Of a stretch of DNA of 64,000 nt, positions 1-64,000 are shown in pieces (positions within the stretch are counted from its first letter, which is position 1; the number at the start of each line of letters is the position of its first letter). The position numbers were made by a program, and so were the translations under genes. This DNA comes from Pseudomonadota bacterium (GTDB lineage Bacteria; Pseudomonadota; Gammaproteobacteria; Steroidobacterales; JBCBZW01): assembly GCA_039193195.1 (NCBI GenBank), contig JBCCWS010000019.1, positions 1-64,000 on the forward strand, given 5' to 3'. The notes beneath the pieces were generated by a model. That model made no database searches. It was given only the letters and a program-made list of their open reading frames with translations, and was not told where the DNA came from.

Positions 1-98
1 CGCGCTCTTCTCGCCAGCGCTGCAGGGCCGCTCTGTTGACTCGCCTGACGTCTCAGTTCGGCCCGCTCTTCGTCGGTCAAATGGATAGGAGTACTCAT
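1..98 (-). CDS. IS630-family transposase, N-terminal fragment cut by window edge
   Basis: The minus strand opens with ATG at 98 and reads about 32 codons to the window edge without a stop. The peptide begins MSTPIHLTDEERAEL and continues with RRQASQQSG and ALARRA. This LT-x-EER-x-EL opening followed by an arginine-rich helix is typical of the helix-turn-helix start of IS630/Tc1-mariner transposases. Only the DNA-binding start is visible, so catalytic residues, terminal repeats and intactness cannot be judged. A stand-alone HTH protein of the same superfamily is the alternative. Confidence 0.55.
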   Translation of the reverse strand, partial: MSTPIHLTDEERAELRRQASQQSGPAALARRA

Positions 99-537
99 AG
101 CTGGAATTGTACTCCGAATCTAGCTGTTACACTCCACTAGTAAGCCGCCGAGGAGTGCAACTACGGCGTTCAGGCGGACGGGGGTTTGGGAAGATACCGA
201 TCCGCGCTCGAGTTTGATCCTGAGGTGATCGTGGCGGTCCATGCTGCCACTCCATGATGACGTGCCAGCATTGTACAGGGGGTGTTGGCAGCCCGCTTGC
301 GCTTCCGGGTCGGTCGCCGATTCGATACGCTAGCTGGCTAAGCGATCCAAAATAGCTGGAGCAGTGCACGCGTTGCGAGCCTCGCTCGATATTCGCCGAT
401 TATTCAGAGGCTTAGCGTATAGGTACGCCCTGCTGCTACGCTGAGCGAGTGCTGTGGGATTCAGGGGCCTGTGGTCGATGCAGCCCACGAGTGCTGCAAA
501 ACTCTGCGGCATCGCCCCGGCGGCGCCAGGCGCCGTA
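99..537. other. Intergenic stretch without a convincing gene
   Basis: Between the transposase start and the next possible small gene I see only low-quality reading frames on the minus strand. Their arginine, proline and serine bias looks like out-of-frame translation of GC-rich DNA. No terminal inverted repeat of the IS element, tRNA or clear promoter was recognised. Confidence 0.4.
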
Positions 538-801
538 CTAGCCGCCGACTTTGGCCCGACGGCGCGGGAATAGGTCCTCTTCAGCCGCGACGTCACCTTC
601 GATGAGGGTGGCCCGATAGCCTCGCTCGGTTTGGGTGGCGGAGAGGCTGCTAGAGTAGGCGAGCCACCAGGGCGTGTTTGAAGGGCGATCCGTGTGCGGG
701 TCGGCGGCGCACGGTGCGGGGGTGCCCGTTTGCAGACCCTTCAGATGGGCTCTCCACTTGCTCCCAGTACGCTCGCGCTCAACGGTTCTGCGCATGCTCA
801 T
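538..801 (-). CDS. Small hypothetical protein, weakly like ribosome modulation factor
   Basis: An 87-codon frame starts at ATG 801 and is divergent from aceE, with about 170 bases between them. The N-terminal half holds AHLKGLQTG followed by a Trp-Trp-Leu segment. This loosely recalls the A-x3-G-x3-G and WLxGW pattern of RMF/CrpP-type small proteins, but the CPY element is absent and the resemblance may be chance. No signal peptide or membrane segment is seen. I would treat it as a possible small gene of unknown function. Confidence 0.3.
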   Translation of the reverse strand: MSMRRTVERERTGSKWRAHLKGLQTGTPAPCAADPHTDRPSNTPWWLAYSSSLSATQTERGYRATLIEGDVAAEEDLFPRRRAKVGG

Positions 802-970
802 TTCCTAACGTGACCTGATGCAGGGAGCGCGATGTCGCTCCCTGGCAATCGCGGTCGCCATTCTACGAACAGTCGCCAATCGGTCACAATGGCGTGTCAC
901 AAGCAAAAGCCGCCCGGTTGCAAAAGCGCGACGCGTAGCAGGAGGATCATCCGTCCGATGAGCACAGATT

Positions 971-3652
971 ATGAGCAACACTCGTAAGGTAGTCTCTGAT
1001 CAGAGAGAGGACGAAGACCCGGAAGAGACATCGGATTGGTTGCAGTCGCTGGAATCCGTGCTCGAACACGGTGGCCGCGAGCGGGCCGCTTACTTGCTAC
1101 GACGCCTGGCGCTGCACGGTCAGCATCTGGGGCTGTCTGTCGAGCCCCAGCGTTACTCCGCCTACCGCAATTCGATCCCCTTGCAGGAGCAACCACCCTA
1201 CCCAGGTGATCTTGGGATCGAGCAGCGCCTGGTCGGCCTCATGCGCTGGAACGCCTTGTGCATGGTGGCCCGTGCGAATGCCGAACATGGCGAGCTCGGC
1301 GGCCATATCGCCACCTACGCCTCCGCGGCCGAGATCTTCGAGACCGGCTTCAACCACTTCTTCCGTGGACCCGATGCTGCCGACGGTGGCGATCTGGTCT
1401 ACTTTCAGCCCCACTCTTCCCCTGGGATTTACGCCCGGGCATTTATGGAGGGTCGAATCGACGAGTCTCACCTGCTGCGATTCCGCCGGGAGACGGAAGG
1501 TGGCGGGCTGTCGTCCTATCCGCACCCCATGCTGATGCCACAGTTTTGGCAGTTCCCCACGGGCTCTATGGGCATCGGGGCGATCAACGCGATCTATCAG
1601 GCGCGCTTCCTGCGCTACCTGCAGGCGCGCGGTATGGCCGATACGCACGCGCGTCGCGTATGGGGCATCTTCGGCGATGGCGAGATGGACGAACCTGAGT
1701 CCATCGCGGCCTTGTCCCTGGCTGCCCGTGAGCGCCTGGGTAACCTCACGTTCATCATCAACTGCAACCTACAGCGCCTTGACGGCCCTGTGCGCGGCAA
1801 CGGGCAGATCATCCAAGAGCTAGAGTCCTTGTTCGCGGGTGCTGGTTGGCATGTGCTGAAAGTGCTGTGGAGCAGTGACTGGGATGCGCTCTTTGCGGCC
1901 GACAAGCACCACGCTCTCCTGCGCCACTTCGCCAGCACGGTCGACGGTCAGTACCAGACCTTGGGCGCCAACGACGGAGAGTACAACAAGGCGCACTTCT
2001 TCGCCCCGGACCCCGAGCTGCAAGCGCTGGTCTCGCACATGTCCGCCGCGCAGATCAACGATCTGCGCCGTGGCGGACACGATATGCGCAAGCTCTACGC
2101 GGCGTTCGCAAAGTCGGCAGAGGATCCCGACCGACCAACGGTTATCTTAGCTAAGACGAAGAAGGGCTTCGGCATGGGCGCTGCGGGTGAGTCGCGCATG
2201 ACCGCCCACCAGCAGAAGAAGCTGAATGACACCGCGTTGCTGGAGTTCCGCGATCGCTTTGAGCTGCCACTCACGGACAAACAGGTGGCGGAGATGGCCT
2301 TCTGGCGACCCACCGAAGGCAGCGTCGAGCACGACTACCTTCAGGCTCGCCGCGAAGCACTTGGCGGCTACCTGCCCTGTCGCCGTACGCAGGCGGACAA
2401 GCTGCCCGTGCCGCCGCTCGAGTCCCACGCAGCGTTTGCCCTGCAGGCGGATGATCACGTCATGTCCACGACGTCGGCCTGGGTCCGCCAGCTGTCGCAG
2501 ATGCTGAAGGATCCGACGCTCGGCCCTCGCATCGTGCCAATCGTGGCGGACGAGGCGCGCACCTTCGGCATGGCGCCCCTGTTTCGCCAGATCGGCATCT
2601 ACTCGCCGGACGGGCAGCGCTACAACCCCGAGGATGCGAAGTCGCTGCTGGTCTACCGCGAGAGCGTGAGCGGTCAGCTGCTAGAGGAGGGTATTACTGA
2701 GGCCGGCTCCATGTCGTCGTGGGTGGCGGCGGCCACGTCCTATAGCACCAATGCACTGGCGATGCTGCCTGTATACATCTTCTACTCGATCTTCGGTTTT
2801 CAACGGATCGGAGATCTGATCTGGGCTGCAGCGGATCAGCGCGCGCGGGGATTTCTAATCGGGGCGACGGCGGGCCGAACCACCCTGTCGGGTGAAGGGC
2901 TTCAGCATCAGGACGGGTCGAGTCATGTGATGGCGGCAACGGTGACGAGCTGTCGTGCCTACGATCCGGCGTTTGCCTACGAAGTGGCGGTGCTCTTTGA
3001 CTACGGATCGCGACGTCTGCTGCAGGCACAGGTGGATGAGTTCTACTACCTGACCGTGTCGAATGAATCCTTCGCCCAGCCGTCCTTACCTGCGTACGTC
3101 GATCAAGCGGACATCATCGCGGGGTTGTACCTGTACCGGCGCTTCGGCGGGAGCGCGCAGGCGGACCTGCGCCTACTCGGGTCTGGGCCGATCCTGAATG
3201 AGGTGCTCGGCGCGGCGGAACAGCTTGCGCAGGTACTGGGCTGTGTTGTTGAAGTGCACAGCCTCACCTCAGCCAGCGAAGTGATTCGTGATGCGAATGA
3301 AGCGGAGCGGTGGAACCGCCTGAACCGTAAGGGACCTCGTCGCACTTCGCACCTGCAGCGGATGCTGCCGGGTAAGGCGCCGATCGTCGCCGCGACAGAC
3401 TACGTGCGCGCGGTCGTGCAGCCGATGGCGGCCCACTTGGAAAGCAGGCTGGTGGTGTTGGGCACGGACGGATTCGGTCGCAGTGACACGCGAGCGAAGC
3501 TACGGGAGTTCTTCGAAGTGGACCGCCAGCACGTGTTCGTCGCCGGCGTCAACGCCCTACTGGACGTGAGGCGCATCACCGAGTCCAGCGCTATGACGGC
3601 AATGCGAGCCGTGTCCCTCACCCCAGCGCCGACTCCTCCCTGGGGCAGATAG
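971..3652 (+). CDS. aceE: Pyruvate dehydrogenase E1 component, homodimeric type
   Basis: Thiamine-diphosphate-dependent E1 of the pyruvate dehydrogenase complex, which decarboxylates pyruvate and acetylates the E2 lipoyl domain in the cytoplasm. At 893 residues it matches E. coli AceE (887) along its whole length. Landmarks are the opening DPEETSDWLQSLESV, the ThDP/Mg motif GDGEMDEPE from residue 235 with its Asn-containing end NCNLQRLDGP, the active-site loop TAHQQKKL with His413, and GFGRSDTRAKLREFFEVD near the C-terminus. ATG 971 is the first start possible in this frame because a stop lies just upstream. A GGAGG at 941 is rather distant (about 25 bases). The aceF and lpd partners are not adjacent: the next gene is an ECF sigma factor. 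It may therefore be an orphan or second copy. The frame is intact and the family assignment is secure. Confidence 0.96.
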   Translation: MSNTRKVVSDQREDEDPEETSDWLQSLESVLEHGGRERAAYLLRRLALHGQHLGLSVEPQRYSAYRNSIPLQEQPPYPGDLGIEQRLVGLMRWNALCMVARANAEHGELGGHIATYASAAEIFETGFNHFFRGPDAADGGDLVYFQPHSSPGIYARAFMEGRIDESHLLRFRRETEGGGLSSYPHPMLMPQFWQFPTGSMGIGAINAIYQARFLRYLQARGMADTHARRVWGIFGDGEMDEPESIAALSLAARERLGNLTFIINCNLQRLDGPVRGNGQIIQELESLFAGAGWHVLKVLWSSDWDALFAADKHHALLRHFASTVDGQYQTLGANDGEYNKAHFFAPDPELQALVSHMSAAQINDLRRGGHDMRKLYAAFAKSAEDPDRPTVILAKTKKGFGMGAAGESRMTAHQQKKLNDTALLEFRDRFELPLTDKQVAEMAFWRPTEGSVEHDYLQARREALGGYLPCRRTQADKLPVPPLESHAAFALQADDHVMSTTSAWVRQLSQMLKDPTLGPRIVPIVADEARTFGMAPLFRQIGIYSPDGQRYNPEDAKSLLVYRESVSGQLLEEGITEAGSMSSWVAAATSYSTNALAMLPVYIFYSIFGFQRIGDLIWAAADQRARGFLIGATAGRTTLSGEGLQHQDGSSHVMAATVTSCRAYDPAFAYEVAVLFDYGSRRLLQAQVDEFYYLTVSNESFAQPSLPAYVDQADIIAGLYLYRRFGGSAQADLRLLGSGPILNEVLGAAEQLAQVLGCVVEVHSLTSASEVIRDANEAERWNRLNRKGPRRTSHLQRMLPGKAPIVAATDYVRAVVQPMAAHLESRLVVLGTDGFGRSDTRAKLREFFEVDRQHVFVAGVNALLDVRRITESSAMTAMRAVSLTPAPTPPWGR

Positions 3653-3900
3653 TGGTCGCGCTGGTCACCTGCCATCAACGCCTAGCATCACCCCGACGTG
3701 AGAGATAGCGTAGGCACAACCTTGGACACGGCACTCGCGTATTCTGCACACCGACGGGTTCTGCGATGCCATGGCCGGGCGCTTCATTCACCATATCCCG
3801 TGCGGTTACGCTGCCCTAGGACACAAGTTCGAACAGGAGCTAGGCGCGCGAAGAAGCGGAACCCTGTAAGAAAACTAGCGGTACTGGCGTCCAACGGGGT

Positions 3901-4401
3901 ATGGCAACAGTCGAATCACATGAGGCCACCTTCAGGCGCTGGGTGAATGAGCACGCCGGGATCCTCCATAAGGTGGCTCGCGGCTACGCTCCAGGTCCTG
4001 CTGATCGAGAGGATCTGCTGCAGGAGATCCTCTTCGCCGTGTGGCGCAGCATCCCTAGTTTCCGTGGCGACAGTCAGCCCTCGACCTACCTCTACCGCAT
4101 CGCCCTGAACCGGGCGATTGCGCTCCAGCGCGCCGACGCCTCGCGTGGTGGGCGCGAAGATTCCATGGCGCTTGATGCCGCCCACCTAGTAGCAACCGCC
4201 GACGAGCCAGACGAGCGTCTGGAGTGCGTGTACGCGGAGCTGCGTAAGCTGGATGAGGTCAGTCGCGCCGCAGTGCTGCTGCAGCTCGACGGCTATCGCT
4301 ACGAGGAGATCGCCGAGCTACTCGGCTTGTCTGCCAGCAACGTTGGGGTACGCCTCTCGCGCGCCCGGAAAACGCTGATCAACAATCTACGAGAGAGATA
4401 A
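3901..4401 (+). CDS. ECF-type RNA polymerase sigma factor
   Basis: A 166-residue sigma-70 family extracytoplasmic-function factor. Region 2 (about residues 10-75) contains ADREDLLQEILFAVWRSI and FRGDSQPSTYLYRIALN, which match the core-binding and -10 recognition helices. Region 4 (about 105-160) carries the helix-turn-helix YEEIAELLGLSASNVGVRLSRARK. It directs RNA polymerase to a small regulon that cannot be deduced here. The gene is followed after two bases by a membrane-protein gene that is probably its anti-sigma or signalling partner, so both are likely co-transcribed. A GGAACC at about 3859-3864 lies upstream but no correctly spaced ECF -10 element was found, so autoregulation is unproven. 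Confidence 0.93.
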   Translation: MATVESHEATFRRWVNEHAGILHKVARGYAPGPADREDLLQEILFAVWRSIPSFRGDSQPSTYLYRIALNRAIALQRADASRGGREDSMALDAAHLVATADEPDERLECVYAELRKLDEVSRAAVLLQLDGYRYEEIAELLGLSASNVGVRLSRARKTLINNLRER

Positions 4402-4403
4402 TC

Positions 4404-5006
4404 ATGGGGGAAGCAGAACTCGAACGACTCTGGCAAGGGCAGCGCGCGCCCTCGAGCATGCCTGACGAGGCGATCAACCAGGTCCTTCGCATGCGCGAGC
4501 AGCGGCGTCTGATCATGGCTGCCATGGCCGCGGCTGGGGCGGCCGCCCTATTGGCGCTTGGGCTTCGAGCAGTGAAGCTACTTGCGGATCCCACCTTCAC
4601 GTGGCTAAACGGTTCGGTCGAATTGCTGCTCGGGGCGTTGCCGTTGATCTGCGTGGTGGCTGTCGCCGTCCAGCGCCAGCGCCGCCACCGCGAGTTGGAG
4701 GCCCTGAGCCTTAATACGCAGGACTGCGTGGCTTTCGTTCATGGGGTGGTTCGGCAAGAGATTCGTGATATCCGCGCGGTTGCGCCTTCCTTGCTGGTCG
4801 CTTTTCTGGGGCTGTTCGCGGTCTCGAAGTGGCAGTCGATCACATCGGGGCGGGAGGCACTGTCGCACGAATGGCTTGCGATCGCGCTCGTGCTGGGTGC
4901 TGCCACGGTCACCGTCGCCGTTCTCTACCATCGACTTAGCGGGTTGCTACTCCCGCGCTTGGCCTACTTGGCACGCGTGCGAGCCGCTCTCGATCGTGTT
5001 GGATAG
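4404..5006 (+). CDS. Membrane protein, candidate partner of the upstream ECF sigma factor
   Basis: A 200-residue protein whose ATG lies two bases after the sigma-factor stop, so translation is likely coupled. The first about 35 residues are cytoplasmic and charged. Four hydrophobic segments follow: around 38-57 (alanine-rich), 70-88, 128-143 and 160-178. A short basic linker (QRQRRHRELEAL) follows the second. No zinc-binding HxxxCxxC anti-sigma motif is present, so the anti-sigma role is inferred only from position and topology. An unrelated inner-membrane protein is the alternative. Confidence 0.7.
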   Translation: MGEAELERLWQGQRAPSSMPDEAINQVLRMREQRRLIMAAMAAAGAAALLALGLRAVKLLADPTFTWLNGSVELLLGALPLICVVAVAVQRQRRHRELEALSLNTQDCVAFVHGVVRQEIRDIRAVAPSLLVAFLGLFAVSKWQSITSGREALSHEWLAIALVLGAATVTVAVLYHRLSGLLLPRLAYLARVRAALDRVG

Positions 5007-5194
5007 GTCACTGCTTGTGTGCTCGCTAGGGGTACCGTCCGGTCAGGTGTCCGCACCTAGGTGCTTGCACGGTTGTATGACCGCGATTGGTCCCTGCTCA
5101 GGCGTCGTCGTACCGAGGGCAAGGAGGCTCTTCATGGTGGCCCGCAGCGACGCTGAGGAGTTCGAGCTGGTGCCGCCTGGCAATCCGTTGCGCC

Positions 5195-5492
5195 TCACTC
5201 GTGCCTCTGGCAACGGCACCCTGGGGCGTCGATACGAATCGCTCGCGGCCCGCGAATCGCTGCGAGAACCGCTTCTACGATGGCCTCCTCGCCTTCGGCG
5301 ATATCGCGGACGGCGATCAGATTGAAGTGACCGTCGAGCAGCGCCTGCGCCACCTCGCCCTTCGGGTCTGCCCCTACGCAGACTGAGCGTTACCTTATTT
5401 GCCAAGCGGCCCACTAGCTCGTTCGCCATGGTGGCAGATCGCCACCGGCCCTCAGTTTGGGCGACCAGCTGATCGATAGTATTAGCCTTCAC
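5195..5492 (-). pseudogene. Small gene with apparent frameshift, function unknown
   Basis: On the minus strand a frame begins with GTG at 5492, overlapping the end of the upstream frame, and reads VKANTIDQLVAQTEGRWRS and ANELVGRLANKVTL. After about 40 codons the coding-like text continues in another frame as CVGADPKGEVAQALL and FNLIAVRDIAEGEEAIVEAV, up to a TGA at 5195. The two halves have ordinary protein composition, while each frame outside its half is arginine/serine-rich. One lost or gained base around 5385-5400 would join them. I do not recognise the family. Both the start and the C-terminal end are uncertain. Confidence 0.35.
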
Positions 5493-6177
5493 CACGAAGG
5501 TCCTGGAGCAATGCACTTGTGAGCTCATGTTCCGCTAGCAGTGAATGCACGTTGGCGCGCATCTTCGCCGTGGCGTCGAGTATCGCCTTTTCCGTTGCCT
5601 GCGGCGGCACCTCGACGTCGATACGACGGGCGAGGGTGCCCATCGTTTGAACACGTGCCATGGAGTCCCCGGGCTCGCGCGTCTCGACCACGACAAGGTT
5701 GTGCGTCTTCAGCGAGACTGGCGGTCGCCGAGCTATCCACAGTGCGCGGGAGAAGAACCCGTAGCAGTACACACCACTGTGGAACAGTCCCTCACGAGGA
5801 TGTGCGGCAGGTGGTCGTTCCTTCGGAAGTGGTTGGTGGCGGCGCCGTGCCGGCGCGGGCTTGGCTGAAGCCTCCAGCACCACGCACACGAGTTCTTGAT
5901 GGTCTGCGTGCAGTTCCGCTTGCCACATCACATGGCAGGTAGGCCCGAAGGTAGTGCTCCCCCCGGCGCACACGATGTCTTCGGGGCGCGACATGGCTAC
6001 GACAGGCGCCCGACGCGTCGCTTGCCTGCGCTGACGAAGGCAAGCGTAGAAAGCCCGTTCCGCGCCCTCTGTAGACCCCGGTGGGATCTCCTCAAAAGGA
6101 AGAGACCCCTTGGCGGTGAGCCCCCCAATGAGTTGCAAGGGCTCATTGGGTAGGTCGCCCAATCTCACCCATAACAC
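5482..6177 (-). CDS. Hypothetical protein, possibly damaged
   Basis: An open frame of 231 codons overlaps the end of the lipoprotein gene upstream. The C-terminal third (THNLVVVETREPGD, RIDVEVPPQATEKAI, AHELTS-type helix) looks like genuine protein. The first two thirds are rich in Arg, Pro and Cys and could be partly out of frame. A shorter version could start at Met 5994. No domain, signal peptide or membrane segment was recognised. It sits between a lipoprotein gene and a frameshifted small gene on the same strand, which suggests an eroding accessory operon. Confidence 0.4.
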   Translation of the reverse strand: MLWVRLGDLPNEPLQLIGGLTAKGSLPFEEIPPGSTEGAERAFYACLRQRRQATRRAPVVAMSRPEDIVCAGGSTTFGPTCHVMWQAELHADHQELVCVVLEASAKPAPARRRHQPLPKERPPAAHPREGLFHSGVYCYGFFSRALWIARRPPVSLKTHNLVVVETREPGDSMARVQTMGTLARRIDVEVPPQATEKAILDATAKMRANVHSLLAEHELTSALLQDLRGEG

Positions 6178-6658
6178 GCGTTAGGGGTAGTCTATCGCCT
6201 TCGACATCGACGGTGGTGCTACCGGTGCCCACGCCGTCTACTTTCCGCCAGTGTCCGCGGTAGAACACCTGCGCTGATCGGGCCTGACGGTTGAAGATGA
6301 AATCCGGTTGCCCGTCCATCCCGTAGTCTTCTACGGCGACCAGCACCTTACCGTCGGCTGAGAGGGCAGAATAGGTCAGTAAGTCCATAACGCCATCGTT
6401 GTCCTGGTCGCGAAGGGTCAACATCGGTGCGTGCGTATTGGCCTGAAACACCCCCAAGTTGACGCTGCCCTTGCTCCTGCTAACTAGCACAGACGGGAGG
6501 CGCTGGTCATCGATTGTGAGTACCACCGCATCGGGCGTTCCGCCGCGTAGGGGCTGACCTTGAAAGGTGGTCGCGGCGATCTCTTGATCGCATGCGCTCA
6601 TGTAGGTGGCAACGATGAGCACTAACGCGAGGCTTGGCAGCCGCTGTTGAGTCCACAC
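6143..6658 (-). CDS. Hypothetical lipoprotein
   Basis: The chosen GTG start at 6658 lies two bases after the stop of the CdiI_2/MerB-like frame, with GGAGCG about 11 bases upstream, although ATG at 6694 is also in frame. From this start the protein has a classic signal: VWTQQR, a hydrophobic run LALVLIVATY, and a lipobox-like MSAC with Cys23. This predicts lipidation and anchoring in the outer or inner membrane. The mature part (about 150 residues) contains two acidic repeats, DQDNDGVMDLL and YGMDGQPDFIF, resembling calcium-binding or FG-GAP-like surface loops. No enzymatic motif is seen. It is probably co-transcribed with its upstream neighbour. Confidence 0.65.
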   Translation of the reverse strand: MWTQQRLPSLALVLIVATYMSACDQEIAATTFQGQPLRGGTPDAVVLTIDDQRLPSVLVSRSKGSVNLGVFQANTHAPMLTLRDQDNDGVMDLLTYSALSADGKVLVAVEDYGMDGQPDFIFNRQARSAQVFYRGHWRKVDGVGTGSTTVDVEGDRLPLTRVMGEIGRPTQ

Positions 6659-6660
6659 GA

Positions 6661-7058
6661 CTAAAAGCGCTCCTGGGTTTGCGACAACGTCCAAATCGGT
6701 CCTGACAGGGAGTGGCGCTGGAAGAGCTCAGCAGCTTCCTGCGCTGACCATTTTTCCCAGTCCAAGTCGGCGTGACGCCCATACCACTGCGATGCGAACC
6801 GCCAGATCTGATCGACAGCCTCACGTCCCCCCGTGGCGTGCCTCTGGTCTCGCACCATTGATCCACCTGTTCCTCATCGCGAAAGTGCCGCGGTCCAATC
6901 CGCTGCGCGATGAGCATGCGGATGTCCTCCACCGATGGCTGCTCCAGCGGCACCTTACGAAGCCGGTGACACTCGCTGACCAGGTGGCTCGGAAACTCTG
7001 TCGGTCCCCACTCCTCACCGTCGAGCTCCTGGAGAGATGGTGCCGGATGATCAACCAT
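6661..7058 (-). pseudogene. CdiI_2-like / MerB-like fusion protein gene with frameshift
   Basis: The ATG 7058 frame starts with SLQELDGEEWG, HLVSECHRLRKVPL and VEDIRMLIAQRIG. This is the signature opening of the CdiI_2-type immunity proteins of contact-dependent inhibition systems. It then changes to FRDEEQVDQWCE. At a run of six C (plus strand 6827-6832) the sensible reading moves to another frame and continues REAVDQIWRFASQWYG and LDWEKWSAQEAAELF, ending SGPIWTL and stopping at 6661. This tail resembles the C-terminal region of alkylmercury-lyase-like proteins (WYG, DW, GLTGPFW). One extra G in the run restores a protein of about 132 residues. Either a real slip or a homopolymer sequencing error is possible. 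An immunity-like role is inference only. Confidence 0.55.
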
Positions 7059-7171
7059 TCTGTGTTCCCTGAGACTCTGCGTTAGTTGCTCCTAAGGCAG
7101 GCCCGGCCCGGCGAGCGCCTCGCAGTGCCCTTGCGTCTAGCGACCCTGCCCATAACTGGGTATCACGGCCA

Positions 7172-7936
7172 TCAGTCCCACGCGCCACCCAGAGACCGTA
7201 TCCGCCTCGCGAGTACGAAATCTCGCGCTTCATAGTAGCTCCCCTCGAGGGCGAACCCGGGTGAGTCTCCCGGACTCGCTGGAGACGGACAGAGAGCAGC
7301 TGTGGTGAATCTACGGCCTGTGTCACGCCCCGGTACCGATTCGCCTGGAGACCCGCGTCGAAAGAAGACAGGCTGATCGCTCGGTGCTTGGCAGCTTGCC
7401 TCCGAGAGCGTTGCGACGATCTCATGAAACTCGCGCCAAAACGGGTAGGCTCGGATCCGCTCCACGGCTACCGCTTCGTCGAACACCCGGTTGGGGAGCC
7501 GCGCTGGGAACACTGTGTGATTGTCCTGCGCCTCGAACCTCAGCTCACGAATCTGGCTTAGGTCGAAGGGCAGGTGACGGTCGTTCTCGTCTACTAGGGT
7601 AGGGCCGAACTCAATCGTAAGAGATCGGACCACTGTGTGATTCGCGCATCGAACCTGCACTTGTAAGGGCGGGCTTAGCTGACCGGTTGGTCGCTGGCGA
7701 TCCCGTAGGCTGCGCAGTTCACGGTGCACCCTAATCGGGTGAAAACGCCAGTCGTTCGAAAGCCCGCATCCAAAGCTACGGTCCATAGCGCCTCGAATGG
7801 CAACGATGAGTGGGTCATCAACGAACGCGCGGATCTGCGCATCGTAGGGGTGTAGGTGCTCGGACGAGGCTGAACAGACTGGAATCGTGCCAGCGTAGAG
7901 GAGGAGGCCGGCCGCTAAGCTAAGGGTTCGGGTCAT
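7172..7936 (-). CDS. Secreted hypothetical protein
   Basis: Starting at ATG 7936, nine codons inside the longest frame, the protein begins MTRTLSLAAGLLLYAGT followed by VCSAS. This is a good Sec signal peptide with cleavage after about residue 22. The mature chain of about 230 residues contains FGCGLSNDWRFHP, QVQVRCANHTVV and RELRFEAQDNHTVF. Its conserved-looking Cys and beta-strand pattern suggest a periplasmic domain, but no known family was recognised. The last about 60 residues become Ser/Pro/Arg-rich, so the true C-terminus may be altered by a frameshift. It lies upstream of the CdiI_2-like gene on the same strand. Confidence 0.55.
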   Translation of the reverse strand: MTRTLSLAAGLLLYAGTIPVCSASSEHLHPYDAQIRAFVDDPLIVAIRGAMDRSFGCGLSNDWRFHPIRVHRELRSLRDRQRPTGQLSPPLQVQVRCANHTVVRSLTIEFGPTLVDENDRHLPFDLSQIRELRFEAQDNHTVFPARLPNRVFDEAVAVERIRAYPFWREFHEIVATLSEASCQAPSDQPVFFRRGSPGESVPGRDTGRRFTTAALCPSPASPGDSPGFALEGSYYEARDFVLARRIRSLGGAWD

Positions 7937-8229
7937 GTGTCGGAGCATCTTCGCATCCACCATCAGATACTAGACTGCCTGGCAGTGAGTGCCATTGGAT
8001 GCCCAGAGGACCCTATGCGACGGTGCGCTAGGCGAGAAATTCTGGCAATCCATTAGGTAATTGATGCATCACCTGCAAGCTTCTCAGCGGAGTTGGGCTA
8101 GGGTGTTCGTGCGTGAACGTGATCGTCCCTGGCGCGATCTGAGGCCCGGAAACAAACCTGAGTATCACGGACCATTAGGCTGCATGGCAATCCGACTTGC
8201 CCAAGGGAGCGATCTGCCAGAGTAAGCGG

Positions 8230-8624
8230 TCTTCTGTGCTGCGTTGCCGAGAGTCCACCTGCGCTAGCCCTCGACCGCCGTGCCGCACCCCGGTACCTCA
8301 CGCTGCTGTACGTAGAGGCGGGCGAACAGGGCGTGTTCTTGCCAGTAGGGACATCGTGCGCATCGAGTCGGAGCGCAACTACGTCCGCGTGCATACGACC
8401 AAGGCCGACTACCGCCTGCGCAAGACCCTGGCTGAGCTCACGGAGGAGTTGGACCCAGCACACTTCGTGCGCACCAACCGTGCGATGATCGTGAGCCTCA
8501 GCCACGTGCGGGAGGTGCAGACCTGGTTCCGCGGCGACCGGCTCTCATCCTGAGCGACGGTACGCAGGGGAAGCTCAGCAGTGAGTACCTAGAGAAGTCG
8601 CCGGCCCTGCGGGCGCTGCGCTAG
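8230..8624 (+). pseudogene. LytTR DNA-binding domain regulator, frameshifted remnant
   Basis: Three pieces in different frames join into one LytTR domain. The first, YLTLLYVEAGEQGVFLPV, is read from 8294. The second, RDIVRIESERNYVRVHT through LDPAHFVRTNRAMIV and HVREVQTWFRGD, is read to about 8540. The third, ALILSDGTQGKLSSEYL, ends with TAG at 8622. Indels near 8348 and 8541 separate them. The pattern IESERNYVRVHT ... RTNRAMIV is diagnostic of LytTR regulators of the LytR/AgrR type. No receiver or membrane domain is left upstream. It is therefore a domain remnant rather than a working regulator. Confidence 0.6.
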
Positions 8625-8701
8625 CACCGCTCTCGGCCTCGCTACCGACACCTGCCAGGCGAGGCGGTATCATGCACGCTGGGTGACTCAGGTGTGGGCC
8701 G

Positions 8702-10639
8702 TTGGATCTTCGGCGAGGATTTTCTCTCAAGGAGTGGACCGTGATGCCGCTCGAAGGGCGCTTCGAGCGAGCCGGAGAGGTCCGTCGGGTCCAGCCCAAG
8801 AGCATGGACGTGCTGCTCTGTCTTGCCGAGGCGCAGGGCGAGCTGGTCGAGCGGGACGAAATCCTGCGCCGCATCTGGGGCGAGCGCTGGGTGAGCGATG
8901 AGCCCCTAACGCGCTGTATCGGTGAGTTGCGCCGCGCCCTCGGCGATCGACGCGGCGATCCCGACTACATCCTGACGGTGCCCAAGCGAGGCTATCGACT
9001 CCTGCCGGCGGCTCTCGCAGTACCCCAAGCGGGCGGCGAGTCGCCTGCCAAACCCGAGCACCCGCCCCTCACTGTGCGCCAGCGGCAACGTCGATCGCTC
9101 ACGCTGAAGCGTCTGGGGCTGGGGTTGTTCGTCATCATCCTCGTCGCCCTCTTGCAGGTGGGTATCCAACGCCTCTTCGATCGTCCGCAACACACTACCG
9201 CTGCATCGAGGGGCGGTTCGAGTGTGATCCCTGTGCCAGCTCTCGATGCGCGCGCCATCGCGGTACTGCCCTTCGCAGACTTATCGGCGATGGGTGATCA
9301 GGCGTACATGTCCGATGGCATCGCCGAAGAGGTGCTGAATGTTCTCACCAAGGTGCGTGACCTTCGCGTGATTTCGCGCTCTTCTTCCTTCTCCTTCAGT
9401 GGTCGTGGCGTAGACATTCCGACCGTCGCTCGACGTTTCAACGTGGCCAACGTGCTTGAGGGATCCGTGCGGGTGGCGGGCAACCGCATCCGTGTCACTG
9501 CGCAGTTGGTGGACGCGCGCAGCGAGACCAGCGTTTGGTCGGAGACCTTCGATCGTGAGCTTACGGATGTATTCGCCATTCAGGAGGAGATCGCCGCTGC
9601 CGTGGTCGGCAAGCTCGAGGGGTCGCTTGTCCCTGGCGCCGCTGCCGTGCGTGAGACCGATCCTCAGGCGTATGCGCTGTTCCTGCAGGCGCGCTACCTT
9701 CACGAGCAGCCCGGAGGCGACTCGCTCGGGCGGGCTCGCGATCTCTACGAGGCCGCCGTGGCCATCGACGACACCTATTTGCCGGCTTGGGTGTGGCTGG
9801 CTGCCCTGTACGACGACACGGTCAATAGCGGTGATCTGCCTCGCGATGAGATTTTAAGGCGCATGTTCGCCGCCATCGACCGAGCGCTAGAGATCGCCCC
9901 CGACGACCCGCTGGCCCTCGGCATGAGCGCCGTATTGCAGGAGCGGTGGAGAGACGACTTGGTCACATCGTCCTCCCAGATGCAGCGGGCCCTCGAGCTC
10001 GATCCGAGTAACCCCATTCTCCTGCGCTGGGCGGTGATCGCCATGCATGGCCTCGGCCAGCATCGCGACGCGGTGGAGGTGGCCGAGTACCTGTTCGCGC
10101 GTGATCCTGTGGGCAACATCTCACGGATCAATCTGGCCGGTTCTTACCTGCTCGCGGGTCGCTTCGAAGAGGCCGTGGAGATGTGCGAAATCCAGGTGGC
10201 CACGGCCACCACCACGGGCCCCTGCCGATCGAGTCTGGCAACGGCCTACCTGTACGCGGGCAATCCCAAGGCGGCGAAGGCGCAGCTTGAGATGATGGCG
10301 GGATCGCGTCGGCACGTCCGCCTCGCGCCCATGGTCTTCCACGCCCTGGGCGACGCCGAGGCATTCGACGCGGCCCTGGCGGCGCTGCATCAGACCTATG
10401 AAGATGGCGACACCGGACTGGCCTACTGGATCGCCAGAACCTACACCTTCATCAACGACACGGACCGGGCTTTCGAGTGGCTCTACCGCGCCCACGAGGA
10501 AGGCGTGCTGAGCCTCACCCATAGCTCGGCCTATTTCGCGCACCTGCACGGCGATCCGCGCTGGCCGCAGTTGCTGGGCGACATCGGTCGACGCCCGGAG
10601 GATGTGGCAAACCTGACCCTTACGGTCAGGCTGCCATAG
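8702..10639 (+). CDS. CadC-like winged-helix membrane regulator with TolB-like and TPR domains
   Basis: A 645-residue one-component transmembrane regulator. Residues about 10-100 form an OmpR/PhoB-type winged helix (VQPKSMDVLLCLAEAQGELV, ending DYILTVPKRGYRL). A single membrane helix lies near 138-160. The periplasmic part starts with the AIAVLPFADLS TolB-like / adenylate-cyclase-associated module (about 180-310). Tetratricopeptide repeats run to the C-terminus (for example AVAIDDTYLPAWVWLAALY). The start chosen is TTG 8702 because the winged helix would be truncated at the first ATG (8744). It probably senses an envelope signal and controls nearby or distant genes; the target is unknown. It is convergent with the glutaminase gene, with six bases between them. 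Confidence 0.88.
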   Translation: MDLRRGFSLKEWTVMPLEGRFERAGEVRRVQPKSMDVLLCLAEAQGELVERDEILRRIWGERWVSDEPLTRCIGELRRALGDRRGDPDYILTVPKRGYRLLPAALAVPQAGGESPAKPEHPPLTVRQRQRRSLTLKRLGLGLFVIILVALLQVGIQRLFDRPQHTTAASRGGSSVIPVPALDARAIAVLPFADLSAMGDQAYMSDGIAEEVLNVLTKVRDLRVISRSSSFSFSGRGVDIPTVARRFNVANVLEGSVRVAGNRIRVTAQLVDARSETSVWSETFDRELTDVFAIQEEIAAAVVGKLEGSLVPGAAAVRETDPQAYALFLQARYLHEQPGGDSLGRARDLYEAAVAIDDTYLPAWVWLAALYDDTVNSGDLPRDEILRRMFAAIDRALEIAPDDPLALGMSAVLQERWRDDLVTSSSQMQRALELDPSNPILLRWAVIAMHGLGQHRDAVEVAEYLFARDPVGNISRINLAGSYLLAGRFEEAVEMCEIQVATATTTGPCRSSLATAYLYAGNPKAAKAQLEMMAGSRRHVRLAPMVFHALGDAEAFDAALAALHQTYEDGDTGLAYWIARTYTFINDTDRAFEWLYRAHEEGVLSLTHSSAYFAHLHGDPRWPQLLGDIGRRPEDVANLTLTVRLP

Positions 10640-10645
10640 GGCTGT

Positions 10646-12157
10646 TTACGCCGCAGCGGCCAGCAGGGTTCGGACCGCGTCCTGCCCGTGGCGGGTGGCG
10701 TCCGCCAGCGGTGTGTTGCCCCAACGATCGATCGGCGCCGGGCATACCTTCTGATGCAGCAGGTATTGCACCGTCTCCGAATGCCCTTCGGCGCTGGCGA
10801 GATGCAATGGCGTGCGGCCATCGTAGTCTGCCTTGTTCAAGTCGTGGCCGTGGGCGACGAGTCGGCGCAGTTCGCTGACATCGCCGATGCTCGCCGCATA
10901 GATCGCGTGGTAGGTGTGATCGCTCAGCACTGCGTTGCGAAGGCGGCGCGGATCTCGCTTCTTGGTGTCGAGCAGACTGTCGTAATTGTGCAGGCTGAAG
11001 CGCCCCACCAGTCCCTTCAGAAAGGCCACCCCGCGCACACTGTTACCGCACGCATCCAGCTTCGGTGACCACACCACCACGCTCATCACGTTAGGCACCA
11101 CCGCGAGGACTACGCCAGAGACGGCCGATTTGGCCGGGATGCCGACGCAAAACGCGAACTCACCGGAGTAGTCGTACATCCCGCACGAGTACATCATCGA
11201 CAGGGTGTTCTTGATGGTCTCGTCGCAGAGCACCCGCTCGCCCGTCAAGGGGCAGACGCCCCCGTTAGCCAAAGTGGCACCGATCGTGGCCATGCTGCGG
11301 GCGGTCACCTCCATGGAGCACGCTGAGAAGTAGTAGTCCAACGTGGGGCGTATTTCGATGCCAGGTGGGAAGGCCCCGCGCTCGCGCATGTGGTGGGCGA
11401 GGGCGAAGTTGCGATCCGCGGACTCCCGCTCGGAGTGCCATACGGCGGCGTTCAGGCTTAGCCGTTCTCGTGCGGCCAGCGCGGAGACAAGGCTCGTCAG
11501 GTATTCGAGACGATCGGCGGTGGGCAGGTCGCGCCGGAGCAGGCTGCTGGTCATGATTGCGCCGGCATTGATCATCGGGTTGTGCGGCAGCCCTTGCCTA
11601 TTCAAGGTCAGCTCGTTGAAGGACATGCCGCTGGGCTCGCGTCCAACGTGGGCGTGCACCTTGTGCTCGCCATGCTCTTCGAGGGCCGCCGCGTACAGAA
11701 ACGGCTTGCAGCTCGACTGCAGGGTGAATCGCGTATCGCTGTCGCCGATCGACAAGCGCTGCCCGTCGATCGTGCACACCGCGACGGCGTAGCTGTCCTC
11801 AGGCACGCGAGCCAGCTGCGGAATGTAGTCGGCGACGGCGCCGTCATTGACCTGCCGGACCTGGCCGGCGAGTTCGCGCACCTCCTTGGTAAACGCGGCG
11901 AAGTCGGGGATCACCAGATCGCCCTTGATCGCCCGGCTCACCAGTGAGCCGCCGTTGTCGAGCAGGGAGGCGAAGGTGCTACTGCGCAGCGGTGCGCGGT
12001 TGGTCACGTCCAGGCGTTCGCGTAGGCCCTCCAGCCGTGGGTCGTCGAGCTGGACGCCTGCCATCGACAGGCGCTCCACCAGAGCGCTGCGACTCACGTT
12101 CCCCGTACCTCGCTCGTCCAGGGAGCGAAAGACGGCATTCAAGTTTTGGTCTGTCAT
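10646..12157 (-). CDS. glsA: Glutaminase, kidney-type with N-terminal extension and ankyrin repeats
   Basis: Hydrolyses L-glutamine to glutamate and ammonium. The serine-dependent beta-lactamase-like fold is marked by the catalytic S-x-x-K at Ser148-Lys151 (LQSSCKPF), followed by EPSGMSFNEL, PHNPMINAGAI and YSCGMYDYSGEFAF. Unlike the roughly 310-residue bacterial GlsA, this 503-residue protein has an extra N-terminal EF-hand-like region of about 90 residues (FRSLDERGTGNVS). It also has two C-terminal ankyrin repeats (DGRTPLHLASAEGHSETVQYLL and WGNTPLADATRHGQDAV region). This is the layout of animal KGA/GLS enzymes. It is the last gene of a minus-strand operon with the ammonium transporter and glutamine synthetase II, 11 bases after the transporter gene. 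The domain layout is seen; the metabolic coupling is inferred. Confidence 0.95.
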   Translation of the reverse strand: MTDQNLNAVFRSLDERGTGNVSRSALVERLSMAGVQLDDPRLEGLRERLDVTNRAPLRSSTFASLLDNGGSLVSRAIKGDLVIPDFAAFTKEVRELAGQVRQVNDGAVADYIPQLARVPEDSYAVAVCTIDGQRLSIGDSDTRFTLQSSCKPFLYAAALEEHGEHKVHAHVGREPSGMSFNELTLNRQGLPHNPMINAGAIMTSSLLRRDLPTADRLEYLTSLVSALAARERLSLNAAVWHSERESADRNFALAHHMRERGAFPPGIEIRPTLDYYFSACSMEVTARSMATIGATLANGGVCPLTGERVLCDETIKNTLSMMYSCGMYDYSGEFAFCVGIPAKSAVSGVVLAVVPNVMSVVVWSPKLDACGNSVRGVAFLKGLVGRFSLHNYDSLLDTKKRDPRRLRNAVLSDHTYHAIYAASIGDVSELRRLVAHGHDLNKADYDGRTPLHLASAEGHSETVQYLLHQKVCPAPIDRWGNTPLADATRHGQDAVRTLLAAAA

Positions 12158-12168
12158 GTCCCTAGCCC

Positions 12169-13455
12169 TTATCCAAGGTTATAGGCGCGTAGGCCGATCT
12201 CGATGAGATCGCCGCCGGTGTGTTCGTGGTGACGCTTGAGGCGAATGCCCGTGGTCACCCGCATGACCGTCCAGACGAGGTAGCTGATCAGAAAGGTGAC
12301 TGCGCCGATCGAGGCGATGCCGATGGCTTGGGTCCAGTAGTTCGCATCCGCATTGGTGAGTGGCACGGCCATCGTGCCCCAGATGCCAGCGGCCAGGTGC
12401 ACGGGAATCGCACCTACCACGTCGTCCAGCAAGAGACTCTCCAGCAGCCGCGTCGCCAGCATCATGATGACGCTGCCGATTGCGCCGATAATAAGTGCCT
12501 GCCCCAAGGAGGGGGCGATCGGTTCGGCCGTGATGCTCACCAGGCCAGCCAGGGCACCGTTCAGCATCAGCGTCAGGTCGAGGCGACGGTAGATGAGCTG
12601 CGTCACGAGGGTGGCCGCGATGACCCCACCGGCGGCAGCCGCATTGGTGTTGGCGAACACCGTGGCCACGGCGAAGGCGTCGGTGGCGCTTGCGAACGCT
12701 AGCTGCGAGCCGCCGTTGAAGCCGAACCAGCCGAGCCAGAGGATAAACGTCCCCAAGGTAACCATGGGCAGGCTCGACGGCGGCAGCAGCTGAGGCGTGC
12801 CATCCTCGTCGAAGCGGCCGCGGCGCGCGCCGAGTAGGATGACGCCGGCGAGCGCTGCCCAACCCCCAACGCTGTGGACGATGGTGGAACCTGCGAAGTC
12901 GCTGAAGCCGAGCGTTGCCAGCCACCCGCCGCCCCAGGTCCAGTGACCCACGATCGGATATAGGAACCCGGTGAGCACCACGACGAAGGCAGCGAAGGGC
13001 CAGAACTTCACCCGCTCGGCGAGCGCGCCGGAGACGACCGACGCCGCCGTTGCGACGAAGACCATCTGAAAGAACCAGACGGCCACGGAGGGCTGTCCCG
13101 TGGTGATGTCAGGTGCTGTGGCCTCGACCGGTTGCCAGAAGGCGAGCGTGCCGAAGAGCGAGTTACCATCGCCGTACATGAGTTGGTAGCCGACGGCGAG
13201 GAACATCGCCGAGGCGATGGCGTAGAGGGCCACGTTCTTGGCCAAGATGACGGCGACCGACTTGGCCCGCACCATGCCGGCTTCGAGCATCGAGAAGCCA
13301 GCGGCCATGAACATGACGAGCACGCCGCAAAACAGCAGAAGAAAGGTGTTGAACAGGTAGCTAACTTGCGGATCAACTCCCGTATCGGCGAGCACCAGCG
13401 TAGATGCCGAGAGGCCGGCGATCGCAGCCGGTAGCTTGAGGTGGCGAACGAGCAT
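12169..13455 (-). CDS. amt: Ammonium transporter, Amt family
   Basis: A 428-residue trimeric Amt/Rh-type channel of the inner membrane. The start at ATG 13455 is preferred to the longer frame because AAAGGAGAT lies directly upstream and a signal peptide follows (LKLPAAIAGLSASTLVLA). Eleven hydrophobic helices are visible. Family motifs include SMLEAGMVRAKSV, GHWTWGGGWL, FAGSTIVHSVGGWAAL, FGFNGGSQ and HLAAGIWGTMAVPL with the conserved pore histidines. It lies between glnII (54 bases upstream) and glsA (11 bases downstream) in the same direction. It therefore supplies or retrieves the ammonium that the flanking enzymes consume and release. No glnK/PII gene is adjacent, which is unusual for an amt. 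Confidence 0.95.
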   Translation of the reverse strand: MLVRHLKLPAAIAGLSASTLVLADTGVDPQVSYLFNTFLLLFCGVLVMFMAAGFSMLEAGMVRAKSVAVILAKNVALYAIASAMFLAVGYQLMYGDGNSLFGTLAFWQPVEATAPDITTGQPSVAVWFFQMVFVATAASVVSGALAERVKFWPFAAFVVVLTGFLYPIVGHWTWGGGWLATLGFSDFAGSTIVHSVGGWAALAGVILLGARRGRFDEDGTPQLLPPSSLPMVTLGTFILWLGWFGFNGGSQLAFASATDAFAVATVFANTNAAAAGGVIAATLVTQLIYRRLDLTLMLNGALAGLVSITAEPIAPSLGQALIIGAIGSVIMMLATRLLESLLLDDVVGAIPVHLAAGIWGTMAVPLTNADANYWTQAIGIASIGAVTFLISYLVWTVMRVTTGIRLKRHHEHTGGDLIEIGLRAYNLG

Positions 13456-13509
13456 TGCGCTATCTCCTTTGAAAGTGGGGGATGCGCTTAGTGGCATCCC
13501 CCATGGCTA

Positions 13510-14583
13510 CTATGCGGCGTGGGCGGCGGCTTCGGCACCTGCGTTGGCTGCCGCATCGACCAGGCAGCTAGCCACCCGGTAGGGGTCGGCGTTGGCCCCG
13601 GGACGGCGGTCTTCTAGGTAGCCGTAGCCCTTTAGCGCGACGGGCTGCGGAATCCGAATCGACGCGCCGCGGTTGGCGATGCCGCTCGCGAAGGTGCCGA
13701 TGGCGCAGGTCTCGTGGGCACCGGTCAGGCGCTCATCGAGGCGGTCGCCGTACTCGCCAATGTGCTCGTGGTGTCGCCCCTCGAGCGAGGCGACGATGGA
13801 GTGGATGGCTTGCATCCCTCGGTTGGGATCGCGCGTGGCCGCCGTCGAGAAGTTGGTGTGCATGCCAGCGCCGTTCCAGTCGCCCTTCACGGGCTTATTG
13901 TCGAAGGACACGACTACCCCGAAGCGCTCGCTCACGCGCAGCAGGAGATAGCGCGCCACCCAGAGTCCATCGGCGATGGTCAGGGCATCGCAGGCTTCGC
14001 CCTCGATGCCGCGGTGTCCTACCTGGAACTCCCACTGCCCCGGCATGACTTCGGCGTTGATGCCGTAGATGAGCACGCCGGCTTGCACGCAGGCGCGCGC
14101 GTGCGCCTCCACCACGTCGCGGCCGAAGGCCAGGTTTGCACCCGCGCCGCAGTAGTAGGGTCCCTGGGGGGCGGGGTAGCCGTCGGTGGGGAAGCCGAGT
14201 GGGCGCCCGTCGCGGCACAAGGTGTACTCCTGCTCGAAGCCCGCCCAGGGGGCGAGCGAGGCATCCGCGCGGTCGATGGCGCCACGCAGGCGGGCGCGTT
14301 GGTTGGAGGCGTGCTCGGCGCCGTCGCTGTCGCGCACCTCGCAAAGGACGATGTAATTGCCCTCGCTGCGCAGGGGATCCGCATACGCGCGGACGGGGGC
14401 TAGAATGCAATCCGAGTCTTCACCAGTCGCCTGGCCGGTGGAGGAGCCGTCGAAGCTCCACTCGGGGAAGTCTGAAGGGGCGGGGTTTGCGGGCACGCTG
14501 ACGACGCGTGCCTTCGATCGGATCTGCTGCGTGGGCTGGGCGCCGTCGATCCACAGGTATTCGGCGAACTGAACGTTAGTCAT
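13510..14583 (-). CDS. glnII: Glutamine synthetase, eukaryotic-type GSII
   Basis: Condenses glutamate and ammonia to glutamine with ATP. At 357 residues it has the short GSII length rather than the roughly 470 of GlnA/GSI. Signatures are LWIDGAQPTQQIRSKAR, FPEWSFDGSSTGQA, APWAGFEQEYTL with the metal-binding glutamates, INAEVMPGQWEFQVG, KPVKGDWNGAGMHTNFST and GANADPYRVASCLVDAA. The start ATG 14583 is set by GAGG seven bases upstream and by homology; the frame stays open further upstream but that part is out of family. GSII lacks the adenylylation Tyr site of GSI, so control is probably transcriptional or allosteric. It is the first enzyme of the glnII-amt-glsA operon. Confidence 0.95.
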   Translation of the reverse strand: MTNVQFAEYLWIDGAQPTQQIRSKARVVSVPANPAPSDFPEWSFDGSSTGQATGEDSDCILAPVRAYADPLRSEGNYIVLCEVRDSDGAEHASNQRARLRGAIDRADASLAPWAGFEQEYTLCRDGRPLGFPTDGYPAPQGPYYCGAGANLAFGRDVVEAHARACVQAGVLIYGINAEVMPGQWEFQVGHRGIEGEACDALTIADGLWVARYLLLRVSERFGVVVSFDNKPVKGDWNGAGMHTNFSTAATRDPNRGMQAIHSIVASLEGRHHEHIGEYGDRLDERLTGAHETCAIGTFASGIANRGASIRIPQPVALKGYGYLEDRRPGANADPYRVASCLVDAAANAGAEAAAHAA

Positions 14584-14638
14584 GGTTATCCTCGTCGTGG
14601 TCAGGTCGGATCGGCGATGGGGTCGAGTCTTCGGAAAC

Positions 14639-14664
14639 GGTCCAGCCAGGGATCTGACTGGACC
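14639..14664 (-). promoter_or_regulatory. Hairpin between small peptide gene and glnII
   Basis: A perfect 7-bp stem GGTCCAG/CTGGACC with a 12-base loop lies in the 92-base gap between the small peptide stop and the glnII start. There is no T-tract, so it is not a standard terminator. Its position would allow an effect on read-through, RNA processing or translation of glnII. Confidence 0.4.
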
Positions 14665-14675
14665 TTGATGGGGCT

Positions 14676-14777
14676 TCATAGGACGCCGCTGAAACGCGCA
14701 ACGCTGTAGGCGTACGCGGCCGAGATCAGCAAAAGTGCGAGTGCCTCTGCCGACTGACTGAGTCGCTTCTCCAACAT
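14676..14777 (-). CDS. 33-residue single-span membrane peptide upstream of glnII
   Basis: A short frame, ATG 14777 to TGA 14676, on the same strand and just ahead of glnII-amt-glsA. A GGAGAC ribosome site lies about six bases upstream. The peptide starts MLEKRLSQSAEAL, continues with LALLLISAAYAYSVARF and ends SGVL: a charged head followed by one membrane helix. A 10-bp palindrome GGTCCGGACC at 14796-14805 sits just before it. No known family was recognised. It could be a small regulatory membrane protein (for example a partner of the transporter), a leader peptide, or a chance frame. Confidence 0.45.
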   Translation of the reverse strand: MLEKRLSQSAEALALLLISAAYAYSVARFSGVL

Positions 14778-14980
14778 GGTGATGTCTCCGTAAGTGGTCC
14801 GGACCCCGTGTCCGAACCGTGGGGCGCATGGTGGTGGGGAGCACCCGCGGAGTACTGTGGAAAAGCCTCTTTTTTCCTGTTTTCGTTCTGTGTTTCTTCG
14901 TAACACTCTGACTTCATTGAGTGTCGCCCTCGAGCCAAACACCCGCGACCTCGTCGTCTCAGGAGGAAGCTACCTGCGCC

Positions 14981-15170
14981 CTACGGGCAGGGTTGATCAG
15001 CAGGTGGGTCTCTTCCCGAGCGCCCACGTTGGGCACGGTGAGCACGGCGCTCCGATACTTCGCGATCCACGCGGCACCGAAGGGCCGGGATGCCACGACA
15101 TCTCGATGATGCCAACCGGGAAGCGAGTCCCTAGTGACGACCTGGTAGCTCCCCCCACATGGTTCCGCTA
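14981..15170 (-). pseudogene. RES-domain (toxin-type NAD phosphorylase) C-terminal remnant
   Basis: The minus strand, ending at TAG 14981, reads QVVTRDSLPGWHH, then ASRPFGAAWIAKYRSAVL, TVPNVGARE and HLLINPAP. The series LP-x-W, G-x-x-W, S-A-V-L-x-VPN and LINP-A is the C-terminal signature of RES-domain toxins, which degrade NAD and are normally paired with an Xre/MbcA-type antitoxin. No start, no N-terminal Arg/Tyr part of the RES fold and no antitoxin gene could be found around it. It appears to be a decayed toxin fragment. The upstream limit of about 15170 is approximate. Confidence 0.5.
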
Positions 15171-15171
15171 C

Positions 15172-15198
15172 CCAAGGAGCCGCTCTGTGGCTCCCTGG
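15172..15198. repeat. Hairpin-forming inverted repeat
   Basis: CCAAGGAGCC (15172-15181) pairs with GGCTCCCTGG (15189-15198), ten base pairs with one mismatch and a 7-base loop. It is followed by a G-rich rather than T-rich run, so a rho-independent terminator is unlikely. It lies at the edge of the RES remnant. Confidence 0.4.
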
Positions 15199-15413
15199 GG
15201 GCGGGGGCCGACTAGGCCGAAGGCGTTAGGGACTGCAGCCGCCGTCTCGAGGGAGTGCGACGCGGGCAGGCCTCGGATGGATCGGCGCGTACTTCGCCGA
15301 TGGCGTTTGTACTTCTTATCCCTCGGGATGAGAGTCTCACCATCCGCGCGCAGCTGACCCGCACCCCGCCGAGTTCGACTGTTGGGATTTCCTTTACGAT
15401 TGCCGGTGGCGAA

Positions 15414-15455
15414 GGTAAAGGTAAAGGTAAAGGTAAAGGTAAAGGTAAAGGTAAA
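15414..15455. repeat. Hexanucleotide tandem repeat, (GGTAAA)7
   Basis: Seven uninterrupted GGTAAA units. Read in frame on the plus strand they would give Gly-Lys repeats and on the minus strand Leu-Pro repeats, but neither surrounding frame looks like a gene. The array lies 147 bases upstream of the beta-barrel protein gene. Copy number could vary by slippage and alter the promoter region. Confidence 0.85.
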
Positions 15456-15602
15456 GGCCTCCTACGGACGTCAACCATCAGGCCATGACGCTGTGCCGGC
15501 GGCGCGTGCTATGGCTCGCTTACACTTCTTTGCTCTGTTCCGCCTTTGCTTACACAGTCGTACCTATGCTCTGTCGCGGTCGCAAAGGACTGAGGCAGAA
15601 CC

Positions 15603-16448
15603 ATGACAAACGTCACCCACTTGGCTCCGCTTTCCCTGGCCCTGTTGATCTGTGGTGTGGCTGTGGCTGGCACTGAATCAGCAAGCTCCTCGCCGCCGAC
15701 CTCCCCCAGCATTACAGGGAGTAGGTTTCAAATCTTCGGTGGAGTGACCGCCGCGCGCACGCCGATTCAGATCGACAGCATCGATGTAGTAGCCACTGGC
15801 GATCTGCTCATCGATGACGTGGACCTGAGTGTGGGAGAGGAGATTGACATCTCCTCGAGGACTCTTCTTCTGGGTTTCAGTTATCGGCCGTTTCCCCTGG
15901 TGGAGCTTTCCGTGGCGAGCGGCTTTGCTAACACCACATCCGATGCGCAGCTGACGGTGTCTGGCTCCTTCCTGGAGCCCTTGCCTCTGCTGGGGGACAG
16001 TTTTTCCGTGACGTCGACCAACGAGCGTGATTCGAGCGGTACGTCGTTGCAGGGCAGTCTTGGCTTGTATCTGCCAATCGTGCGGGATCCAGAGGCGCCG
16101 TTGCTGCTGCGTGCCGGCGTGATCCTCGGGCACAATGATCTCGATAACATCGACACACGCACTGTCGCTTCCAGCCTGATGCTGATCCACTCGCGTGAGT
16201 GGTTTTCGCGGCGCATGAACCTCGCCCTTGGCGTCACCCATCTGTCGATTGATCGTGTGGTCGAGTTCTCGGCCTCTATCGGCGGCGAACGGATCGATGT
16301 CAGGCAGGAGCAGAGTCTTCAAGAGCCCTGGAGCCTCACCGGCTCGCTGGTGGTCCCGCTAAGCGGCGCGGTGTCGCTGATAGGCAGCACGTCCAACAAC
16401 TTCAACGGCATGAGCAGTGTTGCGTTGCGCCTCGGCTACCGCTTCTGA
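15603..16448 (+). CDS. Outer-membrane beta-barrel protein, unknown ligand
   Basis: A 281-residue protein with a Sec signal (THLAPLSLALLICGVAVAG, cleavage near residue 24). Alternating hydrophobic strands follow: FQIFGGVTAAR, SRTLLLGFSYRPFPLVELSV, LLLRAGVILGHNDL, SLTGSLVVPLSG. It ends SSVALRLGYRF, with the C-terminal aromatic residue and strand typical of BAM-assembled barrels. Eight to ten strands would fit. No porin or channel family can be named. ATG 15603 has GAGGCAG just upstream. It has no obvious operon partner; the nearest gene downstream is convergent. Confidence 0.75.
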   Translation: MTNVTHLAPLSLALLICGVAVAGTESASSSPPTSPSITGSRFQIFGGVTAARTPIQIDSIDVVATGDLLIDDVDLSVGEEIDISSRTLLLGFSYRPFPLVELSVASGFANTTSDAQLTVSGSFLEPLPLLGDSFSVTSTNERDSSGTSLQGSLGLYLPIVRDPEAPLLLRAGVILGHNDLDNIDTRTVASSLMLIHSREWFSRRMNLALGVTHLSIDRVVEFSASIGGERIDVRQEQSLQEPWSLTGSLVVPLSGAVSLIGSTSNNFNGMSSVALRLGYRF

Positions 16449-16729
16449 GTTGTCCTCGACCGGATCCAATCGGCGGTGCTATCGCATCGGCGCGGCGCAG
16501 TTTGCCGCGCATGCCTCCCATACTGGGCGCCCCGAATACCGCTGGGCCCGCCTGGAGCTGCTGGTCTTCCTTGGCCGTGGATCCCTCGTCTCCCAGCCCA
16601 GAGCCTCCCTCGGGTCGACGACACCCCCGTGAGTAAGGACGGCGATGTCTCGACCACGATAGCGACCAGCACTCGTCCCTGCAGCAGCTGTCCCGGACCT
16701 GGAACGAATGGGCTGCCTCGCGCCCGCGC

Positions 16730-19624
16730 CTAGCGGCGTGTATCGCCACCAGCGAAAACTTCATCCACGGGCACTACCGTCAGATCCACCTCTTCGAACC
16801 CGAGGGGCATCACCGAGATGAGCCCATCCTGCGCCGTCAGCTCAGGTTTCGGCGAGTTGTACTCGATCGGCGAGGGCAGATCGCCGGCTAGGCGCGCCTT
16901 CAGATCCGCCGCGTCCTTGGTAATGAACACGTACTTGAGGTTGTCGATCTGCAGGTGCTCGTCGATCACACGGTTTACATCGGCGAGCGTTAGCTTGGCG
17001 AGGCCCTCACGTACGTAGGTGACGAAGTCGGTGGTTTCGTAGTACTGGCTGTCGATCGCATACCCGAGCTGCCGCGACTGCGTGGTCACGAGCAAGCTCA
17101 CAAACTTCTGTAGGTAGTTGCGCGTGGCCTCGAACGCGGCCTCATCCATGCCCTGCTCCAGCAGCCGCGACAGCTCGTGCATCGCCACGCGGGTGGCAAA
17201 GTGCGCGTCGTTGTTGTTGCGCAGGGGGCGCAGCCACACTTGGAACAGCTGCGAGCGGCGGCTCAGGTTGGCGTCGGGGTGGAACTGGTCCATGCCGCGG
17301 GGGAAGTACTCGATGTAGGCGTAGTCCCCGTAGTTCATCCCGCGGGCCTCGCGGATGCGGTTGTAAAGGTGGCTGTTCGAGCTGCGGTGCTCGCCGAGCC
17401 AGGAGCGCACGAGCCATAGGGCGACCCAGTCTTCGTCGCCGCGCACGAGATCTATGGGGGCGCCGAAGGACACGGCAACCGCGGGCGTCTCCTTCTCGAT
17501 GATCACGGCCTGATGACCATCGATGGTCGGCGTCGCGGGCAAGGCTGCAAGGGGGGCGAGGGCGGCGCTAGGAAGGCCGTCAGTGAGGGTCTTACTGATG
17601 GTGTTGACTAGCTCCTGGTCGTAGCCGCCTGCCAGGCCCAGCGTCAGGTTCTGCAGCGTGAAGTGCTGCGCGTAGAAGGCCCTTACGTCTCCTAGGGTCA
17701 TGGCTTTGAGGTCGGCCACGAGGCCCAGGGTAGGCGCGCCGTAAGGGTGGGCGTCGCCGTAGACGTAGCGGTAGAGCATCTCCTTGCCGAGTTCCTCGTC
17801 GTTGTTGCCGATGAGGTCGGTCTTCAGCGCATTCACAGTTTGCGTGCGGATGCGCTCGAAGTCGCTCTCGCGCCAGCCAGGGTTGGTCACCTGGTCCATG
17901 ACGATGTCGAGCCACGCGTGCAGGTTGTCCCGATGCACGCTGCCGGAGAGGCGCACCATCTCCTTGTCCACCTGGGCGGTGAAGCTGGCAGCCATGGGGA
18001 ATAGGGCATCGTTGATCTCGGTGATGGTGCGCGAGGCTGAGCCAGCATCCGTGAGCATCTGGGCCGTGAGGTTGGCGATGCCCTTGTGGCCTTTCGGATC
18101 GCTGGCAGCGCCGGTGCTGAACACGAGGGATACGTGCACTAGCGGTGAGGCGGTGGCAGGCAGCCGCACGAGGTTGATGTCCGCGCTCGCGGCGGCCGTG
18201 GCTGCGTCGAGGGAGGGGATCGGGTCGAGGTGGGCCATTACCGCATCGTTGGAGAGGGTCACCTGCACCATGGCGGCGTCGTTGAAGTAGGTGTTGGCCT
18301 GGGCGCGCAGCACGTCGGGCGTAAGGGCGTCGTAGCTGCGGTAGAGGCGGTTGATGGTCTCCGGCGTACGCTCGAAGTGCACGTAGTTAGCGAGGATCTT
18401 GGCAATGGCGTTGGAGTTGTCCATCCGCGCGACGAAGGCGTACTTCAAGCGCGACTTGGTGGCGTCAAGCTTCTCGGCAGGAATCAGCTCCGTGCGAGCG
18501 CGCACCAGCGTGTCGAAGAGGACCTTACGAACTTCTTCGGCTGCCTCGGGCTTGGCCAGGCGCGCGCCGATGAGGAGCAAATTGGGGTCCTTGCGATCGG
18601 GGAAGTAGCCGAACAGATGATCCACCAGCTGCTTCTCGAGCACGAGTTCTTGATACACCTGCGAGGAGTCGCTGAGGTAGACCTGCCGGATCACGTCCAG
18701 CGCCGGCATGGCGGGTGCGTCCGCATCGAAAGCGGGGCTGCGAAAGCCGATCGCTAGCCACGGCTGAGTGGGAGCCTGCCACTGCACGTGCCCCACGCGG
18801 GTGCCCGACGGCGCGGGCTCGGCGGGCACGGGCACGTCGTAGTCGCCGCGCTCCCAGGTGCCCCAGTACTTCTCGACCAGGGCGAAGGTCGGCTCCACCT
18901 CCAGGTCACCGACGAGGATGATCGTCGTCTTCTCGGGGCGGTACCAACGATCGAAGAACACCCGCGAGTACTCCAGCTGGTCGGGCATCGCCTCGATGTC
19001 GCGTAGGAAGCCCATTGTCGTGTGCTTGTAGGTGTGCACGTCAAAGGCGAGGTCGCGGATGCGCGCGTAGAGGCCCTGCACGGGGTTGGAGTAGTTCTTG
19101 AGGTACTCGCCCTTCACGGCGAGGGCTTCCGTGCGGAACTGCTCTTCTGTGTAGCGTAGATTAGCGAAGCGGTCTGCTTCGATCTCCAGCACCTTCTCCA
19201 GATCCGCCTTGGTGAAGGTGATGTGGTAGTTCGTGTAGTCGTCGGTGGTGTAGGCGTTTTGGTCGGCGCCAGCGTTCTTGAGGATGGTGCCGTAGGCCTC
19301 GGCGCTGAACTTCTCCGTGCCGCGGAACATCATATGCTCGAAGAAGTGGGCGAAGCCTGACCTGCCGTCCTCCACCTCGTTGCGCGAACCGGTCTGCACG
19401 GGAATCTGCAGGGAGACGATGTCGGGGAAGTCTGTCGGTACCACGATGATGCGCAGACCGTTCGGCAGATCGCGCATGGTGTACGTCAGATCGAATACCC
19501 GATCTGCATCGGCCGCAGCCTGCACGCTCAGCCACGGGGTGGTGAGCAACACCGCCAGGGTGGTCGTCAGTAGCCGCGCGAGAGAGCGCGCGTAGCTCAG
19601 CCTCGAGTGCGGGGTCGGGCGCAT
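16730..19624 (-). CDS. M16-family zinc metalloprotease (pitrilysin-like, two-domain)
   Basis: A secreted or periplasmic peptidase of 964 residues. The start is ATG 19624, because AAGGAG lies seven bases upstream and a signal peptide follows (RLLTTTLAVLLTTPWLSVQAA). The N-terminal catalytic half has the inverted zinc motif HFFEH (His93, Glu96, His97) and the third ligand Glu173, 76 residues later as in pitrilysin. The C-terminal half (from about residue 510) repeats the fold without the zinc motif, as usual in the family. It degrades small peptides or signal-peptide-like fragments. It is divergent from a POT and an OPT peptide transporter, so a peptide-nutrition role is plausible. Confidence 0.93.
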   Translation of the reverse strand: MRPTPHSRLSYARSLARLLTTTLAVLLTTPWLSVQAAADADRVFDLTYTMRDLPNGLRIIVVPTDFPDIVSLQIPVQTGSRNEVEDGRSGFAHFFEHMMFRGTEKFSAEAYGTILKNAGADQNAYTTDDYTNYHITFTKADLEKVLEIEADRFANLRYTEEQFRTEALAVKGEYLKNYSNPVQGLYARIRDLAFDVHTYKHTTMGFLRDIEAMPDQLEYSRVFFDRWYRPEKTTIILVGDLEVEPTFALVEKYWGTWERGDYDVPVPAEPAPSGTRVGHVQWQAPTQPWLAIGFRSPAFDADAPAMPALDVIRQVYLSDSSQVYQELVLEKQLVDHLFGYFPDRKDPNLLLIGARLAKPEAAEEVRKVLFDTLVRARTELIPAEKLDATKSRLKYAFVARMDNSNAIAKILANYVHFERTPETINRLYRSYDALTPDVLRAQANTYFNDAAMVQVTLSNDAVMAHLDPIPSLDAATAAASADINLVRLPATASPLVHVSLVFSTGAASDPKGHKGIANLTAQMLTDAGSASRTITEINDALFPMAASFTAQVDKEMVRLSGSVHRDNLHAWLDIVMDQVTNPGWRESDFERIRTQTVNALKTDLIGNNDEELGKEMLYRYVYGDAHPYGAPTLGLVADLKAMTLGDVRAFYAQHFTLQNLTLGLAGGYDQELVNTISKTLTDGLPSAALAPLAALPATPTIDGHQAVIIEKETPAVAVSFGAPIDLVRGDEDWVALWLVRSWLGEHRSSNSHLYNRIREARGMNYGDYAYIEYFPRGMDQFHPDANLSRRSQLFQVWLRPLRNNNDAHFATRVAMHELSRLLEQGMDEAAFEATRNYLQKFVSLLVTTQSRQLGYAIDSQYYETTDFVTYVREGLAKLTLADVNRVIDEHLQIDNLKYVFITKDAADLKARLAGDLPSPIEYNSPKPELTAQDGLISVMPLGFEEVDLTVVPVDEVFAGGDTRR

Positions 19625-20030
19625 GACGGACTCCTTCAATGCCGGCATCAGGTTTGTGATTTGGGCCCGGCGCTTGCGGCGAGTCTTCGCCGTATTCAAA
19701 GGGCGCGCTCCTGCTGGTGTTTTGGGGGCCAGGCGTTCTACGGAATCGATAGCGAGCGCCCCCTAGGCGGCGCCGGTGCGGTCTCTCGAGTGCGATTGTC
19801 GCGGCGCGATTGTAGACAAATCGGGAGCTTGTGATGTTCTACGAGCGCTTACGGTCGCTGTTTTGCGCGCTGCCGCAATTTGACTGGACTGGCCGGGTCG
19901 GGTACCAACGGCGATTCTTGGCGCGCTGCGCGTGGGGGATTGCGAGCGAAGCGGGTGGAGCCTTCGGGGCTTCCACCCAGCGCGAAGCCCCGCACGGCAC
20001 GACATAAAAAGCACATCTCAAGGAGGGCAC

Positions 20031-21857
20031 GTGAGCGCCACCACCACCGACGTCCCGGGCGTCGCCGCCTACGACGAGAGCGACACCCTGTTCGGCCATC
20101 CCAAGGGCCTCTACGTGTGCTTCGCCACCGAGCTCTGGGAACGCTTTTCCTTCTACGGGATGAAGTATCTGCTGCTCCTGTACCTCACCAAGTACCACCT
20201 GTTCAGCGACGGCGCGGGCCTCGATGTGCTCGGCGCCTACGCGGGCCTGGTCTACGCCCTGCCCGTGATCGGCGGCCTCCTGGCCGACCGCTACCTCGGC
20301 ATGCGCAAGGCCGTGGTCTTCGGTGGCATCCTTTTATCGCTGGGACACCTACTGATGGCGGTAGAGGGACACCAGGCGGTGTTCTACGCGGCCGGCACCG
20401 TGCTCAACGATGCGCTGACCCTGGCGGATGGCACGGTCCTCGCTGCGGGCACCACGATCGCCGAAGACATCACCATACGGGACACGGGTGCTCTGAAGGT
20501 CTTCTACATGGCCCTGGCCCTGATCGTGGCGGGCGTTGGGTTCCTAAAACCCAACATCTCTACCATCGTCGGCAAGCTCTATGAGCAGGGCGACTCGCGC
20601 CGCGATGCGGGCTTCACCATCTTCTACATGGGCATCAACATCGGCTCCTTCACCGCCACGCTGCTCTGCGGCTGGCTCGGTGAGGCCTTCGGCTGGAAGT
20701 ACGGCTTCGGTGCCGCGGGCATCGGCATGGTGCTCGGCCTCTTCACCTTCCTCTGGGGCCAGAAGTACCTCCATGGCCACGCGGACCCGAGCGATGAGCA
20801 GGCCCTGCGCGAGAAGATCTTCGGGCCCTTGAGCCGCGAGTGGGTGATCTACCTGGCGACGGCCCTGTCCCTAGGTGTGATCTGGCTGCTGGTGCAGAAG
20901 GAGCCCGTCGTACACCTCACGCAGAACGTGATGCTGATCATCTCTATCACCGGCATCATCCTGTTCTCCATGCTGCACGAGAACAAGCAGACCGAGGGGC
21001 GCCAGATCGCCTACGGCCTGGCAGGCATCTCCATCGTGCTCGGCATCCTCGCGGCCCTGGTCGAAACCCACTTCCTGCCGCTCTCGGCGGGCGTGGCGGA
21101 GTACATGGTCTACGCCGCCATCGCGGTGCTGGTTGGCTTCGTGGTGTTCGGCTTCCTGCGTTTCAACTCGCCGGAGTTCTCGCGCACGGTAGTGCTGATG
21201 GTGCTGATCCTCTCCACCGTCGTGTTCTGGGCCCTGTTCGAGCAGTCGGCGGGCTCGATGACCCTCTTCGCTGACCGCGCCTTGGATCGCAACTTCCTTG
21301 GCATCGAGTGGAAGGCGAGCCAGTTCGGTTCCCTGAACGCGATGTTCATCATGCTCCTAGCGATTCCCTTCGCTTGGCTGTGGAGCACCCTCGGTCGCGC
21401 CGGTTTCGAGCCGAGCACGCCGGTGAAGTTCGGCCTCGGTATCATCCAGGCGGGCCTTGGCTTCGGTGCCCTGGTGCTGGGTGCGCAGTTCCCGGACTCG
21501 CAGGGGCAAGTGGCGGCCATCTGGCTGATCTTGGCCTATCTGCTGCACACCACCGGTGAGCTTTCCCTCTCGCCGGTGGGCCTGTCCGCCGTGACCAAGC
21601 TGTCCATCGGACGCGTGGTGGGCGTGAGCATGGGCACCTGGTTCCTGGCCACGGCCCTGGCGGAGACCGTGGCCACACGCCTGGGCAAGCTGGCTGCGAT
21701 CGACACGGGAGATCCCGACGCGGTGCTCACGGCGGCCGAAACGGTGGCGACCTACACGGGGCTCTTCGAGTACCTCATGTGGAGCGGCATCGTGGTGGGC
21801 GTGGGCATGCTGATCATCTCGCCGCTCCTGCGTAAGGGCATGCACGGCATCCACTAG
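20031..21857 (+). CDS. Proton-dependent oligopeptide transporter, POT/PTR2 family
   Basis: Inner-membrane proton symporter for di- and tripeptides, 608 residues with about 12-14 helices. The ExxER proton-coupling motif is present as ELWERFSFYGMKY, followed by the PTR signatures KPNISTIVGKLYE and FYMGINIGSF. Further conserved text is EQSAGSMTLFADRALDR and HTTGELSLSPVGLSAVTKL. GTG 20031 is selected because AAGGAGGG sits four bases upstream and the family begins here. The open frame extends further upstream without homology. It is 37 bases upstream of an OPT transporter gene in the same direction and divergent from an M16 peptidase. Confidence 0.95.
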   Translation: MSATTTDVPGVAAYDESDTLFGHPKGLYVCFATELWERFSFYGMKYLLLLYLTKYHLFSDGAGLDVLGAYAGLVYALPVIGGLLADRYLGMRKAVVFGGILLSLGHLLMAVEGHQAVFYAAGTVLNDALTLADGTVLAAGTTIAEDITIRDTGALKVFYMALALIVAGVGFLKPNISTIVGKLYEQGDSRRDAGFTIFYMGINIGSFTATLLCGWLGEAFGWKYGFGAAGIGMVLGLFTFLWGQKYLHGHADPSDEQALREKIFGPLSREWVIYLATALSLGVIWLLVQKEPVVHLTQNVMLIISITGIILFSMLHENKQTEGRQIAYGLAGISIVLGILAALVETHFLPLSAGVAEYMVYAAIAVLVGFVVFGFLRFNSPEFSRTVVLMVLILSTVVFWALFEQSAGSMTLFADRALDRNFLGIEWKASQFGSLNAMFIMLLAIPFAWLWSTLGRAGFEPSTPVKFGLGIIQAGLGFGALVLGAQFPDSQGQVAAIWLILAYLLHTTGELSLSPVGLSAVTKLSIGRVVGVSMGTWFLATALAETVATRLGKLAAIDTGDPDAVLTAAETVATYTGLFEYLMWSGIVVGVGMLIISPLLRKGMHGIH

Positions 21858-21894
21858 GCGCGTTAGAGAACGACAACAACACAAGGAAGACTGC

Positions 21895-23835
21895 ATGTCG
21901 TCACAGGGGATTCCGCCGCAGCTCACGCTCAAGGCCATCGTGCTGGGTGTGCTGCTCTCGATGGTGCTGGCCGGCGCTAATGCTTACCTGGGGCTCTTCG
22001 CGGGCCTGACCGTGTCGGCCTCGATCCCCGCGGCGGTGATCTCCATGGCGCTCCTGAGGATGTTCAAGAACTCGAACATCCTCGAGAACAACATCGTCCA
22101 GACCTCCGCCTCGGCGGGGGAGTCGGTGGCAGCGGGCGTCATCTTTACGATCCCAGCTCTAATCATCCTCGACTACTGGCAGGTGTTTCAGTACTGGTGG
22201 GTGACGGTCATCGCAGGCCTAGGTGGGTTGTTGGGCGTGCTCTTCACGGTGCCCCTGCGCCGAGCGCTAATCGTAGAGGAGAACCTCGCCTACCCCGAGG
22301 GCAAGGCGACCGCGGAAGTGCTGCGGGTGGGCGACGACCCGGCGGCCGGCATGCGCTACCTGGTCTTCGCGGCGCTAGCCGGCGGTCTCACCAAGCTGGC
22401 GGAAACGGGTCTGCGCCTGTGGTCGGGTTCGGCGGCGATGGCGGGCTACGCGGGCAAGAGCACGATCGCCTACATCGGTACCAACCTCTCGCCGGCGCTC
22501 CTGAGCGTGGGCTACATCGTGGGACTGAATATCGCGGTGCTCGTGTTCGCGGGTGGCGCGATATCCTGGTACCTGGCGATCCCGATCTACAGCACCTTCT
22601 TCCTGGACGGAGATCCTGCAATCGCGGCCATGGTGGCGGACGGCGCGCCGGCCGTGGACGTGGCCTTCCGCATCTGGACCAGCAAGATTCGCTACCTGGG
22701 CGTGGGTGCCATGCTGATCGGCGGTATCTGGGCCCTGATCTCCATGCGCGGCTCCTTGCTCTCGGGCGTGCGTAGCGGCCTGTCCGCCTCGAAGGGCGGT
22801 GCAGGCGGCGCTGCCGTGGACCATACGCAGCGCGATACTCCGATGCAGGTGGTGCTGGTGTTGATCGCAGCCTTCATCGTACCCATCGCCATTCTCTACT
22901 TCTTCATCACCGGCGACGTGGTGATCAGTGGCGCGATGACTGTGATCATGATCGTTGCGGGTTTCCTGTTCTCTTCTGTGGCCGCTTACATGGCGGGGCT
23001 GGTGGGTTCGTCGAACAATCCGATCTCCGGGATTACGATTGCCACGATCCTGTTTTCCTCGCTGCTTTTGGCCGCGATGATGGGCGCCAACGGCGCCGTT
23101 GGACCGGCGGCTGCGATCATGGTGGGTGCAGTGGTCTGCTCCGCGGCAGCTATCGCTGGCGATAACCTGCAGGATCTGAAAGCCGGGTACATCGTGGGCG
23201 CGACGCCTTGGCGTCAGCAGCTGATGCAGGGCGTGGGCGTGGTCTCTGCCGTGCTGGTGATGGCACCCATACTGAACCTGCTGCTCAAGGCCTACGGCAT
23301 TGGCGAGCCGACGCCGGACCAGCCCGACGCTTTGCTCGCTCCTCAGGCCACGTTGATGGCATCGGTGGCGCAGGGCGTGTTTGGGGGCGGCCTGCCGTGG
23401 GGTATGGTGGCGATTGGAGCGGCCATCGGTGCCGCGATCATCGCCCTGGATCTGCAGCTTCAGGCGCGCGGCTCGGCATGGCGAGCGCCCGTGTTGGCGG
23501 TGGCAGTGGGGATCTACCTGCCCCTCGAGCTGTCCGTGCCTATCTTTATCGGCGGCATCGTCGCCGAGTTAGCGAAACGTTATAACGAACGCGTCTCGGC
23601 CGACCCTGCGGAGGCGGAGCGACGCCAACGCTTTGGCATGCTGTTCGCCGCGGGCTTGATCACCGGTGAGGCGCTGGTGGGCATATTCATGGCCATACCG
23701 ATCGTATTGACCTCGAACCCCAACGTGATCGCGCTTCCCTTCTCCCTGCCAGGCGCGCTGGGGTCAGTGCCTGGGCTTCTGGTGATGGCGGCCTTGACAT
23801 TCACCCTGCTACGCCTGTCGCAGGTGCGCAGCTAA
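21895..23835 (+). CDS. OPT-family oligopeptide transporter
   Basis: A 646-residue inner-membrane transporter with about 14-16 helices. OPT hallmarks are LGVLLSMVLAGANAYLGLFAG at the start and NNIVQTSASAGESVAAGVIF. Further on come VEENLAYPEGKATAEVL and AGDNLQDLKAGYIVGATPWR. These are found in the bacterial OPT branch, which imports peptides or peptide-like metal chelates. A ribosome site (AAGGAAGA) precedes ATG 21895. It is likely co-transcribed with the POT gene. Together with the divergent M16 peptidase it forms a peptide-use locus; the individual substrates are unknown. Confidence 0.95.
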   Translation: MSSQGIPPQLTLKAIVLGVLLSMVLAGANAYLGLFAGLTVSASIPAAVISMALLRMFKNSNILENNIVQTSASAGESVAAGVIFTIPALIILDYWQVFQYWWVTVIAGLGGLLGVLFTVPLRRALIVEENLAYPEGKATAEVLRVGDDPAAGMRYLVFAALAGGLTKLAETGLRLWSGSAAMAGYAGKSTIAYIGTNLSPALLSVGYIVGLNIAVLVFAGGAISWYLAIPIYSTFFLDGDPAIAAMVADGAPAVDVAFRIWTSKIRYLGVGAMLIGGIWALISMRGSLLSGVRSGLSASKGGAGGAAVDHTQRDTPMQVVLVLIAAFIVPIAILYFFITGDVVISGAMTVIMIVAGFLFSSVAAYMAGLVGSSNNPISGITIATILFSSLLLAAMMGANGAVGPAAAIMVGAVVCSAAAIAGDNLQDLKAGYIVGATPWRQQLMQGVGVVSAVLVMAPILNLLLKAYGIGEPTPDQPDALLAPQATLMASVAQGVFGGGLPWGMVAIGAAIGAAIIALDLQLQARGSAWRAPVLAVAVGIYLPLELSVPIFIGGIVAELAKRYNERVSADPAEAERRQRFGMLFAAGLITGEALVGIFMAIPIVLTSNPNVIALPFSLPGALGSVPGLLVMAALTFTLLRLSQVRS

Positions 23836-23956
23836 CCCAAGGCCCTCGGCCGGATTGAGCACCGGCCTCGGTTGGGGCAGACTCCGCGCGAGAAGCTACC
23901 GTGGCGAGGCGCCCAAGAGGCGCCCCGCGGGGGACACGGTGGCATGAGGGGAATCC

Positions 23957-26377
23957 GTGGATCCGCAAGTCTACGAGAAGCTGGGGCTGTTTTATCTCGG
24001 CCGCCAGGAGCTGGGTGACGAGGAAGGCGCCGCTGCCGCGCCGCTCCTGTACGAGTCACGCGATCTAACCACTCACGCGGCCATCATCGGCATGACGGGC
24101 AGTGGTAAGACCGGTCTTGGCGTTGGCCTCATCGAAGAGGCCGCGATCGATGGCATTCCGGTCATTGCGATCGACCCGAAGGGCGATCTCGGTAACTTGA
24201 TGCTCACCTTCCCCGATCTCGACGGCGACAGCTTCGCACCATGGATCAATCCGCGCGCAGCGGCAGACAGGGGGCTGACGTCGGAGGAGTTCGCCACCCA
24301 GCAGGCAGATCTGTGGCGACGTGGCCTGAAGAGCTGGGGCCAAGAGCCCGATCGCATCACGCGCTTGCGCGAAGCCGCTGACTTCGCCGTCTACACGCCG
24401 GGCAGCACCGCGGGCATCTCATTAGATGTGTTGGGTGACTTCGCGCCGCCGCCTGCGGGGACGGACGATGAAACCGGTCGCGAACGGCTCACGAGCACCG
24501 TATCCGCGTTGTTGATGCTCCTGGGGCTAGACGTCGACCCGCTCACCAGCCGCGAACACCTGCTGCTTAGCCAAATCCTGCAGACAGCTTGGGCCGAGGG
24601 TAAGTCCCCCACGCTCGCCGATCTAATCCATCAGGTGCAGCGTCCTCCCTTCGAGATTTTGGGCGTCATGTCGCTGGACGCCTTCTACCCGGAGAAGGAC
24701 CGCTTCGAGCTGGCGATGCGCATGAACTCACTCCTTGCCTCACCGGGTTTCTCCGCGTGGATGCAGGGGGAGCCCCTGCAGGCGGAGAACCTCCTGTACA
24801 CGGAGCACGGTAAGCCCAAGGTGTCCGTGGTGTACATCGCGCACCTGGGCGATGAGGAGCGCATGTTCGTGGTGTGTCGCCTGCTCACGCAGCTGATCGC
24901 CTGGATGCGCGCCCAGCCTGGTACCACCAGCCTGCGCGCTGTGCTGTACATGGACGAGGTGTTCGGTTACCTGCCGCCCGTGGCCAATCCGCCGGCAAAG
25001 ACCCTGTTCCTAACGTTGCTCAAGCAGGCACGTGCCTATGGCGTAGGTTTGGTGCTGGCGACGCAGAATCCCATCGACCTTGACTACCGCGCCCTATCCA
25101 ATATGGGCACCTGGATGATCGGCCGCCTGCAGACCGAACGCGATAAGATGCGCGTGCGCGACGGCCTGGAGAGCGCGGACGGCTCGGATCATCTCGACAC
25201 GAACGAGCTGATGCAGACCCTGTCCAGTCTGGGCAAGCGCCGCTTCCTTCTGCACAACGTGCACGAGGACGCGCCGGTGATCTTCGAGACACGCTGGGTG
25301 ATGAGCTACCTGCCGGGACCGTTGACGCGAGACCAGATAGAGCGGGTGATGGCGCCGATCAAGGCCGAACGGAGCGCAGGGGCATCAACGCCGAGGTTAG
25401 CGGCGGCACCGGCTACAGCCTCGCCGACCACGGTCGCAGCGCCGGGGGCGAATGCCGTCTCCGCACCCGTCGCCCCCAAAGGCGTGGAGATGCGCTTCGC
25501 GCCCCGCGGTGCCAGCGAGGCAACGGTGGAGTACGTGCCTTACGTCCTCGGTATCGCCGAGGTGAGCTATCACAGCGTGCGCTACAAAATCGACACGATC
25601 GTAGATCACGCGTGGCTTGCGCGTATCGACCCGGATGTGCCCGGCGGCCTCTCCTGGGAAGACGCTGTGCCCTTCGGCGGCGACGCCTCGCTCCTCGCTC
25701 ACGACGCCCCCGAGCAAGTGAGCTTTGCCGATGTCGACGGCGGCGACGCGAGGGTCCTTGCCAAGCACCAGCGCGCCTTCAAGTTCTGGCTGCGCACGCA
25801 GCAGCCCCTGACCCTCTACCGCTGCGCTGACCCCAAGGCGATCTCCGAGCTCGAGGAGACCGAGGCACGCTTCGTCTCCCGCCTAGTGCAGGTAAAACGC
25901 GAGGAGCGCGATCTCGCCATCGCCAAGAGCCGCGAGAAATTCGCCACCAAGCTAGAGCGACTCGAGGAGAAGGTCCGTAAAGCCAAGCAGGCCGTGGAGC
26001 GTGAGGCTCAGCAGGCGAGCGGCAGCTCCATGGGGGCTCTGGCCACGATGGGTGGCACAGTGCTCTCCATGCTCGTCGGCCGCAAACGCAGACGCAAGCT
26101 ATCGACGGTCTCCCGTGAGATGAGCAACGCTGCCAAGCAGCGCGGTGACGTTAAGCGCGCCAAAGAGAACGTTAAGGCTATCAAGACCGAAATGCGCGAC
26201 CTAGAGAAGGAGGCTAAGGCCGCGCTGGCTGACCTCGAAGACCAGGCGGACGAAGCGATCGTCGAGGTCGAGGAACTGCCGATTCGACCGAAGTCGGCGG
26301 ACATCGCCATCCATAGCTGCATGATCCTGTGGGCGCCGCGTGGGTTCGGTGCCGGCGGCCGAGCGGGCCGCGACTGA
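23957..26377 (+). CDS. HerA/FtsK-like ATPase with C-terminal coiled coil
   Basis: An 806-residue ATP-binding protein of the HerA-like superfamily (DUF853-related). Walker A is GMTGSGKT with Lys51, preceded by LTTHAAIIG. Walker B is VLYMDEVF (Asp333, Glu334), followed by LFLTLLKQARAYGVGLVLATQNP and NMGTWMIGRLQT, the sensor region of hexameric translocases. After about residue 470 there is a linker rich in Ala/Pro/Thr, then a domain of unknown fold. A long basic/acidic coiled coil follows (about 640-780, ending EMRDLEKEAKAALADLEDQADEAIVEVEEL), which E. coli YjgR lacks. GTG 23957 follows GAGGGGAATCC. Seven bases separate its stop from the next ATG, a patatin-like gene, so the two are probably one operon. 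Confidence 0.88.
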   Translation: MDPQVYEKLGLFYLGRQELGDEEGAAAAPLLYESRDLTTHAAIIGMTGSGKTGLGVGLIEEAAIDGIPVIAIDPKGDLGNLMLTFPDLDGDSFAPWINPRAAADRGLTSEEFATQQADLWRRGLKSWGQEPDRITRLREAADFAVYTPGSTAGISLDVLGDFAPPPAGTDDETGRERLTSTVSALLMLLGLDVDPLTSREHLLLSQILQTAWAEGKSPTLADLIHQVQRPPFEILGVMSLDAFYPEKDRFELAMRMNSLLASPGFSAWMQGEPLQAENLLYTEHGKPKVSVVYIAHLGDEERMFVVCRLLTQLIAWMRAQPGTTSLRAVLYMDEVFGYLPPVANPPAKTLFLTLLKQARAYGVGLVLATQNPIDLDYRALSNMGTWMIGRLQTERDKMRVRDGLESADGSDHLDTNELMQTLSSLGKRRFLLHNVHEDAPVIFETRWVMSYLPGPLTRDQIERVMAPIKAERSAGASTPRLAAAPATASPTTVAAPGANAVSAPVAPKGVEMRFAPRGASEATVEYVPYVLGIAEVSYHSVRYKIDTIVDHAWLARIDPDVPGGLSWEDAVPFGGDASLLAHDAPEQVSFADVDGGDARVLAKHQRAFKFWLRTQQPLTLYRCADPKAISELEETEARFVSRLVQVKREERDLAIAKSREKFATKLERLEEKVRKAKQAVEREAQQASGSSMGALATMGGTVLSMLVGRKRRRKLSTVSREMSNAAKQRGDVKRAKENVKAIKTEMRDLEKEAKAALADLEDQADEAIVEVEELPIRPKSADIAIHSCMILWAPRGFGAGGRAGRD

Positions 26378-26384
26378 TCCCGCC

Positions 26385-29027
26385 ATGCTCTTTGAGGACG
26401 TACAGCTGCGTGCGCAGGCTCCTGAGTATCGCCGTCGAGCGAAATCGTTGCTTCACGCATCGAAGGTCAGTCGCGAGGAGATCGACTCCCTAAGCAAGGT
26501 GCTCCTGGACCTGCGTGAGTGGAGCTATGCGCGCCGTTTGCTGGCGCGAGCTCGCGGTCGGGTGGTAGAGGACCCGAAGGCGCGCCTCGAACTCGCGCAG
26601 CGCCAAGCCCTCGCCACCTACAACGACACGGAGCTCCCGGTGGATGCGCGCCTGGAGGGCGCCCTCGCGATCCTCGAAGAGCGCTGTGGCCTGAAGAATA
26701 CGCGCAACCAACGGACACTCTCCCTAGCCGGTGCCGTGTTCAAGCGTCGCTGGCGTCTCGACGGCCACAAGGAAAACCTAGAGCGTGCGTTAACCTACTA
26801 CCTTCGCGCCTACGAGGAGGGGCCCGAGCACGATCTGGGCCAGTCCGGCATTAACGCAGCCTTTGTGCTCGATCAACTCGGCGATGTCGAACGTCGCGAA
26901 GCCGCTTCCGCTGGCGGCAGTTCGGACATGGCTGCCGCGCGCGCCGAGGAGACGCAGGCGATTCGCGAAGAGCTTGTCGAGACGCTATCGCCGCTTATTG
27001 AAGCGACCGAGTCTGTCGCTGATCGCTGGCGCCTCTACACGACGATCGCCGAGGCCTTGTTCGGTCTTGGCCAGTTCGAGCAGGCCGGCCCGTGGTTGGA
27101 GAAGCTGCGCGAACTCGGCGTCTCCGCCTGGCAGTACCAGGCGACGGTGCGGCAATTGGCATCAGTGGCTCGGATGCAGAGCGGGGATATGGGCAGCGTC
27201 CCAGGCTTCTCGCGCTCGCAGGCGGGCAAAGTCCTAAGGGAATTTCTGAGGGAGCATTCGCAGGCTGTGCGCGGCGCCTACGCGGGCCGGGTCGGTCTCG
27301 CCCTGTCGGGCGGCGGCTTCCGAGCTGCCCTTTACCACATCGGTGTGTTGGCGCGCCTCGCCGAGCTCGACGTGCTTCGCCACGTGGAAGTGCTGTCCTG
27401 TGTGGCGGGCGGCGCCATCGTAGGCACGCACTACTACCTACTATTGAAAGAGTTGCTCGAGTCCAAGGCGGACGCGGAGATCGCGCGCGAGGACTACATC
27501 GCCCTGGTGCGCCGCCTGGAGCGGCACTTTCAGGACGGCGTGCGGCGCAATCTGCGCGGTCGTCTCAACATCGACCCCGTGACCAACGCCAAGCTCCTCG
27601 GCCCGACCTACAACCGCACCATGCGAACGGGCGAGCTGCTCGAAGAGATGCTCTTCTCCCGCGTCGCGGAGGAGGCGGGGCAACCGCAACGCCGCCGCGG
27701 CAAGCGTGATCCCCTGTACATGCCCGATCTGGCCGTGCGCCCCTACGGCACGGCGCAGGGCGCCACCTTCGAGATCAAGCACGATAACTGGCGCCGCGCC
27801 GCCAAGGTGCCGGAGCTGGTGATCAACGCCACCACCCTCAACACGGGGCACAACTGGCAGTTCACCGCAGACTCCATGGGCGAACCCCCCGGCAGTATCA
27901 ATACGCACGTCGACTCCAGCTATCAACTGCGTCGAGTCAGTTACGCCGAGGCACCGGAGGGCGTGCGAAGTGTGCGTTTGGGGTATGCGGTCGCCGCATC
28001 GGCGGCCGTGCCAGGACGTACGGAACCGCTCTCCTTGAAGGGGCTTTACCCTGGCGTTGATGTTCGCCTCGTAGACGGCGGCGTGCAGGATACGCAAGGC
28101 ATCTCGGCGCTCCTGGAGCGCGACTGCCAGGTGATGCTGGTCAGCGATGGAACGGGCCCCATCGACAGCGTCGATGCGCCCAGCATCGGGCGCCTCGCGG
28201 CGCGTCGGCGAGCCAACATCATCCTGCGCGCTCGCGCCCTGCAGCTGTCGACGGAGCATCTGGAGGGACGCCGCCGTTCCGGTCTGTTGCGGGGTTTGAT
28301 GTTCGTGCACCTGCGCAAGGACCTTCCGGTGACGCCGATCGATTGGGTGGGGTGTGATGATCCCCTGTCCCTGGTGGAGGATCGCGCTCAGGAACGCGTC
28401 GAAGAGCTAACCGAGCACCAGGAGACCGAGTACGAGATTCCCATCGCTATCCAGCGCGCCCTGGCCGCTGTACGTACGGACTACGATGCCTTCCATGAGT
28501 CGGAGTCACTCACGTTAATGTTGAGTGGCTATCGTATGGCAGAGCACGCCTTCCGTGAGGACTCGTCTCTCACGGCGCTCACCGACGGTGAGGCACCATC
28601 GAACGATTGGGACTTCCTCGCCGTACAGGACGCGTTGCGCGACTACGCCGCGCGCGAGCACTTGCGCGAGGTACTAGCGGTGTCGGCGCGACGGCGCTTC
28701 AAGCCCTGGTTGGCTAGCGAGCGACTTCGTCAGGCGAGCTGGATCGCAGGCATCGGCGCCGCAGCGCTCGCGGCGATCGTGGGCGCGTTCAGCGCCAGCG
28801 CCGTACTGTTGAACGGTGCCGGTGCGGTGCTGCTGCTGTTGGCCACGGTGGTGGCGATTTGGGTAGGCCGGCGCCTGTCGGCATCCACGGATCTGCCGGT
28901 GATGGTGGGGCGCTTGGTGTATGGCTTGTGGGCGGTGGTGACCGGGCCGATCACTGGGCGGGCGCAGCTGTGGTTGTTGGATCGGTTGTATCTGCGCTTC
29001 GGGCGATTGAAACCGCCCGAGCGGTAG
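26385..29027 (+). CDS. Patatin-like protein with helical-repeat N-terminus and membrane tail; predicted catalytic serine replaced
   Basis: An 880-residue protein. The first about 290 residues are TPR-like helices. The patatin domain starts at VGLALSGGGFRAALYHIGVL (oxyanion loop from Ser308) and ends with the aspartate of VDGG (Asp564). The expected nucleophile elbow G/C-x-S-x-G reads SCVAGGAIVG: Ala341 (GCG at 27405-27407) occupies the serine position, so lipid hydrolysis by the classic dyad should fail. Two hydrophobic segments near 790-840 (AALAAIVGAFSASAVLL and AVLLLLATVVAIWVG) predict membrane anchoring. A longer GTG start at 26340 would overlap the ATPase gene by 38 bases. ATG 26385 is preferred, eight bases after that stop. 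The partner is probably the HerA-like ATPase. Confidence 0.85.
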   Translation: MLFEDVQLRAQAPEYRRRAKSLLHASKVSREEIDSLSKVLLDLREWSYARRLLARARGRVVEDPKARLELAQRQALATYNDTELPVDARLEGALAILEERCGLKNTRNQRTLSLAGAVFKRRWRLDGHKENLERALTYYLRAYEEGPEHDLGQSGINAAFVLDQLGDVERREAASAGGSSDMAAARAEETQAIREELVETLSPLIEATESVADRWRLYTTIAEALFGLGQFEQAGPWLEKLRELGVSAWQYQATVRQLASVARMQSGDMGSVPGFSRSQAGKVLREFLREHSQAVRGAYAGRVGLALSGGGFRAALYHIGVLARLAELDVLRHVEVLSCVAGGAIVGTHYYLLLKELLESKADAEIAREDYIALVRRLERHFQDGVRRNLRGRLNIDPVTNAKLLGPTYNRTMRTGELLEEMLFSRVAEEAGQPQRRRGKRDPLYMPDLAVRPYGTAQGATFEIKHDNWRRAAKVPELVINATTLNTGHNWQFTADSMGEPPGSINTHVDSSYQLRRVSYAEAPEGVRSVRLGYAVAASAAVPGRTEPLSLKGLYPGVDVRLVDGGVQDTQGISALLERDCQVMLVSDGTGPIDSVDAPSIGRLAARRRANIILRARALQLSTEHLEGRRRSGLLRGLMFVHLRKDLPVTPIDWVGCDDPLSLVEDRAQERVEELTEHQETEYEIPIAIQRALAAVRTDYDAFHESESLTLMLSGYRMAEHAFREDSSLTALTDGEAPSNDWDFLAVQDALRDYAAREHLREVLAVSARRRFKPWLASERLRQASWIAGIGAAALAAIVGAFSASAVLLNGAGAVLLLLATVVAIWVGRRLSASTDLPVMVGRLVYGLWAVVTGPITGRAQLWLLDRLYLRFGRLKPPER

Positions 29028-29662
29028 CCTCGGTTTTCCGCGTGACCCCAGTCGTTGGCGCGCGGATCGATCGCGCGGCACTTCGCCTAGGCCTTCCACC
29101 GTAGGCGAAAGCGGTGTGCCGCGGGCTGACGCATGTGCTTGCCTGCGAAGTGGTGGTCCTCCGACTGCCGATGGGCTAGGCCTTCGAGCTAGTGTGCTGT
29201 CCGAGAAGTTCGTTGAAAAATACGCGGGTACTTTTCGCCCCTGAGTACGTTGCTCCTCACCGATGTACTGATGCGACCGGGCAGGCAGGATCACCGTGCC
29301 ACGGAAGGTTCCGTCCTCCCCGGCTGAGCTCAGCGTGTAGTCGAATTGGATCGGGTCCTCGTTCGGCATCAACAGCCAGGCGGTGATGACGTTGTTGCCC
29401 TGGTGAATGCCGCTGTTGGGCATATCGGTACCGTTGACCTGCGCCTCGACGAGGACACGTCGGCCTGCGTAGCGATAGGTGCAATGGCCCACCGTGGTCA
29501 GCGTGTATTCGATGTCGCGGATCACCCGAGTGGCGGCAAGCTCCGAGGGGTCGGCGTTGGCCCAGTCGTTGGCGAACAGGTCGCCACCGCTCATGAGCAC
29601 GGCGATACCAAGCGGCCCACTAGGAGTGTGTTAAGGGTCCGAGGAACGAAACGGCAGTGCAT
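29028..29662 (-). pseudogene. Secreted hypothetical protein, frameshift in signal peptide
   Basis: ATG 29662, with AAGGAG six bases upstream, opens MHCRFVPRTLNTLLVGRL. One missing base near 29615 then shifts the frame. The continuation GIAVLMSGGDLFANDWANAD completes a good signal peptide and enters a protein-like mature region (IRDIEYTLTTVGHCTYRYAG, GNNVITAWLLMPNEDPIQF, GTFRGTVILPARSHQYIG). The downstream frame remains open into antisense of the patatin gene (to 28674), but the text beyond about 29200 looks non-coding, so the original 3' end is also lost. Function unknown. Confidence 0.5.
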
Positions 29663-29990
29663 GTTTTTCTCCTTGCGTTGTGCTGGATCGCTCTTGTGAG
29701 CGAGTTGCATCCCCTCCAACGCCACCCGTTCGCGAAATGGCTCACGGACGATGAAGAGAGGTCCGGACCCCCTAGCGTCCCACGCTGATGGAGGCGCTGA
29801 GGGTGAGCACCGCGGAGCCAGGCATATCCCGTTCAAGTCGGCGTGTTGCCCGCTGGGCTCGGCACGCTTTCGCCCTGAATGAACGCTGCGATCGTGTAGA
29901 CTCGAGTAAGAAAGGGGAAGTGCCTAGGCCCGGACCCGTGTGGGTCATCGACGCACCACGAAGCACCCTAGACTTCGGAGCCGGCCCTGA

Positions 29991-30574
29991 GTGGCAGATA
30001 CTTCCGACATCGACGCCCTGCTGAAAGCCGTCAAGTCGGGCGACAACGCGGCGGTAGACGCGCTTTATCGGTTGGTCTACGACGAGCTGCACAAGCTGGC
30101 GGCCGCCCAGCGGCGGCGTTGGGGCGGCAACCACACGATCGGCACCACGGCGCTGGTGCACGAGGCCTACCTCAAGCTTGGCGACGGCAAGGGTCAGGAC
30201 TGGGAAGGGCGTCGACACTTCTTCGGCACCGCGTCGATGGCCATGCGCCACGTACTGGTGAGCTACGCCCGCGCGGCGCAGGCGGACAAGCGCGGCGGTG
30301 GCATGCCTGCAGTGGAGATGGACCTCGAACTGGTGGCCGATCCTGTGATCATGAGCGACGTGCTCGCCCTGCACGACGCGCTCGAACGCCTTGAGGCCTT
30401 GGAATCTCGCTGGGCCCGCGTGGTGGAGTGCCGCGTCTTCGCGGGCATGAGCATCAACGAGCGGCCGATGCGCTTGGCGTCTCGCCGGCCACCGTCAAGC
30501 GTGACTGGACCTTCGCGTCGGCGTGGTTGTTCCGAGAGCTGCGTGCCACCTCGAGCCCCGCTGGCCCCCCGTGA
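29991..30574 (+). pseudogene. ECF sigma factor (kinase-associated type), frameshifted in region 4
   Basis: The GTG 29991 frame gives a normal sigma region 2 of the type paired with Ser/Thr kinases: AVDALYRLVYDELHKLAAAQ, TTALVHEAYLKL and RRHFFGTASMAMRHVLV. Region 4 begins ALERLEALESRWARVVECRVFAGMSINE. It then leaves the frame: the expected ADALGVSPATVKRDWTFASAW and LFRELRA follow one frame over, ending TGA 30572. A single base lost between 30459 and 30464 explains this. The helix-turn-helix that reads -35 elements is thus disconnected. It lies 113 bases upstream of a likewise broken kinase gene, the usual partner. Confidence 0.75.
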
Positions 30575-30687
30575 GGCGCAACCGGTCCGGGCGAGCGGGA
30601 TCCTTCCATGAGCCGTTTTGCCGACCGATCGCGTCTTGCTGACTAGGGGGGTGTGTGCACGACCACACGGGAGGGAGCTGCCACACC

Positions 30688-33059
30688 ATGAGCGATATGC
30701 TCGGCCGCGCGGCACAGCTATTGGATGCCGCGCTGGCGCTACCCCCGAACGCGCGTGCCGGCTTTGTCCAGCGCGAGTGCGGCGCTGACGAGGCGCTGCT
30801 GGCGGAAGTCACCTCGCTGCTCGCCGTCGCGGACAGCGCCGACGCCTGGCTGGGGGCTTTCGCCGAGCGCGTCGGCGACGTGCTGGCAGTGTCGCCTGGC
30901 GGGCAAACGGCCGCGAGCCTGCCGCCCGGCGAACGCGTGGGCGCGTGGCAGATCGAAGCCCCCTTGGGCGCGGGCGGGATGGGGGAGGTCTACGTGGCGA
31001 GCCGCGCAGACGGCCGCTACCAGCAATAGGTGGCTCTCAAGACCCTACGCGTCGCTTAAGCGCCCCTGCTGCTGACGCCTTTCGGAGTGAACGCGAGCGC
31101 CTCGCTCGCCTCAGTCACCCCGGTATCAGTCGCATCATCGATGGGGGAGAGACGCTCGACGGCCGTCCCTTCATGGTGATGGAGTACGTGGATGGCAAGG
31201 CCATCGACAAGTGGTGCCGTGACAACGACGTCGACGCGCGTACGCGCCTGCGCATGCTCGTCCAGCTGTGCGCCGCCGTCGCCCACGCTCACGCCCGCCT
31301 GGTGCTGCACCGAGACATCAAAGCCTCGAACGTGCTCGTCGATAGCAACGGCGACGTTAGGTTAATCGATTTCGGTATTTCGGCGCTGACCAACGAGGAG
31401 CGCAGCGCTGAGGCGGGCGGGCCGCTCACCGTGGCCACCGCCGCTCCGGAGCAACTTGCCGGCGAGGGGGTGTCCTCGCAAACGGATGTATTCGCCATCG
31501 GCCTGCTCGCTCATCAGCTCCTCGCCGGTAGGCTGCCTGCGCGATCCGCGGATCGCGGCGTGGTCCTCGACCCGTCTACGCTCCGGGCTCGTGAAGTGGT
31601 GAGCGTGCTCGAGCGAGCGACCCGCCTGGTGCCGGAGGATCGCTACGCATCAGCAGATGCATTGTCCGAGGACTTCCTAGCGCTTCTCGAGCATAGACCG
31701 GTCAGTCCGCTGCGCCGAGATCTCCTTTATCGACTGCGGAGCACCCTGCGCCGATACCCTGTGGCGAGCGCCCTCGCCGCGACCGCCTCGCTGGCGCTGG
31801 TGGTCGGGGCCGCGGTGAGCATGGTTCTCGCCGACCGCGCCGCCACCGAGGCCGCGCGGGCCCGAGACGCCCTGGCGGAGGCGCGCTTTTACCTTGAGCG
31901 CGCAGAACTGACGGCGGCCACCCAGTCCGCCTATTCCGACGCTCTGCAGCGGATGTTCGGTGACGAGGCGGACGAGCCTCGCATGCGCCGCATTCTCATC
32001 GACCATGCGCACCAGGCCCTCGCGCAGTACAAGGCCGATCCCGCGCGTGCGGCGCAGATCGCCTACGCAGTGGGTCGCCACTTCGTCGATCGCAACGATT
32101 ACGCCGCGGGCCTGGAGGTGCTCGAACCGTGGCTTACCCAGGGTTACGGCCATCCTCACCTCTTGCGCCAGGGGCGCCTCAACCAGGCGCTGGCTTACCG
32201 CTACACCGAGCGCCATGAGGAGGCGCTAGCTCTGTTCAACGAGGTGGATCAGGCCTTCATGGCTACGCCGGATCAGGGCTCCGTGGACCACCTCGTGGCC
32301 ATCGTGCAACGCGCTGAGCTGCTCTCCACGCGGGAGGCGTGGTCTTCGGCGCTGAGCGTGCTGAAGGACGCGGTCGCGCAAACGGACGATGCCCACACCG
32401 AGATGTTCTGTTGGGCCTATATCGATGCCTTCGAGAAGCGCCTGGGGAACTTCGCCGTGGCCTACGAGGCGGCGCGCCGCGCGGTTGCTGTGTTCGAGCG
32501 TCATCCCCTGCTGGAACTGCACGGCCGGGTGAACACACGCAGCATGCTGGCCAGCTATGAGATCTATTACACCAGCGACTATGACGCCGCCGTGCGACAT
32601 ATTGAGCAAGCACTGGCCGACGCTGAGGTGGCCGGCGAGACCGGTGCCATCGCCGAGCTGATCTACCTGCGCGGCGAATCGGCCCTCTTTCAAGGGGAGC
32701 TCGAGGAGACCCAGCGCTTGTACCGGAGGCCGAGGGCCATGGAACTTGAGTATTTCCCCGTGGATGTTGGTGGCACGACGTCGCTCGTCGAAGCGCTCGC
32801 CGAGGCGGGCGAGCTGCCCGAGGCAGAGCGGGAACTCGATCAGCTCGCCAAGCGCATGGACGAACTGCGCCCCGGCGGATCGAGGCATCCCAGGATCACG
32901 CTTGCCAGAGCCCGCCTTGCGGCAGCGCGTGATGGCGCCGCCGCGGCGCAGGATACCCTGGCGCAAGCCGGATTTACCCGATCCTTTGCGGCGACCAGTA
33001 TCGTTGGGATGGCGCGTGTGAAGCGCCTGGAAGCCCTAGGCGTTGAAGTGCCGGACTGA
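30688..33059 (+). pseudogene. PknB-type Ser/Thr protein kinase with membrane helix and TPR repeats, nonsense plus frameshift
   Basis: ATG 30688 follows GGGAGGGAG. The first part gives a short leader and the glycine loop PLGAGGMGEVYVASRADGRYQQ. An in-frame TAG (31027-31029) then interrupts just before VALKTLRVA, which holds the ATP-binding lysine. A shift near 31050-31062 moves the rest to another frame: FRSERERLARLSHPGI, LVLHRDIKASNVLVD, RLIDFGISAL. These are intact HRD and DFG motifs. A membrane helix (VASALAATASLALVVGAAV) and a C-terminal TPR region follow to 33059. Both lesions hit the N-lobe, so no full kinase can be made by normal decoding. The upstream ECF sigma partner is damaged too. 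Confidence 0.75.
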
Positions 33060-33194
33060 GACCACAGGACGGGGGCGGGGACGGCAGCGCCCGCTGACAT
33101 CGGCGCGTACGAAGGGCCCGCCACCACGTTAGCTGAGCGCTCGCCTTGCAGGCTGCGCCACCGCCGAGGGTGACGCAGCCGTTCACCTGAGCGG

Positions 33195-34145
33195 CTACTC
33201 GGCGGTCATGCGGAACACGCCACGGTTCATCGTCACCGTGCCGCCGATGTAGCTGCGGAAAGCCGACTCAGGATCGGTGGGATCGAGCAGGAAGTCGTAC
33301 TCGGTCAGTGGCTGGTCCGGCAGCGCGCCGTAGGTGGAACCGTCCCAGTGTTCAGCGAGGTCGACCAGTAGCAGCTGGTCGCCGTTCTCCGTGACGTCCA
33401 TCGGGCAGTAGCCAAGCTCGCGCGAAAAAACACCGTTGCCACGGTTGTTGATGGCGAGCATGTTCGGGACGCCGCCGAAGGGCAGCGGCACGATGGACGC
33501 GCCCGGGGCGCCCGGCGGCGTGGCGTACCAGATGGCCCAGACGGTAACCAGCGCATTCGGTCTATAGCCGAACACGCGAATCTCCACCGCGCCGGTGCCA
33601 TCGTCACGGCAGGTCACGCGCATGAAGCCGCGCACGTCGCGGAACTCGCCGAGGGTCATCGCGTCGGCGGGGATGCTGTGCGTGGTCGGGAACGGAGCCC
33701 CCAGAGCACCCTCAGGCGGGGCCGCGATACGGGCTCCGTCTAGGAGCGTCGGCATGGGCACCTCGTTGCTGCGCCGGTTCTTCAGGCGTTCATCCACATC
33801 CGGAAAGCCGTTCGCGGCGCGGAAGTCCGGGTTGGTGGTCGTGGCGACGGCCTGATCGAGCGCCTTCACACAGCTGTCTTGCGTGAGCGGTGACGCATCG
33901 TTGCCAGCATCGCCAGGCGCGGTGGCGGGGTTGTGCAGTCCGATGAAATCGAAGTGGATGTCCGGTGGCAGCGGGGCCGGTAGGGCGAAGATCGGTTGAT
34001 TGCAGTCGGAGTTAAAGCCCGTAGAGGGCTTCAAGGTCTCTACGTACTCGCGATCTTCACCATGGGCGGTGGATGCAGCGGCAGCCAGTGCGGCAAGACC
34101 GACGGTCAGTCGAAGGGGCGTGAGCTGGTTGATGGTGGCTTTCAT
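33195..34145 (-). CDS. Secreted hypothetical protein
   Basis: Start ATG 34145, with AAGGAAG about five bases upstream; the longer frame lacks such a site. A signal peptide (TPLRLTVGLAALAAAASTAHG) precedes a mature chain of about 290 residues. Conserved-looking blocks are IHFDFIGLHNPATAPGD, DARIAAPPEG-like text, RGFMRVTCRDDGTGAVEIRV, GYRPNALVTVWAIWYA and LVDLAEHWDGSTYG. The all-beta character suggests an extracellular domain. No named family was recognised. It is a single gene, convergent with the broken kinase gene; the gap of 135 bases shows no T-rich terminator. Confidence 0.7.
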   Translation of the reverse strand: MKATINQLTPLRLTVGLAALAAAASTAHGEDREYVETLKPSTGFNSDCNQPIFALPAPLPPDIHFDFIGLHNPATAPGDAGNDASPLTQDSCVKALDQAVATTTNPDFRAANGFPDVDERLKNRRSNEVPMPTLLDGARIAAPPEGALGAPFPTTHSIPADAMTLGEFRDVRGFMRVTCRDDGTGAVEIRVFGYRPNALVTVWAIWYATPPGAPGASIVPLPFGGVPNMLAINNRGNGVFSRELGYCPMDVTENGDQLLLVDLAEHWDGSTYGALPDQPLTEYDFLLDPTDPESAFRSYIGGTVTMNRGVFRMTAE

Positions 34146-34698
34146 CGTGCTTCCTTGTTGCTCTTTGTGGGAGGTGAGTTCAACGCGGCTGACGCCGCTG
34201 CCGAGACCCTCTCGGCACCGCGCCTCTCCCGTCCTGATGCCACCCATTTGGTTCTCGAATGCCTAGCTGATGGGAATCTGAGGTCGTTGAATCTATTCAG
34301 AAAAGAAGTTGGCTGCGGGTGCTCACCGCCGCACCCTTTGGGGGGTATATGGTTAACTGAAGAACCCTAACTGCCCGGAAATCCGCGAGGCGATCGCCGT
34401 GGATAGCGTGCTCTGGTAGGGGTAGCTCGACGCCAGCCGGTGTCAGGCCAGCGTGGGCTGTCGCGGCGCTAGGACGACTGCACTTTGGGCGCGTGCAAAA
34501 TTGATCGCCACCAGCTTGAATCTGTCTCGCTAATGGAAATCCTCGGCACCTCGCGCGCCGCGTCAACGGCAGGCTACCCCCTGGCTGGCACCGATCCGAC
34601 AAGGTACGCGCACTGCTCGGCGGCCGATGCAATGGACTCGCAACCCATGCCCTCAATTCGCGGTGGCCGAATACAGGTCGATCGGGTTCAATAGGCCG
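34146..34698. other. Intergenic region upstream of the RDD gene
   Basis: About 550 bases between divergent genes. The minus-strand frame covering most of it (34297-34818) is Arg/Pro/Gly-rich and reads into antisense of the RDD gene, so it is not a credible gene. I see no tRNA, repeat or recognisable operator. Promoters for both flanking genes must lie here. Confidence 0.45.
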
Positions 34699-35445
34699 AT
34701 GCAGGAAGCTTCCGCCACCGCACCATCCCTCGAACTGGGCGCCGCCACCGGCGTATCGATCGACCTCCCCCTCGCCGGCGCGGGGAGTCGCGGCTACGCG
34801 TACATCATCGACTTCCACATTCGCCTCGTGCTCCCGGTGCTCTACTGGATCGTGCTCAGCGTGTTAGCGGGACTTGGCGTGGTGCAGCTGGACGTGGCGT
34901 CGGGCTTTGACGAGAACACGCCGACTGATCCGGGTTTCCTGCTCGGCTTCTTTGGCGTGCCGAGCTTGCTATTCCTGCTCTACCACCCGGTGGTGGAGCT
35001 GGCCATGCGTGGCGATTCGCCGGGCAAGCGCATCGCGGGGATTCACTGCGTCGATAGCGAAGGGCAGCCACCGGGCGCTGGCGCCATTCTACTGCGCAAC
35101 GTTCTTCGTGTTATCGACAGCCTCCCGATGGTGTACACCGTGGGACTGGTCGCCGTGATGATCACCCGCCAACATCAGCGCCTTGGTGATCTCGTGGCCG
35201 GCACGCGAGTGGTGCAAGCCCCCAAGAGCGCGCGCGGCTTGGTGAAGGACCTCGGCGCTCTCGACAAGTCGAATCTGTCGGCGGATGAGTTGGATCTGGT
35301 CACCAAGATCCTGGCGCGGTGGAGCACCTTACGCCGCGATCGCCGACAGGAGCTCACCGAGAGTGTCCTTCTGCGTCAGGGGATCACGCCGGCCGCCAAG
35401 GATGGTCAACGGCGTCGTCAGCTCAAGGCGCTGCTCGGGCAATGA
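34699..35445 (+). CDS. RDD-family membrane protein
   Basis: A 248-residue inner-membrane protein. The RDD pattern is seen as GSRGYAYIIDFHIRLVLPVLY (first helix with conserved Arg/Asp), a second helix GFLLGFFGVPSLLFLLYHPV, and the loop RGDSPGKRIAGIHCVDSEG typical of RDD proteins. A third span (MVYTVGLVAVMI) ends with QRLGDLVAGTRVV. A soluble tail of about 70 charged residues follows. Function is unsettled: some RDD proteins act as Na+/H+ antiporters, and many sit beside MoxR/DUF58/SpoIIM genes as here. Its stop overlaps the SpoIIM start (ATGA), indicating coupled translation. Confidence 0.88.
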   Translation: MQEASATAPSLELGAATGVSIDLPLAGAGSRGYAYIIDFHIRLVLPVLYWIVLSVLAGLGVVQLDVASGFDENTPTDPGFLLGFFGVPSLLFLLYHPVVELAMRGDSPGKRIAGIHCVDSEGQPPGAGAILLRNVLRVIDSLPMVYTVGLVAVMITRQHQRLGDLVAGTRVVQAPKSARGLVKDLGALDKSNLSADELDLVTKILARWSTLRRDRRQELTESVLLRQGITPAAKDGQRRRQLKALLGQ

Positions 35446-36455
35446 GCACCGAGCCGTCAGGAGAGAAGCAAGCGCCTTACGCCGACTGGCTCGGCGGGCG
35501 CCATGCGGGCTGGAAGTCGCTCGCCGGTCATATCGCCAGTAAGCGCCGCGACCTCGGACTTGAGCAGGCGCGTGAGGTGTTGGACGGCTATCAGGGCTTG
35601 GCCCGGGATGTGTCCCTCGCGCGGCGTGAAGTGCCAGGCAGCCGACTTCACCGCACCGCCGAGGCGCTGTACTCGCAGCTGCACCGCGCCATCAACAGCA
35701 AGCCGACCGCGCCACTCAATGACCTGTGGCAGCTCTATACCCAGCGCTTGCCGGCGGCGGTCCGCACGCTGCGGGGAGAACTCACGGTCTCCTTCGCTCT
35801 GTTTATCGCCGCCACCCTCGTCGGCTTCGCAATGGTGAGCGTGGCAACGGAGACCGCGGGGTGGTTCCTCTCGGGGCCGATGATCCGCAAGGTGCAGAAC
35901 GGGGGCCTGTGGACCGATGATCTCCTGAACATCATGCCGTCCTCCGTGCTCGCCGCGGACATCACCATGAATAACATCACCGTGTCGTTCACGGCCTTCG
36001 TTCTCGGCATGCTTTACGGTATCGGCACGCTGTACATTTTGTCCCTGAACGGGCTGATGCTGGGCTCTATCTTCGCCTACACGGCCGCCTACGGTACCGC
36101 CCTGCCGCTGTTTCGCTTCGTGATTGCCCACGGCATCGTAGAGCTATCGGTGATCTGCGTGGCCAGCGCGGCTGGTCTGGCGATCGGTCGCGCGCTGGCC
36201 AGACCTGGCGCTCACGGCAGAATCGCCTCCCTGCAGGCCGCCGCTGGCGATGCGGGTGCACTCTTGGCTGCCAGCGTTCCGTTTCTCATTGGCTGCGGGC
36301 TGATCGAGGGCTATATCTCACCGAATGAGTACTTTAACCTGGCCACGCGCGTGGCCGTGGGCTTGGCGTGGACGGTGGTGTTTCTGCTCGTTCTCGACGG
36401 GCGCCTTTGGGGGTGGCTGGCTCAGATGCGCTTGTCCGATCGCAAGCGCCTGTAG
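35442..36455 (+). CDS. SpoIIM-like (DUF95) membrane protein
   Basis: A 337-residue protein beginning at the ATGA overlap with the RDD gene. The N-terminal about 130 residues are soluble and helical (YADWLGGRHAGWKSLAGHI). Five or more membrane helices follow, with NNITVSFTAFVLGMLYGIGT, LNGLMLGSIFAYTA and FRFVIAHGIVELSVICVASAAGL, the conserved SpoIIM/DUF95 core. In Bacillus SpoIIM takes part in peptidoglycan remodelling. In non-sporulating bacteria this relative accompanies MoxR-DUF58 clusters and its role is unknown. Its 3' end overlaps the convergent DUF58 gene by 34 bases. Confidence 0.88.
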   Translation: MSTEPSGEKQAPYADWLGGRHAGWKSLAGHIASKRRDLGLEQAREVLDGYQGLARDVSLARREVPGSRLHRTAEALYSQLHRAINSKPTAPLNDLWQLYTQRLPAAVRTLRGELTVSFALFIAATLVGFAMVSVATETAGWFLSGPMIRKVQNGGLWTDDLLNIMPSSVLAADITMNNITVSFTAFVLGMLYGIGTLYILSLNGLMLGSIFAYTAAYGTALPLFRFVIAHGIVELSVICVASAAGLAIGRALARPGAHGRIASLQAAAGDAGALLAASVPFLIGCGLIEGYISPNEYFNLATRVAVGLAWTVVFLLVLDGRLWGWLAQMRLSDRKRL

Positions 36456-37786
36456 CACTCGAACACTTCGCGCTCTATTCGATCTGGGGTCGCCTCCACC
36501 ACCACGGCGCCCATGCGCTCGAGCGAGGCGCGGGTTCGCGCCGCGGTGCGCCGGTACTCGCGAGCGGCAATGGCCGTAAAGATGGCTTCGCGGTCGGTGC
36601 TGCCTGCTTGCATCATCTGCTCCAGGGATTCGTCCTGCACGGCGACCACCATCGGCAGGTGCTTCGGGCGCAGCAGCAGCGTGGCCTCAGCGAGCTGGCC
36701 GCTGGCGGTGGCGTCGTCGAGCTGGGTGAAATTCAGCACCAGAGCTCGCTGCGGCAGGGCGCGAGCGAGCTGAATCACGGCACTGAGCGGGTTGCTCTCG
36801 TTCGCCTGCGTGCGGCAGCTGGCCAGGCAATCGCGCAAGCGTCGCAGGTGGGCCGGGCCGTGCCCTGGCGGGACGCTTGCGATGGGTGCGTCGGCGTAGG
36901 TCAGCAGGCCGCAGCGATCGCCCGCGTGATCGGCGAGCTCGGCTAGGCGCGCGCTGATGTTGACGGCGTGACCCAACGCATCGAGTTGCCCCACCCGCAG
37001 GCGACTACTGCGCCCGCAGTCAAGGGCGAAGAGGATGAGTAGCTGCTGCTCCTCTTCGGTCTCTCGCACGACGAGGGAGCCGCTACGCGCCGTGGCTTTC
37101 CAGTCGATCACCGACGGCGGATCGCCGACGCTGTAGCCGCGCAGGCTGCGGAACTCGCTGCCGCCGTAGGAGCGGATGGCCTGTCGGGTGCTGCCCAGCC
37201 GGTCGAGGGCGCTGCGTCGCCCGGCGCCCGCCAGCATGGCCGGTGACACGTGAGTGACGGCCGGTGCCTGGTCCGCCGTATCGCTCGGTGGACTGTTGTG
37301 TGCGTTGTCTTCCGTGTCCGGGCGCTCATGCAGGGGGACCGAGCGAATCCATTCGGCCAGACCGAAGAGCCCGCGGACCATCACGGGTTGGCGAGGCCAT
37401 GGGTGCTCTCCCAGGCGCTGCGGCACCTGGCTGAACGGTAGTGTGCGGTGCTCGTCCGGTCGCAGACGCACCTGCGCATCTTGCAAGTCTCCGGCGAACC
37501 ACACGGGCGGACGGGGTGCGTACGCGCAGCGAAGCGCCGAGCGCCCGATGTTGGTCACGTGCAATACCCAGTCGGTGGGCTCTCCCAGGTGCACGGACGG
37601 TGGCTGCTCCAATGTAGCGAGCAGGGGAGGGGTGGTGCTCAGCAGCCGCTCGATGAGCAGCGCCAGCATCAGGGCCACCGTGAGCCAGCGCCATAGGCCA
37701 GCCAGAGGTGCTCCCATCCACAGGCCGGCGATGCCAATGGTGGCGATGGCGGCGATCCAGACGATGGCAGGCCAGCGCAAGGTCAC
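36422..37786 (-). CDS. DUF58 protein
   Basis: A 454-residue protein with two N-terminal membrane helices (IVWIAAIATIGIAGLWMGA and LTVALMLALLIERLL), an immunoglobulin-like region, and then the DUF58 signature FRSLRGYSVGDPPSVIDWKATAR (about residues 218-240). A vWA-like domain follows (LLILFALDCGRSSRL with the metal-site-like Asp-x-Ser pattern modified). Such proteins are thought to be co-factors of MoxR ATPases in assembling envelope complexes. It follows the moxR gene by nine bases on the same strand and is the last gene of the cluster. Confidence 0.9.
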   Translation of the reverse strand: MTLRWPAIVWIAAIATIGIAGLWMGAPLAGLWRWLTVALMLALLIERLLSTTPPLLATLEQPPSVHLGEPTDWVLHVTNIGRSALRCAYAPRPPVWFAGDLQDAQVRLRPDEHRTLPFSQVPQRLGEHPWPRQPVMVRGLFGLAEWIRSVPLHERPDTEDNAHNSPPSDTADQAPAVTHVSPAMLAGAGRRSALDRLGSTRQAIRSYGGSEFRSLRGYSVGDPPSVIDWKATARSGSLVVRETEEEQQLLILFALDCGRSSRLRVGQLDALGHAVNISARLAELADHAGDRCGLLTYADAPIASVPPGHGPAHLRRLRDCLASCRTQANESNPLSAVIQLARALPQRALVLNFTQLDDATASGQLAEATLLLRPKHLPMVVAVQDESLEQMMQAGSTDREAIFTAIAAREYRRTAARTRASLERMGAVVVEATPDRIEREVFECYRRLRSDKRI

Positions 37787-37795
37787 GGGAGTGCC

Positions 37796-38785
37796 CTACT
37801 CCTGTGACTCGCCGGTAGGTGAGGGTACTGCGCCCTGCACACGTGGCACGGCGATACCTTCCACCAGTCGGCTCAGAGTCTCTTGCGCCGTGAGGCCGGC
37901 GATGCGCGCTTCCGGCGTTAGCACAATACGGTGAGCGCCGACGGCGTCGACGACGCCCTGCACGTCGTCCGGGCGCACGAAGTCAAAGCCCGAGCCGGCG
38001 GCGAGTACGCGGGCCATCAGCAGCATGGCCCGCGCAGCGCGCGTGGATAAGCCGAGGGCGATGCTCTGCGCTTGTCGCGTGGCCTCGCAGATGTTCACGA
38101 CGTACTCCACCAACGCCTGTTCGATGCGCGTGGCGGCTACCTCGTCACGCGCGGCACGGAGCAGGCTGCGCTCATCCTCGATAGCGGCGAGAGCATCCTG
38201 GTGCGCACTTCCCTCGGGCGATGCGTAACGTTGCAGCACCTGCACTTCTTCAGCCCGTGGCGCGTAGGTGAGGTCGAGGCGGATGAGGAAGCGATCCACC
38301 TGTGATTCAGGCAGGGGATAGGTGCCCTCGAAATCGATCGGGTTTTGAGTGGCGATGACCACAAAGTCTGCAGGCAGCTCACGGGTGTCCCCGTCGATAG
38401 TGGTGCGCTTCTCCTCCATCGCCTCCAGCAGCGCTGCCTGGGTTTTCGGCCCGGCGCGGTTTATCTCATCGACTAGCACCACATCGGCGAAGAGGGGGCC
38501 TGGTCGAAATTTGAACTCGGTGCCGTCGGGGCGAAAGACCGTGACGCCCGTGATGTCGGCCGGCAGTAGGTCAGGCGTCCCCTGCACCCGTCGAAACTGC
38601 CCCCCGAGCGCCTGGGCGAAGGAGCGCGCCAGCAACGTCTTGCCTATCCCCGGCGGACCTTCGAGCAGTGCGTGGCCGCCGGCGATTCGGGTCATGCCCA
38701 AAAGCCGTGCCGCTTGCCCCAGGCCGAAGACCCGTTCGCCAAGCTTGCTCTGGATCTGTTGCAGGTAGTGTTGTGTGGGGTTCAT
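37796..38785 (-). CDS. MoxR-family AAA+ ATPase
   Basis: A 329-residue chaperone-like ATPase. Walker A is GHALLEGPPGIGKTLLARSF and Walker B VVLVDEINRAGPKTQAALLE. Sensor 1 reads ADFVVIATQNPIDFEGTYPL and the arginine finger region PESQVDRFLIRLDL. The helix-2 insert of MoxR proteins is seen as ITGVTVFRPDGTEFKF. ATG 38785 is taken as the start, since MoxR proteins begin shortly before the ERVFGLGQ segment. A frame-open ATG at 38851 would overlap the upstream gene by 35 bases. It probably acts with the adjacent DUF58 protein on envelope or metal-containing targets; the target is unknown. Confidence 0.93.
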   Translation of the reverse strand: MNPTQHYLQQIQSKLGERVFGLGQAARLLGMTRIAGGHALLEGPPGIGKTLLARSFAQALGGQFRRVQGTPDLLPADITGVTVFRPDGTEFKFRPGPLFADVVLVDEINRAGPKTQAALLEAMEEKRTTIDGDTRELPADFVVIATQNPIDFEGTYPLPESQVDRFLIRLDLTYAPRAEEVQVLQRYASPEGSAHQDALAAIEDERSLLRAARDEVAATRIEQALVEYVVNICEATRQAQSIALGLSTRAARAMLLMARVLAAGSGFDFVRPDDVQGVVDAVGAHRIVLTPEARIAGLTAQETLSRLVEGIAVPRVQGAVPSPTGESQE

Positions 38786-38816
38786 AGGATGTGTAGTTCG
38801 ACTTTCCAAGTGGAGG

Positions 38817-40379
38817 TCAGCGAATCGCTTCGCTGAGTGCTTTGATGTCATGTTGAAGGGCGGCGTAGGAGACCCGACGTCCCGCCGCCATCGCGGAGAG
38901 GCGATCGACGATCGTCGCGACCAGATCTGGGTGCCTATCGCGCTCTTTGACTAAGCCGTCCTTGAGGGCGCTTTGGATAGGGAGGCGCCACTTGCGCGCC
39001 AGCTGCGCGCTAAGGGGCTCGAGAATGGCTTCGTAAACGGCGTCGCGGCGTAGGCGCAGATCGAGAAAGCCGGCACTCGCGCGTACCAGTTCGAGCTGGC
39101 CCATGCCAGCGGGCGCTTGGCGGTAGAGCGCTCGCGCCCAATCGCCATTGTTCGCCAACAGGTATCCTATCCAGAACAACAGCACGAAGCCTATGCTCGC
39201 GTACAGCCGCCAGTCGGAAACGAGATCCGACGATTCCAGGATGTCGTTTAGGCCCTGGTGCGCATCGTCGAAGATCACCGTACCGCCGTCACCGAGCCAG
39301 GTATCGATCAGGCGCATAGCGAAGCGCCGATTGCCGAAGCGGTGGAGCACATCGTTCGCCAGCAGGGAAGGATGCAGGAGCACGAGCACATCGCCCTGAC
39401 CTAGGGGAGCCTGCATCATGACGGGTTGTTCCGAGTCTGCGTGAGCCAGTAAGCGCTGCCACGTGTCCGCCCCTGGGGTGAGGATTTCGCGACAGCCGTT
39501 GCGACCGCGTAGTTCCCGCGTCACGAGACCGGTGGTCGGCAGCTCGTAGAGGGAGCCGCCGCACGCGGCGAGGTCGGCCTCGATACCGGCGCTAGCATCA
39601 TCATCATCGATGAGGCGAAGGGGGTTGGCGTCAGGAGTGGCTTCTTCTTCCTGCGCGCCACCTTGTCCTGCCTTGGTTGAGGTATTGGGGAAGGCTGGTA
39701 TCCACTGGTCGCCGTCCCAGGGCACGCGCAAGCCATCCAATCCGGCGGCAAACGGTTGACCAGGTGAGCTGGCAAGATCCACTGCCTCTGCAGAACCATG
39801 CACTAGGAGCCACCCCGGGACGTTCAGGGCATCCTCGAGCGAGTCGCGTATCTCGCCCATCGTCTCGCCGGCTGTCGCCGAGGTGTTATCGCCATCTGAT
39901 GCTTCCCCGTTGAGGGCTGGCGAGATCTCCTCGTCACCGTTCCATGTGATGAAGGGCCGCAGAGGCAGGCCGGTTAGGCGCCAGAGTGACCGAGTGAGGT
40001 CGAATCCATCGTAAATCCATGGCGCCGACTCCAGGTGTCCGCTCGCCACCAGTAGGGTATTTCCCTCACGTATCCAGTTCATAAGGTGAGCGATCTCATC
40101 CGCCTCGAAGAGCAGCACGGCCGGCACGTGGACGATCGCGAGATTTCCCGTTGGCGTGGAGAGTTCCGCAAGACTGCTCGAGGTGAACCGCACACGCTGG
40201 GAGTGAGTTGAGATCCGCGCGGTACCGAGCCAACGATGCAATGCGGCCAGGCCGAGCTCGCTCGTATTGTCGGTGGTCGGCCGCTCGGGCTCAGCATTCT
40301 CGTTGAAGCCCGGGATGACGAGTAGCGCGACGAGCATGAGGACTGCGCCGACCCAGAGCAATGTGCGTAGGCGGTCCAT
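38817..40379 (-). CDS. DUF4350-domain membrane protein
   Basis: A 520-residue protein starting at the ATGA overlap with the DUF4129 gene. An N-terminal helix (LLWVGAVLMLVALLVIPGF) precedes the DUF4350 fold, a GATase-like region with LGLAALHRWLG, GNLAIVHVPAVLLFEADEI and NWIREGNTLLVASG. A second membrane helix (YASIGFVLLFWIGYLLA) lies near residue 400 and a helical cytoplasmic tail follows. An acidic Ala/Glu-rich insertion sits in the middle (about 215-290). It belongs to the MoxR-associated envelope set and its biochemical function is unknown. Confidence 0.82.
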   Translation of the reverse strand: MDRLRTLLWVGAVLMLVALLVIPGFNENAEPERPTTDNTSELGLAALHRWLGTARISTHSQRVRFTSSSLAELSTPTGNLAIVHVPAVLLFEADEIAHLMNWIREGNTLLVASGHLESAPWIYDGFDLTRSLWRLTGLPLRPFITWNGDEEISPALNGEASDGDNTSATAGETMGEIRDSLEDALNVPGWLLVHGSAEAVDLASSPGQPFAAGLDGLRVPWDGDQWIPAFPNTSTKAGQGGAQEEEATPDANPLRLIDDDDASAGIEADLAACGGSLYELPTTGLVTRELRGRNGCREILTPGADTWQRLLAHADSEQPVMMQAPLGQGDVLVLLHPSLLANDVLHRFGNRRFAMRLIDTWLGDGGTVIFDDAHQGLNDILESSDLVSDWRLYASIGFVLLFWIGYLLANNGDWARALYRQAPAGMGQLELVRASAGFLDLRLRRDAVYEAILEPLSAQLARKWRLPIQSALKDGLVKERDRHPDLVATIVDRLSAMAAGRRVSYAALQHDIKALSEAIR

Positions 40380-41062
40380 CAGTCGTCCGCCGATAGGTGG
40401 GCCAACACCGCTGCCTGGCGTGCCTGTAACGCGGCCAGCTCCGCATCGTCGGGCTGCCAACCCGCAAACAGATTGCGGTCAGCGGCATCCGCGAGTGCCG
40501 ACAGATGCTGGCGTAAGGGGGCAGGCAACGTCGCCGCGTCTGCCAGCGTTCGGTTAGTTTGAAACGGCCCCACCTCGAGCAGGCGGGCTTGTGCGAGCGC
40601 CATACAGGTATGGATGAACAAGGCCGGTGCCCAATGTTCGCGTGGAAGTTCCGTGAGGGGGCGGGCGAAGTCGCCTCGCTCCAGGCCCGTAAGGTCGAGG
40701 GCCGGTGGGCGTGCCACCGGCGGAAAGTAGTGGCGCCAGGTGCGCCAAAGTGCAATAGCGACGAGCGCAGCTGCCCCGGCCAATATCGCAAAACCGATGA
40801 CGTTGATGATCGCTTCGCCATCGATCGGCGGAGCACCCAGCCCTGTTAGCCAGTTGTCGAGGCGCTCGATAGCCCCGACCAGCCACCCATCCTCGCCTCC
40901 GGTCACCTCCTGCAGCCAACGCCATGCCTTGCGCGCGACGTCCCGATACCAGGCCATCAGGCTATCGAGCGCAGCCGCCTCGGAAAGATCCAACTCCGCG
41001 ATGATCGGGTCGAGCGTTTCCGCATCTAGGCGCGACGGGCCGGGGCTTACCTCGTCAGCCAA
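40379..41062 (-). CDS. DUF4129-domain membrane protein
   Basis: A 227-residue protein with a cytoplasmic or periplasmic helical start (WYRDVARKAWRWLQEV). One clear membrane helix (IINVIGFAILAGAAALVAIALW) lies near 82-104. The DUF4129 C-terminal region contains ALFIHTCMALAQARLLEV and QTNRTLADAATLPAPLRQ. This domain is typical of proteins near transglutaminase or MoxR/DUF58 genes. The stop overlaps the next gene's start, so the two are translationally coupled. Confidence 0.8.
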   Translation of the reverse strand: MADEVSPGPSRLDAETLDPIIAELDLSEAAALDSLMAWYRDVARKAWRWLQEVTGGEDGWLVGAIERLDNWLTGLGAPPIDGEAIINVIGFAILAGAAALVAIALWRTWRHYFPPVARPPALDLTGLERGDFARPLTELPREHWAPALFIHTCMALAQARLLEVGPFQTNRTLADAATLPAPLRQHLSALADAADRNLFAGWQPDDAELAALQARQAAVLAHLSADD

Positions 41063-41139
41063 GGATCAACACTGCCCGCGGCATGAGCCCTCCGCAGCAC
41101 AGTAGCGCCGTGCCTGTGGCGGATCGACGACGGAGGTGC

Positions 41140-41949
41140 TCACCCCGCGCTGCTGATGCCAGGTTGCAGCTCGGCGAGTTGCTCGTCGAGATCAGCGCCT
41201 TCCTTGCGCAACACGAGATCGTTGTACAGCACAAGGGCCATCCACGAGTACATGGGCATCACCAGCACCAACACAACCCAGTTGAGGATGAAGTCTGCGG
41301 TGGTGGTCAAGGCGCTCGAGCCCGATGCCACGCTGATTGCAGCCACGATACCGATGCCTATGTAGAAGACGAAGGACACCGCGAAGAGGATCACGCTGAC
41401 CAGCGTCAGGACGGACGCCGTACGCCACCAGTTGCCGCCCCAGACCAGGGCGTGGCTGCGCCAGAGGGCGCCCCAGCTTCCCCGCTCCTCGAAGTAGGGG
41501 ACGTAGAAAAACAACGACATACTGACCGTGAGGATGATGCCCGGAATCAGCAGCGCCACTGAGCCAAGCATCACCAACACCATGTAAAGGAGCATTAGGA
41601 CGATCATCGGCACCGCGCGCTTCAGGGCAACGAGCACATCCTTGAGGAGCGAGATCGGCTCTGCGCGAGCCACCGCCACCTGACGGTGAAGGATGATGCC
41701 CACCATGAGCACGAGGGACAGGAACATCAGCGGAAACAGCACTGCAAACTCCAAAAGCGTTTGCTCGATGATCGCCGGGTCCGTTTCGGTCTCCAGTCCG
41801 GCTGTCCGCGCGTTGAGGAAGGACATCGTCAACGAATAGGGCAGGGCGGCGATCGCCGCAGCTGGCAAAATCTTGGCAAATCCCTGTCGAAACAGCGTGA
41901 AACCGCCGTCTAGGATGCCGCCGATACTGAGAGGCTGATTAGAAAGCAT
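41140..41949 (-). CDS. Multi-span membrane protein of the MoxR cluster
   Basis: A 269-residue integral membrane protein. It starts MLSNQPLSIGGILDGGFTLFRQGF, an amphipathic opening found in DUF-type proteins related to the glycerophosphoryl-diesterase membrane domain. Six hydrophobic segments follow, including FPLMFLSLVLMVGIIL, MIVLMLLYMVLVMLGSVALL and LTLVSVILFAVSFVFYIGI. A cytoplasmic Glu-rich tail ends the protein. ATG 41964, five codons earlier, is equally possible. It is the first gene of the minus-strand cluster, 77 bases before the DUF4129 gene. Its function is unknown. Confidence 0.78.
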   Translation of the reverse strand: MLSNQPLSIGGILDGGFTLFRQGFAKILPAAAIAALPYSLTMSFLNARTAGLETETDPAIIEQTLLEFAVLFPLMFLSLVLMVGIILHRQVAVARAEPISLLKDVLVALKRAVPMIVLMLLYMVLVMLGSVALLIPGIILTVSMSLFFYVPYFEERGSWGALWRSHALVWGGNWWRTASVLTLVSVILFAVSFVFYIGIGIVAAISVASGSSALTTTADFILNWVVLVLVMPMYSWMALVLYNDLVLRKEGADLDEQLAELQPGISSAG

Positions 41950-42110
41950 AGGGTGCGCTCGCATCTGCTATTGATATTGCCCAGCCGGGCGTTTCCGCGA
42001 TGGTACCTAATGCGTCAGCGAATACGAAAATCTATCGTCACCACATACGCTCACTCGCTGAGCGTCACGGATCTGATCGCGCGGGCGCACCCCGTTGCCT
42101 TCCCCTGGTT

Positions 42111-42338
42111 CTATCGATCTCGATCCGACCGATCGACTCCGACGATCCGCATCAGCGCGCTCTTCTCGCAGCGCCTGGTTTGCGCCGACGTTGTCAACAG
42201 GGTGCTAAACCACGCGGTGATCAGCAACAGCAGGAGCAAAGGCCCGCTGTCGCCGCCACGCGTGAGCAACGCCGCTGCGATGATCGCTGCGGCCCAGCTG
42301 AGCGCATTTGCAATCGTCCGATTCTTCTCTGATTTCAT
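42111..42338 (-). CDS. Small membrane protein
   Basis: A 75-residue protein beginning at the ATGA overlap with the XRE regulator stop. It has two hydrophobic segments, [18 protein letters not shown] and [17 protein letters not shown], and a basic tail. The tight coupling to the regulator gene supports its reality. No family was recognised. It is the last gene of a three-gene operon. Confidence 0.6.
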
Positions 42339-42577
42339 TGGCTCTGTCCTCTAACACTCGTCGTTGATGCTGCATCGGCCAGTTGGAAGATGTCCTCTAC
42401 CGCCACGCCGAAACGGCGTGCCAACTTCAGGGCAATGATGGTGGATGGGACGAAACGGCCCACCTCGATGGTGCTGATGGTCTTTCGTGAAACGCCGATC
42501 TCTCGCGCCAGGTCAGCTTGGCTGAGGCGGTGTTCGGCGCGGAACACGCGGATTCGGTTACGTAGGGCGCTGCTCAT
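42335..42577 (-). CDS. XRE-family transcriptional regulator
   Basis: An 80-residue DNA-binding protein made almost entirely of one HTH domain: [40 protein letters not shown] and [11 protein letters not shown]-type text, ending VEDIFQLAD. This compact form is typical of YozG/YgzD-like regulators encoded with small membrane proteins. ATG 42577 overlaps the stop of the upstream membrane gene by four bases. An inverted repeat 17 bases before the operon start is a possible operator, so autoregulation is likely. Confidence 0.92.
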
Positions 42578-43059
42578 AGCTGGTCTGGGGAACGATCGCC
42601 TATCGTTTGAGCAAAGAACGAACCTGCCAGCATCCATAGGGTCACGGTGAGCAAGGCGTTGAGGATCACGTGGGAGTCAACTGACGGTGGGAGCTGATTC
42701 ACCGCGATCTCCAGCGCCACGAGCACGAGAAAGGTGGTCGTAAAGGCCGCCACGCATGCGCGGCGAAACACATCGAGTAAGTAGCCGTCGCAGGAGGCTC
42801 TGCTACAGGCTGTGCGTCGCCGCGCCACCGCAAAGCGTAGTACCGCGGGCAGCACCAGAAGCAGGATGCAGCCTGCGAGGGTCAGTCGAACCCATCTGAA
42901 GCTCTCCTGCGCCTCAGGGCCGAACCAGACTGCGGCGACCGTGAGCGCGTGCCCGGTGCCGAGCAGCACGAGGCCCAAAGTGGTGCGCATGAGCAACGTG
43001 TCAGCAAGTTGCGCGAGATCGAAGGTTGGCGCCTGGCCCGTACGGCTGTTTTGAGTCAC
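42574..43059 (-). CDS. Membrane protein encoded with XRE regulator
   Basis: A 161-residue protein starting at GTG 43059. Four membrane helices are visible: [60 protein letters not shown] and [20 protein letters not shown] basic, Cys-containing loop ([18 protein letters not shown]) follows helix 2. It is the first gene of the operon. Small HTH plus membrane-protein pairs of this kind occur widely, but the signal is unknown. Confidence 0.7.
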
Positions 43060-43075
43060 CAGATTCTCATAATGA

Positions 43076-43098
43076 TACCTTAGAGTGTCTATAAGATA
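43076..43098. promoter_or_regulatory. Inverted repeat, candidate operator of the XRE operon
   Basis: TACCTTAGAG (43076-43085) and CTATAAGATA (43089-43098) form a 10-bp inverted repeat with 8 matching positions around a TGT centre. It lies 17 bases upstream of the GTG start of the membrane-XRE-membrane operon, in an AT-rich patch that is the natural promoter position. Confidence 0.45.
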
Positions 43099-43221
43099 GC
43101 GGAAGGTGGCATTTTAGGCAAGTCCTGCGATGGGGCATGTCACCGCGCTGTCGCCCGCACGGATGTTGTTTGCTGAGGGTCCGGTCGCTAGTAGGCGGTG
43201 GCTCGAGTCGCGTTGGGCGCC

Positions 43222-43710
43222 CGTGACCAGCTAGTTCGTCGAAACAGCGGTCGGCGCTGCCGATGTGCGCTGTACCGCGATTCGTGTTGATCCGCCGCTT
43301 GTCCCAACGATCACAACGGATAGCGAGTTTGACAACGATCTTGAGGGCTCCCTGGCAGCGCCGATCGTCGAGAATTTGAGCCAGGCAGAGTCGGTGGTCT
43401 CATTGGACGTGTGTCGGCGCACTACCACTCGGGGTGCGACAATCAGGAGAACGTGGCGCTGATCGCGAGCCCGTCGCCCACTCTCCTCAAGGTCAACTTG
43501 GAATGGGCCCATCCGGGTAGCGGGCTTTCCGTGAACTTCATAGGGAAAACCTCACTAATGACACCGATGGTTCGCTCTTCTCGACCGACCTCACCCGAGC
43601 AGCATTCGAGTCAACAGCGCTGTGGAAGCACCTCGAAGCCACGGTGGCCAGCTGGCTCGGCTTCGATGTAGCCTTAAGCTCCGAGTATTCGCGAATGGCT
43701 TGATAGGGCG
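43222..43710 (+). other. Possible decayed coding region of unknown origin
   Basis: Protein-like text appears in successive plus-strand frames. FVETAVGAADVRC and FDNDLEGSLAAPIVENLSQ occur near 43230-43400. HYHSGCDNQENVALIASPS and LLKVNLEWAHPGSGLSV occur near 43420-43530. NLTNDTDGSLFSTDLTRAAF and WLGFDVALSSEYSRMA occur near 43545-43702. Each stops or drifts outside its part. Two indels would join them into about 155 residues. I recognise no family; this could be a shredded gene or chance. Confidence 0.3.
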
Positions 43711-44667
43711 ATGTCCGAAGTTCGCACATATTCCACCGGCGACGTTCGCAAGCGGCATCGGCTGGCCTATTGGAACGATACGCTTTCCCAGTCGTTCACC
43801 CGGAAGTTTGTCGAACCGCGCGAGGCCGACAGCTTCGAGGGCCGCTTCGAGATCGTGCGCGCGGGCGAATGCAACATCGCGAACGTCGTTCAGGGCGCGT
43901 CGGACGTCATCCATACGTGGCAGCATGCCCGGCGCGATGACCCGGCGGTCACCTTCCACCTGCAGGTGTTCGGTGAGACCATCAACGAGCAGGACCAGCG
44001 GGTCATTCGACTTGGCCCCGGTGAGTTCTGCATTTGCAGCAGTGAACGGCCCTACGATGTGCGGATGGATCGCAACATGGGCTTGTTCGTCATCAAGATC
44101 CCGCGGGAGCGATTCCTAGCGGTCTGCCCGGAACTCGACAAGTACGTGTGCCGCCGTGTGAGCGGTCAGAACGGCACCGGCAAAATTCTCACCGCGTTCC
44201 TGCAGAGTTTCTGGCGAGAGTTGCTGCTGGGCATGCCCAACGAGCAGGCCGGCGCCATGGCCGACGTAGGCATTGGGCTGATAGGGCAGGCGATCCAGGA
44301 TCCCAACGAGGGGTCGGACCGTCGCGGCGGGGGCACCTCACGGATCTACGAGATTCAGGAGTACATAGAGCGGCACCTCGCCGATGCGGCGCTCACTCCA
44401 GCGGAGATCGCCCGTACCTTTGCCATGTCGACACGCAATTTGCACCGGATCTTTGCGGATAACACCTCGAGCGTCGGCGCCTACATCAAGCAGCGGCGCC
44501 TGGAGCGCGCGCGAGAGATTCTGGGTGACAAGCAGTTTGCGAACCTGCGCATTGCCGACACGGCGCTGATGGTCGGCTTTACCAACCTCGCTCATTTCTC
44601 TACGGCGTTCAAACAGGCGTATGGCGCGTCGCCGTACAACTTTCGGTCGTATATGCTCAAGCGCTAG
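43711..44667 (+). CDS. AraC-family regulator with AraC_binding_2-type sensor domain
   Basis: A 318-residue regulator. The N-terminal cupin-like ligand domain is of the FeaR type: AYWNDTLSQSFTRKFVEP, FHLQVFGETINEQDQRVI, LGPGEFCICSSERPYDV. The C-terminal double HTH is LTPAEIARTFAMSTRNLHRIF, then ARIADTALMVGF-like text (RIADTALMVGFTNLAHFSTAF) and YGASPYNFRSYML. It probably activates the TonB-dependent receptor gene that follows 162 bases downstream on the same strand. A structurally similar but broken regulator is divergent from a second, related receptor at 49.6-52 kb. Confidence 0.93.
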   Translation: MSEVRTYSTGDVRKRHRLAYWNDTLSQSFTRKFVEPREADSFEGRFEIVRAGECNIANVVQGASDVIHTWQHARRDDPAVTFHLQVFGETINEQDQRVIRLGPGEFCICSSERPYDVRMDRNMGLFVIKIPRERFLAVCPELDKYVCRRVSGQNGTGKILTAFLQSFWRELLLGMPNEQAGAMADVGIGLIGQAIQDPNEGSDRRGGGTSRIYEIQEYIERHLADAALTPAEIARTFAMSTRNLHRIFADNTSSVGAYIKQRRLERAREILGDKQFANLRIADTALMVGFTNLAHFSTAFKQAYGASPYNFRSYMLKR

Positions 44668-44829
44668 TCCCGCGGTGGCGCGGAGCGAAAAATCGCATTC
44701 GCTCTCACCAAAGCACCCGTCCTACAAAACCAATAGCGTCCCTCCCTGGGGGCCAGGCGGCCGTCGCCAGGGCTTGGGTCCACTCCTGAGCATCCTCCGA
44801 CTGCCGTGAATCAAGGAAGGGGGAGAGTT

Positions 44830-47232
44830 GTGTACAGGTTTATTCGATCGACGGTGATCGTGCTCGGGCTGCTCGCTACGGCGACGGCAAGCAACGCGCA
44901 AATCGAAGAAGTGCTGGTGACCGCTCGCAGGACGACCGAGAACCAGCAGGACGTTCCGATCGCCGTCACGGCGGTGACCGGCGAGCAGATGCTGGCGACC
45001 GGCCGGACCAACTTCTCCGAAGTGGCTGACGTAGCACCTAACGTAAATATTGATAGTGTCTCGCCTATCAACGGCAGCTCGAACTCGCCGAACATCAACA
45101 TCCGCGGCATCGGCACGACCGATTTCTTGCTCACCATCGACCCGAGTGTCGGTGTCTACGTGGATGGCGTTTACGTTGCGCGCTCGGTCGGTGGACTGTT
45201 CGATCTGTTGGATCTAGAGCAGATCGAAGTCCTACGCGGCCCGCAGGGCACGCTGTTTGGGCGAAACACGATCGGCGGCGCGGTGCAGCTGGTGTCGCGC
45301 AAGCCCAACGATGAGTTTCGCGCCTCCGCCCAGCTCACCACCGGTGAAGCAGACCGTTTGGATCTGCGCGCTTCCGTCAGCGGACCGCTCGCGGAAGACT
45401 TGTACGGCGGGATCTCCGTCTCGCGCAAGCGGCGCGACGGCTACGGCATCTTCCGCGATTTCTTCGCCGACAACCCGGATCTCGTGGGGCTGGCCGACGC
45501 GATCGCGGGCATTACCGTGTTCGATGAGCGCACGGGTGCGCTGCTGAGTGGCAACACCACGGGCCTGGAGCCGGGCGCGCTCATCGCCAACGGCGATATC
45601 ATCGCGTTCCCAGACGCAGATGAGCAGCCGGGCAATGAGAATAACTACTCGGCCCGCGCGAATCTCGTGTGGGAACCGACGGATCGCCTGAGTTTCAGTT
45701 TTGTCGGCGACTTCTATTCGGCGGACGAGACCGCGCCCGCCCTGGTGTTGCTGGACACCTTCGCTGACGACTTGTCGCTGCCGACGCCGGGCGTGGCGAA
45801 CCCCGTCACGGGGAACGAGTTCGCTCCTAACCTCGTGGCCTTGCATCAGATCTTCGGCTTCGAAGCGCTCACCATTCCCTACGACGACGAGACCTTCGTC
45901 ATCGACGACCCCTACTCGACCTACGCCACCGGCCCCGGAGCCAACGAGTCGGACGTGTGGGGGCTGAGTCTCACGATGGACTACGCGCTCACGGATGTAT
46001 GGTCTTTCAAGTCCATCACGGCCTACCGGGAGCTGGATGCGCTGTTCGGGCAAGACCCTGATCACTCGCCTTTCGTGCTGGATGCACATACAAACGATTA
46101 CACCCACCAGCAGTTCAGCCAGGAGCTCCAGCTCACCGCCGACGCGGGTCGCTGGCGCGCGGTGCTCGGGGCCTATCTGTTCAATGAAGACGGCGAGGAT
46201 CGGGTGGTCGTGCCCTTGCTGCACGGACTGGCAGCGCTCGATCAAACCAACATCATCGACAACTCGGCCTGGGCCCTCTTCGCCCAGGCCACGTACGACA
46301 TCACCGAGCAGACGAGTGTGACCGGCGGCCTGCGCTACACGGACGAACAGAAGAACTACGATCAAACCCATCTCGACTGTGGCGTCGCCAATGCGCTGGC
46401 TATTCCTGAGGGATTCGTGGTCAATAGCTGCAATTCCCTCAGCACGGGGGTGGCTGACCTGGATTTCGGTAACACGACCTACACGCTGAACCTGGCGCAC
46501 CGGTTCAGTGACGCCTACATGGCCTACGCTTCCTACTCCACGGGCTTCAAGAGCGGCGGCTTCACCGGTCGCACGACGGCGTTCGTTCCAGATCAGACGC
46601 CGATTCCCTTCAACGAGGAAACCGCGTCCACCGTCGAGTTGGGTCTGAAGACGGACTTCGAGCGCGCGCGCTTGAACCTGGCGCTCTTCTCGACCGAGTT
46701 CGACGATCTGCAGGTAGTGGTGCAAACGGGCGTTGCGCCGATCACCACCAATGCGGCGTCGGCGCGGATTCGAGGGATCGAGCTGGACGGGCTGATCGCA
46801 CCGATCGACGCCTTGAACGTGTACCTATCGGCAGGCTTCCTCGATGCTGAGTACGACGAGCCGCCGCCGTTTCCGGTCGGCACAGAGCTGGCCAACGCGC
46901 CGGAGTTCTCCGGCAACCTGGGGTTCGATTGGACGTTTCCCATCGGCGGCGGCGCGGGCAGGCTCGTGCTGCGCAGCGATCTGACTTACCGCAGCAAGGT
47001 CTATAACAATGCGGAGAACACGCCGGAACTTGTGCAGAACGCCACTGCGTTTCTGAACGCCTCCTTGACCTGGCATCACCGCAATGAGCATCTGCAGGTG
47101 AGCTTCGGCGCGCGCAACCTCACCGATGAAACCGCGATCATCACCGGGTTCTTCCAACCTGGCGTCGGTTACACGGAGGCCGTGTTCAATCGGCCTGGCG
47201 AATGGTTCGCATCGCTGCAGTGGGATTGGTGA
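44830..47232 (+). CDS. TonB-dependent outer-membrane receptor
   Basis: An 800-residue receptor. GTG 44830 is chosen because AAGGAAGGGGGAG lies just before it and a signal peptide follows directly (FIRSTVIVLGLLATATASNAQ). The TonB-box region IEEVLVTARR leads to the plug domain: QDVPIAVTAVTGEQM, VYVDGVYVARSVGGLFDLLD, IEVLRGPQGTLFGRNTIGG. The barrel follows, with YASYSTGFKSGGFTGRT, and ends WFASLQWDW with a C-terminal aromatic residue. This subfamily is common in catabolic rather than siderophore loci, so the ligand may be a hydrophobic nutrient; that is inference. The SDR gene directly downstream (11 bases after the stop) may act on the imported compound. Confidence 0.95.
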   Translation: MYRFIRSTVIVLGLLATATASNAQIEEVLVTARRTTENQQDVPIAVTAVTGEQMLATGRTNFSEVADVAPNVNIDSVSPINGSSNSPNINIRGIGTTDFLLTIDPSVGVYVDGVYVARSVGGLFDLLDLEQIEVLRGPQGTLFGRNTIGGAVQLVSRKPNDEFRASAQLTTGEADRLDLRASVSGPLAEDLYGGISVSRKRRDGYGIFRDFFADNPDLVGLADAIAGITVFDERTGALLSGNTTGLEPGALIANGDIIAFPDADEQPGNENNYSARANLVWEPTDRLSFSFVGDFYSADETAPALVLLDTFADDLSLPTPGVANPVTGNEFAPNLVALHQIFGFEALTIPYDDETFVIDDPYSTYATGPGANESDVWGLSLTMDYALTDVWSFKSITAYRELDALFGQDPDHSPFVLDAHTNDYTHQQFSQELQLTADAGRWRAVLGAYLFNEDGEDRVVVPLLHGLAALDQTNIIDNSAWALFAQATYDITEQTSVTGGLRYTDEQKNYDQTHLDCGVANALAIPEGFVVNSCNSLSTGVADLDFGNTTYTLNLAHRFSDAYMAYASYSTGFKSGGFTGRTTAFVPDQTPIPFNEETASTVELGLKTDFERARLNLALFSTEFDDLQVVVQTGVAPITTNAASARIRGIELDGLIAPIDALNVYLSAGFLDAEYDEPPPFPVGTELANAPEFSGNLGFDWTFPIGGGAGRLVLRSDLTYRSKVYNNAENTPELVQNATAFLNASLTWHHRNEHLQVSFGARNLTDETAIITGFFQPGVGYTEAVFNRPGEWFASLQWDW

Positions 47233-47243
47233 GGCATTCGAGC

Positions 47244-47990
47244 ATGGGGAAACGCGTACTCGTCACGGGCGCCGGATCAGGCTTCGGCAAGGCGGCTAGC
47301 ATTGCGTTAGCCCAGCGCGGCCACCAGGTGATCGCGACCACGCAGACCGATGCGCAGGCGGAGCGGCTGACGTATGAGAAACCGCACCTGCAAGTGGAAC
47401 GACTGGACATCACGACCAACGATATCGCCAAGGTCGATCACTGGGGCATCGATGTGTTGATAAACAACGCGGGCATCGGCCGCAGCGGGCCGATGGCAGA
47501 GATTCCCCTGGAGCAGGCGCGCCAAGTGCTCGAGGTCAACGTACTCGGCTCCCTGGCGATTACGCAACGCGTGCTGCGCCAGATGATCCCGCGTGGTGCG
47601 GGCCGCATTCTGATCATGTCGTCGGTGGGCGGGCTGGTGACCGTGCCAACCTTCGGCGCTTACACGATGAGCAAACATGCGCTGGAGGCCTTCGGCAAGA
47701 CGCTGAGCGCCGAGCTGAGTGCTACAGGTGTGGATGTCGCTCTCATCCATCCGGGGCCCTACGCAACGGGGTTCAATGACCGCATGGCGGATTCCATGTG
47801 GGACTGGTTCGACGGAGAGGCACTGCAGCGGGGAGACACCGAGGCCTTCAAGGCGGTGGGAGAAGGTATCAAGTCGAACCAGATGGATCCGGCTGAGGTG
47901 GTGCAGCTGATCGTCGAATTGGTAGCCGCTGATGACGTAGCCCTGCAGAACCTGGTGCCCCCGGATGTGCTAGCGGCCTTCGGACAGTGA
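47244..47990 (+). CDS. Short-chain dehydrogenase/reductase
   Basis: A 248-residue Rossmann-fold oxidoreductase of the classical SDR family. The cofactor loop is TGAGSGFG (TGxxxGxG), followed by DVLINNAGIG (NNAG), the catalytic Ser in ILIMSSVGG, and YTMSK with Tyr and Lys four residues apart. After PG in IHPGPYATGF a flexible substrate lid (DSMWDWFDGE) follows. It lies 11 bases downstream of the TonB receptor with GAGG before ATG 47244, so the two are very likely co-transcribed. NAD or NADP use and the substrate cannot be told. Confidence 0.92.
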   Translation: MGKRVLVTGAGSGFGKAASIALAQRGHQVIATTQTDAQAERLTYEKPHLQVERLDITTNDIAKVDHWGIDVLINNAGIGRSGPMAEIPLEQARQVLEVNVLGSLAITQRVLRQMIPRGAGRILIMSSVGGLVTVPTFGAYTMSKHALEAFGKTLSAELSATGVDVALIHPGPYATGFNDRMADSMWDWFDGEALQRGDTEAFKAVGEGIKSNQMDPAEVVQLIVELVAADDVALQNLVPPDVLAAFGQ

Positions 47991-48411
47991 AGTGAAGCCA
48001 TCTGCTTCGCTGGTCGTAGAGGAGACTCCTCTCCTAAGTCCGGTTCTCCAACTTCCTCTGGTATCCATGAACGCGCGTGAGCGTAGGGTAGCGTTACGGC
48101 GACTTCACCCAAGAACTCACGCCGTTCATCATCTCGATGGTCGACGCGGCGGCCGCAGTAGATGACTCACGAATAATCCAGGCTAGCCGAGCTCGTGGAC
48201 CTGCTCGCGGGATAGCGAGCGCCCCCGGTAGTTGACTCGGGGGTCGAAGCACGCGTCGTGATGGGGATGGGCATTGACACATCCTTGCCCGCTCTTGCGC
48301 CATTAGAAGTAGCGACGGAGTGATCCGCCCGCGGAGCATCGGCACCCTCGGCGCAACTTGCGCCAAGGTCATCGGTGTAAATTGCGCTAGAAAACAACAG
48401 GAAGCAACAAC
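47991..48411. other. Intergenic region between SDR and PEP-CTERM genes
   Basis: About 420 bases with no credible gene. AGAGGAGACTCCTCT at about 48020 is a short inverted repeat after the SDR stop without a T-tract. A perfect palindrome at 48350-48364 is listed separately. The rest shows no recognisable element. Confidence 0.4.
48350..48364. promoter_or_regulatory. Perfect palindrome upstream of PEP-CTERM gene
   Basis: GGCGCAACTTGCGCC: a 7-1-7 perfect inverted repeat, 47 bases before ATG 48412. A further half site TTGCGC follows at about 48382-48387. It is suited to binding a dimeric regulator near the promoter of the PEP-CTERM gene; the regulator is unknown. Confidence 0.45.
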
Positions 48412-49152
48412 ATGAGTCTCAGTGAACGCCGTCGAAGCAAGATGCTTGGCGCCCTAGTCACGCTGGCGGCGGTCATGCCTGGCACGACAAACGCCGCGCT
48501 CATCACCTTCGACAACCTCACCGATTGGCAGAACGCCTTCGATCCATCCACCCAGTTCACGACGGACAACTTCAGCAACCCAACGTCGAACGCAGAAACA
48601 GTGGCGTTCGACTCAGGCGTGGTGAGTTCGGGGACGAATCTGACCAATCCCTTCCCCAACGACGACAGGCCGCCGATCCATAGAATCGTGGGCGCACCTG
48701 GTGGAACCTCGAACTTCTTCGCTGTCGATATCGATGCGGATAACGAACTCTCCGGTTTTGAGTTCGTGACATGGACCTTCCCGTCCGCTGTCAACGGCTT
48801 CGCCATGAACTGGGACATCACCAACTCGCCAAACACGCGGGTCACTATGACCCTCTCTTCGGGCGATACCTTCACCTTCGGAGACGACTTTGGTACCCGA
48901 GGAAATCCACCAACGACCTTTCTCGGCTTCTTTTCGGACACCGCCTTTCAGAGCATTAGCCTTTCAACAAACCTGGACCCCCAGAGCAGCGCCAGGGTCA
49001 GGACCAGCAACCTCCTCTTCGGTGCCATGCCGAACACCCAGATTCCAGAGCCGACGACGCTCGCACTGATGTGCAGCGCCCTACTCGGCGTCGGGGCTTG
49101 CCAGCGACGTAGGCGCATGCGTGGCGGAGACTCGCTGCGTAAACGCGGCTAG
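48412..49152 (+). CDS. PEP-CTERM sorting-domain secreted protein
   Basis: A 246-residue exported protein with a ribosome site AGGAAG eight bases before the ATG. A signal peptide (MLGALVTLAAVMPGTTNAA) is followed by a beta-rich domain (ALITFDNLTDWQNAF, GFEFVTWTFPSAVNGFAMNWD, TMTLSSGDTFTFGDDFG, TTFLGFFSDTAFQSISLST). Near the C-terminus IPEPTTLALMCSALLGVGA and then RRRR form the PEP motif, membrane helix and basic stop. These target the protein to exosortase for cleavage and surface attachment or release. A tail of about ten residues continues beyond the Arg cluster. No exosortase gene lies in the window. Confidence 0.85.
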   Translation: MSLSERRRSKMLGALVTLAAVMPGTTNAALITFDNLTDWQNAFDPSTQFTTDNFSNPTSNAETVAFDSGVVSSGTNLTNPFPNDDRPPIHRIVGAPGGTSNFFAVDIDADNELSGFEFVTWTFPSAVNGFAMNWDITNSPNTRVTMTLSSGDTFTFGDDFGTRGNPPTTFLGFFSDTAFQSISLSTNLDPQSSARVRTSNLLFGAMPNTQIPEPTTLALMCSALLGVGACQRRRRMRGGDSLRKRG

Positions 49153-49575
49153 GTAGCAGGACACGTTCGTAGCGCCGTGGTCGACACGGGAAGCTAACAC
49201 GCTGCAGGGAAGGACGAAGCACATCCTCCGCTGACCCTGCCGCGGTACGTCGACGCGGTCGGTCGCGCGAATGGCTGGCTGGTTCCATCAGATGGAAACC
49301 CGCGCCCCCAACAGGAGCTACCGCAGCGACCAGACCGTGCGTAGATCCGACGATCAATAACAGAGTACGAGCCCCCACCGCCCAGACCGCATAGCCGCGG
49401 CAGGCCCGGCGCGTTCCGGCAGACGTTGTTGTAGGCCTGAGTGTCGGCCGTGTCGAAGGCGCCGTCCTAGTGTACGTTGAGACTGGCGAGGTAACTGGAT
49501 TATCAACTAGGTCACCGAGCGCCTCTAGCACGGGATTGCCACCGAACACGGCGCCTCATCCATGTGCTTCTTCCC
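49153..49575. other. Intergenic region with possible coding remnant
   Basis: About 420 bases between convergent genes. The minus strand shows isolated protein-like text (FGGNPVLEALGDLVDNPVT near 49545-49490, then in another frame DGAFDTADTQAYNNVCRNA near 49460-49400) separated by an indel. It may be an eroded gene. No family is recognised and no terminator with a T-tract was found. Confidence 0.25.
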
Positions 49576-51879
49576 TCAGAAGCTGTATTCCGACATCACA
49601 TACCACTGGCGGCCGCGATTGAAGCTTCCTTCGATGAATCCCACTCCGGGCTGGCTAAACCCCGAGAAGAGATAGATCTCATCGGTTAAGTTCTGCACGC
49701 CCGCGGTGAAACGCCAGTGGTCGCTCGTGCGATACGTCGCCGCGAGATTCAACAGTCCGAAAGCCTCCTGCGCTAACAGGGGCGTGTTCTCCGCATCGTT
49801 GAAGTGATCGTCCTTCCACGTGTAGTCGGCACGCAGCGCAAGTTCGGCGCCGGAGTCGAACGGTACGCGATAGTCAGCGGAGACGTTGAAGGAGTGTGGC
49901 GGCGTATTCTGAAACTCGAAGGTCTCGTCAATCGTGGCGTTCGGATCGGTGATCTCCAGGTAGCGCGCATCGAGGTAGGAGTAGCCGAGCTGGAGGGTGA
50001 GTTGATCTGTCGGGGCTGCAAAGATCTCGATCTCGAGGCCATCGATTGCCGATTCGCCGGCGTTGACGGTGATCGGCGTGATCCCCTCCTGGTTGATAAG
50101 CTGCAGGTTCGTGTAGTCCGTCGCGAACAGCGCTGCGTTGATGCGCACCCGCGCGAAATCGAGCTTGACGCCAAGTTCGATCGTCTCTGCCTCCTCCGGT
50201 TCGAAGGGGCGTGCACTGTCCTGCACATCCACCGTGCGGCCGGTGAAGCCTCCTGACTTGAAGCCTTGGGAGAAGGAAGCGTAGGTGAACACGGCATCGT
50301 TCCAGCGGTAATCCACGCTGAACCTGGGTGAGAGATCGGTGAAGTCCACGGTCGTATCGTCGAGTAGCAGAACGACCGGAGCGGCGCCCTGCGTGCGATG
50401 GTTCGGCCGGTAGGTCTTCTCGTCCTCTGTGTAGCGAAGACCGGCGGTGGCACTGAACTTCTCCGTGAAGTCGAAGGTGGCCTGGGCGAAGGCGGCCCGG
50501 GAGGTGTTACTGACGTCGTTGATCTCATCCAGCCACAGGTTGATCACCGTGCCCGGCGTGCCGGTGAGTGACAGGTCCACTTCCAGCCCCAAGGGAACTT
50601 GTACGCGGTCGAGACCGTCCTCTTGAAAGTAGTAAAGCCCCACTAACCATTGCAGGCGATCGTTGATCCCAAGACCTGAGAGCTGTAGCTCCTGCGTGAG
50701 CTGCTCGTGCTGGTACCGATTGCGCGTGTGATCAAGAACGATAGGCGAGCTGTCGCCATCACGACCGAAATCCGAGTCGAGATCCCGGTAGGAGGTGATC
50801 GATTTGAAGTCGACGGGCCCGAAGGAGGTGTCGACGGTGAGCGACGCGCCGAACAGGTCGTAGTCCGACTGGGAGGGTGCGCTGCCGAAGGTGGTGTGCG
50901 GGTCTCCCGTGATCCATCGATCGTCGTACAGGAGGCTGTCCGAGGGCGGGAACACCCCGGGGGCCAGCTCGCCGAGGACGGCAGCGTTATGCGCATCAGC
51001 GAGGGCGATGCCAGTGCCGAAGGTGGGAGCGAAGCCGAGCAGCGTTGACGCGGGGGCAGTCTCCCGCGTGCGGGTGGCGTCCACAGCCAAGCGGGCTTGG
51101 ACCCTTTCGCCGTCGTAGAACAGCTTCAAACGCCCCGCTAGCGAGTTGATCTCGCCGAGGGGATCTAAGTTGCCGTAGAGTACGCCATCGTCGAACGCGT
51201 CCGGAGCCGATCCTGCCGGCACTTCTCGCGGGATGTAGTCGTCGGGAAAGGGCAAGCGCTCGCCGAAGCCATCTTGCTGGCGAAGCGCGACGGACAGCGA
51301 GCTGTACAGCCTATCGGCGAGAGGCACCTCCAGTTTGCCGCGAAGGTCCAGCCGATCGGCGGTACCACCGGTTACGGAGATGCGACCTGCTAGCTCATCG
51401 CCTGGGTCCTTGGAGACCACGCTTATCGCGCCGCCGATCGTGTTGCGCCCGAACAGGGTGCCCTGAGGTCCCTTCAACACTTCGATGCGTTCCACATCTA
51501 AGAGATCTACCAGGCCGCCCACCGATCGGGCGACGTAGACGTTATCAACATAAAGTCCAACGCCAGGATCGATCGTGAGCAAGAAGTCACTCACGCCGAT
51601 GCCGCGAATGAACGCCGTGATTGCGGCCGAGCTGCCGCTGATGGCTGCCGTGGGGTCGAGTTCGAGGCCCGGCGTCACCTGTGCGATGTCAGCGACGGTA
51701 GTAAAGCCTCGTTCTTCCAGGTCCTCGCCGGTGAATGCGGACACGGCGATCGGTACGTCCTGCAGGCTTTCCTCCACCTTGCGTGCGGTGACCACCACCT
51801 CTTCCAACGCTTGTCCCCATGCGTTGGACGCCATCGTCACTACAGCGATGCATGCAGCGCTTATCACAGTCCTCATCAT
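49576..51879 (-). CDS. TonB-dependent outer-membrane receptor, paralogous to the 44.8-kb receptor
   Basis: A 767-residue receptor. Tandem ATGs at 51879 and 51876 follow AAGGGGGG directly. A signal peptide (VISAACIAVVTMASNAWGQ) and TonB box (LEEVVVTARK) precede the plug: QDVPIAVSAFTGEDL, DFLLTIDPGVGLYVDNVYVA, IEVLKGPQGTLFGRNTIGG. The barrel contains YASFSQGFKSGGFTGRT and ends QWYVMSEYSF with a terminal Phe. The plug and several barrel strands are nearly the same as in the receptor at 44830-47232, so the two are duplicates. It is divergent from a broken AraC-type gene. The ligand is unknown. Confidence 0.95.
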   Translation of the reverse strand: MMRTVISAACIAVVTMASNAWGQALEEVVVTARKVEESLQDVPIAVSAFTGEDLEERGFTTVADIAQVTPGLELDPTAAISGSSAAITAFIRGIGVSDFLLTIDPGVGLYVDNVYVARSVGGLVDLLDVERIEVLKGPQGTLFGRNTIGGAISVVSKDPGDELAGRISVTGGTADRLDLRGKLEVPLADRLYSSLSVALRQQDGFGERLPFPDDYIPREVPAGSAPDAFDDGVLYGNLDPLGEINSLAGRLKLFYDGERVQARLAVDATRTRETAPASTLLGFAPTFGTGIALADAHNAAVLGELAPGVFPPSDSLLYDDRWITGDPHTTFGSAPSQSDYDLFGASLTVDTSFGPVDFKSITSYRDLDSDFGRDGDSSPIVLDHTRNRYQHEQLTQELQLSGLGINDRLQWLVGLYYFQEDGLDRVQVPLGLEVDLSLTGTPGTVINLWLDEINDVSNTSRAAFAQATFDFTEKFSATAGLRYTEDEKTYRPNHRTQGAAPVVLLLDDTTVDFTDLSPRFSVDYRWNDAVFTYASFSQGFKSGGFTGRTVDVQDSARPFEPEEAETIELGVKLDFARVRINAALFATDYTNLQLINQEGITPITVNAGESAIDGLEIEIFAAPTDQLTLQLGYSYLDARYLEITDPNATIDETFEFQNTPPHSFNVSADYRVPFDSGAELALRADYTWKDDHFNDAENTPLLAQEAFGLLNLAATYRTSDHWRFTAGVQNLTDEIYLFSGFSQPGVGFIEGSFNRGRQWYVMSEYSF

Positions 51880-52029
51880 CCCCCCTTGATTGCTGCTATG
51901 CAGCTTCCGTTCCCTCGCTTGGATCGATGATGCTGGGAGAGTTGGCGACCCTTGTCTTGCCTGAAACGGCAATATCCTTTGACTGATTCGGCACAATCAC
52001 AGACGCTTGGGGCTGACCACGTGAATCGC

Positions 52030-52054
52030 TGGCCGCGTGTGCTCAACGCGGCCA
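52030..52054. promoter_or_regulatory. Perfect 8-bp inverted repeat upstream of broken araC-like gene
   Basis: TGGCCGCG and CGCGGCCA pair perfectly around a 9-base centre, 18 bases before the GTG of the AraC-type pseudogene and in the divergent promoter region of the receptor gene. It could be an operator or an RNA hairpin. Confidence 0.4.
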
Positions 52055-52072
52055 AGGTGAGGGGTAGGCGAG

Positions 52073-53082
52073 GTGAGTGTTACACGAGTCGATACGAGCG
52101 AAGCGGCCCCGCGGGAGCAGCTCGAGTACTGGAACGAATCGATCTGCAAAGTCTTCATCGCCATGGAGAGCTCGCCCTACTCGCCGCGTGCACGTGACGA
52201 CCAGGCCCGCCTGCGTTACCGCGGCAGCCTGGAGACCCTGGACATGGGACCGATCCAGCTAACGCGTGTGGAGTGCGATTCATCACTAGTGCAGCACAAG
52301 CGCTACCACGTGGCGCAGGTCGATGAAGACGTCTGCCTCTTGCACATGCAACTTTCTGGCGAGAGCGTGAATCGGCAGCACGCCAATGCGGCGCATTTAT
52401 CGTCCGGAGAGTTCACCATCTGCGACAGTGCTCAGCCGTACAGCGTGGACTTTGAGCGCCCGATCGTGATGATGGTGGCCAAGATCCCGCACGCCCTATG
52501 CGATCCGCGCCTGTTGGGTAGCCCCCAGCTGTTCGGTACGCGCCAGGGGCACCAAGCGGGGGTGCCGCCGCTGCTGCAACACCATCTGGAAGGGGCTTGG
52601 CGTCACCGCCACCAGATCGTGACCGAGTCGCAGAAGCAGCATCTTGCTGACGCAACGCTGTCGATTCTCCACTGCACCCTAGAGCAAGCGGGCGCTCTGT
52701 AGCACCTTCGACGAAGCGATTTCTTGGGTCAGGCCGCCCACCAGTACGTGCGCACGCCGCGGACCCTCGCCTCAACGTATGTCAGCTGGCCGTGGCGTTG
52801 AACGTGAGCGAGCGCTCCTTGCGCTACGCGTTCGCGGATCTTAATACCACCTTCAGCACGCTGGTGGCCGAGGCGCGGGTGGCAAAGGCGAAGGCACTCT
52901 TGCGCGATGAATCGCAACGGGAGCAGCGGATTATCGAGATAGCATTGCGCTGCGGCTACCAAAGTGCATCTCACTTCGCTCGGCAGTTCCGCGAGCGCGT
53001 GGGCATGGCCCCCACGGCCTATAGGGAACACTACGCTTTGCGGCCCGTGGCAAAGATCCAGGAGTCGCCGCTCGCCCTGTAG
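52073..53082 (+). pseudogene. AraC-family regulator, sensor and HTH separated by frameshifts
   Basis: From GTG 52073 the sensor domain reads QLEYWNESICKVFIAMES, VCLLHMQLSGESVNR and LSSGEFTICDSAQPYSV. This is the same type as in the regulator at 43711. The frame ends at TAG 52702 after LEQAGAL. The linker continues as TFDEAISWVR and then QAAHQYVRT in two further frames. The HTH domain DPRLNVCQLAVALNVSERSL, EIALRCGYQSASHFARQFRE is read to 53082. Three small indels within about 60 bases (52698-52760) are needed. The full protein of about 335 residues cannot be made, so control of the divergent receptor gene is probably altered. Confidence 0.75.
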
Positions 53083-53108
53083 CGCGGACGGGTGCGGAGT
53101 GTCCCGCG

Positions 53109-53678
53109 TCAGTTGCCGATGGCGAGGTCTGCGGCCAGATCGGCGAGCTCGTCGCGGCTTAGGTGTCCCTTCGGCTGAAACCAGTTAGGGGTCCAGTTGA
53201 TCATGCCGAAGTACAGCATCGTTTCCGCGCGCGACCTGGGGCTCGGGCCCTTGGCCGCGGTGAGCGCCTGCTCGACGATGTCGACTAGTTCGCGCTGCTT
53301 AGCGGTCACTTGACGACGCTGATTGGCAGGCAAGTGATCACGCTCATAGAGCAGCACACGCTGACTGTTCCGCGCCCCGGCGTACGCCTTGAGCAGCAGG
53401 CGGGTTAGCTTGCGAAAGGCCTGTTTCGGGTCCGCGTCATCGAGCAGATGGTTGCGCGCGGACTGTAGCAAGTCGTCCATGTGCTCAAGCATCACCTTGT
53501 GCAGGATGTCCTCTTTGGAACCGTAGTAGTGGTAGATCGTTGCCTTGGACACGCCGCAGGTCTGTGCCAACTGGGCGATGGAGGTGTTGGCAAAGCCGTT
53601 GCGTGCGAATAGGGTCGCCGCACGATGCATGATGCGGTCGCGCTTGTCGTCGTAGTCCTGGGCCTGGGTTCTCGCCAT
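53109..53678 (-). CDS. TetR-family regulator, probable phenylacetate repressor (PaaR-like)
   Basis: A 189-residue regulator. The N-terminal HTH is KRDRIMHRAATLFARNGFANT, SIAQLAQTCGVSKATIYHYYG, SKEDILHKVM. The C-terminal ligand domain contains NSQRVLLYERDHLPANQRR and ends with FGMINWTPNWFQPKG, a stretch found in TetR regulators of phenylacetate and related acyl-CoA catabolism. ATG 53678 is preferred to a GTG three codons earlier. It is encoded downstream of paaK on the same strand (137-base gap). Two 14-bp ACCGA...CGGT sites at the paa promoters are its likely targets. An acyl-CoA such as phenylacetyl-CoA is the probable inducer, by family precedent. Confidence 0.85.
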   Translation of the reverse strand: MARTQAQDYDDKRDRIMHRAATLFARNGFANTSIAQLAQTCGVSKATIYHYYGSKEDILHKVMLEHMDDLLQSARNHLLDDADPKQAFRKLTRLLLKAYAGARNSQRVLLYERDHLPANQRRQVTAKQRELVDIVEQALTAAKGPSPRSRAETMLYFGMINWTPNWFQPKGHLSRDELADLAADLAIGN

Positions 53679-53815
53679 CGATGACACTCGTCGTGATTAA
53701 CGCGGATGTCCTTATCATCTCACGAGATCGCGTCGTCCAGGCGCTTTCGCGCGAGGACGCACCCCGCCTGCCGAGGCACCCTGGCGGTACGCGTGCGGAC
53801 TCGTGCAGAGCTTCC

Positions 53816-55102
53816 CTAGCGCAGATCGTGGATTCGCTTAGCTTTGCCCGTCGAGCGGTCCAAGGCGCCGTCGGCGACCACCCGAACGCCAATGGTCACC
53901 CCCACCTGAGACTTGACCTGCGCGATCAACTCACGCTCGGCAGCCGCCACCGCATCGACGCTGGCGCCTTTGACATGTTCTACTGCCACCGTGAGCACGT
54001 CCATTCGGTCTGGGCGAGAAATCTCACAGTGGTAGTGGGGGGTCAGTGGTGCAAGCGTGAGGATGATCTCTTCGATTTGCGTAGGGAACACGTTGACGCC
54101 GCGAATGATCATCATGTCGTCGCTTCGGCCGGTGATTTTCGCCATGCGCCGCATACTTCGCGCAGTGCCCGGCAGCAGACGGGTGAGGTCACGTGTGCGA
54201 TAGCGAATGATCGGCATAGCCTCCTTCGTGAGCGAGGTGAACACTAGCTCGCCGAGCTCGCCATCCGGCAGCACGTCGCCCGTTTGCGGATCGATGATCT
54301 CGGGGTAAAAGTGATCTTCCCAGATCGTCGGTCCGTCCTTGGTCTCCACGCACTCGTTGGCGACGCCCGGGCCGATCACCTCCGATAGGCCGAAGATATC
54401 CACCGCGTCGATGCTGAAGGCCTCCTCGATCTCCCGCCGCATCCGCTCGGACCAAGGCTCGGCGCCAAAGATGCCTATCTTCAGGGAGCTCGCGCGGGGA
54501 TCGAGGCCCTGGCGGGCGAACTCATCGAGGATCGACAGCATGTAGCTGGGCGTGACCATGATGATGTCAGGCTCGAAGTCCTGAATTAGCCGGACCTGCT
54601 TCTCGGTCTGTCCGCCGGACATGGGGATGACCGTGCAGCCAAGCTGTTCGGCGCCGTAGTGGGCACCGAGGCCACCGGTAAACAGGCCGTAGCCGTAGGC
54701 GATGTGGCACTTCATGCCGGGCCGCCCGCCGCTTGCGCGAATCGAGCGAGCGACCACCTCTGCCCAGACTTCGAGGTCCTGCTTGGTGTAGCCCACAACG
54801 GTGGGTTGGCCCGTGGTGCCGGACGAGGCGTGCACGCGGGCGATCTGCTCCATGGGGCGCGCGAAGAAACCGAACGGATAAGCCGCGCGCAGGTCTGATT
54901 TGTCCGTGAAGGGGAACTTCGCCAAATCGCTCAGCTGCCCCAGGTCCGCGGGGCCTACGCCATGGGCGTCAAGCTTCTTCCGGTAGGCGGGGGAGTTGTC
55001 GTACGCGTTGGTGATCGAGCGCTGCATGCGCTCCAGTTGCAGGGCGCGCAGGGCATCGATGGAGAGCTCCTCGCTGGCGTCGAGGATCGGCGCGTAGCTC
55101 AT
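53816..55102 (-). CDS. paaK: Phenylacetate-CoA ligase
   Basis: Activates phenylacetate with ATP and CoA to phenylacetyl-CoA, the first step of the pathway. The length of 428 residues is standard. Motifs of the adenylate-forming family are ARVHASSGTTGQPTVVGYT (phosphate loop), KIGIFGAEPWSERMR, VDIFGLSEVIGPGVANEC and IIRYRTRDLTRLLPG. The C-terminal lid contains DDMMIIRGVNVFPTQIE and ends GKAKRIHDLR. The start overlaps the paaZ stop by four bases (ATGA), so translation is coupled. The protein is cytoplasmic. Confidence 0.97.
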   Translation of the reverse strand: MSYAPILDASEELSIDALRALQLERMQRSITNAYDNSPAYRKKLDAHGVGPADLGQLSDLAKFPFTDKSDLRAAYPFGFFARPMEQIARVHASSGTTGQPTVVGYTKQDLEVWAEVVARSIRASGGRPGMKCHIAYGYGLFTGGLGAHYGAEQLGCTVIPMSGGQTEKQVRLIQDFEPDIIMVTPSYMLSILDEFARQGLDPRASSLKIGIFGAEPWSERMRREIEEAFSIDAVDIFGLSEVIGPGVANECVETKDGPTIWEDHFYPEIIDPQTGDVLPDGELGELVFTSLTKEAMPIIRYRTRDLTRLLPGTARSMRRMAKITGRSDDMMIIRGVNVFPTQIEEIILTLAPLTPHYHCEISRPDRMDVLTVAVEHVKGASVDAVAAAERELIAQVKSQVGVTIGVRVVADGALDRSTGKAKRIHDLR

Positions 55103-57147
55103 GACGGCTGTCCGTCCACGATCGCGTTCATCGTGAGCAGGTCGTAGGTCGCCACGAGCTCATCGCGCTGGTTGCTGACTTCGACGTCCCAACGGACTTC
55201 GCCGTACTCCTCGTTACGCTTCTTTTTGGCCTTCGCCGTTAGCTGCACTTTGATCGCATCCCCGGGCGAGACGGGCGTGAGAAACCGCAGGTTGTCCAGG
55301 CCGTAGTTCGCGAGGACGGGGCCCGGGGGCGCGTCCACGAACAGGCCGGCAGCGAACGATAGCAATAGGTAGCCGTGGGCTACGCGGCCCGGGAAGAACG
55401 GATTGGCCTGCGCCGCGTCCTCGTCCATGTGCGCGTAGAACTCATCGCCAGTGAAGTGCGCGAAATGTTCGATGTCCGCGATCGAGATCTCTCGTGCCTG
55501 CGTGAGCAGCGTCTTGCCCATTTCGACGGCGTGGAAGTCGTAGCGGAAGGGATGGGCGCCTGCCTGGGTGGTCGGCGCACCCTTGACCCAGCTGTTGAGG
55601 ACGCCAGCGATCAGTTCGGGCGAGCCCTGCACGGCCGTACGCTGCATGTAGTGCTTGATGCCGCGCACGCCGCCCATCTCCTCGCCGCCGCCGGCGCGCC
55701 CGGGACCGCCGTGCACCAGCATGGGCAGCGGTGAGCCGTGGCCCGTGCTCTCCTTGAAGTTGTCGCGATTGATCATGGCGATGCGGCCGTGGAAGGACCC
55801 GGCGCCAAGGGCGATCTCCCGGGCTACGGCGGGGCTGTGGGTGAACACGGACATCACCAGCGATCCTAGGCCTTCGTTGCAAAGCGCAACGGCATCCGCG
55901 AGATCGCGATAGGGCATCAGCGTGGCGACAGGGCCGAAGGCCTCCACGCTGTGTACGTTATCTGCCTCCCAGGGCGTATCGCAGCGCAGGAGGATAGGGG
56001 AGAGGAATGCGCCGTCACCAGCGTCCGCCTGTACCGCCTCGACGTGGTCCGGATCACCGAAGACGATGCTGGCATCCTGAGCGAGTAGCGCCACCTTCTC
56101 GCGCACGTCGTCACGCTGGGCGAGGCTCACGAGAGCGCCCATGCGCACGCCGTCGGCGTCGGGCTTGCCCACGGCAGTCTTGCCCAGGCGTGCACTCATC
56201 GCCGCTTGCACCGCATCGAGCAAGGGTGCGGGCACTAGCGCGCGGCGGATCGCGGTGCACTTCTGGCCGGCCTTGACCGTCATCTCGGTGACGACCTCTT
56301 TGACGAACAGGTCGAACTCGGGCGAGTCGGGTGTTGCATCAGGGCCGAGTACGGAGGCGTTCAGGCTGTCCTGCTCGGCGATGAAACGGACGCTGTTAGC
56401 GATCACGTTCGGGTGGCTGCGCAACTTGGTGGCCGTTGCCGCGGAGCCGGTGAACGACACCACGTCCTGACAGGTTAGATGGTCGAAGAGGTCACCGGTG
56501 CTGCCCACGATGAGCTGCAGGGCGCCCTCCGGCAGCAGGCCCGTGTCGACCATGATGCGCACGGCGTGTTCGCACAGGTAGGCGGTGGCGGTGGCCGGCT
56601 TCACGATGGCGGGGACGCCGGCGATCAGCGTGGGGCCGAGCTTCTCGAGCATGCCCCACACAGGAAAGTTGTAGGCGTTAATGTGCAGGGCCAGCCCCTT
56701 GAGGCTGGTGTATATGTGCTGGCCCACCCACGTGCCGTGGCGCGAGAGCTGCTCCAGATCGCCGTCCGGCACGATCATGTCGTTGGGGAGTTCGCGCCTC
56801 GCCTTCGATGATGAGGAGAAGAGCGTCATGGCGCCGCCCTCGATATCGATCCAGCCGTCCTTGCGCGTGGCACCGCTGTGCGAATTGAGCGCGTAGAGCT
56901 CTTCCTTGCGGTCGTCGAGGGCCTGCGCCAGGCCTTTGACCATGAACGCGCGCTCGTGGATCGTCATGGCCCGCAGGCTCGGTCCGCCGACCGCGCGGGC
57001 GTGGGTGGCCATGGCCTTGAAATCGAGTCCTTGGGAACTCGTTCGGGCCACCGTTTGCCCGGTAACCGCCGAGCGAACGTCGACCAGACTCGCGTCTGCC
57101 TTAACCCACGCCTGCAGCGCGAAGTTTTCTAGAACCTGTGCAGCCAT
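55099..57147 (-). CDS. paaZ: Bifunctional oxepin-CoA hydrolase / 3-oxo-5,6-dehydrosuberyl-CoA semialdehyde dehydrogenase
   Basis: A 682-residue fusion that opens the oxepin ring and oxidises the resulting aldehyde. The N-terminal aldehyde dehydrogenase domain (to about 520) contains INAYNFPVWGMLEKLGP, VSFTGSAATATKL and the catalytic Cys in VKAGQKCTAIRRALVP. The C-terminal MaoC/hot-dog hydratase domain shows DIEHFAHFTGDEFYAHMDED and PFFPGRVAHGYLLLSFAAGL with the Asp/His pair. Both halves are intact, so the reactive semialdehyde can be channelled as in E. coli PaaZ. It lies 18 bases after paaG and overlaps paaK. Confidence 0.96.
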   Translation of the reverse strand: MAAQVLENFALQAWVKADASLVDVRSAVTGQTVARTSSQGLDFKAMATHARAVGGPSLRAMTIHERAFMVKGLAQALDDRKEELYALNSHSGATRKDGWIDIEGGAMTLFSSSSKARRELPNDMIVPDGDLEQLSRHGTWVGQHIYTSLKGLALHINAYNFPVWGMLEKLGPTLIAGVPAIVKPATATAYLCEHAVRIMVDTGLLPEGALQLIVGSTGDLFDHLTCQDVVSFTGSAATATKLRSHPNVIANSVRFIAEQDSLNASVLGPDATPDSPEFDLFVKEVVTEMTVKAGQKCTAIRRALVPAPLLDAVQAAMSARLGKTAVGKPDADGVRMGALVSLAQRDDVREKVALLAQDASIVFGDPDHVEAVQADAGDGAFLSPILLRCDTPWEADNVHSVEAFGPVATLMPYRDLADAVALCNEGLGSLVMSVFTHSPAVAREIALGAGSFHGRIAMINRDNFKESTGHGSPLPMLVHGGPGRAGGGEEMGGVRGIKHYMQRTAVQGSPELIAGVLNSWVKGAPTTQAGAHPFRYDFHAVEMGKTLLTQAREISIADIEHFAHFTGDEFYAHMDEDAAQANPFFPGRVAHGYLLLSFAAGLFVDAPPGPVLANYGLDNLRFLTPVSPGDAIKVQLTAKAKKKRNEEYGEVRWDVEVSNQRDELVATYDLLTMNAIVDGQPS

Positions 57148-57165
57148 AGTGCTTTTGTCCCGTCG

Positions 57166-57960
57166 CTATTTGCCGCGGAAGGCGGGCGTGCGTTTTTCGA
57201 GGAACGCGGATACGCCCTCGGCGTAGTCGGCGGAGTAGCCGAGCTCGCGCATGGCGTCGCGTTCGAAGTCAAGTTCCTGGCGCAGGCCGTGCTGTGCCGA
57301 CTCGCGAATACGCTTCTTGGTCATCGCGAGGCCGCGGGTCGGGCCGACGGCGAGTTTCGCGGCAAGCGCCTTGGCCTCGGGCATCAGTGCGTCGTCATCG
57401 CAGACGCGGTAGATCATGCCCCAGTCAGCCGCGGTGTCTGCCGTCACCGGGTCACCAGTGAGCGCCAGCCCCATCGCTCGCGCCTGCCCGATAAGCCTCG
57501 GTAGGATCCAGGTGCCGCCGGTGTCGGGAATCAGGCCGATGTTGGCAAAGGATTGAATGAACTTGGCGCTGCGCCCGGCAAGGACGATGTCCGCCGCCAG
57601 GGCGAGATTGGCGCCGGCACCGGCAGCTACCCCGTTGACGGCGCAGATCACGGGCTTGGCCATATCCGTCAGGCTGAGTACCAAGGGATTCCAGTAGGTA
57701 TCGCAGGCATGACCGAGATCCGTGGCGGTGCCGCCTGGGGAGACCGCGCGGTCGTTCAGATCCTGCCCCGCGCAGAACCCGCGTCCGGCGCCGGTGAGGA
57801 GGACGGCGCGAATCGCATCGTCCGCCTGGATGGTGTTCAGTGCCTCGCGTAACGCCTCGTGCATCTCGGCGGTGAAGCTGTTGAGGCGATCGGGACGGTT
57901 TAGGGTGAGCAGCGCGACCCCGTCCTGGATCTCGAGTGTGATCGTGCTCGGTGCTGACAT
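57166..57960 (-). CDS. paaG: 1,2-epoxyphenylacetyl-CoA isomerase
   Basis: A 264-residue crotonase-fold enzyme that converts the ring epoxide to oxepin-CoA. It aligns with E. coli PaaG along its length: LTLNRPDRLNSFTAEMHEAL, LLTGAGRGFCAGQDLNDR (acyl-CoA and oxyanion loop), KPVICAVNGVAAGAGANLAL, IGLIPDTGGTWILPRLIG with the catalytic Asp, and SADYAEGVSAFLEKRTP. The GQDLNDR and IPDTGGTW details favour PaaG over the hydratase PaaF, which is not present in the window. It is the first gene of the minus-strand paa unit, divergent from paaI across a 78-base promoter region. Confidence 0.95.
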   Translation of the reverse strand: MSAPSTITLEIQDGVALLTLNRPDRLNSFTAEMHEALREALNTIQADDAIRAVLLTGAGRGFCAGQDLNDRAVSPGGTATDLGHACDTYWNPLVLSLTDMAKPVICAVNGVAAGAGANLALAADIVLAGRSAKFIQSFANIGLIPDTGGTWILPRLIGQARAMGLALTGDPVTADTAADWGMIYRVCDDDALMPEAKALAAKLAVGPTRGLAMTKKRIRESAQHGLRQELDFERDAMRELGYSADYAEGVSAFLEKRTPAFRGK

Positions 57961-58000
57961 GGACGCCCTACTGTGTTGCGGCGAGAGACCTTTATCGACT

Positions 58001-58022
58001 TATAATAAACCGAACAGACGGT
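58001..58022 (+). promoter_or_regulatory. Divergent paaG/paaI promoter region with operator candidate
   Basis: A consensus -10 hexamer TATAAT at 58001-58006 faces paaI; no good -35 is seen. Two bases downstream, ACCGAACAGACGGT (58009-58022) has ACCG/CGGT arms and matches the length and arms of the site before paaA. Binding here would block paaI transcription and probably the opposing paaG promoter. Confidence 0.6.
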
Positions 58023-58038
58023 TAATTAAAGGCGAGCA

Positions 58039-58466
58039 ATGGCGGACGAAGATGAGCGTGCGCGGGCGATCGCCCGACACATGATGGCGGCCGAGGGAAC
58101 TGCACCGCAGTGGCGCCTCGAGCACCTCGATGGCGGGGTTGGCTATGCCAAGGTCTGCTTCGAGGTGACGTCGCAGATGCTGAACGGTCACGGCACGATC
58201 CATGGAGGCTTGATCTTCTCGTTAGCCGATTCGGCCTTCGCGTACGCCGCCAACTCGAGGAACGACAAGACGGTCTCGCAGCAGGCGTCGATCGTCTTTT
58301 TGGGAGCCGCGTCGGTCGGTGAGACCCTCGTGGCGGAGGCGCGGGAGCAGGCGTGCAGCGGCCGATCGGGCGTCTACGACGTATCGGTGCGCACGGCGGA
58401 CGGTCGAGACATCGCCCGCTTCACCGGATTGTCCCGCACGGTTCGCGGCCACACGCTGGAGGACTC

Positions 58467-58470
<4 letters not shown>
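58039..58470 (+). CDS. paaI: Hydroxyphenylacetyl-CoA thioesterase
   Basis: A 143-residue hot-dog-fold thioesterase that releases CoA from dead-end hydroxyphenylacetyl-CoA and related adducts. The active-site segment is MLNGHGTIHGGLIFSLADSA with the HGG turn and acidic residue, followed by SQQASIVFLGAASVGETLVA and SGVYDVSVRTADGRDIARF. AAAGGCGAG precedes ATG 58039. The stop overlaps the paaJ start (ATGA). It begins the plus-strand unit and is probably under the TetR-type operator just upstream. Confidence 0.94.
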
Positions 58471-59675
<1,205 letters not shown>

Positions 59676-59684
59676 GGCGATTCA

Positions 59685-59714
59685 TTGACCGATTGGTCGG
59701 TTTATTTATATGAT
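59685..59714 (+). promoter_or_regulatory. paaA promoter with overlapping operator candidate
   Basis: TTGACC (59685-59690) and TATGAT (59709-59714) with an 18-base spacer make a good sigma-70 promoter, each one mismatch from consensus. ACCGATTGGTCGGT (59688-59701), ACCGA/TCGGT arms around TTGG, overlaps the -35 element, a classic repressor position. It shares arms and length with the site at 58009-58022. Confidence 0.65.
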
Positions 59715-59740
59715 CTGGGACAACGATCCAGGAGAGTCTC

Positions 59741-60742
59741 ATGTACGCCCAATTGGTAAAGTCCACCGGCGCCAAAGTCCGGTCCCTGGAGGAGATGTTG
59801 CCCGACGAGCGTGACTTCCAGCAACGCATTGATCGGGGAGCAAAAATCGAGCCCAAGGACTGGATGCCGGACGGCTACCGCAAGACCCTGGTACGGCAGA
59901 TTTCGCAGCACGCGCACTCGGAGATCGTGGGCCAGCTGCCCGAGGGCAACTGGATCACCCGCGCGCCCACCCTCGAGCGCAAGGCGATCCTGATCGCCAA
60001 GGTGCAGGACGAGGCCGGCCACGGCCTGTACTTGTACTGTGCGGCCGAGACCCTCGGCACCTCACGCGACGAGATGACCGAGCAGCTGCTGTCCGGTCGG
60101 GCGAAGTACTCGTCGATCTTCAACTACCCCACGCTCAGCTGGGCCGACATCGGTGCCATCGGCTGGCTGGTCGACGGCGCGGCCATCATGAATCAGGTCC
60201 CGCTGCAAAAGTGCTCCTACGGGCCGTACGCGCGCGCCATGATCCGCATCTGCAAGGAAGAGAGTTTCCATCAGCGCCAGGGCTACGACATCCTGATAAA
60301 GCTCTGCCAGGGCTCCGCCGAGCAAAAGGCCATGGCGCAGGACGCCCTCGATCGATGGTGGTGGCCGTCGCTGATGATGTTCGGCCCCTCCGATGAGGAC
60401 TCCGTGCATTCCGCGCAGTCGATGGCCTGGAACATCAAGCAGGACAGCAACGACGACCTACGGCAAAAGTTCGTCGATGCCACGGTACCTCAGGCGAAGT
60501 ACCTCGGCCTGCAGATCCCCGACCCTAACCTCAAGTGGAACGAGGAACGCGGCGCCCACGACTTCGGTGCGATCGACTGGGAGGAGTTCTTCCGGGTGAT
60601 CGGTGGCAACGGGCCGTGCAACGTCGAGCGCCTCGCGGCTCGACGCAAGGCCTGGGATGACGGCGCGTGGTTCCGGGAAGCCCTCCTGGTGAACGCCGAG
60701 CGCGACGCGGACGATGCCGCAGCGGCACCGGGCGCCGCATGA
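59741..60742 (+). CDS. paaA: 1,2-phenylacetyl-CoA epoxidase, catalytic subunit A
   Basis: The di-iron oxygenase subunit that epoxidises the ring of phenylacetyl-CoA, 333 residues. Ferritin-like helices carry the iron ligands: [33 protein letters not shown] (ExxH) and [17 protein letters not shown] (second ExxH). The fully conserved ends [20 protein letters not shown] and ALVNAE-type tail are present. CCAGGAGAG precedes ATG 59741. Its own promoter lies between paaJ and paaA. The stop overlaps paaB by four bases, beginning the coupled A-B-C-D series. Confidence 0.97.
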
Positions 60743-61029
60743 GCGCCAAGCGCGAATGGCCCCTGTGGGAGATCTTCGTGCGCGGGCAGCACGGGCTCGC
60801 CCATCGCCACGTGGGATCACTGCACGCACCGGACGCGTCGGCGGCGATGAAGAACGCTCGCGATGTGTACACCCGTCGCAACGAAGGCCTGTCCATCTGG
60901 GTGGTGCCGTCCACGGCGATCACCGCCAGTACGCCCTCGCTAAAGGGCCCCATGTTCGAACCCTCGAATGACAAGGTCTACCGGCACCCAACATTCTTCA
61001 AGATCCCAGACGACGTGGGGAACATGTGA
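60739..61029 (+). CDS. paaB: 1,2-phenylacetyl-CoA epoxidase subunit B
   Basis: A 96-residue structural subunit that bridges PaaA-PaaC heterodimers. It contains the family pattern [41 protein letters not shown] and WVVPSTAI, ending [13 protein letters not shown]. The start is ATG 60739 in the ATGA overlap; the longer open frame reaches back into paaA and is not used. The stop overlaps the GTG of paaC. Confidence 0.95.
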
Positions 61030-61790
61030 GCAAGCCACCAACCGATCCCCTCCAGGCGTACGTCCTTCGCCTCGGCGATAACGCCCTCATCCTCGGGCAG
61101 CAGGCGTCGGCCTGGTGCGGCCACGCGCCGGTGCTGGAGGAGGATATCGCCCTCGCCAACGTTTCCCTCGACCTGATCGGTCAGGCGACCCTGTGGCTGG
61201 AGTACGCGGCGCAGCTGATGGAGGGCGAGCACACGGCCGATGCGCTTGCCTTCCTGCGCGACGAACGCGACTTCCGCAACGTCCTGCTGGTGGAGCAGCC
61301 CAACGGCGACTACGGCAAGACCCTCGTGCGTCAGTACCTGTTCGATGCCTGGCATTTGCCGCTGTTAGGTCAGCTGATGCACTCGACAGATGAGACCGTC
61401 GCGGCAATCGCGGCCAAAGCGCGCAAGGAGGTGCACTACCACCTCGAGCGCAGCCGGGAGTTGGTGATCGCCCTCGGGCGAGGTACGCAGGAGAGTCACG
61501 GGCGCATGCAGGCCGCCTTCGATGACCTATGGCGCTTTACCGGTGAGCTGTGTGCCGCGGATGCGGTGGACGCAGCCATGGCCAGCGCGGGGGTCGGCGC
61601 GGCGCTCGAGGAGGTCGCCAGCGCGTACCGGGCGGAGCTGTCCTCGAGCCTGGCGGCGGCCGGCTTGGCGATGCCCGCGGGCGAGGGCATGAGTTCGGGC
61701 GGCAAGGCCGGGCTGCACTCGGAGCACATGGGTCCGCTGCTCGCGCAGATGCAGTTTCTGCAGCGCGCATACCCGGGGCAGTCGTGGTGA
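61026..61790 (+). CDS. paaC: 1,2-phenylacetyl-CoA epoxidase subunit C
   Basis: A 254-residue ferritin-like subunit that forms the structural partner of PaaA. It shows LRLGDNALILGQQASAWCGH, EEDIALANVSLDLIGQATLW, DERDFRNVLLVEQPNGDYGK and VHYHLERSRELVIALGRGT. The GTG 61026 start overlaps the paaB stop, and its own stop overlaps the GTG of paaD. An iron site is not required in this subunit. The C-terminal LHSEHMGPLLAQMQFLQRAYPG matches the family end. Confidence 0.95.
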   Translation: MSKPPTDPLQAYVLRLGDNALILGQQASAWCGHAPVLEEDIALANVSLDLIGQATLWLEYAAQLMEGEHTADALAFLRDERDFRNVLLVEQPNGDYGKTLVRQYLFDAWHLPLLGQLMHSTDETVAAIAAKARKEVHYHLERSRELVIALGRGTQESHGRMQAAFDDLWRFTGELCAADAVDAAMASAGVGAALEEVASAYRAELSSSLAAAGLAMPAGEGMSSGGKAGLHSEHMGPLLAQMQFLQRAYPGQSW

Positions 61791-62305
61791 GGGCGGTGTC
61801 GATCGAGTCCGCAGCGGACCCGCTGGCTCCCGTGTGGGCATGCCTTTCGCAAGTGCCAGACCCGGAGATTCCCGTGGTCTCGATCGTCGAGCTCGGCATC
61901 GTTCGCGATGTGTGCGCGCAGGGCGATGAGCTCGTGGTGTCGATCACGCCCACCTACTCGGGCTGTCCGGCCACCTCACGGATCATGTTGGACGTGGAGC
62001 AGGCCCTGCGTGAGGGCGGTTTCTCAAACGCCAAGGTGCAGCGCGTGATCGCGCCGCCGTGGACCACCGACTGGATCACCGAGGCCGGGCGACAGAAGCT
62101 GAAGCGCTACGGCATCGCGCCACCGCAGGGTAGCGTGCAGTGCATCGGCGCCTTGATGCGCGCCAAGACGCCCGCGCGCGTGACCTGCCCACGCTGCGGA
62201 TCGGATGACACGCAGGAAGTCAGCCGCTTCGGCTCGACGCCGTGCAAGGCGAGCTATCAGTGCCGGACCTGCCTTGAGCCCTTCGACTACTTCAAGCCGT
62301 TCTGA
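61787..62305 (+). CDS. paaD: Phenylacetyl-CoA epoxidase maturation protein D
   Basis: A 172-residue protein of the MIP18/DUF59 family needed for assembly of the epoxidase complex, probably through iron-sulfur or iron delivery. The DUF59 core reads DPEIPVVSIVELGIVRDV and ITPTYSGCPATSRIMLD, with the conserved Cys. The C-terminal ribbon TCPRCGSDDTQEVSRFGST and CKASYQCRTCLEPFDYFKPF has two Cys pairs for metal binding. GTG 61787 overlaps the paaC stop. Seven bases separate it from paaE. Confidence 0.94.
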   Translation: MRAVSIESAADPLAPVWACLSQVPDPEIPVVSIVELGIVRDVCAQGDELVVSITPTYSGCPATSRIMLDVEQALREGGFSNAKVQRVIAPPWTTDWITEAGRQKLKRYGIAPPQGSVQCIGALMRAKTPARVTCPRCGSDDTQEVSRFGSTPCKASYQCRTCLEPFDYFKPF

Positions 62306-62312
62306 GCAGTCC

Positions 62313-63389
62313 GTGGCCCAGTTCTATCCGCTCACCGTGACGGACGTTCAACGAGATACGCGCGATGCGGTCGTCGTGACCTTGACGCCCGACGAGCACG
62401 ATGCGCAGCACTTTGCGTACTCGCCGGGCCAGTATCTGACCCTGCGCAAGACCTTCGACGGCAACGAGCTGCGCCGCTCCTACTCGATATGTGCCAGCGC
62501 CAAGGACAAGGCGCTGCGGGTGGGTATCAAGCGCGTGCGCGGGGGATGGTTCTCAAGCTGGGCGAACGAAAGCCTCGCGCCTGGCGAGCGCATCGAGGCC
62601 ATGCCGCCCGCGGGTCGCTTCTGCGCGCCCCTCGACGCCACCGAAGCGCGCAACTACCTACTGTTCGCGATCGGCAGCGGCATCACGCCCATCCTCTCCG
62701 TGGCGAAGAGTATCCTCGAAACGGAGCCGCACTCGCGCATCATCCTCACCTACGCCAACCGCGCCTTCAACACAATCATGTTCCGCGAGGCGCTGAGCGA
62801 CCTTAAGGATCTGTACCTCGATCGGCTCACGGTGCTCCACGTGCTGAAGAACGATGCGGGCGATATCGATCTACTGAACGGTCGGATCGATGCCGACAAG
62901 CTCGACGCCCTGTTCCGCCAGTGGATGGACCCGCGCGCCGCCGACCTGGCCTACATCTGCGGCCCCCAGCCACTGATGGAGGTGATCACCGAGCGGCTCG
63001 AAGCGGCCGGCATGGAGCGCAGCAGGATTCGCTTCGAACTGTTCGCCAGCACGCCGGCCAAGCGGCCGATGCCGGTGGCCGACGAGGACGCGGAGGCGCA
63101 TCGGGTGAAGGCTAGCGTCATCCTCGATGGGCAAACGCGCTCCTTTCCCATGCGTCGGGGCGAGACCTTCCTCGACGCCGCCCTCAAGGCTGACGTCGAA
63201 TTGCCCTTCTCTTGCCGTGGCGGCGTGTGTTCCACCTGCTGCGCGCGCGTGGTCACGGGGGAGGTGGAGATGCAGACGAACTACGCCCTCGAAGACTACG
63301 AGGTGGATCGGGGCCTGGTCCTGACCTGCCAGGCGCTCGCGCTCAGCGACGAGCTGACCATCAGTTTCGACGATCGTGACAGCGACTAG
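62313..63389 (+). CDS. paaE: 1,2-phenylacetyl-CoA epoxidase reductase subunit E
   Basis: A 358-residue NADPH-dependent reductase that feeds electrons to PaaA. The N-terminal FAD domain contains YSPGQYLTLRKTFDG and ELRRSYSICAS (RxYS). The NAD(P) domain has LFAIGSGITPILSVAKSIL and AYICGPQPLMEVI. A C-terminal plant-type 2Fe-2S ferredoxin domain has Cys301, Cys306, Cys309 and Cys339 in the C-x4-C-x2-C-x29-C pattern. GTG 62313 is used; the upstream open frame lies in paaD. Its 3' end overlaps paaH by 14 bases. Confidence 0.96.
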   Translation: MAQFYPLTVTDVQRDTRDAVVVTLTPDEHDAQHFAYSPGQYLTLRKTFDGNELRRSYSICASAKDKALRVGIKRVRGGWFSSWANESLAPGERIEAMPPAGRFCAPLDATEARNYLLFAIGSGITPILSVAKSILETEPHSRIILTYANRAFNTIMFREALSDLKDLYLDRLTVLHVLKNDAGDIDLLNGRIDADKLDALFRQWMDPRAADLAYICGPQPLMEVITERLEAAGMERSRIRFELFASTPAKRPMPVADEDAEAHRVKASVILDGQTRSFPMRRGETFLDAALKADVELPFSCRGGVCSTCCARVVTGEVEMQTNYALEDYEVDRGLVLTCQALALSDELTISFDDRDSD

Positions 63390-64000
63390 CCTCGATGCAG
63401 ATGCCTGCGTAGGCGTCTGTGGTGCGGGGGCCATGGGCGCTGGGATCGCCCTGGTCGCAGCACGCGCGGGCCATCAAGTGATAGTGGTGGATACCTTCGT
63501 GGGCGCGCTCGAGCGGGGCCGCGAGCGGACGGAGCAGGTGCTGGCGTCGAGCGTGAAGAAGCAGCGCATCACCGCCGACGAGGCGCAGGCTATTCTCGCG
63601 CGTATCGCGTGGTGCGAAGACTTGGAGCCCCTGGCGCCGTGCGCGCTGGTGATCGAGGCGATCATCGAAGACCTGGAGGCCAAGGCGGCGCTCGCCGCAC
63701 GCCTCGAGGACGCGGTAGCGCCGAGCGCGGTGATCGCCACCAACACATCGTCCATTCCCGTGTCGACGCTGGCCGCGCGGTTCACCCATCGCCAGCGCGT
63801 TCTCGGCCTGCACTTCTTCAATCCGGCACCGGTGATGCGCCTGGTCGAGGTGGTGCCTTCACCTGATACCAACGCTAACTTGGTCGAGACCGCCGTCGAT
63901 CTGATGCGGCGCTGGGGCAAGACGCCGGTGGTGGCCAAGGACGTGCCCGGCTTCATCGTCAATCGCGTCGCCCGGCCGTTCTACGCGGAGGGCTGGAAGG
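63376..64000 (+). CDS. paaH: 3-hydroxyacyl-CoA dehydrogenase, cut by window end
   Basis: The first 208 codons of an NAD-dependent 3-hydroxyadipyl-CoA dehydrogenase. The start is GTG 63376, inside the end of paaE. The Rossmann loop VCGAGAMGAGIALVAARAGH is followed by VIEAIIEDLEAKAALAARLE, ATNTSSIPVSTLA and LGLHFFNPAPVMRLVEVV with the catalytic His. KDVPGFIVNRVARPF, the domain junction, is reached before the edge. The frame is open through position 64000, so the C-terminal domain (and, in PaaH proteins, the possible second domain) lies outside. Confidence 0.92.
   Translation, partial: MTATSLDADACVGVCGAGAMGAGIALVAARAGHQVIVVDTFVGALERGRERTEQVLASSVKKQRITADEAQAILARIAWCEDLEPLAPCALVIEAIIEDLEAKAALAARLEDAVAPSAVIATNTSSIPVSTLAARFTHRQRVLGLHFFNPAPVMRLVEVVPSPDTNANLVETAVDLMRRWGKTPVVAKDVPGFIVNRVARPFYAEGWK

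Follow-up and report, generated by a model that had tools for sequence, protein, structure and literature searches.

A TPR-S/patatin membrane protein that lacks the nucleophile serine but remains under strong purifying selection in a bacterial genus

The DNA analyzed here, referred to as the window, is a 64,000-nucleotide stretch (positions 1 to 64,000 of contig JBCCWS010000019.1) from a bacterium of the order Steroidobacterales. On its forward strand, positions 26385 to 29027 (stop codon included) hold a gene for an 880-amino-acid protein with a TPR-S domain, a patatin domain, and a membrane segment; the gene is delimited by its open frame and by its ortholog in a sister species. The open frame, which ends with the stop codon at 29027, could also begin at a GTG at 26340, but the ATG at 26385 is the likelier start and is preferred because the sister gene supports it. 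The protein exceeds the Pfam cut-offs for both families, namely, TPR-S (PF20308) at residues 46 to 161 (26520 to 26867, forward strand; 45.8 bits versus a cut-off of 27.6) and Patatin (PF01734) at residues 305 to 571 (27297 to 28097, forward strand; 51 bits versus 27.7), while no NCBIfam profile matched it. Near the C terminus, a hydrophobic segment spans residues 784 to 833 (28734 to 28883, forward strand), with 19-residue Kyte-Doolittle windows above 1.6 beginning at residues 784 to 815. The AlphaFold2 model of the full-length protein was confident (pLDDT, 88; pTM, 0.90) and placed helices at residues 779 to 805 and 811 to 834. The hydrophobic segment probably corresponds to two membrane helices.

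Patatins use a Ser-Asp catalytic dyad and an acyl-enzyme mechanism. In the patatin gene, the active-site motifs fall between codon 308 and codon 564 (27306 to 28076). An initial annotation of this DNA had described the oxyanion loop SGGGFR and the dyad Asp564 in VDGG as intact, and both read as described on the forward strand: the loop occupies residues 308 to 313 (27306 to 27323) in the context ALSGGGFRA (S308 to R313), and codon 564 (28074 to 28076) encodes the Asp of LVDGG. At the nucleophile elbow, LSCVAGGAI, codon 341 (27405 to 27407) is GCG and encodes Ala instead of the nucleophile Ser, at exactly the position where the annotation had reported Ala341 in SCVAGG and, as it had also pointed out, a single base change away from TCG, which encodes Ser. 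Alignment of the family profile with the sequence of the PlpD structure placed column 341 on the Ser of PlpD GTSMG, a match that is weak taken alone (i-Evalue, 0.62), and Asp564 on the Asp of the PlpD DGG motif (i-Evalue, 0.0023). Of the two residues expected in an active patatin, the DGG Asp is thus present and the elbow Ser is absent, with Ala341 in both the window and the sister species.

The sister species (G001) is the sole other genome of the genus that our search returned, and statements about the genus refer to these two genomes. Its gene has 880 codons without stops, and its protein is 95.5% identical to that of the window, at 85% identity in DNA. Ala341 is encoded by GCC in the sister and by GCG in the window. 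An error of sequencing or assembly could be suspected, as could a mutation confined to this strain, from the single-base distance to a Ser codon and from the broken frames of the two genes directly downstream in the window. However, the second species has the same Ala, together with Thr570, and because it writes this Ala with another codon, both error and lone mutation are excluded, and we give them practically no credence. The annotation had proposed asking whether Ala is kept in a clade and had regarded Ser in all close homologues as the outcome that would count against its reading. Ala341 was found in both genus genomes examined; the closest homologue carries Ala, and the relatives examined outside the genus carry Ser.

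Nei-Gojobori counts between the window gene and the sister gene gave 339 synonymous differences over 682 sites and 53 nonsynonymous differences over 1958 sites (Fisher P, ~1e-172), with an overall dN/dS of 0.034 at a dS of ~0.8. By part, dN/dS was 0.026 for residues 1 to 260, 0.031 for the patatin domain, and 0.077 for the C-terminal membrane part. Neighboring genes in the same species pair had values of 0.035 (OPT transporter), 0.076 (HerA-like ATPase), and 0.074 (part of the POT transporter); the patatin gene is therefore about as constrained as the OPT transporter gene. The 880-amino-acid protein is under strong purifying selection across all its parts. A gene that is decaying after loss of its enzyme function might show the missing nucleophile, the long stem branch described below, and the higher dN/dS of the membrane part. 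However, the frame is open over 880 codons in both species, and synonymous changes far outnumber nonsynonymous ones at this divergence. On the basis of the open frame and strong constraint in this species pair, decay is rejected, and we consider it very improbable; the gene has neither the broken frame nor the relaxed constraint of a pseudogene. The annotation's suggestions that the rest of the domain is under selection and that the gene is not dying both hold. Features beyond those it described are the TPR-S half, the C-terminal membrane segment, the change from Asn to Thr at 570 in the Asp motif, and the conflict-system setting of the family.

Relatives were collected by a contig scan of one genome per species, which recovered 478, and the nearest 80 were kept for counts. 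The scan used two sequence patterns, neither touching the nucleophile. One was the Asp motif with Asn or Thr allowed at position 570, so counts at positions 564 to 572 are favored by the search; Thr at 570, although allowed, was absent among the relatives examined. Position 341 was Ser in 80/80 relatives (best 80 of 478), as were Gly at each of positions 309 to 311 and Arg at 313, in line with an intact oxyanion loop. Asp564 and Asn570 were found in all 78 relatives that cover them, the other two being split genes without that part in the piece used. The window protein also differs at codon 344 (27414 to 27416, forward strand), which encodes Ala where 79 relatives have Ser and one has Ala, and at codon 570 (28092 to 28094, forward strand), which encodes Thr, as in the sister, where all 78 relatives have Asn. 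Searches among genomes closer to the host, one covering 97 and the other 369, yielded 19 distinct aligned genes, all with Ser341; one of them (L022) is identical over the tree region to L121, which is among the 80. A gene outside this alignment (L013) has Ser at 341 by reading, and one match (L019) covered the TPR part alone. Four more genes, each with Ser, came from searching 398 genomes of the phylum.

A quick tree of 86 rows, from which four of the 80 loci were omitted as fragments, nested the genus inside the Ser-bearing family, beside a Bryobacterales protein (SH-aLRT, 90), its stem branch being long, at 0.98 changes per column. Judging from this tree and the residue counts, loss of the nucleophile is a derived state in the genus. 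After six incomplete sequences had been dropped from the 80, the remaining 74 full-length relatives shared 54 invariant positions, and the window protein departs at five of these: S341A, S344A, N570T, R619L, and L700Y. The sister has all five, and three of them sit in the two active-site motifs. When each of the 74 relatives was left out in turn, departures averaged 0.32, with a maximum of 4 (L141). At a looser threshold of 95% conservation, the window protein departs at 12 of 114 positions, compared with 12 of 118 for the Ser-bearing L141, 10 for L090, and a mean of 2.4; by this alignment-based count, the window protein is high but not unique. Because L141 reaches 12 departures while keeping Ser, the changes may in part reflect ordinary divergence along the long stem.

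Catalysis might persist by another route, with water activated by Asp564 or with Ser338 or Cys339 as the nucleophile. The intact Asp564 and oxyanion loop, as well as the conservation of the pocket between the two species, are compatible with such residual activity. However, Ser338 (80/80) and Cys339 (58/80) occur alongside Ser341 in the relatives (best 80 of 478), and since relatives with Ser341 have them too, these residues did not arise as substitutes; Asn570, beside the Asp, is also altered. A substitute nucleophile at Ser338 or Cys339 is accordingly not favored, and residual catalysis by any of these routes appears unlikely.

The genomic setting upstream is shared by the two species, with a POT transporter, an OPT transporter, and a HerA-like ATPase preceding the patatin gene in the same order. 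The gap between the HerA-like gene (23957 to 26377, forward strand) and the patatin gene is 7 bases in the window and 6 bases in the sister. No open reading frame of at least 120 amino acids resembling the HerA-like ATPase was seen in the loci of the 80 relatives (flanks up to 6 kb, often ended by the contig). A search of 185 genomes found the HerA-like gene in three others, and no patatin relative was recognized by eye within ~1.5 kb on either side of it in those three. Because it occurs elsewhere without the patatin gene and was absent from the loci of the 80 relatives as far as their flanks extend, the HerA-like ATPase is not favored as a functional partner.

The window and sister genomes diverge directly after the patatin stop codon, and the match resumes at window position 33151. 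In the window, this stretch contains an ECF-sigma-like gene (29991 to 30611), whose frame shifts in the last third and which looks broken, and a Ser/Thr kinase gene with TPR (30655 to 33059), which looks broken as well, its frame being interrupted by a stop codon and shifting close to the start. The sister is without the ECF-sigma/kinase stretch at the corresponding place; the sister sequence that replaces window 29.0 to 33.1 kb includes a 1007-amino-acid open reading frame (L145, 12441 to 15464, in G001) with no Pfam match. Farther downstream, on the reverse strand at 36422 to 40460, DUF58, MoxR-type AAA, and DUF4350 genes lie in a row, an arrangement that is presumably a common operon and is unlinked to the patatin finding.

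No TIR, STAND, TPR-S, or cyclase domain was found among the ten scanned neighbors of the window patatin gene. For the relatives, upstream open reading frames were present in 75 of 80 loci, with 49 on the same strand and 44 scanned that lay within 300 bases. Matches among these 44 neighbors were to TPR-S (8), MAP3K_TRAF_bd (8), TIR_2 (5), and nSTAND1 (2), and five relatives (L126, L081, L097, L091, and L095) have N-terminal additions that by eye are STAND, TIR, ParA-like, or SLOG modules. As judged from these genes and modules, the neighborhood of the relatives resembles that of bacterial conflict systems, whether of the immune or the suicide kind. PADLOC returned no match for the window protein or for any of 54 family members, a plasmid search gave 2 records, neither of which spanned 80% of the query, and viral contigs contained one weak relative among 22 pattern matches.

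Two other TPR-S proteins were observed during these searches. A 495-amino-acid open reading frame (L034, 1435 to 2919, in G343) is TPR-S-like and lies directly upstream of the Ser-bearing L022 patatin gene; it has 30% identity to window residues 70 to 249 and an N-terminal domain and is perhaps a sensor partner of L022. Another TPR-S protein of the window genome (L044, G000:C27:45939-46274 plus flanks; 574 amino acids) is by eye fused to a trypsin-like protease, and an alpha/beta-hydrolase-like gene overlaps its start.

The window genome contains seven other patatin matches; GXSXG is present in the six that exceed the family cut-off and, by pattern scan, absent from the seventh, which falls below it. 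These patatins belong to other subfamilies. One could also picture the window protein as a subunit that regulates, or acts as a dominant negative on, an active twin patatin within its cell. A dominant-negative role has been proposed for inactive effector domains in the available part of one study (PMC7159879), and patatins of similar fold form filaments and dimers, according to the titles of their structures. However, at E 0.001 each of the two genus genomes gave a single match, that is, no close paralogue. Because such a paralogue is absent, simple interference with a twin is disfavored; with the other patatins of the genome outside the subfamily as well, we see little likelihood that this explanation is correct.

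In bacterial immunity, patatin effectors are believed to kill by cleaving membrane lipids. The reading we prefer for the window protein is that of a genus-specific, catalytically dead member of a widespread TPR-S/patatin/membrane family, similar to the sensor-effectors of conflict systems, that would act by binding; we hold this to be reasonably probable overall. From its residues, the protein is very likely dead as a serine hydrolase: in the absence of the nucleophile Ser, the Ser-Asp acyl-enzyme reaction should be impossible, and we therefore infer a putative action by binding. Retention for a noncatalytic function is likely, and a conflict or immune setting is somewhat better than an even prospect, while a decoy or scaffold role in particular falls a little short of even. 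In the proposed mechanism, the ASK1-like TPR part would sense a signal or a partner, the patatin fold would retain the pocket and an assembly surface and bind rather than cut, and the C-terminal helices would anchor the protein at the membrane. There, the protein could be a scaffold, or it could be a decoy that draws in a lipid, a ligand, or an invader protein targeting the active patatins of the cell.

A further relative bears on how often catalysis may have been lost. The 1304-amino-acid open reading frame L023 (G259:C35, 115 to 4026) comes from another family of the class and is a fusion of a STAND-type NTPase (by eye), TPR-S, and patatin. It keeps the nucleophile Ser but has SGMGLK as the oxyanion loop, DGN for DGG, and SSKG for DNQG, and perhaps represents a second, independent loss of catalysis. 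These motif changes, from one genome that is 87% complete, hint at repeated loss in the family. A more specific proposal, of an immune decoy or scaffold working without hydrolysis at the membrane in a family that has abandoned catalysis more than once, is tentative, and we rate it as rather doubtful. If it is true, assembly and ligand capture would count, besides lipid cutting, as functions of patatin effectors.

The patatin fold, the TPR-S domain (a name that reportedly originates with Burroughs and Aravind), and the concept of dead effectors are already known. No paper on the TPR-S patatin family, or on a conserved member without the nucleophile, was recognized by title or abstract among the matches listed in a search that covers subscription literature thinly. 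With the window protein, the dead enzyme domains proposed for conflict systems would come to include a lipase fold. The change is a clean one within a single genus, versus Ser in every relative examined outside it, and a strongly conserved natural patatin without its nucleophile makes the remaining roles (sensing, assembly, and ligand capture) testable.

CapV and CapE, which we take to be patatin effectors of CBASS in phage defense, share the patatin fold with the window protein. Structure comparison of the patatin part, alongside which Foldseek was also run on the model, gave Z scores of 23.5 for PlpD, 22.6 for AbCapV (S58A, 9kej_A), 21.9 for CapE (9ioq), and 21.8 each for plant patatin and cytosolic phospholipase A2. 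The title of 9kej_A describes an AbCapV S58A filament bound to 3'3'-cGAMP; since that filament holds its ligand, the title suggests that ligand binding and assembly survive in AbCapV when the Ser-to-Ala change seen at position 341 is made in the laboratory. In contrast to CapV and CapE, which are single-domain, nucleotide-triggered lipases, the window protein carries a TPR-S half plus a membrane tail and is without the Ser; Ala341 and the lack of a cyclase among the ten scanned neighbors set it apart from a CBASS effector. PlpD, the sole match in the PDB by sequence at E values up to 0.01, and cytosolic phospholipase A2 have the same fold, and the Ser and Asp columns of PlpD align, but these are active enzymes that have the Ser and no TPR-S domain.

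Residues 4 to 286 have an ASK1-like TPR fold, matching the central regulatory region of ASK1 (MAP3K5; 5ulm_A) with a Z score of 18.7 and a root mean square deviation of 3.7 over 238 aligned residues. In the available part of PMC10972558, ASK1 is described as regulating a kinase, whereas the TPR part in the window is fused to a patatin, and a common fold does not imply a common signal. A different likeness is to conflict systems of the MoxR-vWA type, for which Kaur et al. 2020 proposed, in the part of the text available, that inactive enzyme domains act as decoys or dominant negatives where the cell also has active versions of them (PMC7159879). As in those systems, an enzyme fold is retained without catalytic residues while active versions exist in the cell. 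However, the domains described there are caspases, trypsins, cyclases, and others, the words "patatin" and "TPR-S" being absent from that text, and the MoxR and vWA core lies outside the operon of the window patatin gene. The closest comparison is with the Ser-bearing TPR-S/patatin proteins, such as L121 from Methylotuvimicrobium buryatense 5G and L065 from a Desulfobacterales MAG, which have the same domain order and length, mostly 36 to 47% identity, and the same oxyanion loop and Asp motif. They differ from the window protein in having the Ser nucleophile and Asn570, and many have TIR, STAND, or TPR-S neighbors.
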